Assembly (NCBI GenBank): GCA_903850425.1
Contig: CAINLR010000017.1
Location: forward strand, 105,074 to 169,073
Direction of reading: 5' to 3'
DNA from: an uncultured Verrucomicrobia subdivision 3 bacterium
GTDB taxonomy: Bacteria > Verrucomicrobiota > Verrucomicrobiia > Limisphaerales > UBA11358
DNA length: 64,000 nt
Shown here piece after piece: positions 1 through 64,000 of this stretch (the first letter of the stretch is position 1; the number at the start of each line of letters is the position of its first letter). Below the pieces are notes generated by a model. That model had not been told where the DNA came from. It made no database searches and saw nothing but the letters and a program-made list of their open reading frames with translations. Both the position numbers and the translations under genes were made by a program.

Positions 1-82
1 GCGCAATGCCATGCGGGCCGATTTCTCTTGGGGCAAGACGGTGGACGAATATTTGGAAGCCTATCGCACCGTGATGCAATAG
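1..82 (+). CDS. glgA: Glycogen/starch synthase, C-terminal end (partial)
   Basis: This is the 3' end of a gene entering from the left edge. Reading from base 2 gives 26 residues (RNAMRADFSWGKTVDEYLEA and six more) before TAG at 80-82. The pattern A-M-x-x-D-F-S-W followed by a helix with Y-x-x-x-Y resembles the extreme C-terminus of GT5 glycogen synthases, which transfer glucose from ADP-glucose to glycogen. Only the last helix is visible, so the assignment rests on this short match. Another GT-B glycosyltransferase is possible. Confidence 0.55.
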   Translation, partial: RNAMRADFSWGKTVDEYLEAYRTVMQ

Positions 83-130
83 ACCCAATCGAACTAAATA
101 TAACAAACATTGTGTGTCTATAATTAGAAA

Positions 131-1024
131 TTGAAAACATCCTCGCCGAGTTCCGCAGCCGCTTTTACGCTGATCGAGTTGCTGGTGGTTATTGCGATCA
201 TTGCCATTCTAGCCGCCTTGCTTTTGCCCGCCCTCAGCCGCGCCAAAGAGAAAGCCAATGCAATTTCTTGCATGAACAATAACAAACAACTGATTCTGGC
301 CATCCACCTCTATGCCGGCGACAACAATGATCTGTTGCCGCCGAACGGTGACGATGACAATGATGTTGATGGCGAACAGTATTGGATCAGCGGAAACATG
401 CACAATTTGAACGAGGCTTGGAACGTGAAGGATTTGACTGATCCGCAGAACAACAAACTCGCGCCTTACACGGCTGGCCAAAAACCGGGAATCTACCGCT
501 GCCCGGGCGACAAGAGCACGGTGAATATCAGCGGCGTTGTCTTCCCTCGGATCCGCAGTTATTCGATGAATGCCGCCGTCGGCACTATCATCGGGCAAAA
601 TGTGAGCGCTGCCCCCAACGCCGCGCCCGTTTGGGGACCTTGGCTGGACGGCACAGGATACCACGTTGTCAATAAACCCTGGCACACTTACGGAAAACTC
701 AGCACCGTTAGTTCTCCCGGACCTGCCATGGTTTGGACGCTGGTGGATGAGGACGAATACAGCATCAGTCTGGCTTGCTTCAATGTCTCCATGAAAACCG
801 AGCCGACCTCCATGATGAATTGGCCCGGCACCTATCACGGTTATTCTGCCAGTTTCTCATTTCTTGACGGTCATGCTGAGGTTCACAAATGGAAAGACGC
901 CCGCACTAAAAACGCTGCCCACGTGCCCGGGGGCTCGCCCGCGATTGGCGGTCAGATCGTCGCTCAAGGCGGACCGGACAATCCTGACTTGATCTGGCTG
1001 CAAGCGCACACTTCCGCGCAATAA
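131..1024 (+). CDS. Type II secretion-like pseudopilin with H-x9-DG C-terminal motif
   Basis: 297 aa starting at TTG (131). Residues 12-35 form a type III signal/prepilin leader ([20 protein letters not shown]): short positive start, processing before Phe, Glu at +5 and a long hydrophobic helix. The rest is a globular, probably periplasmic or surface domain. It ends with an H-x9-DG motif near residue 240 (His, nine residues, D-G, then HAEVHKW), typical of the expanded pseudopilin family of Verrucomicrobia and Planctomycetes. Family members are processed by a prepilin peptidase; their individual roles are mostly unknown. The gene stands alone 48 bp after the glgA-like gene. A paralogue lies at 32964-33800. 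Confidence 0.9.
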
Positions 1025-1125
1025 TTTCCGGCTGCAAAATGCCGCCAACCGTCCCGCGTCCACTTGATCGTGCCAAGCTTGGAGGCCAGAGTGGCCCCTG
1101 CCCTGCCCTATCACTTGGCGGCAAC

Positions 1126-1288
1126 TCAATTATGAATTGAATCGTTGAAGTCACTTGCCGTCGAAACGAATGGTAGTGCGGCCTTAAATTCCGCAGCCAC
1201 CAAATTCAAAGTGCCGTCGGTGGCGTATTTCAGCGCCGTGTAATCCATACTGCCCGCAACTCCATCCGAATTACCGGCCATGAAAACC
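1126..1288 (-). pseudogene. Possible remnant of a repeat-type beta-propeller gene
   Basis: Just downstream of the clpB stop, in another minus-strand frame, the translation reads ...MAGNSDG.AGSMDYTALKYATDGTLN..., ending at a stop at 1126-1128. D-Y-x-x-x-K-Y-x-x-x-G-T is the signature of short repeats in secreted propeller-like proteins. No start codon or rest of the gene is present, so this would be a decayed leftover. It could also be chance similarity over about 50 codons. Confidence 0.25.
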
Positions 1289-3889
1289 CTATTTTCGGTG
1301 GAATACCAGCGCGCCGTCTTTCGCTGTAACCTTGATTTTGTCGCCCGGTTTGAATTCACCCGCCAGCAGCTTGGTTGCGAGCGGATCGAGCAGGTGCTCC
1401 TGGATCGCCCGCTTGAGCGGGCGGGCGCCGAACTGCGGATCGTAGCCTTCCTTCGCCAGAAAAGTTTTCGTGGCCTTGTCCACGTCGAGGACCAGATTCT
1501 GTTTGGCCAGACGGCTGTCCAATTGCGCCAGTTGGATGTCCACGATGCGCGTGAGTTCGTTTTCATCGAGGCTCTGAAAAATAATCGTGTCGTCCACGCG
1601 ATTGAGGAATTCCGGGCGAAAATGCTTTTTCAACTCGGCCATGACCTTGTCTTCCATCGCCTGATGCGACGCCTTGTCGGTGTGGCCGTCCATGAAATAT
1701 TCCTGGATGATCGGCGAACCGAGGTTGCTCGTCATGATGATGATGGTGTTCTTGAAATCCACCGTCCTCCCCTGCCCGTCTGTGAGCCGGCCATCATCGA
1801 GCACTTGCAGTAGCACGTTGAACACCTCACTGTGCGCCTTTTCAATCTCGTCGAACAAAATCACCGAATACGGTTTGCGCCGCACCGCCTCGCTCAATTG
1901 CCCGCCTTCCTCGTAGCCGACGTAGCCAGGCGGCGCGCCGATGAGTCGCGCGACGGTGTGCTTCTCCATGTATTCGCTCATATCGATCCGGATCATGGCG
2001 TTCTCATCGTCGAACAAAAACTCCGCGAGCGCGCGGGCCGTTTCCGTTTTGCCCACACCGGTCGGGCCGAGAAAAATGAACGAACCCACCGGCCGATTCG
2101 GATCTTGCAAGCCGCTGCGCGAACGACGCACGGCATTAGAGACAGCGGTGATGGCCTGTTGCTGTCCAATGATGCGTAACTGCAAACACTCTTCCATCTT
2201 CAGCAATTTCTCGCGCTCGCCTTCGAGCATGCGCGACACGGGAATATGCGTCCACGCCGCCACGACTTGCGCGATATCCTCATCCGTCACTTCTTCCGTG
2301 AGCAAGCGGTTGCCCGCCGGCTTATCGCGCAACGCCTTTTCCGTCGCCGCGAGTTGCTTCTGCAAATCGGGCAGCCGGCCGTATTGAATCTGCGACGCGA
2401 GTTTCAGATCATTCTTGCGCTGCGCCTGTTCCAACTCGTTCTTCGCCTGCTCGATCTGGCTGTTCACGATGCTCACGGCGTTGATCGCGGCCTTTTCATT
2501 TTGCCACTGCGCTTTAAGACCACCGGATTTTTCTTTCAGGTTCGCCAAATCTTTTTCCAGCTTCTTCAACCGCTCGCGCGACGCTTCATCGCGCTCTTTC
2601 TTCAAGGCGTTTTGCTCGATCTCCGACTGCATGATCTGCCGTTCCAACTGGTCAATCTCCGTCGGCATCGAATCCAGTTCCATGCGCAGGCGCGAGGCCG
2701 CTTCGTCCACGAGATCAATCGCCTTGTCCGGCAAAAACCGGTCGGTGATGTAACGATGCGACAACGTCGCCGCCGCCACCAGCGCCGCGTCCTGGATGCG
2801 CACACCGTGATGCACTTCATAACGCTCTTTCAAGCCGCGCAAAATCGCGATGGTCGCCTCGACCGTCGGTTCGGCCACGAGCACCGGTTGGAAACGCCGC
2901 TCCAGCGCGGGGTCTTTCTCGATGTGCTTGCGATATTCATCCAGCGTCGTCGCGCCAACGCAACGCAGTTCGCCGCGCGCGAGCTGCGGTTTCATGATGT
3001 TCGCGGCATCGCTCGCGCCTTCCGCGGCGCCCGCGCCGACCAGCGTGTGCAACTCATCGATGAACAGAATGATTTTCCCTTCGCTCGCCGTGATTTCCTT
3101 GAGGAACGCCTTGAGCCGGTCTTCAAATTCACCGCGATACTTTGCCCCGGCGATCATCGCGCTCAAATCCATCGCCACGAGCCGCTTGTTTTTAAGCGAC
3201 TCCGGCACATCCCCGCTGACGATGCGTCGCGCTAAACCTTCGGCGATCGCCGTCTTGCCCACGCCCGGTTCGCCGATGAGCACCGGGTTGTTTTTCGTGC
3301 GCCGCATCAGCACCTGCATGACGCGGCGGATTTCCTCGTCGCGGCCAATCACCGGATCAATCTTCCCCTGCCGCGCCATCGCCGTGAGATCGCGACCATA
3401 TTTTTCCAGCGCTTGAAATTTCCCTTCCGGCGCTTGATCCGTCACACGCTGATTGCCGCGTAATTCCATTAGCGCCTTGAGCACCGCGTCACGTTTCAGA
3501 CCGTGGGCGGAAAATATTTTCTTGAGCGACGTGCTCGCCTCATCCAGCAGACCGAGCAGCAGATGTTCGGTGCTGACGTAATCATCCTTGAGCTTGCCCG
3601 CCTCGGACTGCGCGGCCTCGAGTGCCTTTTGCAAATCGCGCCCGGCATACGGCTCTGCGCCACCTTGGATCTTATGCCGCCGCGCGAGCTCCTTTTCCAA
3701 ATCCGGCTGAAGTTTGGCGGGCGGCACACCGATGCGCACCAGCAATTCCGGCACAAGACTCTCGCTCTGGGCAAGCAGTGCGCGCAGCAGGTGCTCGCCA
3801 TCCATTTCCTGGTGCGAATGCTCCCGCGCGATGCGTTGCGCGTCCTGAAGAGCCTCCTGCGATTTCAAAGTAAGCTTGTCGAGATGCAT
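1289..3889 (-). CDS. clpB: ATP-dependent disaggregase ClpB
   Basis: 866 aa, the usual full length. The ATP-driven hexameric Hsp100 unfoldase extracts polypeptides from cytoplasmic aggregates together with DnaK. The order is Clp N-domain (about 1-150), AAA-1 with Walker [10 protein letters not shown] (about 205) and [10 protein letters not shown], a middle coiled coil (about 400-525, rich in K/E/Q), AAA-2 with Walker [10 protein letters not shown] (about 605), and a C-terminal small domain. ATG at 3889 is chosen because [18 protein letters not shown] is the canonical N-terminus. No Shine-Dalgarno is visible, and a sigma70-like promoter lies directly against the start (separate entry). The gene is monocistronic. 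No CIRCE element was seen. Confidence 0.98.
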
Positions 3890-3894
3890 AGCTA

Positions 3895-3923
3895 ATAAAT
3901 AGAAGGAATGCGCGGCACGTCAA
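3895..3923 (-). promoter_or_regulatory. Putative leaderless sigma70-type promoter of clpB
   Basis: On the minus strand TTGACG (3923-3918), a 17-bp spacer and ATTTAT (3900-3895) end only 5 nt before the ATG at 3889. Transcription would start at about the A of the start codon, giving a leaderless message; this fits the absence of a Shine-Dalgarno. The assignment is by consensus only. Confidence 0.4.
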
Positions 3924-4221
3924 GTCAGGGAAAGACCGTATTGTCGCCGAAGGGCATATGTGAAGCTTACACAAGGTCGGGCGAGGTGCCCAGAGAACCG
4001 CACAGACTCTTGACACGCATTCCGCGAATTAACGCGAAAGCAACCTCGGCAAAGGCGTTAGCCGCGCACCGCCAATACGGCATTCACATCCACCTGCGCC
4101 CGCTCGACCTCGCTGAGGCGTTGGTCGCGGGTTTGGCGCGCCGCTGTCTCGCCCTACAGATGCCTCTTGCTTTTTACACGCAGAAGTAAAGTATTCCCCA
4201 GAACCAAACCAAAGAAAAGCT
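3924..4221. other. Intergenic region between divergent clpB and VOC gene
   Basis: About 300 bp with no convincing gene. Short open frames lack family resemblance, and no tRNA or strong hairpin was found. An A-rich stretch just before 4222 probably holds the weak ribosome binding region of the VOC gene. Confidence 0.5.
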
Positions 4222-4692
4222 ATGACCAAATCCATACCCAGCGGATTTAATTCCCTCACGCCCCACATCGTCGTCACGGACGGCGCCGCAGCCCTTGAGT
4301 TTTACAAACAAGCTTTTGGCGCGCAGGAAACAATGCGGCTCATGACGCCGGATGGCAAAAATGTGATGCACGCCCAAATGACGATCGGCAACTCCATGCT
4401 CATGCTGGGCTGCGAATTGCCGCCGCACTGCCTGGCACCCAAAAATCGCGGCGGCACCAGTGTTTTCCTGCACCTTTATCTGGAGGATGCCGATGCCGCT
4501 TTCGATCGCGCAGTGAAAGCCGGTTGCACGGTGATGATGCCCGTCTCGGATACCTTCTGGGGCGACCGCTACGGCGTGGTCGTAGATCCGTCCGGCCATC
4601 AATGGTCCCTGGCCACGCACAAACAAGACCTCACGCACGACCAACTCGTCGCCAATGCCAGAGCTTTCCGCGCCAAAATGGAAGATAAGTAA
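4222..4692 (+). CDS. VOC family (PhnB/glyoxalase-like) protein
   Basis: 156 aa. It starts with a PhnB-like sequence (IPSGFNSLTPHIVVTDGAAA, then LEFYKQAFGA) and contains MTIGNSMLMLG in the first half and WGDRYGVVVDPSGHQWSLAT in the second. This is the paired beta-alpha-beta-beta-beta layout of vicinal oxygen chelate proteins of the YdcG/PhnB-like group. H29 and the C-terminal Asp/His positions could bind a metal, but family members differ in chemistry (isomerase, dioxygenase, resistance or unknown), so no substrate is assigned. ATG at 4222 follows a weak AAAGAAAAG. It is monocistronic. Confidence 0.85.
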   Translation: MTKSIPSGFNSLTPHIVVTDGAAALEFYKQAFGAQETMRLMTPDGKNVMHAQMTIGNSMLMLGCELPPHCLAPKNRGGTSVFLHLYLEDADAAFDRAVKAGCTVMMPVSDTFWGDRYGVVVDPSGHQWSLATHKQDLTHDQLVANARAFRAKMEDK

Positions 4693-4856
4693 TTGGGGGA
4701 GCTGCCGGCGCAGTCAAATTTGCGCTCGCGTATTTGGCGTGGTTCGCCGTTGAAATCAGTTTTCGGTTTGCCCCACCACTTCCGTGTTCATTGGTGATTG
4801 TCTGCGGCCAGCTTTTCAAATCTGCTTTGGCGAACGCGGCGGCAGTTGCTCCATTC

Positions 4857-5675
4857 TCATCCGCGCTGCCTGGTTGCTTCGTATAGAAACACCGCCGTCG
4901 CCGTGGCCACGTTCAGCGAATTCATGTGCGAGGGCATCGGAATTTCCACCATCTCATCGCATGCGGCCAGCGCGGCAGGCGTGAGGCCGGGACCTTCCGC
5001 GCCAAAGACCAGACAGCAATCGCCGCGCAAATCAGCCTTTGACAGTTTCAGTGCGTCAGGCCGGGGATGGGCTGCGAGGCAACGCACGCCCCGCGCCCGC
5101 AACGCGCGCAATGCGTCCACCAGCTTGTCCACGCGCACCAGCGGTTGCTCAAAGATGGTGCCCATGGAACCAGCCACCGCCCGCCGTTGAAACGGACTCC
5201 CACACGTCTCCCCCACAATCAGAAAATGCGCGCCGAACGCCGCACAGTTTCGCACCACCGCGCCGAGATTTTCCGCGCTGGCAATGCCCTCGACCGCGGC
5301 GAGCAGCCGTGGACGTGGGGCATTATTCAGCAACGTTTCCAAATCCGGCAGCGGCGGAATTTTCGCCACGGCCAGCGCGCCTTGGTGCATCACATAGCCG
5401 GTGATGGTTTCCAGCACCTTGGGTTCGGCGATGTAAATGGGGAGTTCCATTTCCGTCCGTGCGCGCAGTTGCAGCTCCAGTTTTTCCAGCCACGCCGGCG
5501 TGAGCAACGCCGAGACGACGGTGTAACGACTGGCCAACAGGCGTTTGACCGTTTTGATGTTAGCTGCCACCAACACGCCGGCGCGCTCGTGTTCTTCAAC
5601 GCGTTTGAGCGTCAGATACAGCGCCAGTTCCGGCGCGTCGAGCGATTGAACAGATTGGATATGCAGCGTTGCCAC
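4857..5675 (-). CDS. TrmH/SpoU family RNA 2'-O-methyltransferase
   Basis: 272 aa with a GTG start at 5675. SPOUT-fold enzymes use SAM to methylate a ribose 2'-OH in tRNA or rRNA. All three SpoU motifs are present: motif 1 NLGAVVRNCAAFG (about 137, with the catalytic Arg), motif 2 LVFGAEGPGL (about 223) and motif 3 IPMPSHMNSLNVATATAVFLYE (about 245), which forms the knotted SAM site. The N-terminal about 100 residues resemble the substrate-binding extension of the RlmB/TsnR group. The exact target is unresolved. It is a single gene with AraC-type regulator 5949-6932 upstream. Confidence 0.9.
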   Translation of the reverse strand: MATLHIQSVQSLDAPELALYLTLKRVEEHERAGVLVAANIKTVKRLLASRYTVVSALLTPAWLEKLELQLRARTEMELPIYIAEPKVLETITGYVMHQGALAVAKIPPLPDLETLLNNAPRPRLLAAVEGIASAENLGAVVRNCAAFGAHFLIVGETCGSPFQRRAVAGSMGTIFEQPLVRVDKLVDALRALRARGVRCLAAHPRPDALKLSKADLRGDCCLVFGAEGPGLTPAALAACDEMVEIPMPSHMNSLNVATATAVFLYEATRQRG

Positions 5676-5948
5676 CGGAGCATTAAAGCGTGCCGTCGCA
5701 GCGATGAAAAGCGCGGAGAGGTTGAGGGCTCAAAAACGAAATGCCGCCTTCGGCACATTCCAAGGCGCTGGCGCGTCCAGTATGCTCTTGCCAAATCGGA
5801 CTGCCCCAGGCTGCCAGCGGCAATCGTGGCGGCGCGAGGACGCGACCGAAGGAAATTCACAGTTCAGCGGAACCCGCCTCGTTCGCTGAAGCGGCCGCCT
5901 TCCTTTTCCCCATCGGTGCCCATCCGTGGTTGCACAGCCTAGATGCAG

Positions 5949-6932
5949 CTACCGAGATTTTTGCGCCGGCGTCTTGAGCGGATACAATCCCGGGCAGCAG
6001 CCGAAGGTCTCGTGGAAGGCCGCGCTGAAATGGCTCAAGCTGGCATAACCCACTTCGAGCGCGGCTTCGGTGACGTTGAATTCGCCGGCGCGTAACAGTT
6101 CGGCCGCGCGTTCCATGCGGAGCTGGCGGAGATGTTGCGTGATGGTCTGGCCGGTCTGCGCGGAAAAAATTCGGCTCAGATAAAAATGGCTGCACCCGAT
6201 TTTCTTGCCGAGTTCCTCCAGCGGCGGCGGTTCGGCCAGGTTTTGTTTCAGCAGAAAGATGACTTGCTCCACGCGCTCCTGCGCAAGCCGTTGCTGCCGG
6301 GTGCAGAACATTTCCGCATCTGCGGGCGGCTGGATAAAGAACGTCAGCGCGAGTTCCAGCGCCTTGCATTGAAACCAAAGCGGCTGCGCGCTGGCATAGA
6401 CGGGCGGCTGGCGCAGGGTGGCGATGAGCTGCTGCTGGCTGGCGGAGAGTCGAACGGTCGCGCCCGAAACCTGTTCGCATGGACAGTTCTCCATTGCCGC
6501 CCGCACAACCGGATGCAGGGTTGCCTCGGCGCCTGCGAGATGTTTCGCGAGAAACGGGCAGGAAAATTCCACGGTCAGAAAACGATGCTGCTGGTTCGCA
6601 CAACGCCGCGCGGTGAGCGGTTCGGTTTGGCGATGATAAAACCCCGCCGTGTTGGGCGCGAAGTCGGTGCGCCGTTCCTGTCCTTCCACGAAGCCTTCGC
6701 CCTCTAGGTTCAGGCAGAGTTCCACGCAGCCCGGATGAAAACTCGCGGCCCAGTCAAGGTCTCGCTTGGCGAAAAAGTCGTGCCACTCCACACTGAACCC
6801 AGCGCCGCGAAAACTGCCGAACAACGGCTGCCAGCCGCTCCCCACGTCGCGCCACGCGCCCGCTTCAGAAAATGGCGCGGTCTGGGGACGGTCGGTTTGG
6901 ATGGCAGCATTCAGCAGGCGACACGATGACAT
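5949..6932 (-). CDS. AraC family transcriptional regulator
   Basis: 327 aa. The N-terminal about 210 residues are an uncharacterised sensor region. The C-terminal about 100 residues carry two helix-turn-helix motifs, LEELGKKIGCSHFYLSRIFS and ALEVGYASLSHFSAAFHETFG, matching the AraC/XylS DNA-binding domain. The ligand and regulon cannot be inferred. A MITE-like repeat lies just upstream, so the promoter may be within or beside it. The ATG at 6932 lacks an obvious Shine-Dalgarno. Confidence 0.9.
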   Translation of the reverse strand: MSSCRLLNAAIQTDRPQTAPFSEAGAWRDVGSGWQPLFGSFRGAGFSVEWHDFFAKRDLDWAASFHPGCVELCLNLEGEGFVEGQERRTDFAPNTAGFYHRQTEPLTARRCANQQHRFLTVEFSCPFLAKHLAGAEATLHPVVRAAMENCPCEQVSGATVRLSASQQQLIATLRQPPVYASAQPLWFQCKALELALTFFIQPPADAEMFCTRQQRLAQERVEQVIFLLKQNLAEPPPLEELGKKIGCSHFYLSRIFSAQTGQTITQHLRQLRMERAAELLRAGEFNVTEAALEVGYASLSHFSAAFHETFGCCPGLYPLKTPAQKSR

Positions 6933-6979
6933 AAAGTTGCAGGGCGTATTTTCAAAAATCCATCGGGCCAGCTATTGTC

Positions 6980-7126
6980 TCATCAGCACCGGGCTTCGGC
7001 CCGGTGACGTGGGCAATGCCGGTCTCGGTAGCCGCTTCAGCGGCTTTCAGCGGTTCGGAAAAGGCGTTGAAACGGCTCGCCCGACGACGAGGACCGCACA
7101 CCGCGCTGAAGTCCGGTGCTAATGAA
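6980..7126. repeat. MITE-like element with imperfect terminal inverted repeats
   Basis: About 146 bp bounded by TCATCAGCACCGGGCTTC (from 6980) and the complementary GAAGTCCGGTGCTAATGA (to about 7126), with two mismatches between arms. The left arm also forms its own hairpin (ACCGGGC-TTCG-GCCCGGT). The interior is GC-rich and has no credible gene. This suggests a non-autonomous miniature element or an intergenic palindromic repeat between the araC-like gene and the giant-protein operon. Confidence 0.6.
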
Positions 7127-7369
7127 ATGCGTGGCGGAAATGTAAAATCCATACCGGACGGCTAACGCCCTGCTTTCCAAAGGAATTTTCGCAACAAATG
7201 GCTGCTAGTCAAGGCTACTCTGCCACTGCCTGAAGCTACTCGTTTACCACCCATTCCGACTCGGTTACTGAAGGATTCACTGAAGGTCTTTGGCCCTTAA
7301 TTTCAAGAAAAGTAATTGAGGCCACGTCCACCCAAGGAGATTGCTCCTTAGCCAATGCTGCCATGGGAT
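7127..7369. other. Intergenic region downstream of giant-protein operon
   Basis: No gene seen. A small hairpin (AAGGAG-ATTG-CTCCTT, 7337-7352) sits just past the operon stop on the minus strand but has no following U-run, so it is only a possible weak terminator. Confidence 0.4.
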
Positions 7370-10300
7370 TCATCTCCAGATAAGGCGGAAAAATTCCTGC
7401 GGCAAGGAGAGATTCTGGCGAAATTCAAACTGGCCCTTTTCATTCACGTCGGTGGGACTTAACGGTGACCAGATGACTGGCGGAATTAGGCTTGTGGCCG
7501 ACTCCAAGGTGTAACCGACGTAGTTCGTGGACCACGCCACGACGCTTTGGCCGGAGTCGAGTTTCAATGAAAGTTTTGGCTGCAAGGGTTGGATGATGAT
7601 CGTGCCGGGATATTGCAGGCGGAAAAATTTCGTTGCCGCCAGCGCGGTTTTCGCTTCGTGATATTCATAGTAGCCGCCGTTTTTGAAATACGGACCGGTG
7701 ATGGCAGTCCAATCACTATTCGTATCGAGGCTTGCGGTAGCCTGCAGACTGAAGCCCTGATAATTCGTGCTCCAATAGACGACGATGGCGTTCTCGTCCG
7801 AACGGATAAACAATCCCGGTTTCGCAATGCTGGGCGCGGGCGCGACAATGACCGAGCCGGCAAAATCAATCGGATCGCCCGCGGTCGTCGGCAATAGTTT
7901 AGCCGGACAGTCGCAATGTTGTCCGTCAAGTGTGAGCGGAATTTTCCAGAGTCCGTTGGTGCCGTATATCGAGCCGGCGCCCAGCAGACAATTTCCGGTC
8001 GGTGCCCAAATCGCGCCGTATAAAAAGCCGTCGCTCACATTGGTAAACGCGGTGATCTGCGCGAGGGCCGAGCCGTCGGCATTAATCGTGTAGAGATCGG
8101 CCAGTCCGTTGTTGGCGTAAAAATTATTCAGGTAACAAAATGAAAGCCGCACGCCAGCCGGCGACCACGCGGGCCAGCGCGAGTTGATTGCCGTTGCGCC
8201 CAAGTGTTGCGCCAGACCACCGCTCGCGGCAGCGACATCAATACCGCTGCCGTAGTTGAAGCTCGAATTGTAAAAGGCGATGCGGCCATCCACTGGATTT
8301 ATGGCCGGAGCAAAACTATAACAGTCATTCGTCAGCGGAAAAATTGCGGGCGCATTGGACAACGGAACTTCCCAAAACTTGCAGTTGTAGTCTAACAGTA
8401 AATCCGGCGGACTGGCCGCATCCCAGTCGTAGCCGACAATCGCGGCATTGTTGGTAAAGATTTTTCGTTCGAGACCAGTGGATAAATCACGCAGCCAGAG
8501 ATCGCCGCCACTGACGCCAAAGACATTGGTGCCACGCATGAAGGCAAGATAGCGACCATCGTGCGAGACCCGCGGCCGCGCGCCGGTAGTGATGTAAGTG
8601 TCGCCGCTCCCATCAAGATTGATCGCCCAGAGCGCGCCGCCCGTGGCATTTTTGCGACCGTAGAAAATGGTGCCCTGTTGCGCCAACGTCACGTCGCCAT
8701 TGCTGCCAGGATTCGCTGAAATAGTGTTCGTCACATTGAAACCATTGGTCAAATTCAAGGTGATCGCGGCGGCGATGGTGCTGGCGAAAGAAAAATTTGC
8801 GGTGAGCAGACGTGAGCGGAGACTCGCAGCGCCGTAGCCGTAATAATCCACCGCCGCATCGTTGGTCAGCGGAAACGTGGCCGAGAATAAATGCCAGGTA
8901 TCCGCTGCGCCTACGCGATAAAAAACCGTGCCTCCCGACGCCACGGTGCTGAACGAAACCTGGATTGGCGCGCTATAAAAACCCGGCGGCGGCGAAATGG
9001 TGATGGTCGTTGGTTCGGCTGGACGCGGCGACGCATAGCTGAAAACGGAGATGCCGTCGGCGACTTGATTGGGCAAACCAAAGTTAGCACCCGCCGGCGG
9101 CGGGCCGAGATTATTGGTCGTGAAACTACCGAGACCAGTTCCGCTGCCGCTGTCGACTTCCTTCAAAACGGAAAACGCGGCGGGCAGTCCGCTGACTTGA
9201 TCGCTCCAGTCCGGCGCGGTGAGCGATGAGATAAAACCCGCGTCCCGATTGACGAATGGTTCAGTTTGAAACAGCCAGACATTCGCGCGCGTGGCGCGAG
9301 AAGAAACGGCGGGCAACGTGGACGCACTGAGCTGCGAAAAACTGGTGCCGTCAAAACTCATCACTTGCGCGTGAGTGGAAGCTGCTGCGCCCGCAGCGGC
9401 ATCGAGCAAAACAAACTGCCCGTTCTCGAGCGGCACGATGCCGGTGAGAACATTGTTCGAGCTGGCACGTCCGTTGCCATAGATCGGGCCAGCGACAACA
9501 TTGCTCCCAGAAAAAGTTATCGCCTGCACGCCACCAGAAAACTCCGCGAGAAAAGTTCCGCTCGTTGCTGGCGGTAAATAAAAAATCCGCTGCACGGCGC
9601 TGGTCAAAGTGACGGTGACATTGGTTCCGAATTGAAAGCCGCTGGAATTAGTAATGAGCGCGCCCACGGTGAAATTGGAAACGCCCGGTTGGTAAAAGGC
9701 AAAGCGCGGAAATATTTCGCCATTGAAATTTCCAAAAGTGTAATCGCTGCCGCTCGACAGGTTCGTGCAAGAAATTAAAATTCCGCCGGGGCTGTTGGTG
9801 AATTGTAAAATGTCAAAACGGTCGGCGTTGGTGCCACGCACCAATCCGGCGGCGAAACTCGGGACATTGGCTGGGTTTAGCGCCAGCGCATTGCCACGCT
9901 CAAACGCACCGTCTTCATTGAACTGCGCTGGGGTGAACGGTGTGATGGCAAAACCGTTGAAAACTTGAATGCGTTCCAATTGCTCGAGGTCATTTTGATT
10001 TCGCGAAGTGGCGACGAGCAAATTCGTTGGTGCGGCCACCGCTGCGCCGAGCGGATTGTCGAGCGTGACCAACGTGTGCGGCCCGATGCCCAACGGGGCC
10101 ATGACCGCCGGCGTGCCAGCGCTGTTGGTGTTGGCTAGGCTGATGAGATTGATTCGGTTGAGGTTGGCGGAGGTCACGGCCAGCGCGTAGGCATTGTTAG
10201 TTAAAAATTTTCCGACCGCCGCGCTGGAAACGTTTTCAACACCAGAAACGAGCGGTGCAGACCACGAAAGATTCCCAGCGAGATCGAGAAGACCGAGGCG

Positions 10301-10492
10301 GACGTTGCCGGTGACTTTATCCAAAACGAGCATATCGGGCGAGCCGTTGTTATTGAAATCGCCGGAGGTTAAAATTTCCATGCCGGTGTCATAAACAAAA
10401 GCCGTGGCGGCGTTGATGCCCGCTGGCGCAAAAGCGACGACACAAATCACCACGGTGAAACTCTGGCGCAAAAATTGAAAAAGAATTTTCAT
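7370..10492 (-). CDS. Large secreted protein with FG-GAP-like, chitobiase-like and TolB-like propeller modules
   Basis: 1040 aa. The N-terminus is a signal peptide (about 1-30, hydrophobic VVICVVAFAPAGINAATA). Residues 35-130 contain TSGDFNNNGSPDMLVLD, an FG-GAP/VCBS-type calcium-loop repeat. Around 490-570 the PPPGFYSAPIQVSFST stretch resembles the chitobiase/hexosaminidase C-terminal Ig-like domain. From about 600 to 850 are TolB/WD40-type blades (ISRWPAWSPAGVRLSF, GDLWLRD). Two C-terminal modules of about 75 aa end in FFRLQ and FFRLIWR, a tail shared with other secreted proteins in this window. No catalytic motif is recognised. It is the third gene of an operon, 11 nt after the 1212-aa gene. 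The likely role is surface or extracellular binding (inference). Confidence 0.8.
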   Translation of the reverse strand: MKILFQFLRQSFTVVICVVAFAPAGINAATAFVYDTGMEILTSGDFNNNGSPDMLVLDKVTGNVRLGLLDLAGNLSWSAPLVSGVENVSSAAVGKFLTNNAYALAVTSANLNRINLISLANTNSAGTPAVMAPLGIGPHTLVTLDNPLGAAVAAPTNLLVATSRNQNDLEQLERIQVFNGFAITPFTPAQFNEDGAFERGNALALNPANVPSFAAGLVRGTNADRFDILQFTNSPGGILISCTNLSSGSDYTFGNFNGEIFPRFAFYQPGVSNFTVGALITNSSGFQFGTNVTVTLTSAVQRIFYLPPATSGTFLAEFSGGVQAITFSGSNVVAGPIYGNGRASSNNVLTGIVPLENGQFVLLDAAAGAAASTHAQVMSFDGTSFSQLSASTLPAVSSRATRANVWLFQTEPFVNRDAGFISSLTAPDWSDQVSGLPAAFSVLKEVDSGSGTGLGSFTTNNLGPPPAGANFGLPNQVADGISVFSYASPRPAEPTTITISPPPGFYSAPIQVSFSTVASGGTVFYRVGAADTWHLFSATFPLTNDAAVDYYGYGAASLRSRLLTANFSFASTIAAAITLNLTNGFNVTNTISANPGSNGDVTLAQQGTIFYGRKNATGGALWAINLDGSGDTYITTGARPRVSHDGRYLAFMRGTNVFGVSGGDLWLRDLSTGLERKIFTNNAAIVGYDWDAASPPDLLLDYNCKFWEVPLSNAPAIFPLTNDCYSFAPAINPVDGRIAFYNSSFNYGSGIDVAAASGGLAQHLGATAINSRWPAWSPAGVRLSFCYLNNFYANNGLADLYTINADGSALAQITAFTNVSDGFLYGAIWAPTGNCLLGAGSIYGTNGLWKIPLTLDGQHCDCPAKLLPTTAGDPIDFAGSVIVAPAPSIAKPGLFIRSDENAIVVYWSTNYQGFSLQATASLDTNSDWTAITGPYFKNGGYYEYHEAKTALAATKFFRLQYPGTIIIQPLQPKLSLKLDSGQSVVAWSTNYVGYTLESATSLIPPVIWSPLSPTDVNEKGQFEFRQNLSLPQEFFRLIWR

Positions 10493-10503
10493 GGCGCGTG
10501 CGT

Positions 10504-13500
10504 TTAGTTCGGTGGAATGGTGACGGTGCCGGCATCAATGGTTTCCGCGACCTCGTGCTTGGTGTTGAAACGGACAACGTAGTAATGATACGCTGCACCA
10601 ATGCTGACGGGCTGCTGGTCGCGAACGTAGAGGCTGTAGAACGGGGCGTGATTCCCGGAAGCTTGAAGAAAATATTGGATGCCCGACGCGATGAGCAGAT
10701 CTGGAACGATGACGAGATTTGCGTATTTCTTCACGGTAGAAATAGGGAAAGACAGGAATGTAAAAGGTATGTGCTCAATTTCCGGCGACACTTGGAGCAA
10801 TGCGCCGGACGCTTTTGGAAATGCCTCATTGGTCATTTGCTGGCGATAAACCACGATGGGCAGAAGCGGCTCGCCATTCCGATCCGGCGAGGAAGAGTTG
10901 CGGCGGAAAGTCAACAGCCCCGGATCGTCCTGCGAATTTGCGTTGGTTGCTGAGGCGGCAAATCCGTTCGCCACAAATTCGAAGAAGTTGGTTGAGCCGA
11001 CGGTCACAAAATTAGTCACGCCACCGTTGCCATTTAGACTGTTGGTGAGCCCGCTTAAAAAACCAATGCGGATGCCCACGGGATAGCGCGTATCAAGTGC
11101 GGTTACTGGATAATCTGTATAGTAGCGCAGGATCACCGCCGCCACGCGGTAATTGGTGCTGCCATTGTCATCATCGAAATGCGTGACCGATGGCAGTGGC
11201 CGCTCGGGCCACGGCACGGTCATGATGTTGGTGTTACTAATTTTCCAAGTGAATGTTTGCGGTTCGGAATTGGCGTAGGCTTTGTCCCGGTCGTCCACAG
11301 CGGCAACCGTGATGGTATAGGTGCCGCCGGCGGCAACATCCGCCGTAAGCGAGAATTGCGGGCCAGGGCCAAAATCCGGGCCGATAGGTGGAGTGAGTTG
11401 AGCCTCATCAAATATGAGGAATCGCAATCTATTGGCGAGCAAACCGGCGAAGGTAGTTTTGGGATCGTAGGAAAGTAATCGAACCAGTCTTGAACCGGAT
11501 AGTCCGCTGGGTTGGCCGCTACTATTCTGGTCGTCGCGATGGATCTTGATTTCGAAACGATGGACGCCGGCGACGGGACAAAACCAGTTCATCAAAACTT
11601 GCGGATGATTCGTATCGCCGATGGCTTTCAGTTCCGCGAGCACCGGGCGCGGCAAGGTGGCGGGCTTCGCATATTCGCAACCAAGGAGAGCGAGGGGACT
11701 GCCGTTGCCATGTTCATCCAACAACTGAACGTAGTAGCAGAGATGCGCCGCGCTTGGCGGCATGGTGTCATCGGGGATCACGATGGAACGACTTGGATTT
11801 GCCGAGTCAAATGTGATGTTGCCCTGCGCGACGAGCGAGGGCGGGCCGTCATCGGCGCGGCGGTATAGCCGATATTCGCGCGAGCGATAGGTGGGGCGAA
11901 AACGAACGATGATCGGCGCCACGGCTCCGTTGCCAGCACCGCGCGTGATGTGTTGATCGCAGCCAGCGCTGTTCGGCAAGTTGATGACGCAGCCACGATA
12001 GGTCTGCATCGGTCCGAGCAAGCACGATGGATAGGAAACCCAGTAAGTGTTATTCGTATCCGGCCACGCCACGCCGACGTCGGTCCAAACAGAATTTGAC
12101 AACACCTCGATCATGCGCGGATAGCCGGCGTATCCATCATTATTGAATTGCAGGCCAAGGGTGCCGTCGGGATACGGCGTCACCTTGCTCGCCTGCGTGC
12201 AAGTGTCAATGTTGCCATTCAACGCGTGCAGCAACGGGTCTGCCGAGTCCAACGCCGTCAGCAAAATTTCGCCACTGTAAAAAACAATCTCCTGTTGCGT
12301 GCCGGGAGCGACGGCTGTGGTGAAATAATTTATCGCCGGTGACGAAACATTGTCGGAGTAGTCGCCGACGGTGCAGACGACCGGCACAACAGGGTTGTTT
12401 CCCACCGGCACGGCAACATCCACGGAAACCGAGTCGCCGTCGGGCGGAAATTCCACTGGGCCGATAGCATTGCTGGAAGTGTCGGACACCAGGCTGAATT
12501 GCACCCAGGCGACCACAGGATCGCGCCGCTGACAGGTCAAGCGATAACTCCACATCGCGCCATTGGTGTTGGCGGGACGGCTGAGCGTGTTAAAATTTTG
12601 AAACATCACCACCGGCGTGCCGCAACTGCCGAGCACTTCGCCCGAGGCTGCTTGCGGCCCTTCGCGCTCGCGCAACACGCCCCACGCCGGCGCACTCTGC
12701 GGCGAGAACAACGGTCCACACATGGACTGACTCACGGCGCGCACGGTAAACCAATAATTACTTACGCTCGGAGCCGTCGGCAGGTTGGTGCCGTTATCCA
12801 CAAAAACATTCAGATTGGTGCCTGCAAGTTGCGCGACCACGCCGATGCGATGGTTGAGCGGCGTGGCATCACTCGTCAATGCCATGGTCGGATTATCCCA
12901 ACGGTAGATCCAATAAGCCGTGACGTTGTCGTTGGTATCAATGTTTTGGGTCCAACTTAATTGCAGGCGCGGGACGTTGGTGGTTCCGCCATTGAAGGGA
13001 ACGGCCTGCAAAATATTTTTTACCTTCAAACCAGTCGGCGCATCGGGCGGTAGATGTCGGCAAGCAGTTGCCAATGTGCCCGCAGAAACAAGGCCGTCTC
13101 GACCAAGCAAATCGCGGGCAGTGATAAAATAATAATACTGCGCGCCATCAACAAACATCGGCATGCCGAATTTGCGACCGTTGTCATCCACGAAGAAAAA
13201 TGTGGAGGCGTCGGTGGGATCGTCAGGCGCGTTGGCCGCAAAATCTTTCGTCGCCATGACCGGCGCGTCATTCGCCAGCGTGGCGTTGGTATAAAGTTGC
13301 GCGAGCGTGGCCGGCGGCGTGACGTTGAAATTATTTTGCTCCGCCGTTGCTTTGTCCATGCGCCAGACATTGAAGCCGAAGTTGAGCAGCGCGAGGCGGC
13401 GCAATTCCGGCGGCGTTCCCCAGCGCAAATAAATTTTGATGCGCTCAGCGGGATTGTTCGTGCCGTCGCGAAATGACATTCCCGCCGATTGCAGTTGAAA

Positions 13501-14142
13501 CGGATAACCGGGCGCGGGCAACACCACCGGACTTCCGGGCACGACGGTGACGCGGCCGATAACATCGCCTGCACTTCCATCAGCGAGATTCACTTCACGA
13601 ATTTCATAAGTTGTCACGGAACTGATGACCTCGCTGAACGCCTGGCCGTCGCACAGCAAAATGCCGGGATGATTTCGCCCCAGAAAATCCAGCGTGTCGC
13701 GCAATCCTGGATCGGTGTTGGCCAGCTGCAGCGCGGTGGACATTTTTTGCGCGAGCGGCAGGCTAGCCGCACCGGGAATTTTTCGCAGCACCACGTTCAG
13801 CGCATTGCTCAACGAAGTCAGGTCGTCGCGCAACGCCACCGACTGATCAAGCAGTGGACTGATCTCGGCGGTAGACGTGTGCAAAACCATTTTACCACGC
13901 AACGTGAACGCGCCCGCGTTGGTGGCAAAACCAGTTTTTCCAAAAACAGCAAACTGCTTTCCGGCCAATAACGGCGGGGCTTCCGAACCGATCGCCAGAT
14001 AGGACAGACTTTGCGCGTTGGTGTTTTGAATGGTCGTGCCGACGGCGAAGACAAGATTGCTCAACCCCGTTTGCGCGGACGCGGCGGCGCTGCCCGCGAG
14101 CCACGCGGCGGCCAGAACTGAAAATATTTTTTTACGGTGCAT
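10504..14142 (-). CDS. Large secreted protein with fibronectin type III-like domains
   Basis: 1212 aa. It has a signal peptide (MHRKKIFSVLAAAWLAGSAA, cleavage near ASAQ). Around residues 370-460 an Fn3-like module begins PPDAPTGLKVKN, with LQLSWTQNIDTNDNVTAYWIYRW and a closing VSNYWFTVRAVS. Further beta-rich segments follow, such as QVLMNWFCPVAGVHRFEIKI. No enzyme motif is seen. Its ATG overlaps the TGA of the 2089-aa gene by one base (TGATG), which implies translational coupling. Size, export and partners suggest a structural or adhesive extracellular component; the function is unknown. Confidence 0.8.
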   Translation of the reverse strand: MHRKKIFSVLAAAWLAGSAAASAQTGLSNLVFAVGTTIQNTNAQSLSYLAIGSEAPPLLAGKQFAVFGKTGFATNAGAFTLRGKMVLHTSTAEISPLLDQSVALRDDLTSLSNALNVVLRKIPGAASLPLAQKMSTALQLANTDPGLRDTLDFLGRNHPGILLCDGQAFSEVISSVTTYEIREVNLADGSAGDVIGRVTVVPGSPVVLPAPGYPFQLQSAGMSFRDGTNNPAERIKIYLRWGTPPELRRLALLNFGFNVWRMDKATAEQNNFNVTPPATLAQLYTNATLANDAPVMATKDFAANAPDDPTDASTFFFVDDNGRKFGMPMFVDGAQYYYFITARDLLGRDGLVSAGTLATACRHLPPDAPTGLKVKNILQAVPFNGGTTNVPRLQLSWTQNIDTNDNVTAYWIYRWDNPTMALTSDATPLNHRIGVVAQLAGTNLNVFVDNGTNLPTAPSVSNYWFTVRAVSQSMCGPLFSPQSAPAWGVLREREGPQAASGEVLGSCGTPVVMFQNFNTLSRPANTNGAMWSYRLTCQRRDPVVAWVQFSLVSDTSSNAIGPVEFPPDGDSVSVDVAVPVGNNPVVPVVCTVGDYSDNVSSPAINYFTTAVAPGTQQEIVFYSGEILLTALDSADPLLHALNGNIDTCTQASKVTPYPDGTLGLQFNNDGYAGYPRMIEVLSNSVWTDVGVAWPDTNNTYWVSYPSCLLGPMQTYRGCVINLPNSAGCDQHITRGAGNGAVAPIIVRFRPTYRSREYRLYRRADDGPPSLVAQGNITFDSANPSRSIVIPDDTMPPSAAHLCYYVQLLDEHGNGSPLALLGCEYAKPATLPRPVLAELKAIGDTNHPQVLMNWFCPVAGVHRFEIKIHRDDQNSSGQPSGLSGSRLVRLLSYDPKTTFAGLLANRLRFLIFDEAQLTPPIGPDFGPGPQFSLTADVAAGGTYTITVAAVDDRDKAYANSEPQTFTWKISNTNIMTVPWPERPLPSVTHFDDDNGSTNYRVAAVILRYYTDYPVTALDTRYPVGIRIGFLSGLTNSLNGNGGVTNFVTVGSTNFFEFVANGFAASATNANSQDDPGLLTFRRNSSSPDRNGEPLLPIVVYRQQMTNEAFPKASGALLQVSPEIEHIPFTFLSFPISTVKKYANLVIVPDLLIASGIQYFLQASGNHAPFYSLYVRDQQPVSIGAAYHYYVVRFNTKHEVAETIDAGTVTIPPN

Positions 14143-17100
14143 CAGTAGTCGAGGTAGTAGTCAACGCCGCCTTCCTTCAAGATGCCTTTGATGGTGATCG
14201 TCTCACATTTCTTGACGGAGAAAGGATCTATGCCGACCTCGGCGCAGGCATCACCCGAGCCGGTCAATTCCAAATGAAAGCCGGCCGCATCCTTGGTCAC
14301 AACCCCAGTGAGCGACTGGCCGAAACTGCCGCTGACGAGGCAGAGCAGGGAGAAGTCAATCTCGCGCCGCTCCCAATGGCCGAAGTTCGCGGACGACGGC
14401 CCGCCGAGAAAAAAATTCACGAACGTAATGCGCGCGTCGGCGTTGAGCAGACAACTGGAATGCCCGAACAGCAAATCGGACAGGGAAATGCCGCCGCCAA
14501 TCTTGGTGTAAAAGCCGCGGAACCCGGAAAGGTCGCCGATGATCGCCGGGGCGTTCGTGTCCACAAATAAAATTGGATCGAGCGAACAGGACTGGCCGCC
14601 GAAAATTCCCGCGTTGAGATTGAGCGGGATCGGTCCGATGAAAATGACAACCGAGGCGGCACCGGCATAATAATTATCGTAGTTGCCGATGGCAAAGGTC
14701 GCGCCCAATTTTCGCAGCGAGAAACCTTCAAAGTCCGCCTTGCCTTCCAGCTCCATCAAGCCGCCGACGCCCGTGGGCACGCCGCGATCCATCGTCCAGC
14801 GCGCATTCGCGGTCAGCGTGATGCCAGTGGTTTTCACGCCCGGCCAGTCGAGCGGCACTTTGTTGGCGCCGAGAATAATTTCTGCGGCCGAATCGCCGCC
14901 CGGCGAACACGCGAGCGCGCCGGATTGCGAATCCATGCTTTTGATTTCGATATAGGCGTTGTAACGCATCGCGTCGGGCATTTTGATTTCCAAGTCCGCA
15001 TCGAGATGGATCATTTCCAACGTGTCGCCATTGAACTTCGGCTGGCCGCGCAGCTTGGCGGTGGCAAGTGTTTTCTGCAACTGCCCGATGCCCTTCATCG
15101 TCGAATAGACTTTATCGCCCGTGCCCGCGATGTAATCTTCAATTGCCGAGCGCACGACGCGGTTGATCTTGTCCGTCAGCAAACACAACAACTGGTTCAG
15201 CACAAAATCGTCGTCGCCGAGAAACTGCTTAAACTTCGTTTGATAATCGCCGGTCAATTGCGAGTGGAGAAACGCATCTTTCAAACGATTGCGCATATTG
15301 GTGCGCGCCGCCGCCGGGTTCGCGGTGAAATAATCCCCCGCCGCCGTCAGTTGCCCGGCGAGCGAGTTCGACACGTTCAGAAACGCCTGCTGCTCAAACA
15401 AAGAGATGTTCGCCGTTTCATTCGTGATGCTGTTCAGCGCGTCCACAATCGGGCCGGTGGCGGAACTGATGGCGTTGTGCGCGTCCGCTAATTGCGATTG
15501 CAAATCTTTCAAGTCGCTTTCCACCGAATCAAAATCCGATTCATAATCGGCGAGCTGGTCGTTGATAAAACCATCGAGATCACCCGCCTGATCTTCGGTG
15601 ACGGTTTGCAAGATGTCCGGCTGCTGTTCCATCAATTTTTCGACGATGCTACGAACGACATGACGGTTGCCGCTCGAATCTTTTTCCATGATGCGCAACA
15701 GCAACGCCACCGTGTTCGTCACATCGGTAAAGGTCCCGTCAATTTTCCCAATGACACTGTTGATGTCATTCGCTGTGCCATTGATTTTGCGGATGGCCGT
15801 CAGAAATTGCGCGTTGGCGTTGTTGAACGTCACTTGCAGATTCGTCAATACCGACGCGGGATTATTCGTTTGCAACGCGACGAGGTTCGCGACGAGGTTG
15901 CTGGAAACGTCGCCGAGCGCGCCGTCCAAAATCGAACCAAAAAATCCGCTAGGGTCCGGGTTCAATACGCCTTGCACACTTTGCAAACCTTTGGTGATGC
16001 CGGTGGCGTCGGCCGCGCCGTGCAGCTCCTGGAAAATCGCGTTGGAAATGGAATTGAACGGCCCATCCACCGTCTCGTTGATGAAATCCAGTTGCTTGAT
16101 GTGCGGCAGCGCTAGATTCAAATCCTGGTTGAAATCAAAATCCACCTTGCTCGCAGAAAGCTCTTTCAACTTGCTGCCCACATCGAGAATCGGCAGCGAC
16201 AGAGTGCCAGAATTAAAACCTGAAAACCGACGCAACACCGGACTCCACGACAGTGGATAATCGAAGAATGCGATATTCTTCCAGTTACATTGGGCGCGCG
16301 GATGATACATTTCCGTGCTGGAGTTGAGATAATTGGAAAGCGTGATGCCGCGCGGCCAACCGTCGCCGTTCGTGTCGAATTTAGCGGTGTTAAAATAATT
16401 TTGACCACCGACGGTCCATCCACGATCCGGCGGAACGCCGCCTTTATCCAGCAGCCAGCCGCCGGCGATGGCGATGTAGGCGTCGTTGTAATTGGTGCCC
16501 TTCGGCGTGACTTGCAGCTGCGCTTTAAAATCCTGAAAGAACGGCACGCGAATTCTACCAGCGATGTTGAAGAACCCCGCGTCAGGATGAAACGGCGTTT
16601 CCCAATTATTAAAGTAACCTTCGCTGCCAACGGAAACGACATATCGATTTGTTTCCGAACCTTGCAGCGAAAGTGTATGCGGCAATGGAAAGCGCGAATC
16701 CGTGCCGAGCACATTGTCGGCTACGGTGGAAAGATTTCCGTTGGTGCGGAAACCAAGTGTGCCGTGCATCGCGTTCGTAATGAATGGCAGGCTCAATTCA
16801 ACACCGAGCACGAGCGTGCGATCCGCCGTGCTGCATTGCTCGGTCGCCTTGGGTTTGAATTGGATGCTTTGCGGCGTGAAATTTGCATTCCAATAATTCA
16901 GATGTTTGATGCCCGTGCCCGCAGGCAATTGCGCCGAACCGAGCCCGCCGCTGCAAACAAATTTTATCCGCTCGAAACCAATTGAGAAGCCCGCCGGCTG
17001 ATCGGGAAATTTGATGCCGCCATCGGTGCGCGACTCCCAATTATCACTGTCGAGATACGACAGGCCGTAGGTGGAGAAGTTGAAGGCGTAACCATACAGC

Positions 17101-20100
17101 GCAAAATTTGTCGGGAAACTCGCCGCCTCCAAGATGCCGCTCACGCCGCCGTTGCGAGCGTAGAATTTGGCGCGAGAAGTCAGCGGATAGGGACCGGTCG
17201 GCACATTCGCGAGGTAACTGCTCGCCTGCACGGGCGCACGGAGATTCAGACCGGAGTAATTGGCAAAACCATCCAAGTAACTATTCATGCCGTAGCGTTC
17301 GAGATAATTTGGATTCGAGTCGTCGCCCCAGCCGGTGAATAACATGACGACGGCGCGCTGCGAATTAGCCAATGTGGTCTGATCGCCGCGCAGAAAATTT
17401 CCCGCCATTTCGTAAACGCCATTCGTCACGAACGAAGTTTGTTGCGCAAAAATTCCGCTGCCGTTGTAACCCCACCTGAGTTGCACGCCCGTCTCGCCAT
17501 GCGCGTTCGATGGCGATGAAACCGGACCGTAGCCGAGTAAACCGCCGTCGGGCGTGAAGGCCAGTTGACCGCCGGGCGGAGCCAAGTTGACTAATTGCAA
17601 TCCCGCGGTTGCGCCGCTGCAATTGGTATCGGCACAATCGCCCGAGTAAAGCAGCGGCACCGTGGTTCCGCTCAATGCCAGCGAGCTGTTGCTCGTCACC
17701 AGACTATTTTCCAGCGTGAACAAGCCGGCGCTCGTTTGGATTTCGCTACCAGGTTGATTGTCGGTGTATGGAAAGTGCGGCCGCAGTTCGGGCGGTTGCA
17801 AGTTGATGCCGCCGTTCACTTGCGCAAAACCATTTGCGTCCGCCGTCACGATGAACCCCGGCGATGGGGAGGTTTGCGCGCCGCGAAAATACGCGTCGTT
17901 AGAAATGCGCTTGGCAGTGTTCGTGTCCGCCAAGAAAAATTGGTTCGCGGTCAAAACATCGTCTTCAAACTGGCGGACGAATTGAATTCCGGCTCCCGGC
18001 AAGACAAGCTGTCCGTCATAAACGCGCCAGGAAAAAGCCGTGGTCGTGATCCAGCACGGCAAGGTTTCGGCACTGAACGTCAGCGGAACTGCGGGTTGCA
18101 CCAGCACGTTCGTCTGCGGGCGCAGCGACGCATCAAGCAAGGCTAAAAACGGAAGCGTGTTGACCGTGAGCCGGGTGCCAGGCGTGTTCTGGCGAACGCT
18201 GAAACCGATGGGCAGGTTCAAAGTCAAAATGGCCGAGGCCCCGTTGGTTCCGAGCGAAATGGCAGTGCGTTGAAACGAAATATTTTGAATGGTGTCCGTG
18301 TCGTTCGCCGAACCGGTCGCATTGACACTGCCGCTTTTTAAGGTGCAGTCGCCGTTGACGGCGAGCGAAACCGGTAGGGTTGTGCCGTTGCCAAAAGTGT
18401 AACTGGTTCCGGGAATGAATCCGGCGTTGGCGCTGATGGCAAGCGAGCAATCCAGATGATCGCCAGCGACGATGTTGGTGACAACGGGCGTGGAATCAAG
18501 GTTGGTGAACAAGGTCAGCAGCGGGCCGCAAAAAAGGTTCCCATCAAAATGCAGCAAGCGAATCGGCCCGCTGCTGTTGGTGAAATCGCCGGTGAACGCG
18601 CCGCCGTTTTCGTTGTGCGACAGCACCGCGCTGAACTGATGCAGGTTGTTGATGGAATCCAACTGCACGCCATTTGGCTCCGCCGATAAAGTGTTCGTTG
18701 AACTCAGCCAGCCGTTCGCCGCGCCCGCGATGCGGCCACTCGCGGCGAGATAGGAGCCGATGGTGGTGGTGAAACCATCTTCACTTTGCTTCAGCGGAAT
18801 GTCAGTAGCGCCGGGCGAGGTCTGCAAACCATAGTCCAGCAAGGTTGCAACCGTTTCAGCCGCCGGTGCCGTGCCGTAATCGTAAAATCTTGTGAGCGTG
18901 ACGCTGGCATTTGCGGTGAAGGCCGACTGCGCGAGACTGCCGGCGATGGCGAACGGGCGATTCAAGTTGGCGCTGTTGAGTGCGGCCAGCAGATGCGTTG
19001 AACCGTCGCCGAGATAGGCGGTGGAATTCGTCCACGAGACGCCGCCTGAAAGCGCGCCGGTATGCGCGTTGGTTGTTGAGTCGAAAGTTTTGGTGCCGAC
19101 GCCCTCATCCAATTTCCAATAGCCAACGAGATTCGCTTCGTTGCCAAGGTGCGGCAGATTTTTTTGCGCCGCAATTTCAGCACCGGTCAACGCGCGGCTC
19201 CATAACATGACTTCGTCCACGTCGCCGATCAGCGGATAACCGTTGGGCAGCGCGCCGAGCGTCACCGGCGCAGTCGAGGTCATGGGTCCGGCCGGACCGG
19301 CCCAATTGCTCGAAACCATGAGGCTGCCATCGAGAAAAATTTTTCCACCGGTAGCGTCCACAACCAACGCGGCGTGATGCCAGCCGCCGTCCGCAACGAG
19401 CGGACTGGCCGTGCCTTCCATCGCAAAATTATTGTGGATACCGATGTCGCCGTTGCGATAAAAAAAACCGCGCAACTGGCCGCTTTGCACGACCAGCGCC
19501 CAGCCGTTGAAACTGGAATCGATGTATTTGGCGGCGATGAGCTGGAGGCCGGCGAAGTTAGTCGGCGTGCGAAACCAAGCGGTGGCGGTGAACGGATAAG
19601 GGTTCAAGTCCGGCGCGTTGGTGATGGTGACAATGCCGGTGGTGCCCGCGAACTTCACACAGTTGGTCGCGACCATGCTCAAATCCAGCGGCGCGCCCGA
19701 TGGCACCCAAGTCGGTGAGTTGAGCAGCGTGGCGATGAAACCGTGATTGCTGGAATCAGCCGCCGTCACCGAGCCGGCGCCGTCGTTGAATTTCCAGTAG
19801 CCGAGCAAACCATCTTCGCCGCCGCGCAACTGGCGATGCTTGAGATAATTGACTTCGCTGCTTGTCAGTCCGCGAGACCATAAAGTCACTTCGTCCAAAT
19901 CACCCTTCAGCCAATAGGCACCGGTGGATAAGCCACCGAAGGTCAGCGGCACCGAGGTGGTCATTGCGCCAGCGATCCCGTGCCAGTTTGTGGAAACCAC
20001 GAGGTTGCCATCGAGAAAAAGTTTTCCGCCGGTGAAGTCCACGGACAACGCGGCATGATGCCAGAGGCCGTCCACGATACTGGTTCCCGAATACGCATCA

Positions 20101-20411
20101 ATCGCCCAGGTGTTTTGGTCGCGATAGAAATAACCGTGCAGCTGGCCGTTTTGCACCACCATCGCCCAACCGTTGTAGGTGCTGTCACCGTATTTGGCGA
20201 CGATGACTTGGACGCCGCCGTTATTGGTCTCACAACGGAACCAAGCCGTTACCGTCATGGGATAAGTGTCAAGTGCTGGGTTGTTCAGAACACTCGCAGA
20301 GCTGCCCGCGCCGTTGAAGCGCAAGGCCGTGCCTGGCAGCGCCAACGCAGAAGATGCCATTCCCCAGCATAACCACAGCCAACCGAGGCGGCGAAATACG
20401 ATCAGGTTCAT
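14142..20411 (-). CDS. Giant secreted protein with tandem LamG domains
   Basis: 2089 aa. The signal peptide ends near ALALPGTA (about 26). Two LamG/concanavalin-like domains follow (about 27-235 and 245-455), each with AWFR, a WHHAAL motif, GGK-x-FLDG and GYWK near its end; such domains bind carbohydrate or protein ligands. A long beta-rich middle contains recurring GTS-T-FGNGTTLPV-like strands. Residues about 1480-1720 are unusually helical and coiled-coil-like (DFDSVESDLKDLQSQLADAH). The C-terminal about 350 residues are glycine-rich and carry several Cys, ending DYYLDY. No enzymatic motif was found. It is the first gene of a three-gene operon and is coupled to the next. It is probably an extracellular scaffold or adhesin (inference). 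Confidence 0.8.
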   Translation of the reverse strand: MNLIVFRRLGWLWLCWGMASSALALPGTALRFNGAGSSASVLNNPALDTYPMTVTAWFRCETNNGGVQVIVAKYGDSTYNGWAMVVQNGQLHGYFYRDQNTWAIDAYSGTSIVDGLWHHAALSVDFTGGKLFLDGNLVVSTNWHGIAGAMTTSVPLTFGGLSTGAYWLKGDLDEVTLWSRGLTSSEVNYLKHRQLRGGEDGLLGYWKFNDGAGSVTAADSSNHGFIATLLNSPTWVPSGAPLDLSMVATNCVKFAGTTGIVTITNAPDLNPYPFTATAWFRTPTNFAGLQLIAAKYIDSSFNGWALVVQSGQLRGFFYRNGDIGIHNNFAMEGTASPLVADGGWHHAALVVDATGGKIFLDGSLMVSSNWAGPAGPMTSTAPVTLGALPNGYPLIGDVDEVMLWSRALTGAEIAAQKNLPHLGNEANLVGYWKLDEGVGTKTFDSTTNAHTGALSGGVSWTNSTAYLGDGSTHLLAALNSANLNRPFAIAGSLAQSAFTANASVTLTRFYDYGTAPAAETVATLLDYGLQTSPGATDIPLKQSEDGFTTTIGSYLAASGRIAGAANGWLSSTNTLSAEPNGVQLDSINNLHQFSAVLSHNENGGAFTGDFTNSSGPIRLLHFDGNLFCGPLLTLFTNLDSTPVVTNIVAGDHLDCSLAISANAGFIPGTSYTFGNGTTLPVSLAVNGDCTLKSGSVNATGSANDTDTIQNISFQRTAISLGTNGASAILTLNLPIGFSVRQNTPGTRLTVNTLPFLALLDASLRPQTNVLVQPAVPLTFSAETLPCWITTTAFSWRVYDGQLVLPGAGIQFVRQFEDDVLTANQFFLADTNTAKRISNDAYFRGAQTSPSPGFIVTADANGFAQVNGGINLQPPELRPHFPYTDNQPGSEIQTSAGLFTLENSLVTSNSSLALSGTTVPLLYSGDCADTNCSGATAGLQLVNLAPPGGQLAFTPDGGLLGYGPVSSPSNAHGETGVQLRWGYNGSGIFAQQTSFVTNGVYEMAGNFLRGDQTTLANSQRAVVMLFTGWGDDSNPNYLERYGMNSYLDGFANYSGLNLRAPVQASSYLANVPTGPYPLTSRAKFYARNGGVSGILEAASFPTNFALYGYAFNFSTYGLSYLDSDNWESRTDGGIKFPDQPAGFSIGFERIKFVCSGGLGSAQLPAGTGIKHLNYWNANFTPQSIQFKPKATEQCSTADRTLVLGVELSLPFITNAMHGTLGFRTNGNLSTVADNVLGTDSRFPLPHTLSLQGSETNRYVVSVGSEGYFNNWETPFHPDAGFFNIAGRIRVPFFQDFKAQLQVTPKGTNYNDAYIAIAGGWLLDKGGVPPDRGWTVGGQNYFNTAKFDTNGDGWPRGITLSNYLNSSTEMYHPRAQCNWKNIAFFDYPLSWSPVLRRFSGFNSGTLSLPILDVGSKLKELSASKVDFDFNQDLNLALPHIKQLDFINETVDGPFNSISNAIFQELHGAADATGITKGLQSVQGVLNPDPSGFFGSILDGALGDVSSNLVANLVALQTNNPASVLTNLQVTFNNANAQFLTAIRKINGTANDINSVIGKIDGTFTDVTNTVALLLRIMEKDSSGNRHVVRSIVEKLMEQQPDILQTVTEDQAGDLDGFINDQLADYESDFDSVESDLKDLQSQLADAHNAISSATGPIVDALNSITNETANISLFEQQAFLNVSNSLAGQLTAAGDYFTANPAAARTNMRNRLKDAFLHSQLTGDYQTKFKQFLGDDDFVLNQLLCLLTDKINRVVRSAIEDYIAGTGDKVYSTMKGIGQLQKTLATAKLRGQPKFNGDTLEMIHLDADLEIKMPDAMRYNAYIEIKSMDSQSGALACSPGGDSAAEIILGANKVPLDWPGVKTTGITLTANARWTMDRGVPTGVGGLMELEGKADFEGFSLRKLGATFAIGNYDNYYAGAASVVIFIGPIPLNLNAGIFGGQSCSLDPILFVDTNAPAIIGDLSGFRGFYTKIGGGISLSDLLFGHSSCLLNADARITFVNFFLGGPSSANFGHWERREIDFSLLCLVSGSFGQSLTGVVTKDAAGFHLELTGSGDACAEVGIDPFSVKKCETITIKGILKEGGVDYYLDY

Positions 20412-20538
20412 GGTGTTATCAGTTACGGCCAGAAGCCGCAGGGCTACTTACTTAATGTATTAGAAGCAGTTTTAGGTTTGAATTACAAGTGTTTTTGAAT
20501 CATCTGACATCAAGGCCTTTCATCCAGCGAACATTCCG

Positions 20539-20868
20539 TTGAACTTCGCAATGCGCGTAGCATTGATGTCCGCATGTGGGTGTCAGCCAGATTCGCCGGG
20601 ACGGTGGCGAATCGAATGCGAAGTATGGCGGCAGCCAAATGGAGAACCGTTGGTCTTCTGCGGCGCGCGCAAAGTCATCAGTCTCGAACGCCAGGTGCGC
20701 ATTGCCGCCGGCGCAATCGTTTTTGTCGGCGTGCGGCTCGCGCATTTTTTAGAGGCGCGTTTTATCTGGCTTTCGGGTCTTGTGAGCACCGGCTTGGTGG
20801 TTGCCGGCATCACGGATTTTTGCGGCATGGGTCTGCTGCTGGCCAAAATGCCGTGGAATCGGCGATAA
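20539..20868 (+). pseudogene. Truncated rhodanese-DUF2892 protein (only the membrane part intact)
   Basis: 109-codon frame. From about residue 44 it matches the C-terminal part of rhodanese-DUF2892 sulfurtransferases: KVISLERQVRIAAGAIVFVG, a second membrane segment, then ITDFCGMGLLLAKMPWNRR. Just before this, EVWRQPNGEPLV looks like the last rhodanese strand (GG-x-x-x-W-x-x-x-G-x-P). The catalytic rhodanese domain with its CxxGxR loop is missing, and the first 35 codons do not match the family. It is therefore read as a deletion remnant. Two hydrophobic helices remain and a small membrane protein could still be made. It lies 95 bp before an Rrf2 regulator, the usual company of sulfur genes. 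Confidence 0.65.
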
Positions 20869-20928
20869 CTTGTTTGCGAAACAGCCCTGACTTCCAGCCG
20901 GCTTTATTTACTACCCAGCAAATACGAG

Positions 20929-20963
20929 TTGACTAAAACCCTACCTGTTTTATCGTTTATAGA
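20929..20963 (+). promoter_or_regulatory. Possible promoter/autoregulatory region of the Rrf2 gene
   Basis: TTGACT at 20929-20934 is followed by an AT-rich stretch (TTTTATCGTTTATAGA) up to the ATG at 20964. The -10 could be TTTATC or TTTATA, and spacing is not ideal for the latter. Rrf2 proteins often bind AT-rich sites overlapping their own promoter, but no clear dyad was identified. Confidence 0.3.
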
Positions 20964-21425
20964 ATGCGAGTATCCAAGAAAACTGATTATGCCTTGCGCA
21001 CGATGTTCACACTGGTAGAGCACTATCGTGGCACGCCGATTCCCATTCGTGAACTGGCGCGGCGGAATGATGTGCCCAAGCGTTTCTTGGAGCAGATCAT
21101 GTTGCAACTGAAGTCGCAGGGGTGGGTGGAGAGCACGGCGGGGGTGCGGGGTGGCTATGTGCTGGCCAAGAGTCCGGAAAAAATCACGATGGGGGAGATT
21201 GTCCGCTTTTTTGATGGGATTCTGGCTCCCATTGACTGTGTTTCGGTGACGGGCTACCAGCGTTGTTCGCAGGAATCCGTCTGCCGTTTTCGCCGGGTAT
21301 TTCTGGACGCGCGCAATTATGTCGCCGGAATCATGGATCGCGCGACGTTGGCAGATGTCATCAAGGGTTCCCCGGTGACTCGACAGGAAATTTCGGCAGG
21401 GTTTACGGAAGGAGCAGGAATTTGA
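20964..21425 (+). CDS. Rrf2 family transcriptional regulator
   Basis: 153 aa. The N-terminal winged helix starts MRVSKKTDYALRTMFTLVEH and includes IPIRELARRNDVPKRFLEQI and the wing GWVESTAGVRGGYVLA. Cys residues in PIDCVS, RCSQES and VCRFRR match the three-Cys region that binds an Fe-S cluster in IscR/NsrR-type members. Family members control Fe-S assembly, cysteine metabolism or nitrosative stress. With a YezD pseudogene downstream and a rhodanese remnant upstream, a sulfur-assimilation role is the best inference. The gene itself appears intact although its neighbours are decayed. Confidence 0.9.
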   Translation: MRVSKKTDYALRTMFTLVEHYRGTPIPIRELARRNDVPKRFLEQIMLQLKSQGWVESTAGVRGGYVLAKSPEKITMGEIVRFFDGILAPIDCVSVTGYQRCSQESVCRFRRVFLDARNYVAGIMDRATLADVIKGSPVTRQEISAGFTEGAGI

Positions 21426-21580
21426 TTTTTTCACCAAGCATTCGACATCCGGAAGCGGTTTGTGGATAACAACGATAAATACAGTCGTCAATAAAGTCGG
21501 TAGGTGGTGTTTACCTGCCGCCATTTGCCATCAGCTTTATATTTACACATGATAACGACTAAAAGCGTCGCGTATCAAAC

Positions 21581-21709
21581 ATGAGCACAGAAAAAATTGA
21601 ACTGGTCACGCCGGTGAAAGTCACGCCAGAGTGGTTGAGGCTGGTGAAGCGGCAGGTAAACTCCTCGTAGTATGGCGTGGTGCAGATTGTCATTCACGAC
21701 TCATAGGTC
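21581..21709 (+). pseudogene. YezD/DUF2292 small protein, inactivated by in-frame stops
   Basis: Reading from ATG at 21581 gives a short DUF2292-like N-terminus (TPEWLRLVKRQVNSS), then TAG at 21668-21670, then YGVVQIVIHDS, then TAG at 21704-21706. The core of this 50-60 aa family reads SLR-[FY]-G-x-V-x-I-x-V-H-D-G-x-V, so both stops fall inside the conserved core and the sequence after the second no longer matches. YezD genes commonly sit by Rrf2 regulators and sulfate or organosulfur uptake genes. This looks like a decayed remainder of such a locus. From 21710 to 21960 nothing further is recognisable. Confidence 0.65.
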
Positions 21710-21959
21710 GCCGTCGGCCATTTCACGCCCGGGCTCGTGTTCACCACGGCTACGTTCATCCGCTATAGTTTGGGTGGGCCAACCGCAGATCTAATTGCTA
21801 CGCCGGGAGTTTTTCTGCCGTCATTTTGTCTTGTGACCATCAGGGGGCCATTTCTGCCGCGCTTGCGTAACTCGCCGGTGTTGGGCGTTTTTTTGGTTGG
21901 CGCCAACTTGCGTCACTCTGCCTGATTGCGGTGCTTGCCCGCATCAAATTGAAACGCCT

Positions 21960-22292
21960 TTATCCGAAATTATGAATGATACGGGATACTAAGTGTCGCA
22001 CCCAGAAAATGCCGATGGCATTGGGCCGACTGGAGGTGCGCGCGGCAAAAATTTCGTGCGTCTGCGGGTCGAGGTAAGGGGCAACTTCAAGTTGCGCCGC
22101 CCGCGCCCGGCCGAACCAGTAAAGCAGCCACACGCGGTCGAATCCGTCAAGGTCGCGCAATCACGACACCAACTCAAAGAACGCTTCTACTGTGCCTTCA
22201 ATGCCTGTCGCCCAACGCGGTTGGATCGGCGTGCCAACCGCTTCACGATGCGGTGAGTGAATCATGCCAATGGATTTGAGCTCAATTTTCAT
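21960..22292 (-). pseudogene. trmO: TrmO/TsaA-like tRNA methyltransferase, nonsense-mutated and C-terminally truncated
   Basis: From ATG at 22292 the minus strand reads MKIELKSIGMIHSPHREAVG and on to AFFELVS, then TGA (22161-22163), then continues in the same frame as LRDLDGFDRVWLLYWFGRA, PYLDPQTHEIFAARTSSRPN and AIGIFWVRHL before a stop at 21960. The order matches the beta-barrel UPF0066/TsaA domain, which N6-methylates t6A37 in tRNA. The position of the TGA normally holds Gly before LRDLEGF, consistent with GGA to TGA. The usual C-terminal part after N-P-I-G is gone. The start overlaps the end of the recombinase-fused frame (ATGA). Stop-codon reassignment is unlikely because neighbouring genes use TGA as stop. 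Confidence 0.75.
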
Positions 22293-22852
22293 TGATGATC
22301 GTGATGGTGGCCGTGGTTTGAGCAACCCTCGGGCGTTCCCGTCAACTGGCCAGCCAGATAGGCCGCGACCGACATTTCAATGCGGGCATTCTGGTGCCGC
22401 TCACTGAGCAAATCGACCAGCCGCAATTGACAGACCTCGCTGACGCGCAGGCCGGCCGCATGGGTGGTCATGAACAGGGCGCGGTGCTTGCGGTTCAGCG
22501 CCGGAAACGCAAACAGTCGCTCCAACTCCTGCACCCCGTTGAGCTTGGGACGCAGGACCGGTTTTTTCATGCGCGGCAGGGCCTGCTCGATGGCTTGGGT
22601 CGGGCGATGCAGAATATTGCTGAAGAAGAACCGCAAACCACTGACCGCCACGATGAGGGAACCAACCGCCAGCTTTTTCTCCCGCAACAGGTGCAGCAGG
22701 TAAGCCTTGATTTCGTCGTCCGCGATTTGATCGGGAGAGCGGTGATAGAACCGGGCCAAGCCCGTGACGCAACGCACGTATGAGTCTTGGGTGTGAATGG
22801 AGAATCCGCGGAGCTGGATCTCGTCGATGAGTTTTTGATGTAAGGGAGTCAT
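22289..22852 (-). pseudogene. Truncated tyrosine recombinase fused to a His-rich tail
   Basis: 187 codons with a good GGAG ribosome site. Residues 1-100 are a SAM-like core-binding domain (LIDEIQLRGFSIHTQDSYVR), followed by the start of the catalytic domain including the first catalytic Arg (HAAGLRVSEVCQLRLVDL). The rest of the catalytic domain (H-x-x-R and Tyr) is missing. After about residue 147 the sequence changes to a tail ending in GHHHDHQ that is foreign to recombinases and overlaps the trmO start. It probably belonged to the gene formerly upstream of trmO. The protein resembles integrases of mobile elements but cannot be active. Confidence 0.7.
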
Positions 22853-23197
22853 AGGACTCCAACATCGCGCAAACTCACCAAAAAGACTGCGGCCGCTGAC
22901 TACCGCGTCAGCGGTTTAGTTCAATTCGCGTTGAGCGGAGCGAACCAAATAATAATTGCTGGAAACAGGGGTGGCCTGGCCAAAGAAGGCGGGATTAGAA
23001 CATGGGTAGCTGTGGAGCCAGATTCGTTAGGCTGGCATGCTTTTTAAGCTTGCTTGAAAATGATTGCAGCTCAATCCACCTTTTCCATCCAGAGGCCGAT
23101 GGACTTGGTTCAGCTCAAATATTTCCACCGTCCACTGCCAACCTCTGCTGGCTGGAATGACGGCAAGGCATCTTTATTGTCCGCCAACTGTTGCTTT
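22853..23197. other. Intergenic region with one strong hairpin
   Basis: 345 bp upstream of the propeller-phosphoesterase gene. A perfect 8-bp stem CCGCTGAC-TACCGC-GTCAGCGG lies at 22893-22914, between the truncated recombinase and this gene. It may be part of an element end. No gene is seen; the open frame extending upstream from 23198 has no signal-like or conserved sequence. Confidence 0.4.
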
Positions 23198-25792
23198 ATG
23201 AGATTCTTAATTACGACTTTGCTGTTTTCACTGGCTGTCTTTGCCAGTATCTCTTCGCCATCAAAACTGGCGGCCGCCGATGCGCCGACGCTCTGGCCAG
23301 GCCGCCAGCGTGACGGTTCCATGTTGCTGCCGAATCAATGGTCCTTGCGTCCCGCCGGAGCCACGCAGATCGAACTTGGTGATTTTCCCGTGAATCTCGC
23401 GTTGTCACCGGACGGAAAATTTGCCGCCGTGCTGCACTGCGGTTACAGCCAGCATGAAGTGGTGATGGTGGATCTGGCGCAGGCAAAAATTGCCAGCCGC
23501 ACCAAAGTTAATGAGGCATTTTATGGAATCGCGTTTTCGCGCGACGGACTAAAACTTTTTTGCAGCGGTGCGAGCGGCGAAGTGATTCACGCCTTTGGTT
23601 TCAACGCAGGTAAATTGGAAGCCAGAACCAGTTACCGCCTGCGCCCCGCTGACGAATTGGGCGTGCCGTGCGGTCTCGCAGCAGACGCGTCTGGCTTAAT
23701 ACTCTATGCCGCGAATCTCTGGAATGACCGCGTTTCCTGTCTGGATTTGAAAACAGAATCCGTTCACGACATCGTGCTGGATCCCAACGCCGCGCCCGCG
23801 ATCAACCTGGCGGCCAAGCCGGACGAAGATTCTGACACCGCCGCCGCCAAGAAGCGCGCCCGCGCCGCGCTGCTGGCCAGCCAGCATGATTTGGACGGCG
23901 TTTTTCCGTATGATTGCGTTTTGGATGGGAAGCGCAACCGTTTGTATGTAAGCCTATGGGGCGCGGCGTCCGTTGCGGTGGTGGACTTAAAAACTCAAGT
24001 TGTTTCCGCGCGCTGGGCTGCGGGCGCGCATCCGTGCGACATGGTTTTGAGCCGTTCTGGAAAGTCTTTGTTCGTGGCCAACGCCAATGACAACACGGTT
24101 TCCGTGCTCGACACGCAAACGGGGCGCGCGATTGAAACACTTTGGGCCACGACTTTTCCCGATTCGCCGCGGGGAGCCACGCCGGACAGCCTTGCGCTTT
24201 CACCAGACGAAAAAATGCTTTTTGTCGCGAACGCCAACATCAACGCCATCGCGGTTTTTGATGTTTCCGATTTGGGTCACAGCCGCAGTCTCGGTTTTAT
24301 TCCGAGCGGCTGGTATCCGACCTGTGTGCGCGTGACGCTGGATGGAAAACATTTGCTCATCGCCAATGGCAAGGGCAACACGGCGCTCGCCAATCCCGTC
24401 GGGCCGCAGCCGGTCGCGGGCGGAACCAAGAAGGAAACCCGGCAATACATCGGCAGCCTGATGAAAGGCACGTTGAGCATTGTGGATTTGCCGGACAAAA
24501 ATAATTTCGCCGCGCAGATGGCCGCATGGACGGCAGACGTTTTGAAATGCACGCCGCTGCGCCCCGACGCCTCGGTCGCGGCAAAACGCCCGGAAGGCAA
24601 TCCTGTGCCGGATCAATTGAGCGGGGGCAGTCCGATCACGCACTGCATTTACATCATCAAGGAAAACCGCACTTACGATCAGGTGTTCGGCGACATTGCG
24701 GCGGGCAACGGTGATTCCAAATTGTGCCTCTTCCCGGAGCGCGTGACGCCGAATCTGCACAAGCTCGTGAAGCAATTTGTGCTGCTCGACAATTTTTACT
24801 GCGATGCCGAAGTGAGTGCCGACGGACACGAATGGTCCATGGCCGCTTACGCTTCGGATTTTGTCGAAAAAACCTGGCCGCTGAATTACGGCCACAAAAA
24901 ATCCAAGTTTCCGTATCCGAGCGAAGGCGTATTTTCCATCGCCGCGCCGGCGAGCGGTTATCTTTGGGACCGGGCGGCGGAAGCGGGTGTGAGCTATCGC
25001 AGTTACGGCGAGTTCGTTCACGGCGCGAGTCCAGTGAACGAGTTGCCAACGACAAAGCTCAAAGCGTTGCAAGGTCATTTTGATCCAGAATATCACGGAT
25101 TTGATTTGAGCTATCCCGATGCTGCCCGCGCTGACCGATTCATCAGTGAATTACACCGTTTTGAAAGTGAGGGCGACATGCCGCACCTGCAAATTGTGCG
25201 GCTGGGAAACGACCATACGCACGGCGTCACCGTCGGCCAGCGCACGCCGACGGCTTATGTCGGCGATAATGACGCCGCGCTCGGCCGGCTGGTGGAAGCG
25301 GTGAGCCAATCCAAATTCTGGACCAACACCGCCATCTTTGTGATCGAGGACGACGCACAGAACGGCCCGGATCACGTGGACGCGCATCGCACGGAAGCAC
25401 TCGTGATCAGTCCTTACACGAAACACGGCGCGGTGGATTCCACGCTCTATTCCACCACGAGCATGTTGCGCACGATGGAACTGATCCTCGCTCTGAAACC
25501 GATGACGCAGTTCGACGCCGCCGCCACGCCGATGTTCAATTCGTTTCAAGCCGTCGCCGATGCGACGCCTTATGTCGCGTTGCCGGCCAATGTTAATTTG
25601 CGAGAAACCAACACCATTGCGGCTTGGGGCGCGAAAGAAAAATTTAATTTTGCGAAGGAGGACGCCAACGATGATTTGAAATTCAACGAAGTCATCTGGC
25701 GTTCCGTGCAAGGCGCGAATTCGCCGATGCCCGCGCCGGTTCACGCCGGTTTTGTGCTCGCGCGCAAGGGCGGCGATCACGACGATGATTAG
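23198..25792 (+). CDS. Secreted YncE-like propeller plus phosphoesterase-family protein
   Basis: 864 aa from the ATG at 23198, which begins a clear signal peptide (MRFLITTLLFSLAVFASISS). An upstream ATG at 23054 would add 48 residues without such a signal. Residues about 50-430 form a seven-blade-like YVTN propeller (LFVANANDNTVSVLDTQTGR, MLFVANANINAIAVFD). Residues about 465-780 are a phosphoesterase domain of the PLC/acid-phosphatase-like superfamily: IIKENRTYDQVFGD, FYCDAEVSADGHEWSM and a late FVIEDDAQNGPDHVDAHR. These residues form the metal/phosphate site in relatives. It probably hydrolyses phosphoesters at the surface; the substrate is unknown. Confidence 0.85.
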   Translation: MRFLITTLLFSLAVFASISSPSKLAAADAPTLWPGRQRDGSMLLPNQWSLRPAGATQIELGDFPVNLALSPDGKFAAVLHCGYSQHEVVMVDLAQAKIASRTKVNEAFYGIAFSRDGLKLFCSGASGEVIHAFGFNAGKLEARTSYRLRPADELGVPCGLAADASGLILYAANLWNDRVSCLDLKTESVHDIVLDPNAAPAINLAAKPDEDSDTAAAKKRARAALLASQHDLDGVFPYDCVLDGKRNRLYVSLWGAASVAVVDLKTQVVSARWAAGAHPCDMVLSRSGKSLFVANANDNTVSVLDTQTGRAIETLWATTFPDSPRGATPDSLALSPDEKMLFVANANINAIAVFDVSDLGHSRSLGFIPSGWYPTCVRVTLDGKHLLIANGKGNTALANPVGPQPVAGGTKKETRQYIGSLMKGTLSIVDLPDKNNFAAQMAAWTADVLKCTPLRPDASVAAKRPEGNPVPDQLSGGSPITHCIYIIKENRTYDQVFGDIAAGNGDSKLCLFPERVTPNLHKLVKQFVLLDNFYCDAEVSADGHEWSMAAYASDFVEKTWPLNYGHKKSKFPYPSEGVFSIAAPASGYLWDRAAEAGVSYRSYGEFVHGASPVNELPTTKLKALQGHFDPEYHGFDLSYPDAARADRFISELHRFESEGDMPHLQIVRLGNDHTHGVTVGQRTPTAYVGDNDAALGRLVEAVSQSKFWTNTAIFVIEDDAQNGPDHVDAHRTEALVISPYTKHGAVDSTLYSTTSMLRTMELILALKPMTQFDAAATPMFNSFQAVADATPYVALPANVNLRETNTIAAWGAKEKFNFAKEDANDDLKFNEVIWRSVQGANSPMPAPVHAGFVLARKGGDHDDD

Positions 25793-26558
25793 AACTTTTG
25801 GCAGAATTGGTCCGCTCGCGGGCGTGTTTGCAGTTGGCTCCCTTCCCGCCCAAGCACAGAGCGTGTCGCTTCACATTGCGGCGGCAACTCTCAGCGTCCT
25901 GCAGAACGACACCAGCACCAACACCGCGTCGGTCACCGTCACCGCCACACTCGCGATTAATGATTTTCGCGTGCGCTCCGGATCGAATCGCGCGGATTAC
26001 AACGTGCAGATCGGCGACAGGTCCACCGACGACGTGACCAACGGGATTTTGATCAGTTGCTTCAACCAAAACGGGCGCGACAACGGCGAGCTGAATTTTC
26101 CCGGCACGAATTACGGCGCGAGCGCCATTGACAGCTAAGCCACACCGACGGGCAGCGTGCAGTTCCGCACGAACGGCATTGCGGTGGGCGAGCCGGCGGC
26201 GTTTTACGATGGTTCGGCTGCTTTCACCACCACGGCGCTTGGCGCGGCCACTAATTTGATTGCGGCTGAATATGCCGGCGACTGGCTGAATCCAGCGGCG
26301 ACAAATCATCTAAATCAAGTCGTCGCGTCTGACGCGCCGGTCATTACCGGCAGCCGTCTTTTGGGCGGCACCAATTTTCAATTTAGCTTCAGCGGCCCGA
26401 TCGGCCGGACTTACCAAACTTGGAGCGCCACAAATCTCGCGTCGCCCGGCGGTTGGAGTATCGTGCTCTCAAATTCTTTCGGCACGGCCCAGTCGGTCTT
26501 TGGCGAATACAATCTTCCACAAGCCCCCGCTCGTTTTTACGGCGGGGTTTCCCCTTGA
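25785..26558 (+). pseudogene. Broken secreted protein: N-terminal module plus Ig-like and C-terminal module separated by a stop
   Basis: The frame opens at ATG 25785, overlapping the previous stop by 8 nt. It encodes a signal-like start and a module (ATLSVLQNDTSTNTASVTVT, then AINDFRVRSG and NGILISCFNQNGRDNG) close to the first module of the 2041-aa protein downstream. A TAA at 26136-26138 interrupts it. The same frame continues with TPTGSVQFRTNGIAVG, typical of Ig-like group 3 domains, and finishes with a TYQTWSATNL...ARFYG module. It looks like a deletion-fusion remnant of a larger gene. If translated it would give a 117-aa truncated protein. Confidence 0.6.
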
Positions 26559-26770
26559 ATTGTGTCGTTTCGGTCTCGGATTTTTGCGGCAGGTGACATT
26601 TTCATGGCACAAGTTACGATTCGATGAAATGAGTTGATTAAAACTCCCGGCGCGGCCGCGTAGAAGCCTGTTAACGAACATCCCGCTTCCTTGTTCAATG
26701 GCGCGTCTCTACTAAATTGGTGGCTTGACTGAAATAGAGAACCAACCAAGCAAGCAACCAAGCAAATAGC
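26559..26770. other. Intergenic region before the 2041-aa gene
   Basis: 212 bp separating the broken copy from the intact gene. It contains a short AACCAAGCAAGCAACCAAGCAA repeat just before the ATG. No gene, clear Shine-Dalgarno or terminator was seen. Confidence 0.4.
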
Positions 26771-29700
26771 ATGAAACCAAAATTTATTCTCCATCTCGCC
26801 ACTGGTGTCCCTATCGCCACCGGCTTCGCAAGGTGCCGAACGTGGTTTAAGAAACTACTGCTGACCGCACTGGTGGGGGCGACACTGGGCCACCTGACCG
26901 CGCTGGCGACGCCGGTATTCCACCGCATTTCGGCCGCGACGGTCACCGTCCAGCAAAATGATACGGCGAATACTGCCGCCTCGGTGACGTTGATTCCGAC
27001 GCTGGCGATCAATGATTTTCGGGTTTTGAACGGCCCGACGAGCGGCAACAGTCGCGCGGATTACTTTGTGCAGATCGGCACTAACGCGGCAAACAATGTC
27101 ACCAACGGCATTCTGATCAGTTCAATTACTGACAACGGGCGCGACAACGGTGAAGGCACCGGCACGTTTTATGGCACCTGCGCCGTTGACAGCGGCGCCT
27201 CGGCGAGTCCGGGCTCTTCTGGGCAATGGTGGGTTCCGGTCTTCGGAAATCCGATTGCTTCGTCGCCGAGTTATGGCGAATACAATTTCGATTTCGCTGC
27301 GGCTTATTTTCGTTATTCAGATGGCTGGTATGGCGGATGGCTGGTGAACAAGGGCGGCACTAATAACGCGGTCGTCACATCCTTGTCGGCGGATCACTGG
27401 ATTGGCAACCCGAACATGATTTTGGGCACTCACGTCACTCCCATCGGCAGCGCCAAAACAGTTGTCAATCTGCTGCCGTTTGGCTTGGATTCGCGCGTGA
27501 ATGCGATTTTGCTGTGCTGCGGCGGCAAGAATGAGGAGAACTACGCCGTGTCCCAGCCAAACTCGGATGGCACTTGGACGGTAACCACACGCGACAACAT
27601 CACTGGCTCCGCCGAGGCTGATCCCAACGCGTTTGTCTGCATTCCGTTGACCAATCACATGATTGTCTCCGGACGCTTCAATGGCGACGCCAGCATCGCC
27701 ATGCAAAGCGGGGCGTTTTATGTCACCAATACCGACGTTGGAACCTATCACTTGGTCATTCCCGGCGTTGTGCCTACCAATGGCGTGTTGATCATTTCTG
27801 GCGAAGGCGGTGGGAGTGCCAACAATTTTAGCATCGTCAGCTATCAAGCAGCGGCTGATGGCTGGGATATCCAAACTCGGAGCATTGGGGCCAGCGGACC
27901 GAATTTGTTGCAGTTGCCCGCCACCGACGGGGCGGCGTCGTTCACTTATATTCCCGCGCCAACGCCTGGCTTTACGGTCACGCCGACGAACGGCTTGAAT
28001 ACTTCTGAGAATGGCACCAGTGACCACTTTACTGTGGTGCTCGACAGTCCGCCGGTTGCGGATGTTACGATCAACGTCGCTTCGAGTAATCCGAATGAAG
28101 GCATCGCGTCACCGTCATCACTTACCTTTTCAACAAACAACTGGAACGTTCTTCAAACCGTCACAGTCACGGGCGTGGACGATGCAGTTGTTGACGGACC
28201 CATTCCCTACACGGTCGTCCTTTCGCCGGCCGTTAGCACCGATCCACTTTACAACGGGCTGGATCCAGCGGATGTATCTGTTGTCAATGCCGACAATGAC
28301 CAAGCCGGAATCACCGTTAATCCGAACATTGGTTTAGTAACGACTGAAGCTGGCGGTTCGGCGACCTTCAGCGTCTCGCTCAACTCGCAACCTTCGGCAA
28401 ACGTCACGATTGGTTTTTCCTCCAGCAATCCGTCTCAAGGGGTTGTCTCGCCCTCGACACTTACGTTTAACTCATCCAATTGGAACACAAATCAGACTGT
28501 TACCATCACCGGAGTGGACGATTTTATTGACGATGGCGACATCGCTTATTCGATAATCACCGCCCCGGCGGTCAGCACGGATACGAATTACAGCGGTTTG
28601 AAAGGATCAAATGTGTCTGTAGTAAACCAAAATATTGACCATGCGGGCGTTTCTCTCTCCATTTCGGTTCCCATTCGCTTAGTTGAGGGGCAAACCACCA
28701 ATTACACGGTCGTTTTGAATTCCAAGCCAACCTCTAGTGTTGTTATAAATCTAACGAGCAGCAATCCACAAAAAGGCACAGTTTCACCAACCGCACTGAC
28801 GTTTAACGCCGCAAACTGGAATGTGCCGCAAGCTGTCGTGTTGACGGCGGTGGATAACACTATCAGCGACGGCGATTTTTCCTACACCATCACGGGCTTG
28901 GCCACTTCGACTGATACCAATTACTCCGGCATGACCATTCCGGTCTTGGCGGCCACTACGGTGGACAATGAGCCGCCAATTATTTATCCGGTATCAGCCG
29001 CGAACGTGAACGTTGTGCAAAATGATATCGGCAACACGACGTTGTCAGTTACTGTCACACCCACTCTTAGCATCAACGATATGCGCGTTCGTCCCGGTTC
29101 AATTCGCGGCATCTATAATCTTCAAGTCGGAGTCTATTCTTCTGATGACCTTACCAATGGCTTGATCATGAGCTCCGTGACGGAAAACGGACGCGACAAC
29201 GGTGATGGCACTTTCACTTATGACATGAGCGCCATAGCCGGATCCACTGATCCTTCTTCCCCCGGCTATCAAGTGGTGATGTATGACACCACTGCGAGCC
29301 GCGCTCGTGCAAATGGCAGTTTTGCTGTGGCTTACTTTACCTACGCGAATTGGATTTGCGGCTGGGGACGCAATTCCACAGCAATCAATGGTGGTCCGAC
29401 CGATCTTTTCACCGGATCACCCGGCGTAAATCTGGGTGAGCAGTTCGGAAGCTCCGGTGGCGGCGTGTTCTCGCTGGACTTGCGCTCAATGGGAATTAGT
29501 TCGACCAACGACGGCGTATTAATTGTCAATCACGGCAAGGATGAAGGTAATTTTGCCCTGTCTCACGCCAACGATGACGGCACGTGGTCGCTCTGGGTCA
29601 AAGACAATCATGGCGATGCCGTGGCTTACGAGCAGGACCCGATTGCATTCGTATTCATTCCGCGCACAAACAACACAGTCATTTCCGGCAAGTTCATGTC

Positions 29701-32700
29701 CGATGCTTCCATTGCAATGTATAGCAGCGCGACACCTCAGTTCGCGATTTCCAATGTGGATGTCGGCACTTACCGTCTCACTATTCCCGGATACAATCCC
29801 TCCAACGGCGTGCTGATCACGTCCCCGGAAGGCGGCATGAGCATCAACCAGGACAACATCATTAATTACGCAGCAGATGGCGACGGATGGCTGATTTATT
29901 CGCGCGACATCAATGCTGGCGCTTTGCCCACTTTGGAAACTCCCACGGACAACTCGGTCACGCCGCCACAAATTCAACCCGTGGCTTCCTTTGTTTTCAT
30001 CCCTGGACCAAAGCCAGGGTTTTCGGTGACGCCGACCAGCGGTTTAAATACGACTGAAAGCGGCGGGACAGACCATTTTACTGTGGCTCTGACCTATCCG
30101 CCAACTGCCGACGTAACCATTAACTTGGCGTCCAGCGATACAACTGAAGGCATTGCTGCGCCAGCCTCGCTCACCTTCACAACCAATAATTGGAATGTGC
30201 CGCAAACCGTCACGGTCACTGGTGTGGATGACACTATTGTGGATGGACCAATCACCTATTCAATCGTCCTGTCTCCGGCAATCAGCGCCGATCCAGCTTA
30301 CACCGGCTTGGTTCCGCCGCCAGTTACAGCAGTCAATGCGGACAATGATCAGGCTGGCGTCACAGTAACTCCCACCAGTGGCCTCGTCACGACCGAAGGC
30401 GGTGGCTCTGTTAGTTTCAGCGTTCGTCTTAATTCGCAGCCTGCCGCCGAAGTTGTGATTGGTCTTTCATCAAGCAATCTCGGCGAAGGCACGGTGTCAC
30501 CTGCTTCTTTGACCTTCAATTCGACAAACTGGAATACTTATCAAGTGGTAACCGTTCACGGCGTTGACGACTATGTGGTGGATGGAACCGTCTTTTACTC
30601 GATCATCACGGCACCGGCGGTGAGCGCCGACCCGAATTACAATGGCTTCAAGGCCGTGAATGTATCTGTGGCGAACTTGGACAATGACACTGCCGGGATC
30701 GCCTTGTCTAATCCTGGTCCTTTCTCTGTGGTTGAAGGTCATAGCACAAACTACACAATTGTGCTTCATTCTCAACCCGTCGCGGATGTTCTGATTCATA
30801 CAGTCTCCAGCAACCCGGCAAAGGGGATTCCTTATCCCTCCACCTTGACGTTTAATGCGGCTAACTGGAATGTGCCACAACCCGTCACGCTGTCTGCTCC
30901 GGATAATTTTATCAATGACGGTGACATCAGTTACACTATTACTACGACAGTAACTTCCGCCGATCCAGTTTACTCCGGTTTTTTCATTCCGATTATTGCG
31001 GCGACAACAATTGACAACGAGCCAGGGTTGTCATTGCCTTCCGCCGACTGCAACTACACTCTCGGCGGCCCAGGCTCATTGATTGATGCGCAAGCGGCCA
31101 TTAACGACACAATCAATGCAAACTACTCCGGCGGTGCCTTGACTGTAGCCATAACTCTGAACGGCAGGGCGAGTGATATTTTGGAAATTCACAATAATGC
31201 AATCGGCGCTGGTCAAATCAGCCTTTCCGACACCAACGTGCTTTACAACACCTCGGTGATCGGCAGTTATTCGGGCGGTGCGAATAACACACCGCTTGTC
31301 ATCAGCCTCAACAGTCAAGCCACACCGGTGACCGTTCAAGCTCTTTTGCGCAACATTAGCTTCCGCACTACTTCGACTACGCCCGTGATCCGCAGAGTGA
31401 CGGTGGCGTTGAACGACGGCATCGGCGGCGTCAGCACGGCGAGTAAAGTCGTTAGGATCGGCTTGTTAACGGACATGCAGTTTCAGGAAGGCGCTGACTA
31501 TGGCTATGGCGTTTATACGGGGGAGAACGACATCTCCTTGTCTCAAGCCAACCCTAACCGCGCCCAACCCGCCGGCACAGCGACCGATGGTCTGCTGATT
31601 GACTGGCCAGATGGTGGTGTGGCCAACGAGAGTCAGGTGTTGATGCGGTTCGATAATCTGATCGGCACCAACGCCAATCAAATTCCGCCGGGGGCCACCA
31701 TTGTTTCCGCTGAACTGCTGTTGACGATGCTAAATCCGGGCCAAGGCGGCACGTTTAACCGCATGTTAATTCCTTGGGACGCAACGAATGCAACTTGGAA
31801 CAGTGTCGGCGGCGGAATTCAGAAGGATGACAATCAGGCGCGCTCAACTTACGATTCACAGTTGGGCGACCAAATCGGCACCGGCACCACCGGTTACGGC
31901 GCCATTGCTGTAGGTGTGACGCCTGACGTTCAGATATGGGCAAACGGGACAAACAATTACGGCTGGGTTATCAGCGGCTGGCCGTTCAATACGGACGGCA
32001 CGGGATTCTATCCGTCCGAGGCGGATGATGTGACCGTGCGCCCGCGCCTGCACGTGCTTTGGCTGCCCCCGGGTGAAACCAGCGTGAGCTTGCGCCAAGG
32101 CGTCAATGGTTACACCGACGCCCATGACACAAAAATTCAACCCAGCTCGCCGGACTTGGACGCTTCAGCGTTGACCACGGTGTTCGTTGATTATTTAAGT
32201 TTGACGAACGGCGACACCGAGCAAGTGTTGATCCGCTTTGATAACCTTTTTGGCACTGGCTCGAATCAAGTGCCGGCGGGTGTGCAGATTGATGCCGCCG
32301 TTCTCGACTTGGCCAGCATGACCGCCAACGCAATGGGTGACGGCGGTCAATTCTATACCTTGCTGATGTCGTGGGGCGACACGAATTCTACCTGGAACTC
32401 GTGGAATGGCGGCGTCCAGCCCGATGGCGTCAAAGCCACAATTGTTTCGAACTCCAAGGCCGGCACGCCTGACTTCGGCGCTTTGGTCCAAGCTGGTTTC
32501 AACTCCTTCGATGTCACCACCGATGTGCGCACGTGGGCTAGCGGCTCACTCACCAACTACGGCTGGGCGATACTTCCGTGGCCCGGCGGATCGGACGGCT
32601 GGGGCTTCAACACCTCGGAGGCGACTACCGAGCGCGAACGCCCGCAATTGCGTATCTACTACTCGATCCCGCCGGTCAGTCCTGCGCTGATCCAGGCACC

Positions 32701-32896
32701 GGTGATTTCGCCGACCCAGGTGCAAATTTGGTTCGCAGGAAGCGCCGGCAAGACTTACTCGGTTGAGCGCGCGGCAGCGCTGAATGGAAGTTGGTCGGCC
32801 ATCGGAACGGCGACCGTCGGCGGAGACGGCAATGGCAGCTTCAGCGATGTCTCGCCTTTGTCAGGCTCGGCGTTCTATCGCGTGGTATATCGCTGA
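26771..32896 (+). CDS. Giant secreted protein with duplicated module, six Calx-beta-like repeats and two DNRLRE-like domains
   Basis: 2041 aa. The signal peptide is long (LLLTALVGATLGHLTALATP). A module (VTVQQNDTANTAASVTLIPT, NGRDNGEG) spans about 48-395 and is followed by three repeats of about 112 aa (TPT.GLNT.E, TVTVTGVDD, PLYNGL...NADNDQ). The whole block recurs from about residue 737 with a period of 2064 nt (688 aa). A cadherin-like segment follows (about 1420-1560), then two DNRLRE/CBM96-like domains (about 1570-1770 and 1775-1975; QVLMRFDNLIGTN, QVLIRFDNLFGTG, TWNS) and a C-terminal module ending AFYRVVYR. Family knowledge suggests calcium-stabilised surface repeats and polysaccharide contact. 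No catalytic site is evident. Confidence 0.85.
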   Translation: MKPKFILHLATGVPIATGFARCRTWFKKLLLTALVGATLGHLTALATPVFHRISAATVTVQQNDTANTAASVTLIPTLAINDFRVLNGPTSGNSRADYFVQIGTNAANNVTNGILISSITDNGRDNGEGTGTFYGTCAVDSGASASPGSSGQWWVPVFGNPIASSPSYGEYNFDFAAAYFRYSDGWYGGWLVNKGGTNNAVVTSLSADHWIGNPNMILGTHVTPIGSAKTVVNLLPFGLDSRVNAILLCCGGKNEENYAVSQPNSDGTWTVTTRDNITGSAEADPNAFVCIPLTNHMIVSGRFNGDASIAMQSGAFYVTNTDVGTYHLVIPGVVPTNGVLIISGEGGGSANNFSIVSYQAAADGWDIQTRSIGASGPNLLQLPATDGAASFTYIPAPTPGFTVTPTNGLNTSENGTSDHFTVVLDSPPVADVTINVASSNPNEGIASPSSLTFSTNNWNVLQTVTVTGVDDAVVDGPIPYTVVLSPAVSTDPLYNGLDPADVSVVNADNDQAGITVNPNIGLVTTEAGGSATFSVSLNSQPSANVTIGFSSSNPSQGVVSPSTLTFNSSNWNTNQTVTITGVDDFIDDGDIAYSIITAPAVSTDTNYSGLKGSNVSVVNQNIDHAGVSLSISVPIRLVEGQTTNYTVVLNSKPTSSVVINLTSSNPQKGTVSPTALTFNAANWNVPQAVVLTAVDNTISDGDFSYTITGLATSTDTNYSGMTIPVLAATTVDNEPPIIYPVSAANVNVVQNDIGNTTLSVTVTPTLSINDMRVRPGSIRGIYNLQVGVYSSDDLTNGLIMSSVTENGRDNGDGTFTYDMSAIAGSTDPSSPGYQVVMYDTTASRARANGSFAVAYFTYANWICGWGRNSTAINGGPTDLFTGSPGVNLGEQFGSSGGGVFSLDLRSMGISSTNDGVLIVNHGKDEGNFALSHANDDGTWSLWVKDNHGDAVAYEQDPIAFVFIPRTNNTVISGKFMSDASIAMYSSATPQFAISNVDVGTYRLTIPGYNPSNGVLITSPEGGMSINQDNIINYAADGDGWLIYSRDINAGALPTLETPTDNSVTPPQIQPVASFVFIPGPKPGFSVTPTSGLNTTESGGTDHFTVALTYPPTADVTINLASSDTTEGIAAPASLTFTTNNWNVPQTVTVTGVDDTIVDGPITYSIVLSPAISADPAYTGLVPPPVTAVNADNDQAGVTVTPTSGLVTTEGGGSVSFSVRLNSQPAAEVVIGLSSSNLGEGTVSPASLTFNSTNWNTYQVVTVHGVDDYVVDGTVFYSIITAPAVSADPNYNGFKAVNVSVANLDNDTAGIALSNPGPFSVVEGHSTNYTIVLHSQPVADVLIHTVSSNPAKGIPYPSTLTFNAANWNVPQPVTLSAPDNFINDGDISYTITTTVTSADPVYSGFFIPIIAATTIDNEPGLSLPSADCNYTLGGPGSLIDAQAAINDTINANYSGGALTVAITLNGRASDILEIHNNAIGAGQISLSDTNVLYNTSVIGSYSGGANNTPLVISLNSQATPVTVQALLRNISFRTTSTTPVIRRVTVALNDGIGGVSTASKVVRIGLLTDMQFQEGADYGYGVYTGENDISLSQANPNRAQPAGTATDGLLIDWPDGGVANESQVLMRFDNLIGTNANQIPPGATIVSAELLLTMLNPGQGGTFNRMLIPWDATNATWNSVGGGIQKDDNQARSTYDSQLGDQIGTGTTGYGAIAVGVTPDVQIWANGTNNYGWVISGWPFNTDGTGFYPSEADDVTVRPRLHVLWLPPGETSVSLRQGVNGYTDAHDTKIQPSSPDLDASALTTVFVDYLSLTNGDTEQVLIRFDNLFGTGSNQVPAGVQIDAAVLDLASMTANAMGDGGQFYTLLMSWGDTNSTWNSWNGGVQPDGVKATIVSNSKAGTPDFGALVQAGFNSFDVTTDVRTWASGSLTNYGWAILPWPGGSDGWGFNTSEATTERERPQLRIYYSIPPVSPALIQAPVISPTQVQIWFAGSAGKTYSVERAAALNGSWSAIGTATVGGDGNGSFSDVSPLSGSAFYRVVYR

Positions 32897-32963
32897 ATGT
32901 TTGAAAAGTTTCGTGGCAGGCGCGGATTTTTGTCCCGCGCCTGCCACTTAATTCTGAAATATA

Positions 32964-33800
32964 ATGAACAGCTCTACCTCGAATCAAAATAATATGAACG
33001 GCCGTTTAGGAAATCCCGAACGTAAAACACAAGCTGGCAATCAATGGCCGCACGCCGATAGAAACGGTTTTACCTTGATCGAGCTGCTGGTGGTAATTGC
33101 TATCATCGCCATTCTCGCGGCGATGCTGCTGCCAGCATTATCCAAGGCCAAGGAACGCGCGAAGCGCATCGGTTGCGTCAACAATCTGAAGCAGATGGAT
33201 CTGGGCAGCATGTTGTATGCGGATGATAACAACGGGAACCTGACCGGCGCCACTTGGAACCCGCCGACTTTTGTTGCCACGGCAAAAAGTGACCGCGACG
33301 GTGCCGATGACGACGTGAATTGGCTTTATCCATCTTACATCAGGAGCTTCGGCACCTTCATCTGTCCGTCAACACAGGATTTTATCAGCCCCAAAACCGT
33401 GCAAATCCCTCAAGGCACCAAAACTGTCGTGGTGGATCTCGCCAACAATGCTGTCAGTCCCAAAGCCCCCAACAACGAAGGCACCAGTTATGAAGTCTTC
33501 GGTGTATTCAGCGGCACGGGCCAAAAGAAAACCGAGCGCACGCTCACGGGTTACGTCAATGTTCTTTACCTCGCCGGCACGAAACCCGGACCTTCGCGTA
33601 TTCTCCTGATGGCGGATGGTGATGACACCTCTGCCTATGGCGGCAGCAAAAACAACAACTGGCCCGACCCCGATAACAACCATGGGGCCGCAGGAACATG
33701 CATGAACTTTTGCGACGGCCACGCCGAATGGGTGACCATCAAGCACTTTCTTGACGTGTGGAACATGGGTTCGGACTCCAACACCAAGGCACCGCCGTGA
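32964..33800 (+). CDS. Type II pseudopilin-like protein
   Basis: 278 aa starting at ATG 32964. A hydrophilic leader of about 35 residues precedes [20 protein letters not shown], then [20 protein letters not shown]. The long leader is common in this family. The C-terminal motif is H-x10-DG ([19 protein letters not shown]), one residue longer than in the paralogue at 131-1024. The protein would be processed by prepilin peptidase and held in the inner membrane or periplasm. It follows the giant-repeat gene by 67 bp and may be co-transcribed, which would connect it with export or display of that protein (inference). Confidence 0.9.
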
Positions 33801-33975
33801 GCCGAGCGAATCGCCGCCCTTGGTCCTATAGTCGGTGCAGGCATCCGCCGAACCTCGGAGCCTATTGTGTTTTGCTGACGGCTGCACGCGCTTGCCCTAA
33901 GCCGCAGCAGTTTCACGAAATTGTCACACTTTCACAGTTGAAGGCTTCGGCCTGAAACGGCATGTTAATCATTTT

Positions 33976-35547
33976 ATGTGTATTTCTGCGGGCCGACTTA
34001 TTTTCATTTTTGTTGCCTTGGCGATGACCGCGCCAACCGCGCCAGCCGCCGGTCGCGCGAAGTATTTTATCCTGGTGGTCTGGGATGGAATGCGGCCCGA
34101 TTTTGTTTCGCCTGAACTCACGCCGACGCTGTATGCCTTGCGCCAGGAGGGTGTCTGGTTTGCCAATCATCATCCGGCGTATCCGTCCTCGACCGAGGTG
34201 AACGGCACCGTGCTGGCCACGGGGGCGTTTCCCGAACACAGCCACATCCTGGCCAACAACGAATACCGCCCGGAAATCGAGCCGTTGATCCCAATCCCAA
34301 CGCAATCGCTCAAAGCCGTCCGGCGGGGCGATGAAGTGACGGGCGGACAATACATCGCCGTTCCCACCGTGGCGGAATTGCTGCACGGACACCATTGGAA
34401 CACGGCCGTGGCGGGTGCCAAGCCGGTGGCGCTGTTGCATGACCGGCAACCCCGCAGCGACGATTCGCCTAATCCGGTGTGGTTCGCCGAGGGCTGCCTG
34501 CCGGCGACACGCCTGCCGGTGTTGACAAATCTATTGGGGATTTTCCCGGCAGCGGCCTCGCCGAATGTCGGTCGCGATGAATGGGCGGCGCGCTGTCTGA
34601 CGGAAGCGTTTTGGGGCGCGCAGCCGCCGCGCTATTCCGTGCTCTGGTTGAGCGAACCGGATTATTCCCAGCATCAGCATGGCCCGGGTTCGCCCGAGGC
34701 GCTGGCGGCCATTCGGAATTGCGACGACCGGCTGGCCACCGTGTTGCACGCGTTGGAACGGCGCGGCGTGCGCGCTGAAACCGATATCATTGTCGTGTCC
34801 GACCACGGCTTCTCAACCATCGGTGCAAACTGCGATGTGGGCGAGAGTTTGCGCGCCGCCGGCTTCAACGCGCATTCAACCTGGGAACAGCCGCCAAAAC
34901 AAGATGACGTGGTGGTCGTGGGCAACGGCGGCTCGGTGATGCTTTACGTCATCGGCAAATCGCCCGTGCTCATCAGCAACCTGGTCGTCACCTTGCAGCA
35001 ACAGCCTTTTAGCGGCGTCATTTTTGCCTCGAACCATTTGCCTGGAACATTTCCGCGGGCCGAAGTGAACGTGGCGGGACCCACGGCGCCGGACATCATC
35101 GTCTCCACTCGCTGGACGCGGTTGCCGGCGCACGATGAGCATCCCCACGTCGTGGTGTTTAATGACGGTTACCACGAATACTCTGCGGGCTGCGGCATGC
35201 ACGTCACGTTGAGCCCGACCGATCTGCACAACACTTGCGTGGCGGCGGGGCCGGATTTTCGCAAGGGCGTCGTGGATCCGCTCCCGTCGGGCAACGTGGA
35301 CATTGTGCCGACGCTGCTGCACTTGATGGACCTCCAAAGCACGACGCTGGATGGCCGTGTCTTGAGTGAAGCCTTGGTTGGAGCGAGCGCCATGTCGGGT
35401 CGTGTTGAATTGGGCCGACTTGACGCCCACGTTCAGTTTGCGGGCGGGACCTGGATGCAGTATCTCAATTTTGTGGAGCTGAACGGCGTCCGCTATCTCG
35501 ACGAGGGCAACGGCGGATTGAAAGCCTCCGCAGTGGTGGCCAAATAA
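33976..35547 (+). CDS. Alkaline phosphatase superfamily protein (type I phosphodiesterase/nucleotide pyrophosphatase)
   Basis: 523 aa. Signal peptide about 1-25 (LIFIFVALAMTAPTAPAAG). The metal/nucleophile signatures of the family are present in order: VVWDGMRPDF (about 36), PSSTEVNGTVLATGAFPEHS (about 72; Ser/Thr nucleophile region), EPDYSQHQHGPGS (about 235) and VSDHGFS (about 275). A late GCGMHVT contains the third-site His. Such enzymes hydrolyse phosphodiesters or phosphomonoesters with two zinc ions. The substrate is not predictable. It is single, convergent with the AraC gene at 35608. Confidence 0.88.
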   Translation: MCISAGRLIFIFVALAMTAPTAPAAGRAKYFILVVWDGMRPDFVSPELTPTLYALRQEGVWFANHHPAYPSSTEVNGTVLATGAFPEHSHILANNEYRPEIEPLIPIPTQSLKAVRRGDEVTGGQYIAVPTVAELLHGHHWNTAVAGAKPVALLHDRQPRSDDSPNPVWFAEGCLPATRLPVLTNLLGIFPAAASPNVGRDEWAARCLTEAFWGAQPPRYSVLWLSEPDYSQHQHGPGSPEALAAIRNCDDRLATVLHALERRGVRAETDIIVVSDHGFSTIGANCDVGESLRAAGFNAHSTWEQPPKQDDVVVVGNGGSVMLYVIGKSPVLISNLVVTLQQQPFSGVIFASNHLPGTFPRAEVNVAGPTAPDIIVSTRWTRLPAHDEHPHVVVFNDGYHEYSAGCGMHVTLSPTDLHNTCVAAGPDFRKGVVDPLPSGNVDIVPTLLHLMDLQSTTLDGRVLSEALVGASAMSGRVELGRLDAHVQFAGGTWMQYLNFVELNGVRYLDEGNGGLKASAVVAK

Positions 35548-35607
35548 CTGCCGGCAATCAAACCGCCGCCAGGCTGCGGCTCGGACACCGGCCTCATTCC
35601 GGTTAAC

Positions 35608-36648
35608 TCATTCCGATGGTTGCCGGACGATTCGCTTCAGCAAATCGCGAGCTAGCCCGGCTGCCATTGGCGGTTGACCGCCATGACTTCTAAAAATGGC
35701 ATTCGCGGAACAACTGGCGGATCCGCGCGCGGTGCTGCGTTGGCGGTATTCCTCGGGTGAAGCGGCATATTCCCGGCGGAAGGCCGCGATGAAATGGCTG
35801 CTGGTTTTGTATCCCAGTTCAAAACCGATTTCCTTGATGGAGAGCTTCGGATCTTGCAGCAAATCCAGTGCGCGTTCGAGCAGCATCCGGTTGTAAAAAC
35901 TGGCCGGGGTATGTTGCGTGGAGGCGAGGAACAGCCGGGTGAAGCGCTCTTCGCTGCTGCCCAGAAACCGGCAGAGGTGCTGCAGCCGGAAATTTTCCTT
36001 GCGGCACGAGCGCATGAATTCATACGCCCGCACAAATTCTTTCCGGGGCAGGCGCGGCAAATTGTCCGTTTTGACTTTGATGATGTTCGCGCGGGGCCAG
36101 GAGCGCATGGCTTCTACCAACATTCGGGTGGCCAGGGTTTCGATGACCAGTTTGTGTCCCGCCTGGCCATCGCGTAGTTCCTCCGCAATGGTTTGCGCAC
36201 AACCATGCAGCACGGCATTGTCCAGTTTGCCGGTAAACGCCGGGCAGGTGTCGCCATCCGCCGCCGGCAGATTGAATTCACTGGTGAGGGACGCGAGCAA
36301 CCGGCGGTCCAAAGTCAAACTGACGGCTTCGCACGGTTGACTGCCGCGCGCCAGATAGCCGCTGGCGTGCTCCACTCCAAAATTGCCCATCATGGTTCCT
36401 TGAGGACCAATGACATGGGTTTCGCCCAATTGGGTGACGACAATTTCTCCCGCGAGGCAAACGACAATGTTATATTCGGAATGCGTGTGGGGCTGGTAAT
36501 GAACATCCTCCTCCGGGCGGAAATTCTGCACGCACATCTGGCCGTCCCGGCCGGTCCAAAATGTGCAGTCGGATTTTTTCCCCGGCGGCCGGCCGCCGGA
36601 ACTTTCAAGATCCACGCGGGTCAACAGTGAATTGGCAAACATATGCAC
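35608..36648 (-). CDS. AraC family regulator with cupin sensor domain
   Basis: 346 aa. The N-terminal cupin (about 35-110) includes HYQPHTHSEYNIVVCLAGEI and a late G-x-M-G-N-F-G. The C-terminal AraC HTH (about 215-310) has LQHLCRFLGSSEERFTRLFL and IGFELGYKTSSHFIAAFRRE, then SPEEYR. This architecture usually senses a small sugar-like or aromatic molecule. It is divergent from the phosphonatase-like gene across a 384-bp gap, so that operon is a possible target, though nothing in the sequence proves it. Confidence 0.92.
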   Translation of the reverse strand: MHMFANSLLTRVDLESSGGRPPGKKSDCTFWTGRDGQMCVQNFRPEEDVHYQPHTHSEYNIVVCLAGEIVVTQLGETHVIGPQGTMMGNFGVEHASGYLARGSQPCEAVSLTLDRRLLASLTSEFNLPAADGDTCPAFTGKLDNAVLHGCAQTIAEELRDGQAGHKLVIETLATRMLVEAMRSWPRANIIKVKTDNLPRLPRKEFVRAYEFMRSCRKENFRLQHLCRFLGSSEERFTRLFLASTQHTPASFYNRMLLERALDLLQDPKLSIKEIGFELGYKTSSHFIAAFRREYAASPEEYRQRSTARGSASCSANAIFRSHGGQPPMAAGLARDLLKRIVRQPSE

Positions 36649-37032
36649 TCGATGAATAACTCCAGATCCTAGTCAAGGATCCTGACTTGCGAAGCTAGCA
36701 GAGAACCCTTTTCTGGATAGCGACGTTTGCGTGACAACGTGTGACAAATCGCAGCCGGCGCCTGCTTGTCTGCAAAGTGCGGGGCTGGATGAAAAACAGA
36801 TTTACTGCAATCCAACTCTGAAACAACCAGTCGGAAATCGAAGCGCGGTTAAAAGCTAATCAAGCTACAAGCCCGCAACATCGCGCCAACGCCAAAGCAT
36901 TGTCCAAAACGGTGCGTCTCAGCGGCGGCAAGGCGGAAAGGGAACATCGGCACGGCTTGTCATGGCCGCAGTTGCGAACACACTTCAAGGAAGTTCGACG
37001 AACCCGCGACGACAACGCAAACGAAACAACTC
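36649..37032. other. Divergent intergenic region, araC-like / phosphonatase-like
   Basis: 384 bp. Near the AraC start lie two GATCCT copies (36666-36690) with CAAG...CTTG arms, a possible operator for AraC autoregulation. The minus strand contains TTGACT in the same place. No gene is visible elsewhere in the gap. Confidence 0.35.
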
Positions 37033-37761
37033 ATGTCCAAAATCAAAATGGTGATGTTCGACCTCGCCGGCACCACGATCCGTGACGACAACGGTGTGCG
37101 CGACTGCCTCTACCAGGCGGCGGCGGAATTCAAGCTCCCAACCACGCCCGACGAAATCCAGTTGCACATGGGCACCAACAAAATTCATCTCTATCAATTC
37201 CTCATCGCCAAAGCCCGAGGCGCGGACGTGAATTTCCGCGATTTTGAAAAAGTCCAGTCGCCGGAAACGCTGGCACCCGCCACGCAGATTTTTCATCGCT
37301 ACGAGGAAATCATGCTCGCGTATTACCACCGCGAGGTGACGGAAATCCCCGGCGCGGCGGACACCTTCCGCTGGTGCCACGACCACGGCATCAAAGTGGC
37401 CACGGGCACGGGCTTTCACCGGCAGATCACCGAGGCGATCATGGACGGCCTCGGCTGGTTGCGCGATGGGTTGGTGGATATTTCTGTGGATGTCGAGCAC
37501 ACGCCACAGCAGCGCGGTCGTCCGGCACCGTTCATGATTTTTCACGCCATGACCCAGCTCGACATCCAGTGCGTGAACGAGGTGGTCAAAGTCGGCGACA
37601 CGCCGGCGGACATGCTGGAAGGGGCAAATGCCGGCTGCCGTGGCATCGTGGGCGTGTTGAGCGGCCCGCTGCCGGTCACCGCGTGGGGTGGCTACCGGCA
37701 CACGCATGTGATTCCAAGCGTGAAGGTGCTGCCACAATTGATCGAAGCCGAATTCGCCTGA
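37033..37761 (+). CDS. Phosphonatase-like HAD hydrolase
   Basis: 242 aa. HAD motif I MVMFDLAGTTIRDD (nucleophile D10; GTT as in phosphonatases), a helical cap (about 20-95) with MGTNK (K50) in the position where phosphonoacetaldehyde hydrolase has its Schiff-base Lys, motif II VATGTG (about 120) and motifs III/IV VGDTPADMLEGANAGC (about 188). This fits the PhnX-like phosphonatase group, which cleaves or dephosphorylates phosphonate-derived aldehydes or related phosphates. It is followed after 4 nt by a truncated phosphonate-associated alcohol dehydrogenase, which supports a phosphonate-catabolism context. The true substrate is uncertain. Confidence 0.85.
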   Translation: MSKIKMVMFDLAGTTIRDDNGVRDCLYQAAAEFKLPTTPDEIQLHMGTNKIHLYQFLIAKARGADVNFRDFEKVQSPETLAPATQIFHRYEEIMLAYYHREVTEIPGAADTFRWCHDHGIKVATGTGFHRQITEAIMDGLGWLRDGLVDISVDVEHTPQQRGRPAPFMIFHAMTQLDIQCVNEVVKVGDTPADMLEGANAGCRGIVGVLSGPLPVTAWGGYRHTHVIPSVKVLPQLIEAEFA

Positions 37762-37765
37762 ACTG

Positions 37766-38251
37766 ATGAAGACCAGCAAACTGGCGGTCTTTCACGCGAA
37801 TGGCTTGCCCTTCACTTATGAAACCGTGCCGGTGCCGGCATTGCGTGAAGGCGAAATTCTCATCCGCAACGAATACGTCACGCTGTGTCGCAGCGACCTG
37901 AATACTTTTTCCGGCAAGCGCATGGAAAAGACGCCGACAATTCTGGGGCATGAAATTGTTGGCGTGATTGATGACTTGGCTCCCGGCGCTCCGACGCGGG
38001 ATTGCCGGGGAACAGAATTGCGTCGGGGCGATCGCGTGACGTGGGCCATCTATGCCTCGAATCCTGATTCGTGGATGGCGCGCAATGGCATTCCGCAAAA
38101 AGGGCCGGACTTGTTCAAATATGGTCACGAACAGATCAACCCGGCCAGCACGTTGCACGGCGGTCTCGCCGAATACTGCGTGCTGCGCCGGCACAGGCCG
38201 GTGACCGGGAGGCGTGTCCTCAGATTGAGGACATTCAGGCTTGGTATTTGA
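37766..38251 (+). pseudogene. Truncated zinc alcohol dehydrogenase (phosphonate-catabolism-associated type)
   Basis: 161-codon frame. The first about 142 residues form the GroES-like domain of a medium-chain dehydrogenase: VTLCRSDLNTFSG (zinc Cys), ILGHEIVGVID (GHE, zinc) and GDRVTW. It resembles the family found beside phosphonatase-like hydrolases. After GGLAEYCVLRR (about 38190) the normal Rossmann NAD-binding half is absent and the frame runs through foreign sequence (RHRPVTGRRVLRLRTF) into the repeat at 38207. About 190 residues are missing, so the product cannot be an active dehydrogenase. The break coincides with the edge of the island. Confidence 0.75.
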
Positions 38252-38262
38252 GTTGGGCGAGC
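38207..38262. repeat. Left copy of hairpin-containing direct repeat flanking the island
   Basis: The copy contains a perfect 8-bp hairpin TGTCCTCA-GAT-TGAGGACA (38215-38233) and then TTCAGGCTTGGTATTTGAGT. Over the 32 bases from ACATTCAGG to GCGAGC it matches the copy at 42374-42427 at 29 positions, in the same orientation. In the minus direction it encodes LAQLKYQ-A-stop followed at once by the hairpin, so it may be the 3' end plus terminator of an element gene. Confidence 0.65.
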
Positions 38263-38459
38263 AGGCCTTCCGCGACGCACACATCGGTGCGCAGCCCTTG
38301 ATAGACGGGCTGATATCGGGCATGGGTCTCCCGGTGTGCGAATCGGTAACGCACGGCGACGACCTGACCGACCTTTGGGATGGGATGAGCCACAGGGCCG
38401 TGAGCGTGGCCCCGCCGGTGATGAGGATCGGGGTGAGATGTTGGTTTTCGATAGAGCAC
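38235..38459 (-). CDS. Short unidentified frame in element-like sequence
   Basis: Up to 74 codons from GTG 38459 with an AAAGGAG just upstream, ending VCVAEGLLAQLKYQA. The C-terminal residues LAQLKYQ recur in the right-hand repeat. Another frame over the first 40 codons also reads plausibly (IENQHLTPILITGGATLTAL), so a frameshift is possible. No family is recognised. It may be a remnant of a mobile-element gene. Confidence 0.3.
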   Translation of the reverse strand: MLYRKPTSHPDPHHRRGHAHGPVAHPIPKVGQVVAVRYRFAHRETHARYQPVYQGLRTDVCVAEGLLAQLKYQA

Positions 38460-38481
38460 TCCTTTCGGGGGGAAAGCAAAA

Positions 38482-38500
38482 CCCCGGCGGGCAGCCGGGG
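38482..38500 (-). terminator. Intrinsic terminator-like hairpin (minus strand)
   Basis: CCCCGGC (38482-38488) pairs with GCCGGGG (38494-38500). Read on the minus strand the stem is followed by TTTTGCTTT. It lies about 280 bp past the stop of the adenylosuccinate-synthetase-like gene and could terminate the triad operon, or act as an attenuator before the frame at 38459. Confidence 0.5.
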
Positions 38501-38778
38501 CTTTGGCGAGGGATGGTGGAAGGGATGCCAGGCGGATTAACCGCCGGCCACCCGACCAAGACTTAGGGCCGTGGTCATAGACTTATAGCACAAAAGGGAG
38601 GGCGGTTGCGCGCTGGCCGGGGTGCCTACGAACGGCGGCCAATAGTCAGGGTCTTGAAACCCAAATCTTTGAAAACCCAACACTAATTCAGACCGTTGTG
38701 CCGTCGGCCGGTTCGAACGAATATTATATGGTCGCTTATCATTCGGATGCTTCGGTTCATGCTCTCCCGCCTCGATAC
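38501..38778. other. Non-coding interval inside the island
   Basis: About 280 bp between the hairpin and the stop of the PurA-like gene. No open frame with family resemblance and no further repeat was seen. Confidence 0.4.
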
Positions 38779-40149
38779 TTATTTCTCACGCACGTCGGCG
38801 CAGGTTGCACCGTAAGAACAAACCACCACCGGTAATGAGGTTACCCCAGTAATTCGGTTTAAGAAATCCGACGCAGAACAAATCGGTTCTGCACAGTATT
38901 CCGGAAGGGCGGTTTGGAGCAGGTGCGTCAACGAAAGTTGATGGCCTAAATCCCTACTGGCTGCCAAAGCAAGCCGTTCTGCATATCGCGGCCTTTGTAA
39001 CGAAGGAGACGTGACGGAATAACGTTCGCACCACTTCAATGAAAGACCGCGCTGGAAAATATCCAGATGACTGACCAACAAACCGGTCAATTGACCTGCG
39101 GCTTCCAGCGCGTAGCGCAGCAGCAGAGCGTCGGGATGTCCACGCCGGAAATGGCCCTGCCAACCACTACTACTGTTGTGCGGTTCGGGGAGCAGATCGT
39201 CAAGGGATTCATCATGAGTCGGCAAAGGTCCGGCACCATGTCGGGTGAGGAAGGTGCGCATGACCCCGTAATGTTCGATCATGGACTCAATTCCAAAACG
39301 CGCTGCCAGCCCATCGACAGCCGCAGTGTTGATCGAACTCCAAGTCGTATGTGGATGAAAGCCTCGCCACTCATCAAGCAGCACTCCTTGAGCCCCTTCG
39401 AACAGGACACAACCGTCGTGCCTTAACTGATTACGGATCGTTTCGAATGCTGCCGGCGGACAATGGCGAGCCAGAGCTCGGGCGCTGGTCAGCCATTTTG
39501 CAGCCAAGGTTTCATCCTGCAGCATCTGAAATTCCGGGTTGAACCCGCCGCCGCTTCCGTTCGAGCATTGTGGCAAAAACTCGGCCAATAGCGTCTCTCT
39601 GATCGACTGAAGCTGGTCGAGCAGTGCCTCAGCTTCAGCCGTGGTGGCTGGTCGCAAGTCCGCATAACGGAGTTTCTGCGCTGGATGGTCCAGTGCGTGA
39701 CGAACCGTTTCACCCACGCCCACACCGCAAGTGCCATGGGCAGCTGCGCCGCGTAGAACTTCGCGCAACCGGCCCGCAGCTTGATGAAAGGGCGTGGTGA
39801 TTCGGCATTGCCCGTCGATTGTCAGGCGCGCGAGCGCATCGGTCACACCAGCTCTGCCGAGAACCTCGGCTTCGACCAGCAGAGCGGTCGGATGCACGAT
39901 CATTGGGTCAACCAACAACGTGCGCACACCCGGCGAGAAAGTGCCCGCTCCAAACTGTGAAAAGGTGTGGTGACGCGCTGGTAAGTTCGGGCTCGCTGGA
40001 GTTATCACATTATGACCAGCTTGGGCGCCGCCATTAAAGCGAACGACGGTATGTGCTCCCCAGCGCTGCGTCAGCGCGTCAATGAAATGCCCCTTGCCAC
40101 AATCGCCGAAACCAAGCCCCAGCACGGAAGCGTATCGCGTCGTGCGCAT
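38779..40149 (-). CDS. Divergent adenylosuccinate synthetase-like (PurA paralogue)
   Basis: 456 aa, close to PurA length. Core features: P-loop-like GFGDCGKGHFID (15-24; D16 matches the PurA catalytic Asp, with the next Glu replaced by Cys), GGAQAGHNV (40-48; catalytic His 46), HGTCGVGVGE (139-147; where PurA has T-x-RGIGP), LFEGAQGVLLDEW (249-261) and TRHGAGPLPT (302-311). The TTGRxRR aspartate-binding loop is replaced by SSSGWQGHFRRGHPD (326-340). GTP and a purine nucleotide are probably bound, but the amino-acid donor may differ or be absent (inference). It is last in an operon, 12 nt after the vWA gene. It is unlikely to be the housekeeping PurA. Phage-type PurZ is an alternative relative, but PurZ lacks the Asp kept here. 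Confidence 0.8.
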   Translation of the reverse strand: MRTTRYASVLGLGFGDCGKGHFIDALTQRWGAHTVVRFNGGAQAGHNVITPASPNLPARHHTFSQFGAGTFSPGVRTLLVDPMIVHPTALLVEAEVLGRAGVTDALARLTIDGQCRITTPFHQAAGRLREVLRGAAAHGTCGVGVGETVRHALDHPAQKLRYADLRPATTAEAEALLDQLQSIRETLLAEFLPQCSNGSGGGFNPEFQMLQDETLAAKWLTSARALARHCPPAAFETIRNQLRHDGCVLFEGAQGVLLDEWRGFHPHTTWSSINTAAVDGLAARFGIESMIEHYGVMRTFLTRHGAGPLPTHDESLDDLLPEPHNSSSGWQGHFRRGHPDALLLRYALEAAGQLTGLLVSHLDIFQRGLSLKWCERYSVTSPSLQRPRYAERLALAASRDLGHQLSLTHLLQTALPEYCAEPICSASDFLNRITGVTSLPVVVCSYGATCADVREK

Positions 40150-40161
40150 GCAGTCGAAAGG

Positions 40162-41127
40162 TTACTCGAACAACCGTTTCCACCATTGTCCGACCGGCGG
40201 CGTGGCGGCATAGGAGGATTTGGCTTGCGGCAGTTTCAGCAGCGCGGCGTAGTCCCGCAAGGCCCGGACTGTGGATCCAACGTGTTGCCGGTCGAAACCA
40301 TTGCTCGATATGATTCCACCCAAAGTGGCGAGGTCCGGAATGAGTTTCTCGGTCAAACCCACAATCGCCGCCGCTACGGCACAGGCGTCCGCTGGTGATT
40401 CCATGCAAATGGTGTGGTTGCCGAGCAGATTCCGCCAGCGTGCCTCACACCGTTTGCCACGTGCCAGATCGGGGATCAGGAAGAAAACGTGATACGTTTC
40501 AGCGGCTGCGGCGATGACTTCCTCCAGTGGAACGTCTTCATCCAGTTTTTCTCCCACGAGCGCTTCGATGTGATGACGCGAGACAGCGGGATAAGGAATT
40601 TCGTCGCCCGTCAGGAAGAGGTAACCCTTCCTTTTCCGCTTCACCCAGTTGTCCATGTCGGTGTGCTGGGCCGCGATATAAAAAGCAAGGTCGTAACTCT
40701 CCTCGCCTGTTCCGCCACCGTGACCTTCGAGATAGCTCCAGGTCAGCCATTGGTCCATCAGTTCCGCGGTGCTTTCAAACTGTCCAACTTGCAGCGGGGC
40801 TTGGTCTGAATTGGCGTCGCCGATCGCCATGAACATTAGTTGCGGATGCGCCACGCCGCACGCGGTGAGCAACTTCATAAAATTCGGCAGCTCCTTGGTC
40901 GCCAGCAGGTGTGGTATGTCGCCCATCGAGCCGGTGACATCGAGTGCAAAGATAATGCCGAGAGAGTCCGGATGATCTTTGCTGTCGCGGCACTCACGCA
41001 CCTTGAGACCTTTAGGATTCATCAGCGCGTGACACTGTCTTTGCGCAAAAACTTCCGACCCGCCCAGGTGAGTGCGACCGGCCGTGAGGGCAGCGTGTGC
41101 CGCCGCAGAATAATTTCCGTAGCCCAT
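40162..41127 (-). CDS. vWA-domain protein of the triad
   Basis: 321 aa from ATG 41127 (MGYGNYSAAAHAALTAGRTH); the open frame reaches 41244 but overlaps the upstream gene and the extension looks non-coding. The vWA fold covers most of the length. The MIDAS motif is FALDVTGSMGD (D63, T65, S67), with GGGTGEESYDLAFY (Thr/Glu region) and YLFLTGDEIPYP (third-site Asp). Such proteins bind Mg and act as protein-interaction switches in the cytoplasm; there is no signal peptide or membrane helix. The family pairs with kinases and phosphatases in TerY-type systems. It lies 34 nt after the pseudokinase gene. Confidence 0.85.
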   Translation of the reverse strand: MGYGNYSAAAHAALTAGRTHLGGSEVFAQRQCHALMNPKGLKVRECRDSKDHPDSLGIIFALDVTGSMGDIPHLLATKELPNFMKLLTACGVAHPQLMFMAIGDANSDQAPLQVGQFESTAELMDQWLTWSYLEGHGGGTGEESYDLAFYIAAQHTDMDNWVKRKRKGYLFLTGDEIPYPAVSRHHIEALVGEKLDEDVPLEEVIAAAAETYHVFFLIPDLARGKRCEARWRNLLGNHTICMESPADACAVAAAIVGLTEKLIPDLATLGGIISSNGFDRQHVGSTVRALRDYAALLKLPQAKSSYAATPPVGQWWKRLFE

Positions 41128-41161
41128 ATATTTTTGTTGGTTAGAGTTTTTTGTAAAAGCG

Positions 41162-42106
41162 TCAAATTTTAAGCGGCACAAACGCCGGCGGGCCGAACGC
41201 CGCGTTGGCTTGGGCTCGCAGCAATCCATCCAAACTTTCAGCACCGTGGGAATGGCAAAATTCTTGTTCCATGCTGGCCGTGGTTATCAGTTGAGCCAAG
41301 GCCCCAGGAACGCTGTCCGGCAAATTGCGATCACCAGCTCCGCACAATAATATCTGCACCACCCGGGCACTTCGACAGAGATCCAGAGCCTTTTCAGCTT
41401 GCGTCGCTCCCTTCCGGGCAGCAGCCCAACCAATGAGTCGAACGCCATGATCTTGCGGGTGAACCAAAGCATGTTCGGGCCGAACATCGCCATGACACCA
41501 TCCGTGGTTGTGAATGAAGCTTAGAACCTCCAACATGCGTCGCCAGATCCATACCGCATGCCGCGGATCGATACCAGAGGCGAAGCGCTCATTCAATGAG
41601 GCAAGGCTACCCCAGAACCCGCTTGGGTGCCGCAGCACCAGAGCCTGCTTGCCGTGGTCTCCTTCCACCGCACCAAGACCGATTACTTCCGGCAACAATT
41701 TTGAGAAATAAGCACCGGCTCCATTGGTATCAAGCTGTTGCAACTCTTCAACGATTTGCGCTTCGCGCGCGTAAAGCTCACCCGCTTTGGAAGAGGACGA
41801 AAGTTTGATGGTAACCAAGAGAGGCAGTGAATCAACGCGCCGTGCCAGATAAACTTGGGAAATTTCACCCTCACCCAGATGCTGTATTAATTGATAGCGA
41901 GCGGCGCCACACAATAGTGCGTCTAAACCACCCAATTCCCGGCGTGCCCGATTCAACGCCTGGCGAAATGAATCGCGCGTTACAATGGATTCCGTCTTGG
42001 TGATAAGCGAACCGCACGAGCCACAGTTTACCGATCTCCACCGAGCAATTCGCGGCAGCGGTGAGCCACACTGCGGACACGTCAAAGCAATCCAATTCGT
42101 TACCAT
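41162..42106 (-). CDS. Zinc-ribbon protein kinase-like protein (probable pseudokinase)
   Basis: 314 aa. N-terminal zinc ribbon with C10-x2-C13 and C28-x2-C31. From about residue 70 a protein-kinase fold: glycine loop LGEGEISQVYLAR, the ATP-site Lys in LLVTIKLSS, and a catalytic-loop equivalent CHGDVRPEHALVHPQD. The catalytic Asp (HGD) is kept, but the usual Asn is His, and the Mg-binding DFG is LIGWA, so catalysis is doubtful. The C-terminal about 60 residues are helical. No transmembrane segment, so it is cytoplasmic. The start has GGAAG five bases upstream. It is first in the operon. An active kinase with unusual metal binding cannot be excluded. Confidence 0.8.
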   Translation of the reverse strand: MVTNWIALTCPQCGSPLPRIARWRSVNCGSCGSLITKTESIVTRDSFRQALNRARRELGGLDALLCGAARYQLIQHLGEGEISQVYLARRVDSLPLLVTIKLSSSSKAGELYAREAQIVEELQQLDTNGAGAYFSKLLPEVIGLGAVEGDHGKQALVLRHPSGFWGSLASLNERFASGIDPRHAVWIWRRMLEVLSFIHNHGWCHGDVRPEHALVHPQDHGVRLIGWAAARKGATQAEKALDLCRSARVVQILLCGAGDRNLPDSVPGALAQLITTASMEQEFCHSHGAESLDGLLRAQANAAFGPPAFVPLKI

Positions 42107-42373
42107 GCGTCTTCCAATGGTGATGTGCTATCCTCCGGAGTAATGCGTGCCGGCGAGGCATCCCCTGCATGAAGGATCGCGTAAAGACTCATGGCATTTA
42201 GGTTTATGCCCGAGGATGGTCAACCACTCCACCAAAAGCAATCTTGTTCAACACCTGAGGACGCGGAGCGGACCCTTCGCTAGAATTACGAAACTCCTCC
42301 GCGCCTACCCACGACCGCCCGCCACACCCTGAGGGCATGACGGGTGCCGGTTGATCTGCTTCCCGTTTGAGAC
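42107..42373. other. Upstream region of the triad operon
   Basis: About 270 bp with GGAGGATAG 24 bases before the kinase-like start and a CCCGT-TTGAG-ACGGG stem just before the right repeat. No gene is supported. The promoter of the triad should lie here. Confidence 0.4.
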
Positions 42374-42427
42374 GGGGGCGTGTCTGCGAACGCATACATT
42401 CAGGGTTGGTATTTGAGCTGAGCGAGC
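42374..42427. repeat. Right copy of hairpin-containing direct repeat flanking the island
   Basis: Stem TGTCTGCG-AA-CGCATACA (42381-42398; one mismatch), then TTCAGGGTTGGTATTTGAGC to GCGAGC, in the same orientation as 38207-38262. The hairpin arms differ in sequence from the left copy yet still pair. In the minus frame it gives LAQLKYQP-stop. It abuts the truncated mazF. Confidence 0.65.
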
Positions 42428-42461
42428 CGCCGACTACGGAAATATCATGCTGGCGGTCTGG

Positions 42462-42551
42462 TTAGTTAACCGAAACTGCCACGCAAGGCCGCACTTTGGC
42501 CGCCATGCCCAAATCCACCATCACCACGTCGCCGCGACTAAAGCTTTTCAT
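42462..42551 (-). pseudogene. Truncated MazF/PemK-type toxin
   Basis: 29 codons from ATG 42551: MKSFSRGDVVMVDLGMAAKV, then RPCVAVSVN and TAA. RGDVV-x-VDLG...K-x-RPC-x-V-x-S is the N-terminal strand pair of MazF-family ribosome-independent mRNA endonucleases. The remaining about 80 residues are missing and the sequence changes to the flanking repeat. It overlaps the antitoxin end by 14 nt, the usual arrangement for these modules. Presumably inactive. Confidence 0.7.
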
Positions 42552-42723
42552 AGTCCACGTCGGGTGCCGGCCCAAGTGTTTCCCAAGTATCCGCCACGAG
42601 GGAATTCATCGGTGATTCAGACTCGCGTTGGCGTTCGAGGAATTTCAAATAATGGAGGACTTCGCGCACCACGGGTTCGGGTTGGCGTCTGATTTCTTCA
42701 ATCAAAATTTCCTGCACACTCAT
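42538..42723 (-). CDS. Small antitoxin-like protein (DUF2281 type)
   Basis: 61 aa from ATG 42723 (MSVQEILIEEIRRQPEPVVR); a longer frame to 42765 has no support. The opening amphipathic helix followed by EVLHYLKFLERQR and a disordered acidic tail (DTWETLGPAPDVDYEKL) fits short antitoxins of the DUF2281/VapB-like kind. It would bind and neutralise the MazF-like toxin encoded next, whose gene is now truncated, so it is an orphan antitoxin. The RNase HIII gene lies 42 bp upstream. Confidence 0.65.
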   Translation of the reverse strand: MSVQEILIEEIRRQPEPVVREVLHYLKFLERQRESESPMNSLVADTWETLGPAPDVDYEKL

Positions 42724-42765
42724 GTTTTGACTATCGGCCAAAACAATTCTCTGCCAAGCGGCCAT

Positions 42766-43728
42766 TCACCGCTTCCGCCACTCCGTCTTCGGCGGCTCGG
42801 GCAAGCCTTGCGCGCGCAGCGCCGTGCGGAAATGCAGCTTGGAAATTTTCCCCAGTTCGCCTGCGCCGCGTTCCTCTACGAACTGCTTTGCCGCCGCATC
42901 CACGGCGGCAGACGCGCCTTTCGGCAGCTTCATGGCAAAATCTTTTTCCAGTTTCGCCAGGCCTTTCACAAAGGCGTCACGCGCCAGAATGGAAGCCGCC
43001 GCCACGGAGATGTCCTCTTCCGCCTTGTGCCGCTGCACGAGCTGGATTTCCTTGCCCTGCGTCATCAGCGCCTTTTCAATCACGCTCTTGCTCGCGGCAA
43101 ACTGATCGCTGATAGCCTTCACCGGCGGCGGGTTCATCTGGTAACGCTTGCCCATGAGATTCTCGATCACCCGCGCGTGGCCCCACGCGAGCAGCGTATT
43201 CACGCTCCGCATCTTCGAGTAAAGCCGGTTGTAAGCCTCGTTGCCGACCACGACGGAATCCACCACACAGCCGGGCGTGGTGCGGATGATCTCGGCGAGG
43301 TCGGAAATTTTCTTGTCGCTGGAAATATTCTTGGAATCGCGGATGCCTGCCTCTTTCCACGCACCAATGACGCTCTCGTTCACATAAACGCCGGCGATGC
43401 ACAGCGGTCCGAAGAAATCGCCCTTGCCGCTTTCGTCCACGCCGATGCGCGGCAGGAGCAGTTCGGGATTCAACACGGTTTCGTAGCCGAGCTTGGCCTG
43501 CTTGAGAATCTCCGGTTCCAAAACGAACTCGACGAATTCCGCCGTGCCCTTGCCCTGCACGACCAGCTTGCCGCTCTCGTAAAAAACGACGTTGCATTTG
43601 TCCGATTCAAACGCGAAGCGCGCATAGGGCACTTCGCGCGGCTTCCAGTTGCGCGCCTTCAAGGCAGCGAGCAGCGCCGACGATTGCTCATCGTTGAGCT
43701 TGGAAGTGTAAATGGTGAGCGGCTTCAC
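42766..43728 (-). CDS. rnhC: Ribonuclease HIII
   Basis: 320 aa from GTG 43728 (KPLTIYTSKLNDEQSSALLA); an upstream GTG at 43767 would add 13 residues. RNase HIII cleaves the RNA strand of RNA-DNA hybrids. The N-terminal TBP-like substrate-binding domain (about 1-90) precedes the catalytic domain with IGVDESGKGDFFGPL (the DEXGKG motif of HIII), IRDSKNISSDKK, the conserved HARVIENL and EEDISVAAASILARDAF (catalytic Asp). Length and motifs are normal. Cytoplasmic; monocistronic. Confidence 0.95.
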   Translation of the reverse strand: MKPLTIYTSKLNDEQSSALLAALKARNWKPREVPYARFAFESDKCNVVFYESGKLVVQGKGTAEFVEFVLEPEILKQAKLGYETVLNPELLLPRIGVDESGKGDFFGPLCIAGVYVNESVIGAWKEAGIRDSKNISSDKKISDLAEIIRTTPGCVVDSVVVGNEAYNRLYSKMRSVNTLLAWGHARVIENLMGKRYQMNPPPVKAISDQFAASKSVIEKALMTQGKEIQLVQRHKAEEDISVAAASILARDAFVKGLAKLEKDFAMKLPKGASAAVDAAAKQFVEERGAGELGKISKLHFRTALRAQGLPEPPKTEWRKR

Positions 43729-43800
43729 GGCGGGAAAATTAGCCGCAAAAAAGCGCAAAAGACACAAAAAGATTTCGGCGTGAGACTGGCGCTACCAGGT

Positions 43801-46773
43801 CTATTGCGTGCGAATGCGATAAAATTTCTGCGACTGGTTCGGCACCACGGTGACTGGCGAGGCAGTGACATTGGTCGTCCACGGGCCGGCGAGATTGGTC
43901 GCTTCGAGCAACTTCCCGTTGCCCGGCCAGCTCAGCACCAGATTGGCTCCGCTAAGTTTATTGGTCAGGGTCACGTTGTAAAACAGCCCGGTGGCGGCGC
44001 TGTAGAGCGTGGCGATTTGATTCGTGGTGAGAACTTGCTGATACATCGCCACGTCCGAAATGCTGCCACTGAAAAACCCACCGCCGGCTTGGATGCCACC
44101 GAGGCGCAGGCTGGGCGAATTGGTGCGCACACCGGTTGGCCCGATCACGGTGCTGTCGAACTTGCCGTCAATGCAGATGCTCATCGCGCCGCTGCCGGCA
44201 TCGCGCGTGACCGCGACTTGATGCCAAAGGCTGTTGTTGATGGCGGCAATTGAAGTCAGCGTGGTGTCGGGATTGCCGATGCCAAAACCAACTTTGCTGC
44301 CGACGAGCGCCACGCCGAAATCGCCCGTGGTGCCGCTCACTTCACCGTCCACCAGACCTTGGCCGTTATACCAATTGACACCACCGCCGGTCGCACTCGT
44401 GCGCAGCCAGAAGACGATGGAAAAATTCGTGCTGCCGACGAGCCGGGGAATCTGCGTGTAGGCGGTTGAACCATTATAAGTCACGATTCGATGCGGATTG
44501 CTAAAGCCTGCGCCCACCGCACCGCCAGTGGCCAAGGTGCAGCCTCCGGCATACACGCCGTTGCTTCCGCGCACCAGGTCATACGCGACCGTCCCAGAGA
44601 CTTCATTCAGCGGCCAATAGGCCACTGGATTGGCGGCGAAAGCCCAGCCCAAATAAGCACCGGGCATCGCGCTGGCCTGACTCGAATTGGTGCTTTCATT
44701 CGCCACGCCAACCGCCGACACGACGTAATAATAGGTCGAGCCGTTGGCCAATGCGGTGGCGAGAAAATTGGTGCCGGACACGCTGCCCACCGTGACATAG
44801 CCACTGCCGCTGACGCCGGATTGCTTGAGGTTGTAATTGGTCGCCCCGGCGGATGCATTCCAAGCCAATCCCACCGTCGCATTGGTCCCGGGAACGGCCG
44901 TCAGACCGGTGGGTGCTGGCACGGGAATACTCAACGGCATTCCGCTGATCGCAATGATGGCGGTGCTCTCCGAAGTTCCAGCGCCGACACGATTGGAAAA
45001 CGTGATTGACGAAATCGGTTTGGCGAGGCCAAGCGCCGCAAGGTTCACAACCGTCTGATACAGGTTTGGATTGGCCGCGCCGGGATCCTCAAAGCTCAAG
45101 CTCGCCCCCAACTTGACCCGCCCAAAACCTTGGATGGCGACATTGGTCACCGTGTTGAACCAGTCCTGACAATTGAATGCAAACACCGGGCTTCTGGTGC
45201 CGTTGGTAAAATTCAGCACGAAGGTTCCCTGCCCGCCACCATTCGCGGAAGCAGCTAGGATGCTCAGCGAGTTAAATGCGTCGGGACTGGCTAAAGTCAA
45301 AGTGCCCGATTTCGCGTAGGTATTGCCCAGCATCAACGCATCCACCGCGCCGTAGGGACCGAGCTGAAATGCTGTCGCGCTGTCGAGTTGGCTGGCGAAA
45401 ACTCCGTTCAACGGCAGCCCGCGCGTGCCGCCACTCAAGCCTTGCTGGTAGAGACAATAGTTGTTCGGGATGTCGAACGCCGTGGCTCCCGGACTCGCGG
45501 CGGTGGCGTTGTTGCTCGCCAAAATGCCGGCATTGAATCCGGTCAAGGCGATGGGCCAGTTGGCGACCGCCGTGTTCAGCGTGAAACTGCGCACCGACGT
45601 CACCCGGCTGGTATTATTGCTAAAAATTATACTTGCCGCATAAGAGCCTGGCGCCAGATTGGTCGCCACCGCTTGATTCAGGCTCACGCTCACCGGAACG
45701 GCAATTCCGGGAAACATTGACCCGGAGGGGACGGAAACCGTCAGCCAGCTCGACGTGTTAATGACGCTCCAATAAATTGTAGTCGGGCTGCCGTTGGTGA
45801 GCGTAAAAATCGTGCTCGCCGGAAAGACGCGCTGATTGTAAGCCGCGACGCCGGAAAATCCCGTGCTTGGCGTGATCCCTAGCGGGTCCACGGCTTTGTT
45901 GATGATGGCACCGTAGCTGGCGAGATCGGCAGCGCTGATAAACTCGAACTGCCAGATGAAACCACCGTTGATAACCGGCGACCAGGCGTCGAACTTGGAT
46001 GCAACCGTGGCCAGACCGTCGTTGCTCCAGTCACCGGGCGCCACTTCGAAGCCACCAAAGTAACCGTTCCAGGTCGCGGGATTGTTGCCCGCGCCGCCGT
46101 CGTAGCATTGCAGATAAACCGCATCAATCGTGCTGTTGTTAAAAACACTCTGCCAATAGCTCACGGTGTTGTAGGGGCACAGCGTGTTTTTCATTCCCAG
46201 CGAAGTGATCATGCGGTTGAACTTGGCGGCGGAAGCGGAATCGTAGGCCACCTCGTCATCGTTGCAGATGGCGTCAATGCCCAGCGTGTTCTTCAAGGTC
46301 AGAAAATTCTTGTAGAGGACGCTGTCCGTATTCGTCCCCTGCGCCGCGATCAGGGTCTTGATGTTGTTCCAGCTCTGCGCGCCGGCTCCCCCGGTGCAAA
46401 CCTCGATGCGCGTGATGGAAGTCGGGGCCACCTTCAGCGCCGCCAATCGCGCCGGCCACGCGGCATCGCCGATATAAACCCCGTTGGTGACGATCAGATA
46501 ATTGCCGTTGTAATTCAAATCGCCGTTGGCCGCGACGTCCACTACAAACAAGATGGCGGTATTAAATCCAGAATTCTTCAGCTTCGTCGTGTCACTGGCG
46601 CTCAAGGTATAAAAGTTGTCCCGACCAAAAACGGCCACCGGCGGAGCGGCCGTTGCGGTCGTTGCGGCCAAAACGCAAAGCAGCCCCACCAGCAGTGGCA
46701 AAAAGGCGGATTTACACACGCTGGCAGGGTTGAACCCAATCCACCGGCGAACGAGATAATTAACGGGCCGCAT
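43801..46773 (-). CDS. Large secreted LamG/Fn3 protein with barrel-like N-terminal domain
   Basis: 990 aa. The signal peptide is LLVGLLCVLAATTATAAPPV (about 25-45). The N-terminal about 270 residues (VFGRDNFYTLSASDTTKLKN, GIDAICNDDEVAYDSASAAK, GFIWQFEF) have the alternating helix/strand pattern of a TIM-barrel hydrolase. A DxE-like pair (NDDE) is seen but no family can be named. Then come a BACON/Ig-like stretch (about 315-420), an Fn3 domain (about 655-735, PTGLTAVPG, YYYVVSAVG) and a LamG domain (about 745-915). The C-terminus, ATNLAGPWTTN...KFYRIRTQ, matches the shared tail module. It is probably an extracellular polysaccharide-acting or binding protein (inference). Confidence 0.8.
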   Translation of the reverse strand: MRPVNYLVRRWIGFNPASVCKSAFLPLLVGLLCVLAATTATAAPPVAVFGRDNFYTLSASDTTKLKNSGFNTAILFVVDVAANGDLNYNGNYLIVTNGVYIGDAAWPARLAALKVAPTSITRIEVCTGGAGAQSWNNIKTLIAAQGTNTDSVLYKNFLTLKNTLGIDAICNDDEVAYDSASAAKFNRMITSLGMKNTLCPYNTVSYWQSVFNNSTIDAVYLQCYDGGAGNNPATWNGYFGGFEVAPGDWSNDGLATVASKFDAWSPVINGGFIWQFEFISAADLASYGAIINKAVDPLGITPSTGFSGVAAYNQRVFPASTIFTLTNGSPTTIYWSVINTSSWLTVSVPSGSMFPGIAVPVSVSLNQAVATNLAPGSYAASIIFSNNTSRVTSVRSFTLNTAVANWPIALTGFNAGILASNNATAASPGATAFDIPNNYCLYQQGLSGGTRGLPLNGVFASQLDSATAFQLGPYGAVDALMLGNTYAKSGTLTLASPDAFNSLSILAASANGGGQGTFVLNFTNGTRSPVFAFNCQDWFNTVTNVAIQGFGRVKLGASLSFEDPGAANPNLYQTVVNLAALGLAKPISSITFSNRVGAGTSESTAIIAISGMPLSIPVPAPTGLTAVPGTNATVGLAWNASAGATNYNLKQSGVSGSGYVTVGSVSGTNFLATALANGSTYYYVVSAVGVANESTNSSQASAMPGAYLGWAFAANPVAYWPLNEVSGTVAYDLVRGSNGVYAGGCTLATGGAVGAGFSNPHRIVTYNGSTAYTQIPRLVGSTNFSIVFWLRTSATGGGVNWYNGQGLVDGEVSGTTGDFGVALVGSKVGFGIGNPDTTLTSIAAINNSLWHQVAVTRDAGSGAMSICIDGKFDSTVIGPTGVRTNSPSLRLGGIQAGGGFFSGSISDVAMYQQVLTTNQIATLYSAATGLFYNVTLTNKLSGANLVLSWPGNGKLLEATNLAGPWTTNVTASPVTVVPNQSQKFYRIRTQ

Positions 46774-46875
46774 CGGCTTAGTATAGCCGCAGACGTCATC
46801 AAAGAAAGTTGCAATCTTGCTGTTCCCTCACTATTTCTGATTTCCACTTCCGGTTTGCGCCCTAAACTGTGGGCG

Positions 46876-48099
46876 ATGTCAACACCGCCGCGAAACCGCG
46901 CTCACGAAACGAAAGTGCTGAAGGTGGTCCCGGCGCTGCTCGAATGGTTTGCCGCCAACGCCCGCGACCTGCCGTGGCGGCGCACGCAAGATCCCTATGC
47001 CATCTGGATTTCTGAAATCATGCTGCAGCAGACGCAAGTGAAAACGGTGATTCCGTTTTGGGAACGCTGGCTGCGGGAACTACCCACCATCGAAGCGGCC
47101 GCCAACGCGCCTTCGGCCAAAATTCACAAGCTGTGGGAAGGGCTCGGCTACTACACGCGTGTCCGCAATTTGCAGAAGGCCGCACAGGAAATTATGAAAA
47201 GCGGAAAGCAGAAAGCGGAAAGCGGAAACCCCGTTTGCAAATTCCCGGACAACTTTGACGACGTGCTGGCGCTGCCCGGGATTGGCCGTTACACCGCCGG
47301 CGCGATTTGTAGCATCGCCTTCAACCAGCCCGTGCCAATTTTGGACGGCAATGTCATCCGCGTGCTGACGCGAATTTTTGGTATCGGCGAAAATCCAAAG
47401 GACAAGCAAACCAACGCTCGACTCTGGCAATTGGCCGGGGAACTGGTGCGGAATTCCAAATTTAAAATTAAAAATTCAGAACCCAGCTGCTCCCACCTGA
47501 ACCAGTCTTTGATGGAACTCGGTGCGCTGGTTTGCATGCCGCGCAATGCGCAATGTTTGATTTGTCCGGTGAAACAGCTCTGTGCCGCGCTCAAGGAAAA
47601 CCGCGTTGAGCAATTACCAAACCTCGCCAAGCGTGAAGCGGCGACGGCGCGACAATTCGTTGCTTTTGTCGTTGAAAGAAACGGACGTTTCCTCGTCCGC
47701 CAGCGGCCCGCAGGCCTGGTGAATGCGGAGTTGTGGGAATTTCCGAACGCAGAAGTCACGGGCGCCAAGCCGGACGCAGCGGAATTATTCAAAGACATTT
47801 TTAAGATCACGCCGCCGGCGATGCCGCCGCTTTGCACGGTGAAACATTCCATCACGCGCTACCGCATTACGATGCAGGCGTTCATCGTGCGGTTGGAAAA
47901 TCCCTCCTTCAACGCTGGTGGTTTCTGGAAGACTTTGGCGCAAATGCACGCCTTGGCCTTTACGTCCGCGCACAAAAAAGTGTTAACCCAATTGCCCAAC
48001 GCGCTCCCCGGAGGCCGACCAAGCCGTTCCGACACGTTGCGCCCGGCGATCGGCGAATTCTTTGCGGCGCGTCAACCCACCCGACCGGAATCTAAATAA
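46876..48099 (+). CDS. mutY: A/G-specific adenine glycosylase MutY
   Basis: 407 aa from ATG 46876; the open frame reaches 46108 but upstream sequence is antisense to the LamG gene. MutY removes A mispaired with 8-oxoG. Features: LPWRRTQDPYAIWISEIMLQ, the catalytic Glu in the ISEIMLQQT helix, HhH LPGIGRYTAGAI, catalytic Asp in ILDGNVIRVL, the 4Fe-4S cluster C-x6-C-x2-C-x5-C (CMPRNAQCLICPVKQLC) and a C-terminal NUDIX-like 8-oxoG domain (about 255-380). Two in-frame insertions of low-complexity, intergenic-repeat-like sequence occur: KSGKQKAESGN (about 108-118) and NSKFKIKNSEP (about 194-204). Confidence 0.92.
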   Translation: MSTPPRNRAHETKVLKVVPALLEWFAANARDLPWRRTQDPYAIWISEIMLQQTQVKTVIPFWERWLRELPTIEAAANAPSAKIHKLWEGLGYYTRVRNLQKAAQEIMKSGKQKAESGNPVCKFPDNFDDVLALPGIGRYTAGAICSIAFNQPVPILDGNVIRVLTRIFGIGENPKDKQTNARLWQLAGELVRNSKFKIKNSEPSCSHLNQSLMELGALVCMPRNAQCLICPVKQLCAALKENRVEQLPNLAKREAATARQFVAFVVERNGRFLVRQRPAGLVNAELWEFPNAEVTGAKPDAAELFKDIFKITPPAMPPLCTVKHSITRYRITMQAFIVRLENPSFNAGGFWKTLAQMHALAFTSAHKKVLTQLPNALPGGRPSRSDTLRPAIGEFFAARQPTRPESK

Positions 48100-48104
48100 G
48101 TCCC

Positions 48105-48363
48105 GGCCGTTCCCGCCAAATCCCAGATCGTTCCCGCAAGGTTCCGGCGCGCTCCCGGAAAATCCTGCGGCCCGCCCGCGAAATCCTGTCTTGTTCCCGC
48201 CCAGTCTGCGCGGCTCCCGCGAAAACCCTGCGCCTCCCGCGTTATCCTGAACCGCTCCCGCAAAATCCTGACCTCCGCCCGCGAAATTCCGGTGGCTCCC
48301 CGCGAAATCCTGACGCCTCCCGCAAAATCCCAGGTCGTTCCCGCGAAATCCTGCGCCCCGGCC
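48105..48363. repeat. Degenerate 21-bp tandem repeat array
   Basis: About 12 units with consensus close to GCTCCCGCGAAATCCTG plus 3-5 variable bases. Examples begin at about 48121, 48141, 48163, 48182, 48203, 48224, 48245, 48267 and 48290. Unit length is mostly near 21 bp. As a multiple of three it keeps a minus-strand frame open, reading QDFAGxx-like heptapeptides, but no start, signal or family supports a gene. It begins directly after the mutY stop. Confidence 0.7.
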
Positions 48364-48591
48364 ACAGAATCCCAAGCTGCTGTTTGTGAGGTATTTGCGT
48401 GTTCAGGCAGCGTTTGGAACCCATTCCAGCGCCAGCGGCGCGACATAGTTGTAGCACCCGCCCCGCAACGAAATTCCAAGCTCCGTCGGAGCGGCATATA
48501 CCGCCCGTCCGGCACACTGCTACCGACGCCGACACCGGCAGCACCAACGGGATTGAAAACCAATCCGTAAAAATCAAATTGAAGAAAACAC
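48364..48591. other. Non-coding stretch between tandem array and terminator
   Basis: About 230 bp. It contains a CTCCGTCGGAG palindrome (48481-48491). No supported gene; a small RNA ending at the 48592 terminator is possible but unsupported. Confidence 0.3.
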
Positions 48592-48623
48592 AAGCGGCCT
48601 TCGGAAACGATGGCCGCTTTTTT
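48592..48623 (+). terminator. Rho-independent terminator
   Basis: AAGCGGCC (48592-48599), a 12-nt loop, GGCCGCTT (48612-48619) and then further T to 48623: an 8-bp GC-rich stem with a U-run on the plus strand. It may end mutY transcription read through the array. On the other strand an A/T run also borders the stem, so it may serve the convergent operon too. Confidence 0.75.
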
Positions 48624-48633
48624 GCTACACAGA

Positions 48634-50058
48634 TTATTTTGAGGTGATAACGCAGCTATCAGCGATTGCGCTTTTGGGCGAAGATTTTACATATTCCACG
48701 ACGACTTTGTCTGATGACACGGTGACTTGCACATGGCCAGCGTTGCCAAGAAACACGCCCTGTTTGTAGCCGTAATTTTCCAAGTCACGAATACGGTCGT
48801 TGCCGGCAAAACTCGGTTGCGGAACCATCAGGTAAAGAATTCCGTCTAGTTCCTGACGGGCAAAAAAATTGTCGTGCGCCTTGAAGACCGCCGTGACGTG
48901 ATTGCGGAGGAGAAGTTGATGTATTGGAAGCGGCCAACCGGGGCGATGTGACGCAAAGCCGTCCGTGCCATCCAGATTCTTTCCACCCCATTCGTTGAAT
49001 CCGGCAATCTCCACACCGCCACGCGAAGCCTGATCGCCGCACAGGAGATTGTGCAGAAAGACGAATTTGAATTTCGCATGACTGCCGGCCAGCGTTTTAG
49101 CGAGCCAGTCATATTGCACGCGACCAAGCGACCACGCCCAGCCGTCGCTACTGCCGCCGCGCTGACGAAGCGAATAACGATACGGATCGAGCACCACGAA
49201 CAGCGCATCGCCCCACGTCCACGCGTAATAATTTTCCAACAAGCCGCTCGGCGGTTTTGGCGTGACATCGCCGGTGTAAAAACTGTTGGGAACTGGATTG
49301 GGAAAATAGCGTTCGCGCAGCAGATTCGACCAGACGGCCAAACTATCGGGTGAACCGTCATCGTAACGGCTGCTTTCGCCATCATGCACGCCGAGCGCGA
49401 GAAACATCGGCACAGATGATCCAATCTGACCGAGGTAAAACCGTTGCGCCAGATATTGCCGCGCCGCCTCATCACGCGTCGCGTGCTTGTCGGTCATGAA
49501 GAGGTTGCCGAGGTCAATATGGAAGTCCGGTTGTTCGGCGCGAATGTTGGCGAGTGATTGCTCATACACTTCCGCACTGGTGTGTTCGTCCAGATGCACA
49601 TCCGCTGTCATGGTGAATGTAAAGGTGCTGCCCGGCGAACGCGCAGTTTGGAAAGAATACTCCGGGCTGATAGCGAATTGGGATACGCCCGCAAGCCGCG
49701 AATGGAATTGATAGAAACATTTTGAATTGGCTTGCAGCGGAGTGATGACGAATTCAACGGGCACTCCGGCTTTGAACTGACGCATGGGGGTCTGATTGGT
49801 GCAAGCGCCGGATTGCATTCCGTAGGCTACAAAACCTTCAATGCTTTGATACGCCAGCGCACTCAAGGTGACGGAATTCTTTTCCGGCCGGGCGAGAATC
49901 AAATCATACGCATGAGCGGGCACGGCGACGTTGAAATAATTCGTCACGGCTTGACCGCGATGGCCATGCCCATTTTCGGGTTTGGCATCTTGCGCCAAAA
50001 CATCGAACGCAAGGATTGCCAAGACACCTGCCATCACGACTGAAAGTGATTTAGGCAT
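48634..50058 (-). CDS. Secreted metallophosphoesterase paralogue with degenerate metal-binding motifs
   Basis: 474 aa from ATG 50058, which overlaps the upstream stop by 8 nt (ATGCCTAA); the frame extends to 50094 but the signal peptide (MPKSLSVVMAGVLAILAFDV) starts here. It has an N-terminal Fn3-like purple-acid-phosphatase domain (about 40-130), then a calcineurin-like fold. Compared with the upstream paralogue the metal ligands are eroded: ADVHLD is kept, but GD appears as LGNLF, GNHE as GVHDGE, HH as LHN and GHDH as AHDN. The two proteins align along their length, so this is a duplicated partner that has probably lost metal catalysis. Fourth gene of the operon. Confidence 0.82.
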   Translation of the reverse strand: MPKSLSVVMAGVLAILAFDVLAQDAKPENGHGHRGQAVTNYFNVAVPAHAYDLILARPEKNSVTLSALAYQSIEGFVAYGMQSGACTNQTPMRQFKAGVPVEFVITPLQANSKCFYQFHSRLAGVSQFAISPEYSFQTARSPGSTFTFTMTADVHLDEHTSAEVYEQSLANIRAEQPDFHIDLGNLFMTDKHATRDEAARQYLAQRFYLGQIGSSVPMFLALGVHDGESSRYDDGSPDSLAVWSNLLRERYFPNPVPNSFYTGDVTPKPPSGLLENYYAWTWGDALFVVLDPYRYSLRQRGGSSDGWAWSLGRVQYDWLAKTLAGSHAKFKFVFLHNLLCGDQASRGGVEIAGFNEWGGKNLDGTDGFASHRPGWPLPIHQLLLRNHVTAVFKAHDNFFARQELDGILYLMVPQPSFAGNDRIRDLENYGYKQGVFLGNAGHVQVTVSSDKVVVEYVKSSPKSAIADSCVITSK

Positions 50059-51607
50059 GGCTCGTTTTCGCTTTGATCGTGTAGCTGTGGGCAATGTCCC
50101 CGGTTTTGTTTTGCGCGGTTTCGTCCTTTGGCAGAAAGCTACGGACGTAATCCACTTTCACATTTTCCGGCGAAACGGAGACGCGCAGATGGCCGGAGTT
50201 CTGCAGCTTCACGCCGGATTGATAACGGTCGGCATTGTAAGCCATATAGCCATGGTCAGCGGGCATGGGGACTTCCTGATAAATGATGCCGTCCCGTTCC
50301 TGCTGACAATAAAGATGGTCGTGACCTTGGAAGAAAATCGTGACGCCATGCTTGACCATGAGTTGATGGACGGGCAATTCCCAGCCAGGCCGGTGTTGTG
50401 CGAATTCCCAATCACCGCGTTTGTTGCGCCCGCCCCATTCATATAAATCACAATCGTCCACGCCGCCACGCCCCGTGCCGAGGACGTGATGGGCAAAGAC
50501 GAATTTGTGTTTCCCCTTGCTCTGCTCCAACACGCGCTTGAACCAGTGATACTGCGTATCGCCAAGCGTGACGCCCCACCAGTCACGCTGCTTGCCACCG
50601 GCGTGACCATTTTTTCCACCGCCGGCTTCTTCTTCGTGAAAACCGCTGTCCACCTGTGCTGGCGAATGCCAGTAGTTGTCGAGAATCACAAACAACGCAT
50701 CGCCCCAAGTCCACGCACAATAATCTTTCGGCAGTCCGACGGAGGGCAGCGTCTCGGTGTCGCCGGAATAAAATTTGTCCGGCGCGGGCGTGGGATAAAA
50801 CTGGTTGCGCGCATTTTGTGCGTGGACGGCGACGGCGTGTCGTTCGTCGGCTTGATTAAAATTGAACAGCGACGCCTGCTCGTGATTTCCATTCAAGAGA
50901 AAAACTGGCGCGGACTGTGCGACAAGGCCGAGGAATGGCCGTTGCAAAGTATAACGTGCGGCGACGGAATCGAAATTGACTTCGCGCACTGGGGCGACGC
51001 TGAAATCGTCGCCCATGCAAATGTAAAAATCCGGCTTGTCGGCGGCGGCGTTGAGCAACGTGCGCGCATACAGATTTGGCTCGCTCATCTGCGAACGTTC
51101 GGGATGCGAATCGCCTTGAATCGCAAACGTGAACGTGCTGCCCGTGGTGCGCTGCGTGTGAAATCGGCACTCCGGTCGCGCGGTAAAGTTTGTTTCGCCC
51201 GACTTGCGGAATTGAAGGCGGTAAAAGTATTGGGTGTTTGGTTGCAGACTCGCGAAAACCGTTTCCACTGGTTTATTTGCTGCAAAAGTGAGTAGGCCAG
51301 TTTTGCTGGAATAATTGCCGGCCGAAGTTCCGTATTCAAAAAATCCTTCAATCGTTTCTTTGGCGAGCGAGTTTACCGTCACCGATTGATCGCTGACCCG
51401 CCCCAGCACCAACGACAACCAACTGAAGGCCGATAGCTCTGGTGGCAGCACGTAATCGTCCGCGCCGCGCCGTCCGCGCCCGCCGCCCTGACCATGTCGT
51501 TTGGGTTTTTCAGGGGCGGCGTTTTGCGCCATCGCTGGAGTGAAGAACCAAGCCAGTGTTGACGACAATAGAAACAGAAATTTTCTGCGATTCGTTACAG
51601 CTTTCAT
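50051..51607 (-). CDS. Secreted calcineurin-like metallophosphoesterase (purple acid phosphatase-like)
   Basis: 518 aa. Signal peptide RKFLFLLSSTLAWFFTPAMA preceded by NRR. A low-complexity RHGQGGGRGRRGADD follows. An Fn3-like domain (about 55-150) precedes the catalytic domain with all metallophosphoesterase blocks: IQGDSHPE (about 168), CMGDDF (about 195), LNGNHEQ (about 240), FAHHVLG (about 375) and FQGHDHLY (about 435). It should hydrolyse phosphomonoesters or diesters outside the inner membrane with two metal ions. Third in the four-gene operon, 3 nt after the PEBP gene. Confidence 0.9.
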   Translation of the reverse strand: MKAVTNRRKFLFLLSSTLAWFFTPAMAQNAAPEKPKRHGQGGGRGRRGADDYVLPPELSAFSWLSLVLGRVSDQSVTVNSLAKETIEGFFEYGTSAGNYSSKTGLLTFAANKPVETVFASLQPNTQYFYRLQFRKSGETNFTARPECRFHTQRTTGSTFTFAIQGDSHPERSQMSEPNLYARTLLNAAADKPDFYICMGDDFSVAPVREVNFDSVAARYTLQRPFLGLVAQSAPVFLLNGNHEQASLFNFNQADERHAVAVHAQNARNQFYPTPAPDKFYSGDTETLPSVGLPKDYCAWTWGDALFVILDNYWHSPAQVDSGFHEEEAGGGKNGHAGGKQRDWWGVTLGDTQYHWFKRVLEQSKGKHKFVFAHHVLGTGRGGVDDCDLYEWGGRNKRGDWEFAQHRPGWELPVHQLMVKHGVTIFFQGHDHLYCQQERDGIIYQEVPMPADHGYMAYNADRYQSGVKLQNSGHLRVSVSPENVKVDYVRSFLPKDETAQNKTGDIAHSYTIKAKTSHA

Positions 51608-51610
51608 AAA

Positions 51611-52228
51611 TCACCTTTGTTGATTTCGAGCAAGAATGGCCGTCCGGTCATAAACCACCCTCAATTCAGCGCTGTCGAGAATGTTATCCTTCATGGCAGC
51701 CAGCAGTATGCTGCGGTTCACCTCGGAAGGCGGCATGGAAATTTCCACAGGCGCAGACAGTGCATACACCGTCAAAATATAAGTCTTCGGGCCGGGGCCT
51801 TTGGAATGTGGCGGAGCATAGCCGGTTTTATGGTTGACGCTGTTGTTGCCCAATGTGCCGATGCCAGCAACATTTTTTGGCAGGCTGTGAAGATTCGCCG
51901 GAATATTATAAAGCGTCCAATACCATTTGGTAAATCCCTGTGGATCAACATGGTGCATGATGACCGCGTAGCATTTGGTTTCCAACGGTGCGCCAGTCCA
52001 TTCGAGTGGGAGTGTTGAACTGTTGCCATCGCCGGTGAACTCCACTGGCAGCATTCCGCCGTTGGTCACGGCGGAACTGCTCAGGATGAACAAGCCGCTG
52101 CATTTAGGGGTGAAACTTGAGGTCGTGTCCGCGCCGACACCGGGGTATTGCCGACAGCCGATGATGCCGAGCGCAACCCCCAAACTCATCAATGATGGCA
52201 GCAGCAAATGAAGCAGTGATTTTTTCAT
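51611..52228 (-). CDS. YbhB/YbcL-type PEBP lipoprotein
   Basis: 205 aa. Lipoprotein signal with lipobox ALGIIGC (Cys about 24). The PEBP fold is supported by FTGDGNSSTLPLEWTGAP, YAVIMHHVDPQGFTKWYWTL (the D-x-x-x-x-x-x-x-W ligand site), GYAPPHSKGPGPKTYILTVYAL and a C-terminal helix. Bacterial YbhB/YbcL proteins have no established enzymatic role; some bind small phospho- or amine ligands. Location next to two phosphoesterases suggests a periplasmic ligand-binding partner (inference). The gap to the upstream gene is 8 nt. Confidence 0.88.
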   Translation of the reverse strand: MKKSLLHLLLPSLMSLGVALGIIGCRQYPGVGADTTSSFTPKCSGLFILSSSAVTNGGMLPVEFTGDGNSSTLPLEWTGAPLETKCYAVIMHHVDPQGFTKWYWTLYNIPANLHSLPKNVAGIGTLGNNSVNHKTGYAPPHSKGPGPKTYILTVYALSAPVEISMPPSEVNRSILLAAMKDNILDSAELRVVYDRTAILARNQQR

Positions 52229-52236
52229 CTGGTGTT

Positions 52237-53514
52237 CTATGTGCCCGGCACGAATAGGAAATCCGTGTTAGGAATGCTCGGTGACGAAATTGGATCGGCG
52301 TAAACAAATGGACTCTTGGCGGAGAACCCTTCAATGCCACGAAGTTTTTTCAACGAGGCGCGTTGCTCTGCTGTCAGCGTTTTATTTACCTCGGCAAAAT
52401 GAGTGGCGTAATAAAAGGACAGTTCGCCGTCGAGTTCGCCGTAATGTTGGCACAGGTTCAGGACTTTTTCCCTGCTGGTTGAACCGCCGGACATAAATTG
52501 CCGCAGTTCCGTTGCCACTGCGCGCCGTGTGCTGACGATTTCCTGCAAATCTTTCCGCTGCAAATCAACGAGGCTAGTGATCTGTTGGCGCTGCGCCGGG
52601 TTTAGGGCGGCGAGAAACGCCTCGCCGCTGTCGCCGGTGAGCGCTGTGCTGATGGAATAATTCTTTTGATGCACCGCCGGTGCATCTTTCATGTAAAACG
52701 AGCCGAAGTAGGTGCCGTGACCTTCCGGGCAGAAATAGGTGTCCGATTCCACCGACCCAGCATACCAACTGAAAAATTCGCTCGCGTAAGTCATCATCGC
52801 TACATGGACAGGATGCGACACGGTGCGTTTGTCGAAAGCTTCCGTCTCCGCCACATCCGGCCAGGTGCGTGAGTCACCGAACTTGAGTTTGGCGAATTCT
52901 GCCTTTTGCGCCTCGGTCAATGAACTCACGATTTTTCCATAAACCTCCGCGCGTTCAAACGCCAGCTTTCCACTCAATTCAAAGATGCCGGACGTATATT
53001 TCATGACGGCCTCACGATTCAAACTCTGGCTGCCGGCGGGAAAATCGCCCGTGAGATTCCGGCAAAACGCTTGGATCAGCGGTAGCCGTTTCAGTGCCAA
53101 GTCACTGATTTGCTGTGTCTGCGCTTTGCCAAGATCAACCAACATCGCCTTTTGCTTATCATTTAGGATGCTCAGCGTATTGTTGGCGATGCGCGTGAGA
53201 AAGTCCGTGTTATGTCCCATCGCGGCGCCGTCAACATCCCGCATATTCTGAAAACCGAAAAAGTCCGACACTTTTCCCGGTGGCAAAAACGTGTCGCAGT
53301 TGAAATCCCCGGTGAGAAACGCCAACCCGTCAAAGGCGATGGTGTTGAGTTGCGCTCGGTCGGAGGTGGCCTGGGCGATGGAGTATTGGCTGTGTTTCTC
53401 GGATCGCGGACGATCAAGTCTGCCATCCCGATTTGGTTGCTGGTTATTGTCTTGCGCGAGGGCATGAATTGCCAATCCGGCGAAGGCCAATGCGATAAAA
53501 ACGCGTGTTTTCAT
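52237..53514 (-). CDS. Secreted protein of unknown family with internal duplication
   Basis: 425 aa. Signal peptide MKTRVFIALAFAGLAIHALA. Two similar halves are visible: CDTFLPPGKVSDFFGFQNMR (about 73) with later LNDKQKAMLVDLGKAQTQQI, and SDTYFCPEGHGTYFGSFYMK (about 258) with later LNPAQRQQITSLVDLQRKDL. Each half also has an LT-x-x-Q-like segment (LTEAQKAEFAKL, LTAEQRASLKKL), as in helical Spy/CpxP-like proteins. No enzyme motif. It is first in the operon with the PEBP lipoprotein and two phosphoesterases. Confidence 0.75.
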   Translation of the reverse strand: MKTRVFIALAFAGLAIHALAQDNNQQPNRDGRLDRPRSEKHSQYSIAQATSDRAQLNTIAFDGLAFLTGDFNCDTFLPPGKVSDFFGFQNMRDVDGAAMGHNTDFLTRIANNTLSILNDKQKAMLVDLGKAQTQQISDLALKRLPLIQAFCRNLTGDFPAGSQSLNREAVMKYTSGIFELSGKLAFERAEVYGKIVSSLTEAQKAEFAKLKFGDSRTWPDVAETEAFDKRTVSHPVHVAMMTYASEFFSWYAGSVESDTYFCPEGHGTYFGSFYMKDAPAVHQKNYSISTALTGDSGEAFLAALNPAQRQQITSLVDLQRKDLQEIVSTRRAVATELRQFMSGGSTSREKVLNLCQHYGELDGELSFYYATHFAEVNKTLTAEQRASLKKLRGIEGFSAKSPFVYADPISSPSIPNTDFLFVPGT

Positions 53515-53833
53515 AGCAGTAGTCTAAACGAGCCAACCTTAAGAAAACATGAAGCCGGAAATTATTTCTCCCCGAATGAATTGTAACTTGCGGCAGAGGC
53601 GAGCAATATTTGACACGTGTCATTCGAAATCCAGACGCAAGGGAGGAAAGCAAGGTTTCGAGATGGCTCACAATCCAGTGATCTTCGCAGAAAGTTATTT
53701 TGTGTGCAAAGTCAGTTCCTCCAATTCACGGCACGGGCAGTTCATCAAAGATTTTCTGGATGGCCGTTTCGCTGGCTTTGTCCCGGCTTCGTAGCACCTT
53801 CATCCCCCACGCCAAGAATTTGAAAAACTTATT
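53515..53833. other. Divergent intergenic region
   Basis: About 320 bp between the operon start at 53514 and the next gene. Short frames (for example 53663-53794) show no family resemblance. No repeat or RNA gene recognised. Confidence 0.45.
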
Positions 53834-53862
53834 TTGACACGAAAAGCGGAAAGGTGTTTAAC
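53834..53862 (+). promoter_or_regulatory. Putative near-leaderless sigma70-type promoter
   Basis: TTGACA (53834-53839), 17 bp, TTTAAC (53857-53862), then 8 nt to the ATG at 53871. The start of transcription would fall within a base or two of the ATG, as proposed for clpB. Confidence 0.5.
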
Positions 53863-53870
53863 ATCACCTT

Positions 53871-54590
53871 ATGAGCAATCACATTCCGCACTTCCCCATT
53901 GCCATCCTCACGCACAACGGCAAGCTGATTACTGATGCCGCTGTGGCCAATGCCGCCGTCGCCGCCCGGCTCCCGGCCAATTACGTGGCCGACGCCATTG
54001 CCGCGCTCGCCAAAGTGAACAAGGATGTGGCCAGCCAGAAATCCGCTCATGGCGAACTCGGCAACCTCACGCCGCTCCAGCACACCAACCTGGACACGCT
54101 CCAATACTGGATGCAGCAGGCGCGCGAAACCGCCAAGCTCGCCTTTCCCGGCCAGACGGTGAAACTGCATCAGGAATTTCAAGTGGGCGTCAACACTCCG
54201 CACGATCTTGGCTCCATACTTGGCCGCGCCGACATCATTCTCGCCTCCGTGCAAAACGCTACCAACCTGCCCACGCTCAAGCTCAAGGCGTGGACGGATG
54301 CGGAGACGGCGTCGTTTGTGGCCGCGCGCGGCAATTTCGGCACGGTCGAGCAGGCGCAGGCGCAGGACAAAGGCGGCGCAAAAGTTTCCACCACGGTGAA
54401 GAACCAGGACGCCGCCGATTTATACGAACGGCTGCTGACCATCCAGCACGCCGCCAACCTGCAATGGCCGGAGACCAACCCCGCCAACGCCGGCATCCGC
54501 GACCAGTTCCGCTTGAACCAGTTCCCGCCCGCCGGTGGCAACGGCACCCCGCCGACGCCACCGACTCCGCCCGCGACGCCGAAGCCTTGA
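53871..54590 (+). CDS. Hypothetical helical protein with proline-rich tail
   Basis: 239 aa, no signal peptide or membrane helix. Mostly alpha-helical and Ala/Leu/Gln-rich (AAVAARLPANYVADAIAALA; LTPLQHTNLDTLQYWMQQAR). The last about 25 residues are a disordered tail of TPPTPP type. The helical body suggests a cytoplasmic, possibly oligomeric protein. I do not recognise the family. It is monocistronic with a clear promoter and terminator. Confidence 0.75.
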   Translation: MSNHIPHFPIAILTHNGKLITDAAVANAAVAARLPANYVADAIAALAKVNKDVASQKSAHGELGNLTPLQHTNLDTLQYWMQQARETAKLAFPGQTVKLHQEFQVGVNTPHDLGSILGRADIILASVQNATNLPTLKLKAWTDAETASFVAARGNFGTVEQAQAQDKGGAKVSTTVKNQDAADLYERLLTIQHAANLQWPETNPANAGIRDQFRLNQFPPAGGNGTPPTPPTPPATPKP

Positions 54591-54645
54591 TTTGTAGCGT
54601 TGCTCTATGAGCGACGTTCCGGCGGTCACAGACCGCCGCTACAAA
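54591..54645. repeat. Small palindromic repeat
   Basis: TTTGTAGCG (54591-54599) and CGCTACAAA (54637-54645) are perfect inverted arms enclosing a GGCGGTC-ACA-GACCGCC hairpin (54621-54637). It follows the stop of the previous gene by one base. Likely an intergenic REP/MITE-like repeat. Confidence 0.65.
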
Positions 54646-54647
54646 GC

Positions 54648-54684
54648 AAAGCGGCCTCCAGCAATGGAGGCCACTTTATTTTTG
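54648..54684 (+). terminator. Rho-independent terminator of the 53871-54590 gene
   Basis: GGCCTCC (54653-54659), loop AGCAAT, GGAGGCC (54666-54672), then ACTTTATTTTTG. The A-rich 5' flank and U-rich 3' flank fit an intrinsic terminator. Confidence 0.75.
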
Positions 54685-54833
54685 CACCGTCAGAGCTACG
54701 GAAATTGCCGGAGGAGGGGCGCAGCGTTGGTTATGGCCGGCAAGGAGAAACTTCATCCGCTCCAACGCCGCCATCGCGGGCGCGGCCATAAAAAACTCGC
54801 CAGCGCCGCGGCCAAAAGTATCCTTGCAGACTG

Positions 54834-55973
54834 ATGATTTACTTCGATTACAACGCCACCGCGCCGGTGATGCGCGAGGCGCGCGAAGCCTGGCTGAACG
54901 TCACCGAGAAGATCGGCGGTAATCCGTCGTCCATGCACCAGGCCGGCACGCGTGCGAGCATCGCGCTGGCCGATGCGCGTGAACAGCTCGCGGCGTATCT
55001 CGGCTGTCATCCGCTGGACCTCATCTGGACCAGCGGCGCGACCGAGGCGAACAACATGGTCACGCACCATTGCGCCAAAACGCTCGGTGAAAAAGAGGAG
55101 ATTTGGATTTCGGCCATCGAGCACCCGTGCGTCCACGACTCCGCGAAACATTATTTCGGCAAACGCGCCAAATTAATTCCGGTCACGCGCGACGGCGTGG
55201 TGGACATGGACTGGATCACCAGCGAATTGGCCGATGCACGTCCCGGGCTCGTCAGCGTCATGGCGGCAAATAACGAGACCGGCGTCATCCAACCGTGGCG
55301 CGAAATCCATGCGATCTGCAAGGCCTACGAAGTTCCGTTCTTCACCGACGCCGTGCAATTCATCGGCAAAATGCCGTTGAAAGGCTTGGGCGAATGCGAT
55401 TACGTCAGCGGTGCCGCGCATAAATTCGGCGGCCCACGCGGCGTGGGCTTTTTGAAAATCCCTCATCGCAAAGCGATCACGCCGCTGCTTCACGGCGGCA
55501 AGCAGGAAGGCGGTCGCCGCGCAGGAACTGAAAACGTGGCGATCATCGCGGCGATGATGGCGGCGCTCGACGTGCGCGAGAAGCAGATTTCGCACAGCCA
55601 GCATTTGCTGCGCGGCGTGTGGCGCGACAATTTTGAACGCGAGTTGCTCCGCGCGTTGCCCGGCACGACCATCATTGGCGCGAACGTGCCGCGCTTGTGG
55701 AACACCGTTTCCGCGCTGATGCCCGAAGGCGACCGGCGGCATCAATGGGTCATTCGGCTCGACAAAGCGGGTTTTGCGGCCAGCACCGGCTCCGCTTGCA
55801 CGACCGGAAAGGAAGAACCGTCGCACGTCCTGGCGGCCATGGGCTACAAATCCGTCCACGCCCTGCGCGCCGTGCGTTTCAGCGCGGGCTGGGAAACGAA
55901 TGAAGCGGATTGGGAGGCGCTCGTCAAAGGCATCGTCAAAGTTCACGCAGAGATGCCTCACGCGAAAGCGTAA
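54834..55973 (+). CDS. Cysteine desulfurase (NifS/IscS-like)
   Basis: 379 aa from ATG 54834 (MIYFDYNATAPV). PLP-dependent enzyme that moves cysteine sulfur to an enzyme Cys. Markers: TSGATEANNM (about 66-75), MAANNETGVIQP (about 143), DAVQFIGK (about 172), the PLP Lys in SGAAHKFGGPRG (K197) and the sulfur-accepting Cys in STGSACTTGKEEPSHVL (C322). The insertion in the Cys loop is short, so it is a group I-like enzyme. No isc/suf scaffold gene is adjacent, so the acceptor (Fe-S, tRNA thiolation) is open. Confidence 0.93.
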   Translation: MIYFDYNATAPVMREAREAWLNVTEKIGGNPSSMHQAGTRASIALADAREQLAAYLGCHPLDLIWTSGATEANNMVTHHCAKTLGEKEEIWISAIEHPCVHDSAKHYFGKRAKLIPVTRDGVVDMDWITSELADARPGLVSVMAANNETGVIQPWREIHAICKAYEVPFFTDAVQFIGKMPLKGLGECDYVSGAAHKFGGPRGVGFLKIPHRKAITPLLHGGKQEGGRRAGTENVAIIAAMMAALDVREKQISHSQHLLRGVWRDNFERELLRALPGTTIIGANVPRLWNTVSALMPEGDRRHQWVIRLDKAGFAASTGSACTTGKEEPSHVLAAMGYKSVHALRAVRFSAGWETNEADWEALVKGIVKVHAEMPHAKA

Positions 55974-56045
55974 CATTCGCAGGAGACGACGTGCGGCGTC
56001 TCCAACTTTTTTAGTAAGAGTCTCGCCACCCCATCCTACAGAAAA

Positions 56046-56408
56046 TTATTCCCCGCGATAAACTGCCCGCGCCGTGCAAGTTTCTGCCACGACGATTTCC
56101 GTGAGCAAGGGCAGCTTGGGCTTCAGCTTTTTCCAGATCCACACCGCGACGACTTCGCTTGTGGGATTTTCCAGGCCGGGAATCTCGTTGAGATAATAAT
56201 GATCGAGTTTTTCCCAGATTGGCTTGAAGGCAGCGGAAATTTCGGCGTAATCCATCAGCCAGCCCAGCTTGGGATCGCACTCGCCGGCGACGACAACCTC
56301 AACACTGAAGCTGTGGCCGTGCAGCCGCCGGCACTTGTGCGCCTTTGGCAGCAGCGGCAGCAAATGCGCGGCCTCAAATTGAAACGATTTTCTTAATTCC
56401 ATTTTCAT
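56046..56408 (-). CDS. queD: 6-carboxytetrahydropterin synthase QueD-like
   Basis: 120 aa from ATG 56408 ([20 protein letters not shown]); ATG at 56402 is equally possible and the frame to 56429 is unlikely. The enzyme converts dihydroneopterin triphosphate to carboxytetrahydropterin in queuosine/7-deazaguanine synthesis. Markers: FEAAH (zinc His), [10 protein letters not shown] (catalytic Cys, two zinc His), [15 protein letters not shown] and NPTSE, then the catalytic Glu in [15 protein letters not shown]. No other que gene is nearby. It lies 57 bp after the lpxA stop on the same strand. Confidence 0.93.
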
Positions 56409-56465
56409 AAATTCAAATCGTTTAACCACGGATGGAATCGAACCCAGGCCCTGGCATCAGCCGGA

Positions 56466-57230
56466 TTACCTGGTAATCCCGCGTTCGCTGCTGCGGACGA
56501 ATTGGATGAGATGTTGGATTGCCGGCAGCGCGGGCAGGTCCGCTTCGATTCTGGTCAGCGCATTCGGAATGGTCAGCCCCTCGCGGAAGAGAATTTTGTA
56601 AGCCTGGCGCAACGCCGCCTGGGCCTCGCTGGAAAACCCATTCCGTTCCAAACCCACCTTGTTGATGGTGCGTGTCGCGGCCGGATTGCCATCAATAATC
56701 ATGAACGGCACCACGTCGGAAACCACTTTGGAGCAGCCGCCGATCATGGAATATTTTCCGACGCGGCAAAATTGATGCACGGCAGAAATGCTGATGATCG
56801 CATGGTCTTCCACCGTGACATGGCCAGCGAGCGTGGCGCAATTCGACATGATGATGTGATCGCCCAGGAGGCAATCGTGCGCGATGTGGCCATAAGCCAA
56901 AATGTGATTGTGCGAGCCAACGCGGGTCACTCCTCCATCACCGGTGGCGCTGTGGACCGTCACATATTCGCGAAAAGTGTTATGATCGCCGATCTCGGTG
57001 CGCGTGGTGCCGCCGTTCCATTTCAAATCCTGTGTCTTGAGTCCGATGCTCGCGAATGGAAAAATTTCATTCGCGCGCCCCAGCGAGGTGTGACCATCAA
57101 TGACAATGTGCGAATGCAGGCGGCAGCCGCCGCCGAGCGAGACGTGTTCGCCGATCACGCAGTAAGGCCCGATCTCGCAATTCGCGCCAACCTGCGCCGA
57201 CGGATGAATGATCGCCGTTGAATGAATCAT
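56466..57230 (-). CDS. lpxA: UDP-N-acetylglucosamine acyltransferase
   Basis: 254 aa from ATG 57230 (MIHSTAIIHPSAQVGANCEI), the usual start and length; a longer frame to 57380 is antisense-like and lies in the lpxC-fabZ gene. LpxA transfers the first hydroxyacyl chain in lipid A synthesis. Left-handed beta-helix hexapeptides run from about 4 to 185, with the catalytic His in YGHIAHDCLLGDH (His at about 122-125) and the PFMIIDGNPAATRTIN region, followed by a helical C-terminal domain. ATGA overlap with the lpxC-fabZ stop indicates coupling. Confidence 0.95.
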   Translation of the reverse strand: MIHSTAIIHPSAQVGANCEIGPYCVIGEHVSLGGGCRLHSHIVIDGHTSLGRANEIFPFASIGLKTQDLKWNGGTTRTEIGDHNTFREYVTVHSATGDGGVTRVGSHNHILAYGHIAHDCLLGDHIIMSNCATLAGHVTVEDHAIISISAVHQFCRVGKYSMIGGCSKVVSDVVPFMIIDGNPAATRTINKVGLERNGFSSEAQAALRQAYKILFREGLTIPNALTRIEADLPALPAIQHLIQFVRSSERGITR

Positions 57231-58558
57231 GCGTCGCGGAGCATAAAGGTGATTTCCGCCTCGCTGACAATCTCGCCATCCACCTTGCAGACGCCCTTGG
57301 CCTTGCCGATTTTGCCGCGCGCCTTGAGCAATTCGATCTCCATCACCAGCACATCGCCGGGCACAACCGGCTTGCGCCACTTCACATTGTTCGCCGCCAT
57401 GAAATATGCGACCTGGCTCGCCGCCTGGATGATTTTCAGCAGCAGCACGCCGGCGACCTGCGCCATTGCTTCGAGCTGCAACACGCCCGGCATGATCGGA
57501 TGCCCCGGAAAATGTCCCGCAAAATGCGGCTCGTTCATGGTCACGTTCTTGACCCCAACAATTTTCAAGCCGTCAATTTTCAAAATGCGGTCCACCAGCA
57601 GGAACGGCGGCCGATGGGGGAGCATCTTCATGATCTCCTCAATGTTCATCGCGCCATCCGCGGAAGCCAGCGGCTCGGGGACGGGGATCGCCGGCGGCGG
57701 CGCGAAGGTTTGCGCGGCGCGCACCGGCCGATTCACCTGCTCCATGATTTTCCGCGCCAGTTCGACATTGCCGGCGTGGCCCGGCCGCATCGCGACGATG
57801 TGGCCGCGCAGCGGTTTGCCGAGCAGCGACAAGTCGCCCACGATGTCGAGCATCTTGTGCCGCACAAATTCTTCCGGATAACGCAGCGGCTCCGTCGTCA
57901 GCACCGCGTCATCGCGGATCACCACGGCATTTTCCAGACTGCCACCTTTGATCAGCCCGTTTTTGATGAGGTATTCAATCTCCTCGTAAAAACAAAACGT
58001 CCGCGCGTGCGCCAGTTCCTTCTCCCACGTCGCCGGCGTAACCTCGGTGGAATAAAATTGGGTGAACCGTCCTTTCTTGTCCGCGCTGGTGCAAGTGATC
58101 TTGAAGCCGTCGTAAGGAAACAATGTCATCATCGTCTCGCCCATTTGCAATTCAATCGGCTCGGTCGGCGCGATGAATTCCCGCTTCTCGGACTGCGCCA
58201 CGATGCCCGCCGCCTGGATGATTTTACAAAATTCGCGCGAACTGCCATCGGCAATCGGCGGCTCGTTGGCGTCCAGCTCGACGATGGCGTTATCTATGCC
58301 GTAGCCCGCGAGCGCGGCGAGGACGTGCTCCACTGTGTGGATTTTGACGTTCCCTTTCGCGAGCGTCGTGGAACGATTCGTCTCCGAAACGTTTTCCACG
58401 CGCGCCTCGATTTCCGGTTTGCCTTCCAGATCCACGCGTCGAAACCGCACGCCGCTGTTGGCCGGCGCGGGCAGCATCGTCATGTTGACCCGGTTCCCGC
58501 TGTGCAGGCCGATACCGGAAAAACTGGCGGAACGATTGAGAGTTTGCTGAGTCAGCAC
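57227..58558 (-). CDS. lpxC-fabZ: Bifunctional LpxC-FabZ fusion
   Basis: 443 aa from GTG 58558 (MLTQQTLNRSASFSGIGLHS). Upstream frame to 58780 is unsupported. Residues 1-285 are LpxC, the zinc UDP-3-O-acyl-GlcNAc deacetylase: HTVEHVLAAL and RHKMLDIVGDLSLLG carry the zinc His/His/Asp. Residues about 300-443 are FabZ, the 3-hydroxyacyl-ACP dehydratase: LPHRPPFLLVDRI and the catalytic loop HFAGHFPGHPIMPGVLQLEA, then MAQ. The same fusion occurs in Bacteroidetes and the PVC group. It is coupled to lpxA, linking fatty acid and lipid A synthesis. Confidence 0.95.
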   Translation of the reverse strand: MLTQQTLNRSASFSGIGLHSGNRVNMTMLPAPANSGVRFRRVDLEGKPEIEARVENVSETNRSTTLAKGNVKIHTVEHVLAALAGYGIDNAIVELDANEPPIADGSSREFCKIIQAAGIVAQSEKREFIAPTEPIELQMGETMMTLFPYDGFKITCTSADKKGRFTQFYSTEVTPATWEKELAHARTFCFYEEIEYLIKNGLIKGGSLENAVVIRDDAVLTTEPLRYPEEFVRHKMLDIVGDLSLLGKPLRGHIVAMRPGHAGNVELARKIMEQVNRPVRAAQTFAPPPAIPVPEPLASADGAMNIEEIMKMLPHRPPFLLVDRILKIDGLKIVGVKNVTMNEPHFAGHFPGHPIMPGVLQLEAMAQVAGVLLLKIIQAASQVAYFMAANNVKWRKPVVPGDVLVMEIELLKARGKIGKAKGVCKVDGEIVSEAEITFMLRDA

Positions 58559-58776
58559 GCGCAGATTAGACAAAACACCGGCGCGGATGGCAAGCCGGCA
58601 ATCATCCTCAAGCCTGCGGTTGAATGACCCCAAATAATCACAAACAGCGCGATAACATTGTTGGGATTGACGGGATTGAAAGCGGCGGGCGCTGCCCGTT
58701 TTGAGACAAAGCAAATCGGGTCGCATTTTGTGGTAATTGACCTTCGGACGAATGAGAACCGGCTGCCCCGGTTCCG

Positions 58777-59736
58777 TCACAAACTGGCAATGGGTGTTTT
58801 CAATTTCTCCAGTTCCAATCCTTCCCGGTGTAGAATCATTGCCTCCACCTTCGGCACATACATCTGCGTCTCCGCCGGCAGATGCGGCGCGATGCGCTCG
58901 TAACTTTTCGACTGATAGCGCTGCAACAAGCGCGACACCGTGCCCGCGCCAGAATTGTAAGCTGCCACCGCCAATCGCCAGTCCCCGAACTGCTCGTGCA
59001 ACTGTCGCAAATACTTCGCCGCTGCGTGCGCCGCCGGTTCCGGCTGCTGCCGCTGGTCAAACGGAAACAAACTCAAGCCCAGCCCCTTCGCCGTCGCCGG
59101 CATGAGTTGAAACATGCCCACCGCGCCGACCGGACTCCGCGCGCGCGCATCGAAACCGGATTCCACTTCCGCCAGCCATACCAACGCGGACGGCACGCCT
59201 TCGCCCGCGAAAATCGTTTTCAGTTTCGGCACGAAGGGAACCGCCGCTTTCGGCCACGGGCACGTCGAAACCGTCTTGGTCCAAATCCTCTGTTCCGCCT
59301 TGAACGTAGGATTCGGCAAAGGCGGCACCGGCTTGCCCGGTTCCGGTTTGGGTGGGGGCGTGCTGGCTTTCAATTCCTCCGCCACCTCAAAATAATCCAG
59401 CCGCGACCGCAGCCACGCCGCGTAAGGACGCGTCTCCTCATGCGCGTCCAACAACGGCAGAATGGTGTTCGCCGCATCTTTCAACTGCGCCACGTCCAGG
59501 ACATAATCGCCCTGGAGATACGCTTGGAAGTGATTGAGAAAATCCTCGACTTTCGTGCGGTCCACCTGCTGTAACGCGCGCAACACCTCCTCGTCCAGAT
59601 TCTCCTGCGCGAATTGCTGCACGGTATTCACCACCTCGCCCAAGTCCACGTCCTCCAACTGCGCCGGCACCAGCCAGATGCTGGCGAACAAGCTGATAAT
59701 GGCCACGCGAATTTTCACAGCGGAAGAATAGTCCAT
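58777..59736 (-). CDS. Secreted lytic transglycosylase (SLT type)
   Basis: 319 aa. Signal-like N-terminus (VAIISLFASIWLVPAQ). A helical region (about 20-160) is followed by a proline linker (PPPKPEPGKPVPPLP). The catalytic SLT domain (about 175-300) has LAEVESGFDARARSPVGAVG (catalytic Glu in ESGF), MFQLMPATAKGLGL, then LAVAAYNSGAGTV and a late Y. It would cleave peptidoglycan glycan strands in the periplasm. Start ATG 59736. No partner gene in the same operon is evident. Confidence 0.92.
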   Translation of the reverse strand: MDYSSAVKIRVAIISLFASIWLVPAQLEDVDLGEVVNTVQQFAQENLDEEVLRALQQVDRTKVEDFLNHFQAYLQGDYVLDVAQLKDAANTILPLLDAHEETRPYAAWLRSRLDYFEVAEELKASTPPPKPEPGKPVPPLPNPTFKAEQRIWTKTVSTCPWPKAAVPFVPKLKTIFAGEGVPSALVWLAEVESGFDARARSPVGAVGMFQLMPATAKGLGLSLFPFDQRQQPEPAAHAAAKYLRQLHEQFGDWRLAVAAYNSGAGTVSRLLQRYQSKSYERIAPHLPAETQMYVPKVEAMILHREGLELEKLKTPIASL

Positions 59737-59822
59737 TCCGGCGGCAGTTCAAACACGGGAAAACAGGTGCGTCTGGCTTTTCCATCACAGCTTGGTGCCG
59801 TTGCTTGCCGCTGCTGGAAAAA

Positions 59823-59915
59823 GCGCCAGAGGGCTGGCGCAGTCCAAGACGCTACGCGTTGTTCAAGCACCATCGTGAGCGCGAAGCGTCCGGGACTGCG
59901 CCAGCCCTCTGGCGC
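59823..59915. repeat. 93-bp near-perfect palindrome (MITE-like)
   Basis: Perfect 23-bp arms: GCGCCAGAGGGCTGGCGCAG-TCC (59823-59845) and its complement (59893-59915). Inside them a second pair, GACGCTACGCG and CGCGAAGCGTC, pairs at 10 of 11 positions. Together they could form one long, interrupted stem with a loop of about 20 nt. It lies between two divergent genes. Confidence 0.75.
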
Positions 59916-60006
59916 CTTGTGTGCGCAATCGGTCAATGAGATCGCGCCGCCTTCTCCTAACCGAATTGCCGCTTGCCCGTCGCGTGTCGTCGTTTAACCT
60001 ATCGCG

Positions 60007-60828
60007 GTGAATTGGTTCACCGACCGACATTGTTTTCTGCTCGCCGTAATGTTTTATGGCTTGAGCACCATTTACTCCGTTTTCCTCTGGCGCAAAGGAT
60101 TTCGCCGGGACGATTGGGTGAATTATCTCCTGATCGCCGGCGGCGTGGCGCTGCACACGCTGGCCATGACCAAGCGGGGTCTGACGCTGCAAAGTTGCCC
60201 CGTCAACAACCTCTACGAAGCCACCACCTTTCTGCTCTGGGCGCTCGGACTCGCGAGCTTGGTTTACTCGCTGCTGCCCCGCTTCAAATTTCTGGCCGCG
60301 TTCACGGCACCGGTGCTGTTCACCATCGGCGTGTTCGCGCTGATGCCCTCGCTCGATCCGCCGCACGGACCCAAGCCGGAGTTCTCCGGCGCGCTGCGCA
60401 GCCTGCATGCGGCCACCAGCCTGCAAGCCTATGGCGCTTTCGGCCTCGCGGCCGTGGCGGCGGGCATGCTCCTGATGCAGCGCCACGATCTAAAATTCAA
60501 CAAGCTCCGGGCCATGCTGTCGTTGTTGCCCTCGATGCAGCGGCTTGAACTCATCACCTTCCGTTTGGTGGCGGCGGGTTTCGGGCTGCTCACCATTGGC
60601 CTGATCGCCGGCCAGCAACTGCCGCGACCGGAGGGCAAACCCTATTTCTCGGACACCAAAGTCATCTGGTCCGCGCTGCTCTGGCTGGTCTATCTGGAAT
60701 CGCTCATGGCGTATAAATTTTTTGGCCGCTCCAGCCGCCGCTTCGCGCTCGTCACAATCATTGCGTTCGCCGTTTTGCTGCTGACGTTCTGGATCACGAA
60801 TCTGAATTCGCCCATGCACCAACCATGA
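60007..60828 (+). CDS. CcsA/HemX-like membrane protein
   Basis: 273 aa from GTG 60007. Eight hydrophobic segments (for example FLLAVMFYGLSTIYSVFLWR and ALLWLVYLESLMAYKFFG). PVNNLYEATTFLLWAL matches the conserved loop of the cytochrome c assembly family that comes before the heme-handling WWD region. A strict WWD motif is not seen, so it fits the HemX-like subgroup, often found beside hemA. A role in heme delivery or in controlling HemA level is inferred. It lies 91 bp before hemA on the same strand. Confidence 0.85.
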   Translation: MNWFTDRHCFLLAVMFYGLSTIYSVFLWRKGFRRDDWVNYLLIAGGVALHTLAMTKRGLTLQSCPVNNLYEATTFLLWALGLASLVYSLLPRFKFLAAFTAPVLFTIGVFALMPSLDPPHGPKPEFSGALRSLHAATSLQAYGAFGLAAVAAGMLLMQRHDLKFNKLRAMLSLLPSMQRLELITFRLVAAGFGLLTIGLIAGQQLPRPEGKPYFSDTKVIWSALLWLVYLESLMAYKFFGRSSRRFALVTIIAFAVLLLTFWITNLNSPMHQP

Positions 60829-60919
60829 AAACGATCCTTCCGGCGGCGCGTGACGCGTGGCGCGTGGCGCGATGCCGCTTCGTCCGCCCATTAATGTCCT
60901 TGCCTGCCACCTGTCTCGC

Positions 60920-61945
60920 ATGAGCGTCGTTGTTATTGGTTTGAGCCACCGTTCGTCGCCGGTCGCCTTGCGCGAACGCTTCGCCTTTGCCGGCGAGACC
61001 ATTCCCCACGCGCTTGCATCATTGCGCGCGAGCCTGGCCACCGAAGCCGTTATTCTTTCCACCTGCAACCGCGTGGAGGTCTATGCCGTCACCACCCTCG
61101 CGCCCGAAGCAGCGGTGGCGGAGTTGAAAAAATTCCTCCTCGCGCATCATGCCTACGACGGCGCGCTCGGGGATGAACTCTACGCCTTCGCCGAGCCGCA
61201 CAGCTTGCATCACCTCTTCAAAGTCGCCAGCGGACTCGACTCCATGGTCATCGGCGAGACGGAAATTTTCGGGCAACTCAAGGCTGCCTACGAACTCGCC
61301 TTCACCCACAAACACACCGGTGCCCGCTTGAACAAAGCCTTTCAGCGCGCCTTCAATGTGGCCAAACACATCCGCACCGAGACCAACATCCAGCGCGGCA
61401 GCGTGTCCGTGATGTCCGCCGCCGTGGAACTCGCCGAGAAAATTTTTAGCTCGCTTGCCGAACACGAAGTCCTCGTCATCGGGGCCGGCGAGACGAGCGA
61501 GAAGACGGCGCGGGCCCTGCTCTCGCGCGGCGCGCGCGGCGTCGTCGTGACCAATCGTTCCCCCGAACGCGCCACCGCCCTCGCCGCCGAACTCGGCGGG
61601 CGCGCGGTGCCGTTCGCGCAATGGCCCGATGAGTTTGTGCAGATTGACATCGCCATCAGCAGCACCGCCGCGCGCGACCATATCCTCGACCGCGCCACGC
61701 TCGAACCCTTGATGAAGCGGCGCAAACATCGGCCGCTGCTGCTCATAGACATCGCCGTGCCGCGCGACATAGACCCGGCCGTCAGCGAGCTCGACAACGT
61801 TTATCTCTACAACGTGGATGACCTGCAAAGCATCGCCACCGAGTATCTCAACCTGCGCAAAGAAGAAGTCGCCCGCTGCGAGAAGATCATCGGCGAGAAA
61901 GTGGCGGCGCTGCTGGAGGCGAACAAGTATGCCGCTGCCAGATAG
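60920..61945 (+). CDS. hemA: Glutamyl-tRNA reductase, short C-terminus
   Basis: 341 aa from ATG 60920 (MSVVVIGLSHRSSPVALRER); the frame to 60857 has no conserved extension. NADPH-dependent reduction of Glu-tRNA to glutamate-1-semialdehyde. Markers: STCNRVEVYAV (nucleophile C49), ASGLDSMVIGETEIFGQLK, LVIGAGETSEKTARALLSRG and DIAVPRDIDPAV. It ends soon after NLRKEEVARCEKIIGEKVAA, so the C-terminal dimerisation helix bundle of normal HemA (about 410-460 aa) is mostly missing. It lies 8 bp before the convergent GH5 stop. Either a naturally short lineage variant or a truncation. Confidence 0.92.
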   Translation: MSVVVIGLSHRSSPVALRERFAFAGETIPHALASLRASLATEAVILSTCNRVEVYAVTTLAPEAAVAELKKFLLAHHAYDGALGDELYAFAEPHSLHHLFKVASGLDSMVIGETEIFGQLKAAYELAFTHKHTGARLNKAFQRAFNVAKHIRTETNIQRGSVSVMSAAVELAEKIFSSLAEHEVLVIGAGETSEKTARALLSRGARGVVVTNRSPERATALAAELGGRAVPFAQWPDEFVQIDIAISSTAARDHILDRATLEPLMKRRKHRPLLLIDIAVPRDIDPAVSELDNVYLYNVDDLQSIATEYLNLRKEEVARCEKIIGEKVAALLEANKYAAAR

Positions 61946-61953
61946 GCTTTAGC

Positions 61954-63675
61954 TCAGCGAACCATTCCGGGAGGCGTCCCTGATTCGGCCGGCCTTAATT
62001 CAATCCAATCCAAATCAACCGCGCCATGGGTCGCCAGAAACTTGAGACGGTTCGCGCCTCGGTTCAGGGTGATCGCCTCCAGTTTGATTTCCTGCCAGGT
62101 ATTCGGTTGGAGGGTCAGCCTCCGGACTTGGTTGCCAGAAATCAGTTGGGCCTCGGCCGGTGCGTCCGTTGCCTGGGCCTTGATGGTTACTTGGTAGTCT
62201 TTGAGGGAATCGCTGGCGACATCATAGGCGGTCCATTCTTCCGCGTTTAATGAAACATACTGGGCAGACTCCTTTGAGCGCGCCGTCGCGCGCGCGCTGA
62301 TAGTGACGGGTTCGGCGAGACGATAGAACTTAGAGAGCTGATTGGTGTCGCGGACGAAGTAGGATTGATTCACTCCCTCCCGACCATAGTTCTCACCTTC
62401 GACACGCACGGGCGCACGGCGCAACATCGCATTCACGACATCTGGAAAAAAGACGCAGTTCGCCAGTCGAATATTAATGAGCAATTCGTCCAGTGCCTGC
62501 TGGGCGATTTCAGGCGTAGGTTTCTCCCGGCCGCGCGAATAGGCAGCCACTGCCGCCCACTGGGCGGGGAGCTTTATGGAGTAAGGTGTGTTTCGGGTAT
62601 CCATCTTTTTCCATGGCCAGAATGACCAACCAATATTGTTGGCTTCGAAGTATTCGGTTGTTGCCCAGTAAATGGTGCTGTCTTTCTCCCCGGTTTCACC
62701 GACCCATACTGGGGCGTTGAAGCGGCTACGGTAGTTCAGATAGGACTGAATGCTCTTCACGACCGGAGGATTGTCCCAGCAATAATAGTGGAATTGATAC
62801 ACGAGGTTTTGGTCGAACGGCTTTGAGAACACCGACCAATCATTCGCCCAATCCACGCCTTCCAGGATGATCAGGTGTTTTGCGTCTATCTCCCGGATCG
62901 CCTTCGTGACCCTTTGATAGAGCGGCTCCAACGCCGCCTTGAACTTCCTGGCCGCGCCCGTCCGTGCCGGAAGCGGCTCGTTCAATAGGTCATAACCGGC
63001 GACCGTCGGTTCGTCTTTGTAACGCCGCGCCAGCGCCTGCCACAAGCCGACCAACTGATCCTGATACTTTGGCTCCATGAAAAGCAGGGGCTGGTCGTTG
63101 GCGCTATCGTCTATGTTTTGCCCCGTCTGACCGCCGGGCGCTCCGTGCAAATCTAGGATCACATAGATGCCGTGAGCTTTGCTCCATGTCACCAAGTTAT
63201 CTAGCAACAAGAAACCTTCTTCCCTGCCGGTGACCGTTCCAGATGCGGATAGGAAGAGTCGTGAATTGAGTGCCGGGCGGACGGAATTATAGCCCAGCTT
63301 GGCGATGCGCTGGATGTCGGCTTCGGCAATGTAATGCTGGCGATACTCGGACCAGAATTGCTTTCCCTTTTCCGGCCCGATCAAATCGTCCACGAGCGTT
63401 TCGATTTTGCGCGGGCGATCGCCCTGGCCGCCAAATTTCCACATGTAACCTTCCGGCAGCATCCAGTTCCCCAAGCCGACGCCGCGGAGCAGGATCTTTT
63501 CACCTTGCTCGTTGACGATGTCCTGGCCTTGCGCATGGAGGAAGGAGGTGGCGGCAGCCGCGCGCAAGGAAAGCGCTGCGAGCCCTACCAACGCAGCGGT
63601 CAAACAAGTAATGAACCGTAATCCCTGGGTGCGGTAGCGCGATGTTTCATTGTAGCCAACGCTTCTCAATGTCAT
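61954..63675 (-). CDS. Secreted glycoside hydrolase family 5 enzyme
   Basis: 573 aa. The N-terminal signal (FITCLTAALVGLAALSLRAA) precedes a TIM barrel of GH5 type (about 45-390): GVGLGNWM, the conserved Arg in YNSVRPAL, HGAPGG, acid/base Glu in LLNEPLP (E233) and nucleophile Glu in WVGETGE (E327). The C-terminal about 150 residues are a beta domain (RVEGENYGREGVNQSYFVRD, LPNTWQEIKLEAI) like CBM6/35. It should act on beta-glucan or a related beta-linked polymer outside the cell. Convergent with hemA. Confidence 0.92.
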   Translation of the reverse strand: MTLRSVGYNETSRYRTQGLRFITCLTAALVGLAALSLRAAAATSFLHAQGQDIVNEQGEKILLRGVGLGNWMLPEGYMWKFGGQGDRPRKIETLVDDLIGPEKGKQFWSEYRQHYIAEADIQRIAKLGYNSVRPALNSRLFLSASGTVTGREEGFLLLDNLVTWSKAHGIYVILDLHGAPGGQTGQNIDDSANDQPLLFMEPKYQDQLVGLWQALARRYKDEPTVAGYDLLNEPLPARTGAARKFKAALEPLYQRVTKAIREIDAKHLIILEGVDWANDWSVFSKPFDQNLVYQFHYYCWDNPPVVKSIQSYLNYRSRFNAPVWVGETGEKDSTIYWATTEYFEANNIGWSFWPWKKMDTRNTPYSIKLPAQWAAVAAYSRGREKPTPEIAQQALDELLINIRLANCVFFPDVVNAMLRRAPVRVEGENYGREGVNQSYFVRDTNQLSKFYRLAEPVTISARATARSKESAQYVSLNAEEWTAYDVASDSLKDYQVTIKAQATDAPAEAQLISGNQVRRLTLQPNTWQEIKLEAITLNRGANRLKFLATHGAVDLDWIELRPAESGTPPGMVR

Positions 63676-63875
63676 GGATCAAATGCTTGCAGTTCTGCGC
63701 AGGAAGAAAAGTTTTGTTTTGGACTATCGCCGCCGGCCGGCACGCCGAGGACGCGCACGGCCAGCGCCGTTACCGGACTCGCCGCCCACCCATCCGGTCT
63801 GATGCACGCGATCGGGAATCTGGAATTAAGGCTCCCAGCGCTTCGAAAACCCGGGACTCTCTAGTGTAGTGTCCT
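63676..63875. other. Intergenic region before the transposase remnant
   Basis: 200 bp with no supported gene. It ends next to the transposase stop at 63876. Confidence 0.4.
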
Positions 63876-64000
63876 TCAAGACCGTGATTTTAACTGTGTG
63901 AGTTTTTGGCGGGCGCGCTGGAGCTTGGCCAGGATGTCAGCGCCTGCGGCACGCCAGACATACCGTTTGGGGTTCAGGTTGCGTTCGGCCAGATAGTCCG
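63876..64000 (-). mobile_element. IS630-type transposase, C-terminal end (partial, runs off the right edge)
   Basis: 41 codons, stop at 63876-63878. The C-terminus NLNPKRYVWRAAGADILAKL...QKL matches the end of IS630/Tc1-like transposases (NPKPFVW-x-x-x-x-x-I-L). The catalytic DDE part lies outside the window. TA dinucleotides lie just to its left, but the element end was not resolved. Confidence 0.7.

Follow-up and report, generated by a model that had tools for sequence, protein, structure and literature searches.

The question raised by this locus is what a homologue of adenylosuccinate synthetase (PurA) is doing in one operon with a vWA protein and a kinase-like protein, and whether the three genes work as a unit. 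The window (the whole stretch of 64,000 nucleotides that was analysed) carries the three genes on the minus strand in the order pseudokinase, vWA, PurA-like. They are co-directional with gaps of 34 and 12 nt, and their coordinates agree with the single operon described in an earlier note made from the sequence. The features of the cassette and its borders are as follows.

37766..38251, plus strand: truncated alcohol dehydrogenase (TIGR03366, positions 1-119 of 315)
38208..38262, plus strand: left direct repeat, with a hairpin inside (38216-38232)
38779..40149, minus strand: PurA-like protein, 456 aa (PF00709, 178.9 bits; phrog_1211, 208.5 bits)
40162..41127, minus strand: vWA protein, 321 aa, ATG start (phrog_2971, 161.6 bits; AF2 fold)
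41162..42106, minus strand: zinc-ribbon pseudokinase, 314 aa (PF00069, 35.5 bits; phrog_3043, 69.2 bits)
42374..42427, plus strand: right direct repeat, with a short hairpin inside (42385-42394) and another at its left edge (42362-42376)
42465..42551, minus strand: MazF/PemK-like start, 29 aa (PF02452, positions 2-29 of 109, E 0.047)
42538..42723, minus strand: DUF2281 protein, 61 aa (PF10047, 27.3 bits, cut-off 26.5)

The cassette had been described as lying between hairpin-containing direct repeats at which the adjacent genes are cut. The repeats are present, with a 91% match between 38231-38262 and 42396-42427 and 78% over a longer alignment (38208-38262 with 42374-42427). The 22-base core was found twice in the window and never in 100 shuffles, and the 32-base pattern, allowing up to three mismatches, occurs exactly twice in the whole 6.9-Mb genome. 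The hairpin part of the description is only loosely right, because the hairpins of the left and right repeats are unlike in sequence. Both neighbours are indeed cut beside the cassette. The alcohol dehydrogenase ORF of 161 aa is HpnZ-like over its N-terminal 143 residues and has unrelated residues thereafter, whereas its matches (72-76% identical) in three same-genus genomes stay open over 371, 366 and 392 aa, and the 29-aa MazF-like piece ends prematurely near the right repeat and matches the PemK profile weakly, below the cut-off. The DUF2281 protein overlaps the MazF-like start and is possibly its antitoxin partner. With the nearest relative found (L011), DNA similarity covers 38783-42105, which corresponds to the three coding regions and nothing beyond. 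The cassette looks mobile, as had been suggested.

The trio recurs in scattered bacteria and in large phages. Among bacterial loci picked by their vWA gene, a PurA-like gene was found in 76/79 (within 150 nt in 63 of these 76), and among viral loci picked in the same way it was found in 75/80 (within 150 nt in 51 of the 75), counted with a profile that included one canonical PurA row and can match ordinary PurA too; the family signature itself was seen in the 212 unique PurA-like sequences of the residue tables. Viral loci picked by the PurA-like gene had a vWA gene in 77/80 cases, and in the three without it the PurA-like gene lies less than 1 kb from the start of the locus. The pseudokinase was present in 76/79 bacterial and 22/80 viral vWA-picked loci and in 54/80 viral PurA-like-picked loci. 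Plasmid copies from bacteria nest inside phage clades at two places. Tree distances of the vWA and PurA-like proteins correlate over n=198 with r 0.86, where 200 permutations reached 0.10 at most, with corresponding values, calculated without permutation, of 0.94 for kinase/PurA-like and 0.90 for kinase/vWA (n=128). This agreement points to co-inheritance, not contact. Covariation between the vWA and PurA-like proteins (198 pairs, Neff 162) consisted mostly of invariant-column artefacts. It yielded nothing usable that would link the vWA tail with the PurA pocket, and so speaks neither for nor against contact.

Relatives of each cassette gene are present in 188-189 records of Mycobacterium phages, and the two records opened, those of phages Tonenili and Sauce, carry all three. 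The vWA gene in Mycobacterium phage records is mostly annotated as hypothetical. Among the papers listed by an open-licence library for the trio or its parts, no account of the trio was seen; the genome paper of phage Pinkcreek (PMC9476963) has a 'PurA-like' mention, and for cluster C mycobacteriophages the kinase alone is noted in another paper (PMC12363180).

The PurA-like protein is a paralogue and not the sole PurA of the organism, since a second, full-length PurA (584 bits) is encoded on another contig of the same genome. Its AF2 model (pLDDT 95.9) has PurA entries as its best PDB matches, with TM values by query length of 0.58-0.79 against PurA structures. Residues were compared, using literature numbering, between 31 canonical PurA sequences and 212 unique relatives, kept from 233 passing among 240 found. 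D13, K16, H41 and Q224, the catalytic residues with which PurA phosphorylates a hypoxanthine nucleotide at its 6-oxo group and activates it, are kept in 100% of the relatives. The GTP-site Asp is retained as well. The amine side of the active site differs from that of PurA. The V273 position is His in 100% of the relatives, while at T301 and R305, presumably aspartate-site residues of PurA, the family has Gln (98%) and mostly Phe or Leu, also Val, respectively. The R303 position varies, with Arg in 28% of the bacterial sequences, and at R143 the alignment has a gap in 98% of bacterial copies and in 59% of viral ones. According to PMC8342488, R303 contacts aspartate in PurA and the S-2L residue R146, which we infer to be equivalent to R143, contacts phosphate; none of the residue names occurs in PMC6136348, searched for residue roles in E. 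coli PurA. Judged from these alignments, the family has retained the catalytic residues of PurA and swapped the aspartate-site residues for a near-invariant set of its own.

The vWA protein had no Pfam match at E 0.1. Its AF2 model (pLDDT 94.9) matches vWA and integrin-type folds, and its sequence contains a MIDAS-type DVTGS motif, of which D63 and S67 are invariant together with D175 (99-row alignment) and T65 is kept at 96% (151 diverse rows). The N-terminus reads MGYGNYS. Gly directly follows the start codon in 238/239 vWA relatives, a set that is partly redundant and whose starts are predicted (228 ATG and 10 GTG or TTG among the 238), and is mostly followed by x-[GST]-x-[YWF]-[SDN]. As controls, Gly stands at position 2 in 8/233 PurA-like proteins and 2/70 kinases. 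AF2 confidence averages 84 over residues 1-10, with later blocks mostly at 94-98, one at 88, and the C-terminus at 63-74.

The third member has an N-terminal C4 zinc ribbon in the window copy, which keeps the VAIK Lys and the alpha-C Glu, retains the HRD-position Asp and has Gly at the DFG Asp position. The latter position is Gly in 97% of bacterial copies and Asp (61%) or Gly (32%) in viral ones, and the HRD Asp position is Ala (40%) or Asp (39%) in bacteria and Ala (67%) in viruses; these figures come from the motif alignment, which is a better source than the simple-pattern counts of HPD and of the zinc ribbon.

In several lineages the trio adjoins genes of NAD metabolism. NAD-salvage operons run into it at L015, L045, L049 and L050, and at L042 an NAD operon divergent from NrtR stands ahead of it. 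L015 apparently encodes a full path from nicotinamide to NAD; its PncA was assigned by visual inspection and has no Pfam match. NrtR lies one gene upstream of the trio in Massilia and divergently beside it in Agrobacterium, and NrtR and NadV are found near vWA in phages. NAD genes or NrtR occur in 9/79 vWA-picked bacterial loci, all nine titled Rhodocyclaceae, Accumulibacter, Massilia or Janthinobacterium, and in 4/80 and 10/80 viral loci. For the phages no enrichment value is claimed, since the TROVE and anaerobic RNR anchors used for the background gave 4 and 7 loci, which is too few. Among 369 genomes of one class around that of L015, five others carry the vWA gene, with an NrtR-like gene beside it in three and none in two, one of these on a 5.4-kb contig. 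The window copy has no NAD gene alongside among the genes identified, and the only NrtR_WHD match of its genome is on another contig. Nor was a shared NrtR operator seen: a palindrome ahead of the Rhodococcus kinase gene was found in 2/20 promoter regions, those of Rhodococcus itself and Tsukamurella.

In several lineages, cassette genes share operons, divergent promoters or neighbourhoods with NrtR-regulated NAD salvage and with phage NAD-restoration operons (NadV, NadM), but unlike these the trio adds no known step of NAD synthesis. NrtR-family regulators can also sense other ligands, for example in arabinose use (PMC4666351). An NrtR-like regulator near a vWA protein recalls the ARG-centred systems, which combine a Nudix regulator and a vWA chaperone; they differ in that a search of the main text of PMC9503650 found neither PurA nor succinate.

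Taken as a module common to scattered bacteria and large phages, the trio may tentatively be read, from its sequences, as a predicted GTP-driven purine ligase whose acceptor would be the invariant Gly2 amine of the vWA protein. The module would likely be expressed while NAD is broken down, because NrtR-type repressors or NAD-salvage genes adjoin it in several lineages. The degenerate kinase, behind a zinc ribbon or a J-domain-like stretch, might serve as adaptor or nucleotide sensor rather than as a kinase. The PurA-like enzyme would phosphorylate a hypoxanthine nucleotide on its 6-oxo group and so activate it, and, once Met was removed, the Gly2 amine of the vWA protein, in place of free aspartate, would attack the activated purine to give a purine-tagged vWA protein. 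More speculatively, the tagged, Mg-binding vWA protein might then act on targets related to NAD or ADP-ribose during phage infection or NAD stress. The invariant Met-Gly of the vWA protein could instead be structural.

It is also quite possible, if short of probable, that the PurA-like enzyme uses a free amine, though not aspartate, to build a small modified purine nucleotide or an analogue of NAD, the vWA protein and the pseudokinase only scaffolding or regulating the enzyme. The retained catalytic residues, an amine pocket with its own near-invariant set and the NAD-gene neighbourhood in some lineages fit such an enzyme, which requires no protein substrate. It leaves unexplained the invariant N-terminal Gly of the vWA protein and why this protein is near-obligate when many viral loci lack the kinase. 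That the PurA-like protein is instead a catalytically idle sensor of GTP or purines, switching the vWA protein, seems improbable. The same operon does keep an enzyme with lost catalytic residues, namely the degenerate kinase, but the retention of D13, K16, H41 and Q224 in all 212 sequences is not expected of an idle sensor.

The earlier note had likened the trio to TerY-P, and a phospho-signalling triad of this kind with its phosphatase replaced by PurA would account for a vWA protein with a MIDAS-type motif beside a kinase fold with a zinc ribbon. As defined in PMC11090510, TerY-P comprises a vWA protein, a kinase with a C-terminal zinc ribbon and a PP2C phosphatase. The cassette in the window has no PP2C, its zinc ribbon is at the opposite, N-terminal end, its kinase is degenerate, with the DFG Asp replaced by Gly in nearly all bacterial copies, and its near-obligate partner is the PurA-like enzyme; the kinase is moreover absent from 58/80 vWA-picked and 26/80 PurA-like-picked viral loci. 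We therefore set the kinship aside as quite unlikely.

Homology and fold clearly tie the protein to PurA, yet an ordinary extra PurA producing AMP is very unlikely, as the protein falls below the TIGR00184 equivalog cut-off (108.8 against 395.55 bits), its aspartate-site residues are exchanged and at least two PurA-family matches were found in 28/28 host genomes tested. Least credible of all is a PurZ-type pathway making a modified base for phage DNA: PurZ and PurZ0 of Z-genome phages are likewise phage-borne PurA homologues and the PHROG name is 2-aminooxy adenylosuccinate synthetase, but the protein scores 26 bits against NF038379 (PurZ; cut-off 300), fits PurZ structures worse than PurA structures (TM by query length 0.45-0.57), keeps Asp at D13 and has lost the basic residues of the aspartate loop, the reverse of PurZ of SH-Ab 15497 (Ser at D13, basic residues kept), and belongs to a module also found on bacterial genomes and plasmids.

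A defence, stress or nucleotide-modification role had also been put forward. With PADLOC models at E 0.1 the vWA protein had no match and the PurA-like protein matched only Cas11e (E 0.028); at E 1e-5, 0/87 PurA-like relatives matched. The pseudokinase had at least 25 matches listed, nearly all to kinase-bearing models. A defence cassette as such is not borne out, neither the PurA-like nor the vWA protein being matched convincingly, and since the module also occurs in phages, a part in host takeover or counter-defence is just as likely as one in defending the host. Of the suggested roles, nucleotide modification, taken in a broad sense, is the best fit. Overall, the earlier reading stands in part: the trio as a unit and its mobile look were upheld, the TerY-P kinship and the defence cassette were not. 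Neither of the two outcomes named in the note as refuting it came about, since the trio occurs together elsewhere and the PurA-like gene is not the only PurA.

What the finding would mean follows from PurA being a textbook housekeeping enzyme, of which a widespread family keeps the chemistry with an exchanged amine site. The swapped site, together with a seldom missing partner that has an invariant N-terminal Gly, points to a new ligase reaction. It is conceivable, though doubtful, that this PurA-derived ligase joins a purine nucleotide through C6 to the N-terminal Gly of the vWA protein as a new post-translational modification, and that phages and bacteria use the tagged protein in a contest over NAD. 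The nucleotide might be a deaminated NAD-type dinucleotide, because the residue that meets the 5'-phosphate in canonical PurA is gone. Given its NAD-salvage neighbours in several lineages, the module may be relevant to conflict between phage and host that centres on NAD.

An earlier note on this DNA had claimed one run of three genes, for a zinc-ribbon pseudokinase, a vWA protein and a PurA-like protein (a second PurA homologue), separated by 34 and 12 nt. Both spacings were reproduced, with all three genes on the minus strand, and the cassette in the window is laid out as follows:

41162-42106, minus strand, pseudokinase gene, first of the trio
40162-41127, minus strand, vWA gene, second of the trio
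38779-40149, minus strand, PurA-like gene, third of the trio
38231-38262 and 42396-42427, imperfect 32-bp direct repeats on either side of the trio

The flanking repeats were likewise recovered; with up to 3 mismatches allowed, their 32-bp pattern has no further occurrence in the 6.9-Mb genome. As for the neighbours said to be cut, the alcohol dehydrogenase on the left, of the HpnZ kind, is indeed truncated after residue 143, with matches in three genomes of the same genus forming open frames of 366-392 aa; of mazF, on the right, there is only a 29-aa start weakly matching MazF/PemK. DNA similarity to L011, the nearest relative among the loci fetched from other genomes and phages (L-numbers), is confined to the three coding regions. 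GC3 of the trio is 0.53-0.65 versus 0.66-0.78 for five neighbours, and overall GC showed no difference between them. The vWA gene is scarce, being found in 2 of 146 relatives and, within the phylum, in 3 of 387 genomes (the window's own genome included in both), and in 6 of 369 genomes drawn from another class around that of L015, itself included. All this gives the trio the look of a cassette gained by horizontal transfer. Its neighbours at 37033-38251, the truncated HpnZ-like dehydrogenase and a hydrolase resembling PhnX, suggest that a phosphonate-related operon was broken by it. The PurA-like gene is not the sole PurA of the organism, a full-length PurA being present elsewhere in the genome, and at least two PF00709 matches were found in all 28 other host genomes, drawn from the 79 bacterial loci.

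The trio also occurs together elsewhere. Loci were taken as the best 80 per scan, with many close relatives among them (about 30 from Variovorax) and some contigs shared between the two viral sets; on this basis all three genes were found in 73 of 79 bacterial loci picked by vWA (PurA-like 76/79, kinase 76/79). Viral loci picked by vWA held the PurA-like gene in 75/80 and the kinase in 22/80, and those picked by PurA-like held vWA in 77/80 and the kinase in 54/80. Contig ends explain several misses (three loci without vWA; L075, L091, L114 and L130), L157 is a miss with 2.9 kb of contig remaining, and L072, L076 and L159 are true misses inside the locus. The genome of L076 (G169) carries, outside the fetched locus, a PurA-family gene in two pieces (contig C38:26398-27862), which by its lower score is probably the PurA-like one and is possibly decaying. 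Two vWA-family genes occur in 13 of the 79 bacterial loci (L070, L071, L073, L074, L076, L077, L080-L085, L087; Myxococcota and relatives).

Among 50,697 INPHARED phage records (tblastn), relatives were identified for vWA (207), PurA-like (226, of which 203 cover at least 80% of the query) and the pseudokinase (191), Mycobacterium phages making up 188-189 of the records for each gene. Rhizobium and Vibrio phages have vWA and PurA-like relatives. Co-presence of all three in one record was established for Tonenili and Sauce (both Bixzunavirus), in the order kinase, vWA, PurA-like, as in the window. Pairwise distances of the three trees are concordant (r 0.86-0.94). In both the PurA-like and vWA trees, bacterial plasmid copies fall within phage clades in two places (Rhodococcus/Tsukamurella and Agrobacterium/Acetobacter), these mixed clades having printed supports of 0 to 0.98; it is therefore likely that the module has passed between phages and bacteria. 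Several phages (L094, L096, L097, L103, L136, L154, L221 and others) encode a TROVE/Ro60-type protein no more than a few kb from the module, the Pfam run being on the L094 copy only.

PurA, vWA and pseudokinases each have a known fold. No description of the trio was found in the open-licence literature searched for it or its parts, nor any open-licence paper bringing together adenylosuccinate synthetase, VWA, phage and kinase; the main texts of a jumbo-phage review (PMC7824862) and an NAD review (PMC9503650) mention no PurA, the former no adenylosuccinate and the latter no succinate. One paper, PMC9476963, has a single mention of 'PurA-like'. In phage records the annotation of the third gene reads 'PurA-like adenylosuccinate synthetase' or '2-aminooxy adenylosuccinate synthetase'; the vWA gene is mostly entered as 'hypothetical protein'.

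Kinase motifs were surveyed in 159 copies (82 bacterial, 77 viral). By pattern, an N-terminal C4 zinc ribbon is present in 73/82 bacterial copies and an N-terminal HPD stretch as in J-domains in 58/77 viral ones, one viral copy giving a weak DnaJ match. Most copies keep the VAIK Lys and alpha-C Glu. Ala takes the place of the HRD Asp in 40% of the bacterial and 67% of the viral proteins. At the DFG Asp position 97% of the bacterial proteins have Gly, and 61% of the viral ones retain Asp; the window pseudokinase has the HRD Asp and lacks the DFG Asp. A ~120-aa protein with no Pfam match (e.g., L148:7528-7896) lies upstream of vWA in 43 of the 80 viral loci L090-L169 and is missing from all 79 bacterial ones (blastp), but L311, from the 369-genome draw, has it as well. 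This small protein may stand in for the pseudokinase. Just before the kinase start on two actinobacterial plasmids is a perfect palindrome, TAGTC-N5-GACTA (L007:6791-6809, L009:6869-6887), which appears operator-like.

The vWA protein has no Pfam match and no solved structure by sequence search; its confident model predicts a vWA and integrin-type fold. The DxTxS Asp and Ser and the GDE Asp are invariant (99 alignment rows). In 238 of 239 relatives Gly comes directly after the start codon (PurA-like 8/233 and kinase 2/70 as controls), and the positions after it mostly read x-[GST]-x-[YWF]-[SDN]. Mycobacteriophage Sauce has an in-frame insertion annotated as HNH endonuclease four residues ahead of the GDE motif (L292:1884-3671), probably an intein.

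For the PurA-like enzyme, 31 canonical PurA were compared with 212 PurA-like sequences in literature numbering. D13, K16, H41, Q224 and D333 are retained. V273 is replaced by His (100%), T301 by Gln (98%), N38 by Gln (99%), R305 mostly by Phe or Leu, and T129 by Cys (100% bacterial, 80% viral); the R143 position is gapped (98% bacterial, 59% viral). At R303, which in PurA contacts aspartate (PMC8342488), Arg occurs in 28% of bacterial sequences, a one-residue gap making the column uncertain, and is outside the five commonest residues in viral ones. PurZ, in contrast, changed the other way, with Ser at D13 and a basic aspartate loop. From this pattern of kept and replaced residues, the enzyme likely still activates a 6-oxopurine in the same way, uses another amine and has an altered 5'-phosphate site.

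In L015 (a Rhodocyclaceae MAG) and L045 (Accumulibacter), a PncA-PncB-NadE-NadM run with a divergent NrtR ends in the trio; in L015 PncB, NadE, NadM and NrtR have Pfam matches, and PncA, with none at E 1e-3, was named by eye. PncB-NadE-NadM precede the trio in L049 and L050, and NrtR does so in L042, with the NAD operon divergent. NrtR is upstream in four Massilia (one SPFH gene intervening in L022) and divergent on an Agrobacterium plasmid and, in two overlapping pieces, an Acetobacter plasmid; a Nudix protein is downstream on Rhodococcus and Tsukamurella plasmids. Phages L093, L095, L175, L184-L186 and L193 have NrtR and NadV nearby (L095 and L184 are one contig). Leaving out L015, itself chosen for its NAD genes, an NrtR-like gene adjoins the module in 3 of 5 other vWA carriers of the 369-genome draw (blastp). 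M. smegmatis NrtR releases DNA with ADP-ribose (PMC6800001). Against a link to NAD, such a neighbour is absent in 70/79 bacterial and 146/160 viral loci (raw counts, the two viral sets overlapping in contigs). The window's copy, too, has no NAD gene or NrtR among its identified neighbours, and the only NrtR_WHD match of its genome is on another contig.

The main rival explanation is that the PurA-like enzyme yields a small-molecule product. The proposal of a ligase has as its observed basis the near-obligate pairing, the invariant Met-Gly, the retained catalytic groups and the replaced amine site; covariation analysis was of no help to it, and the NAD link is only one of its supports. We infer that pairing, Met-Gly, catalytic groups and amine-site change belong to one mechanism, in which the PurA-like protein would be a GTP-driven purine ligase with the N-terminal glycine of the vWA protein as its acceptor.
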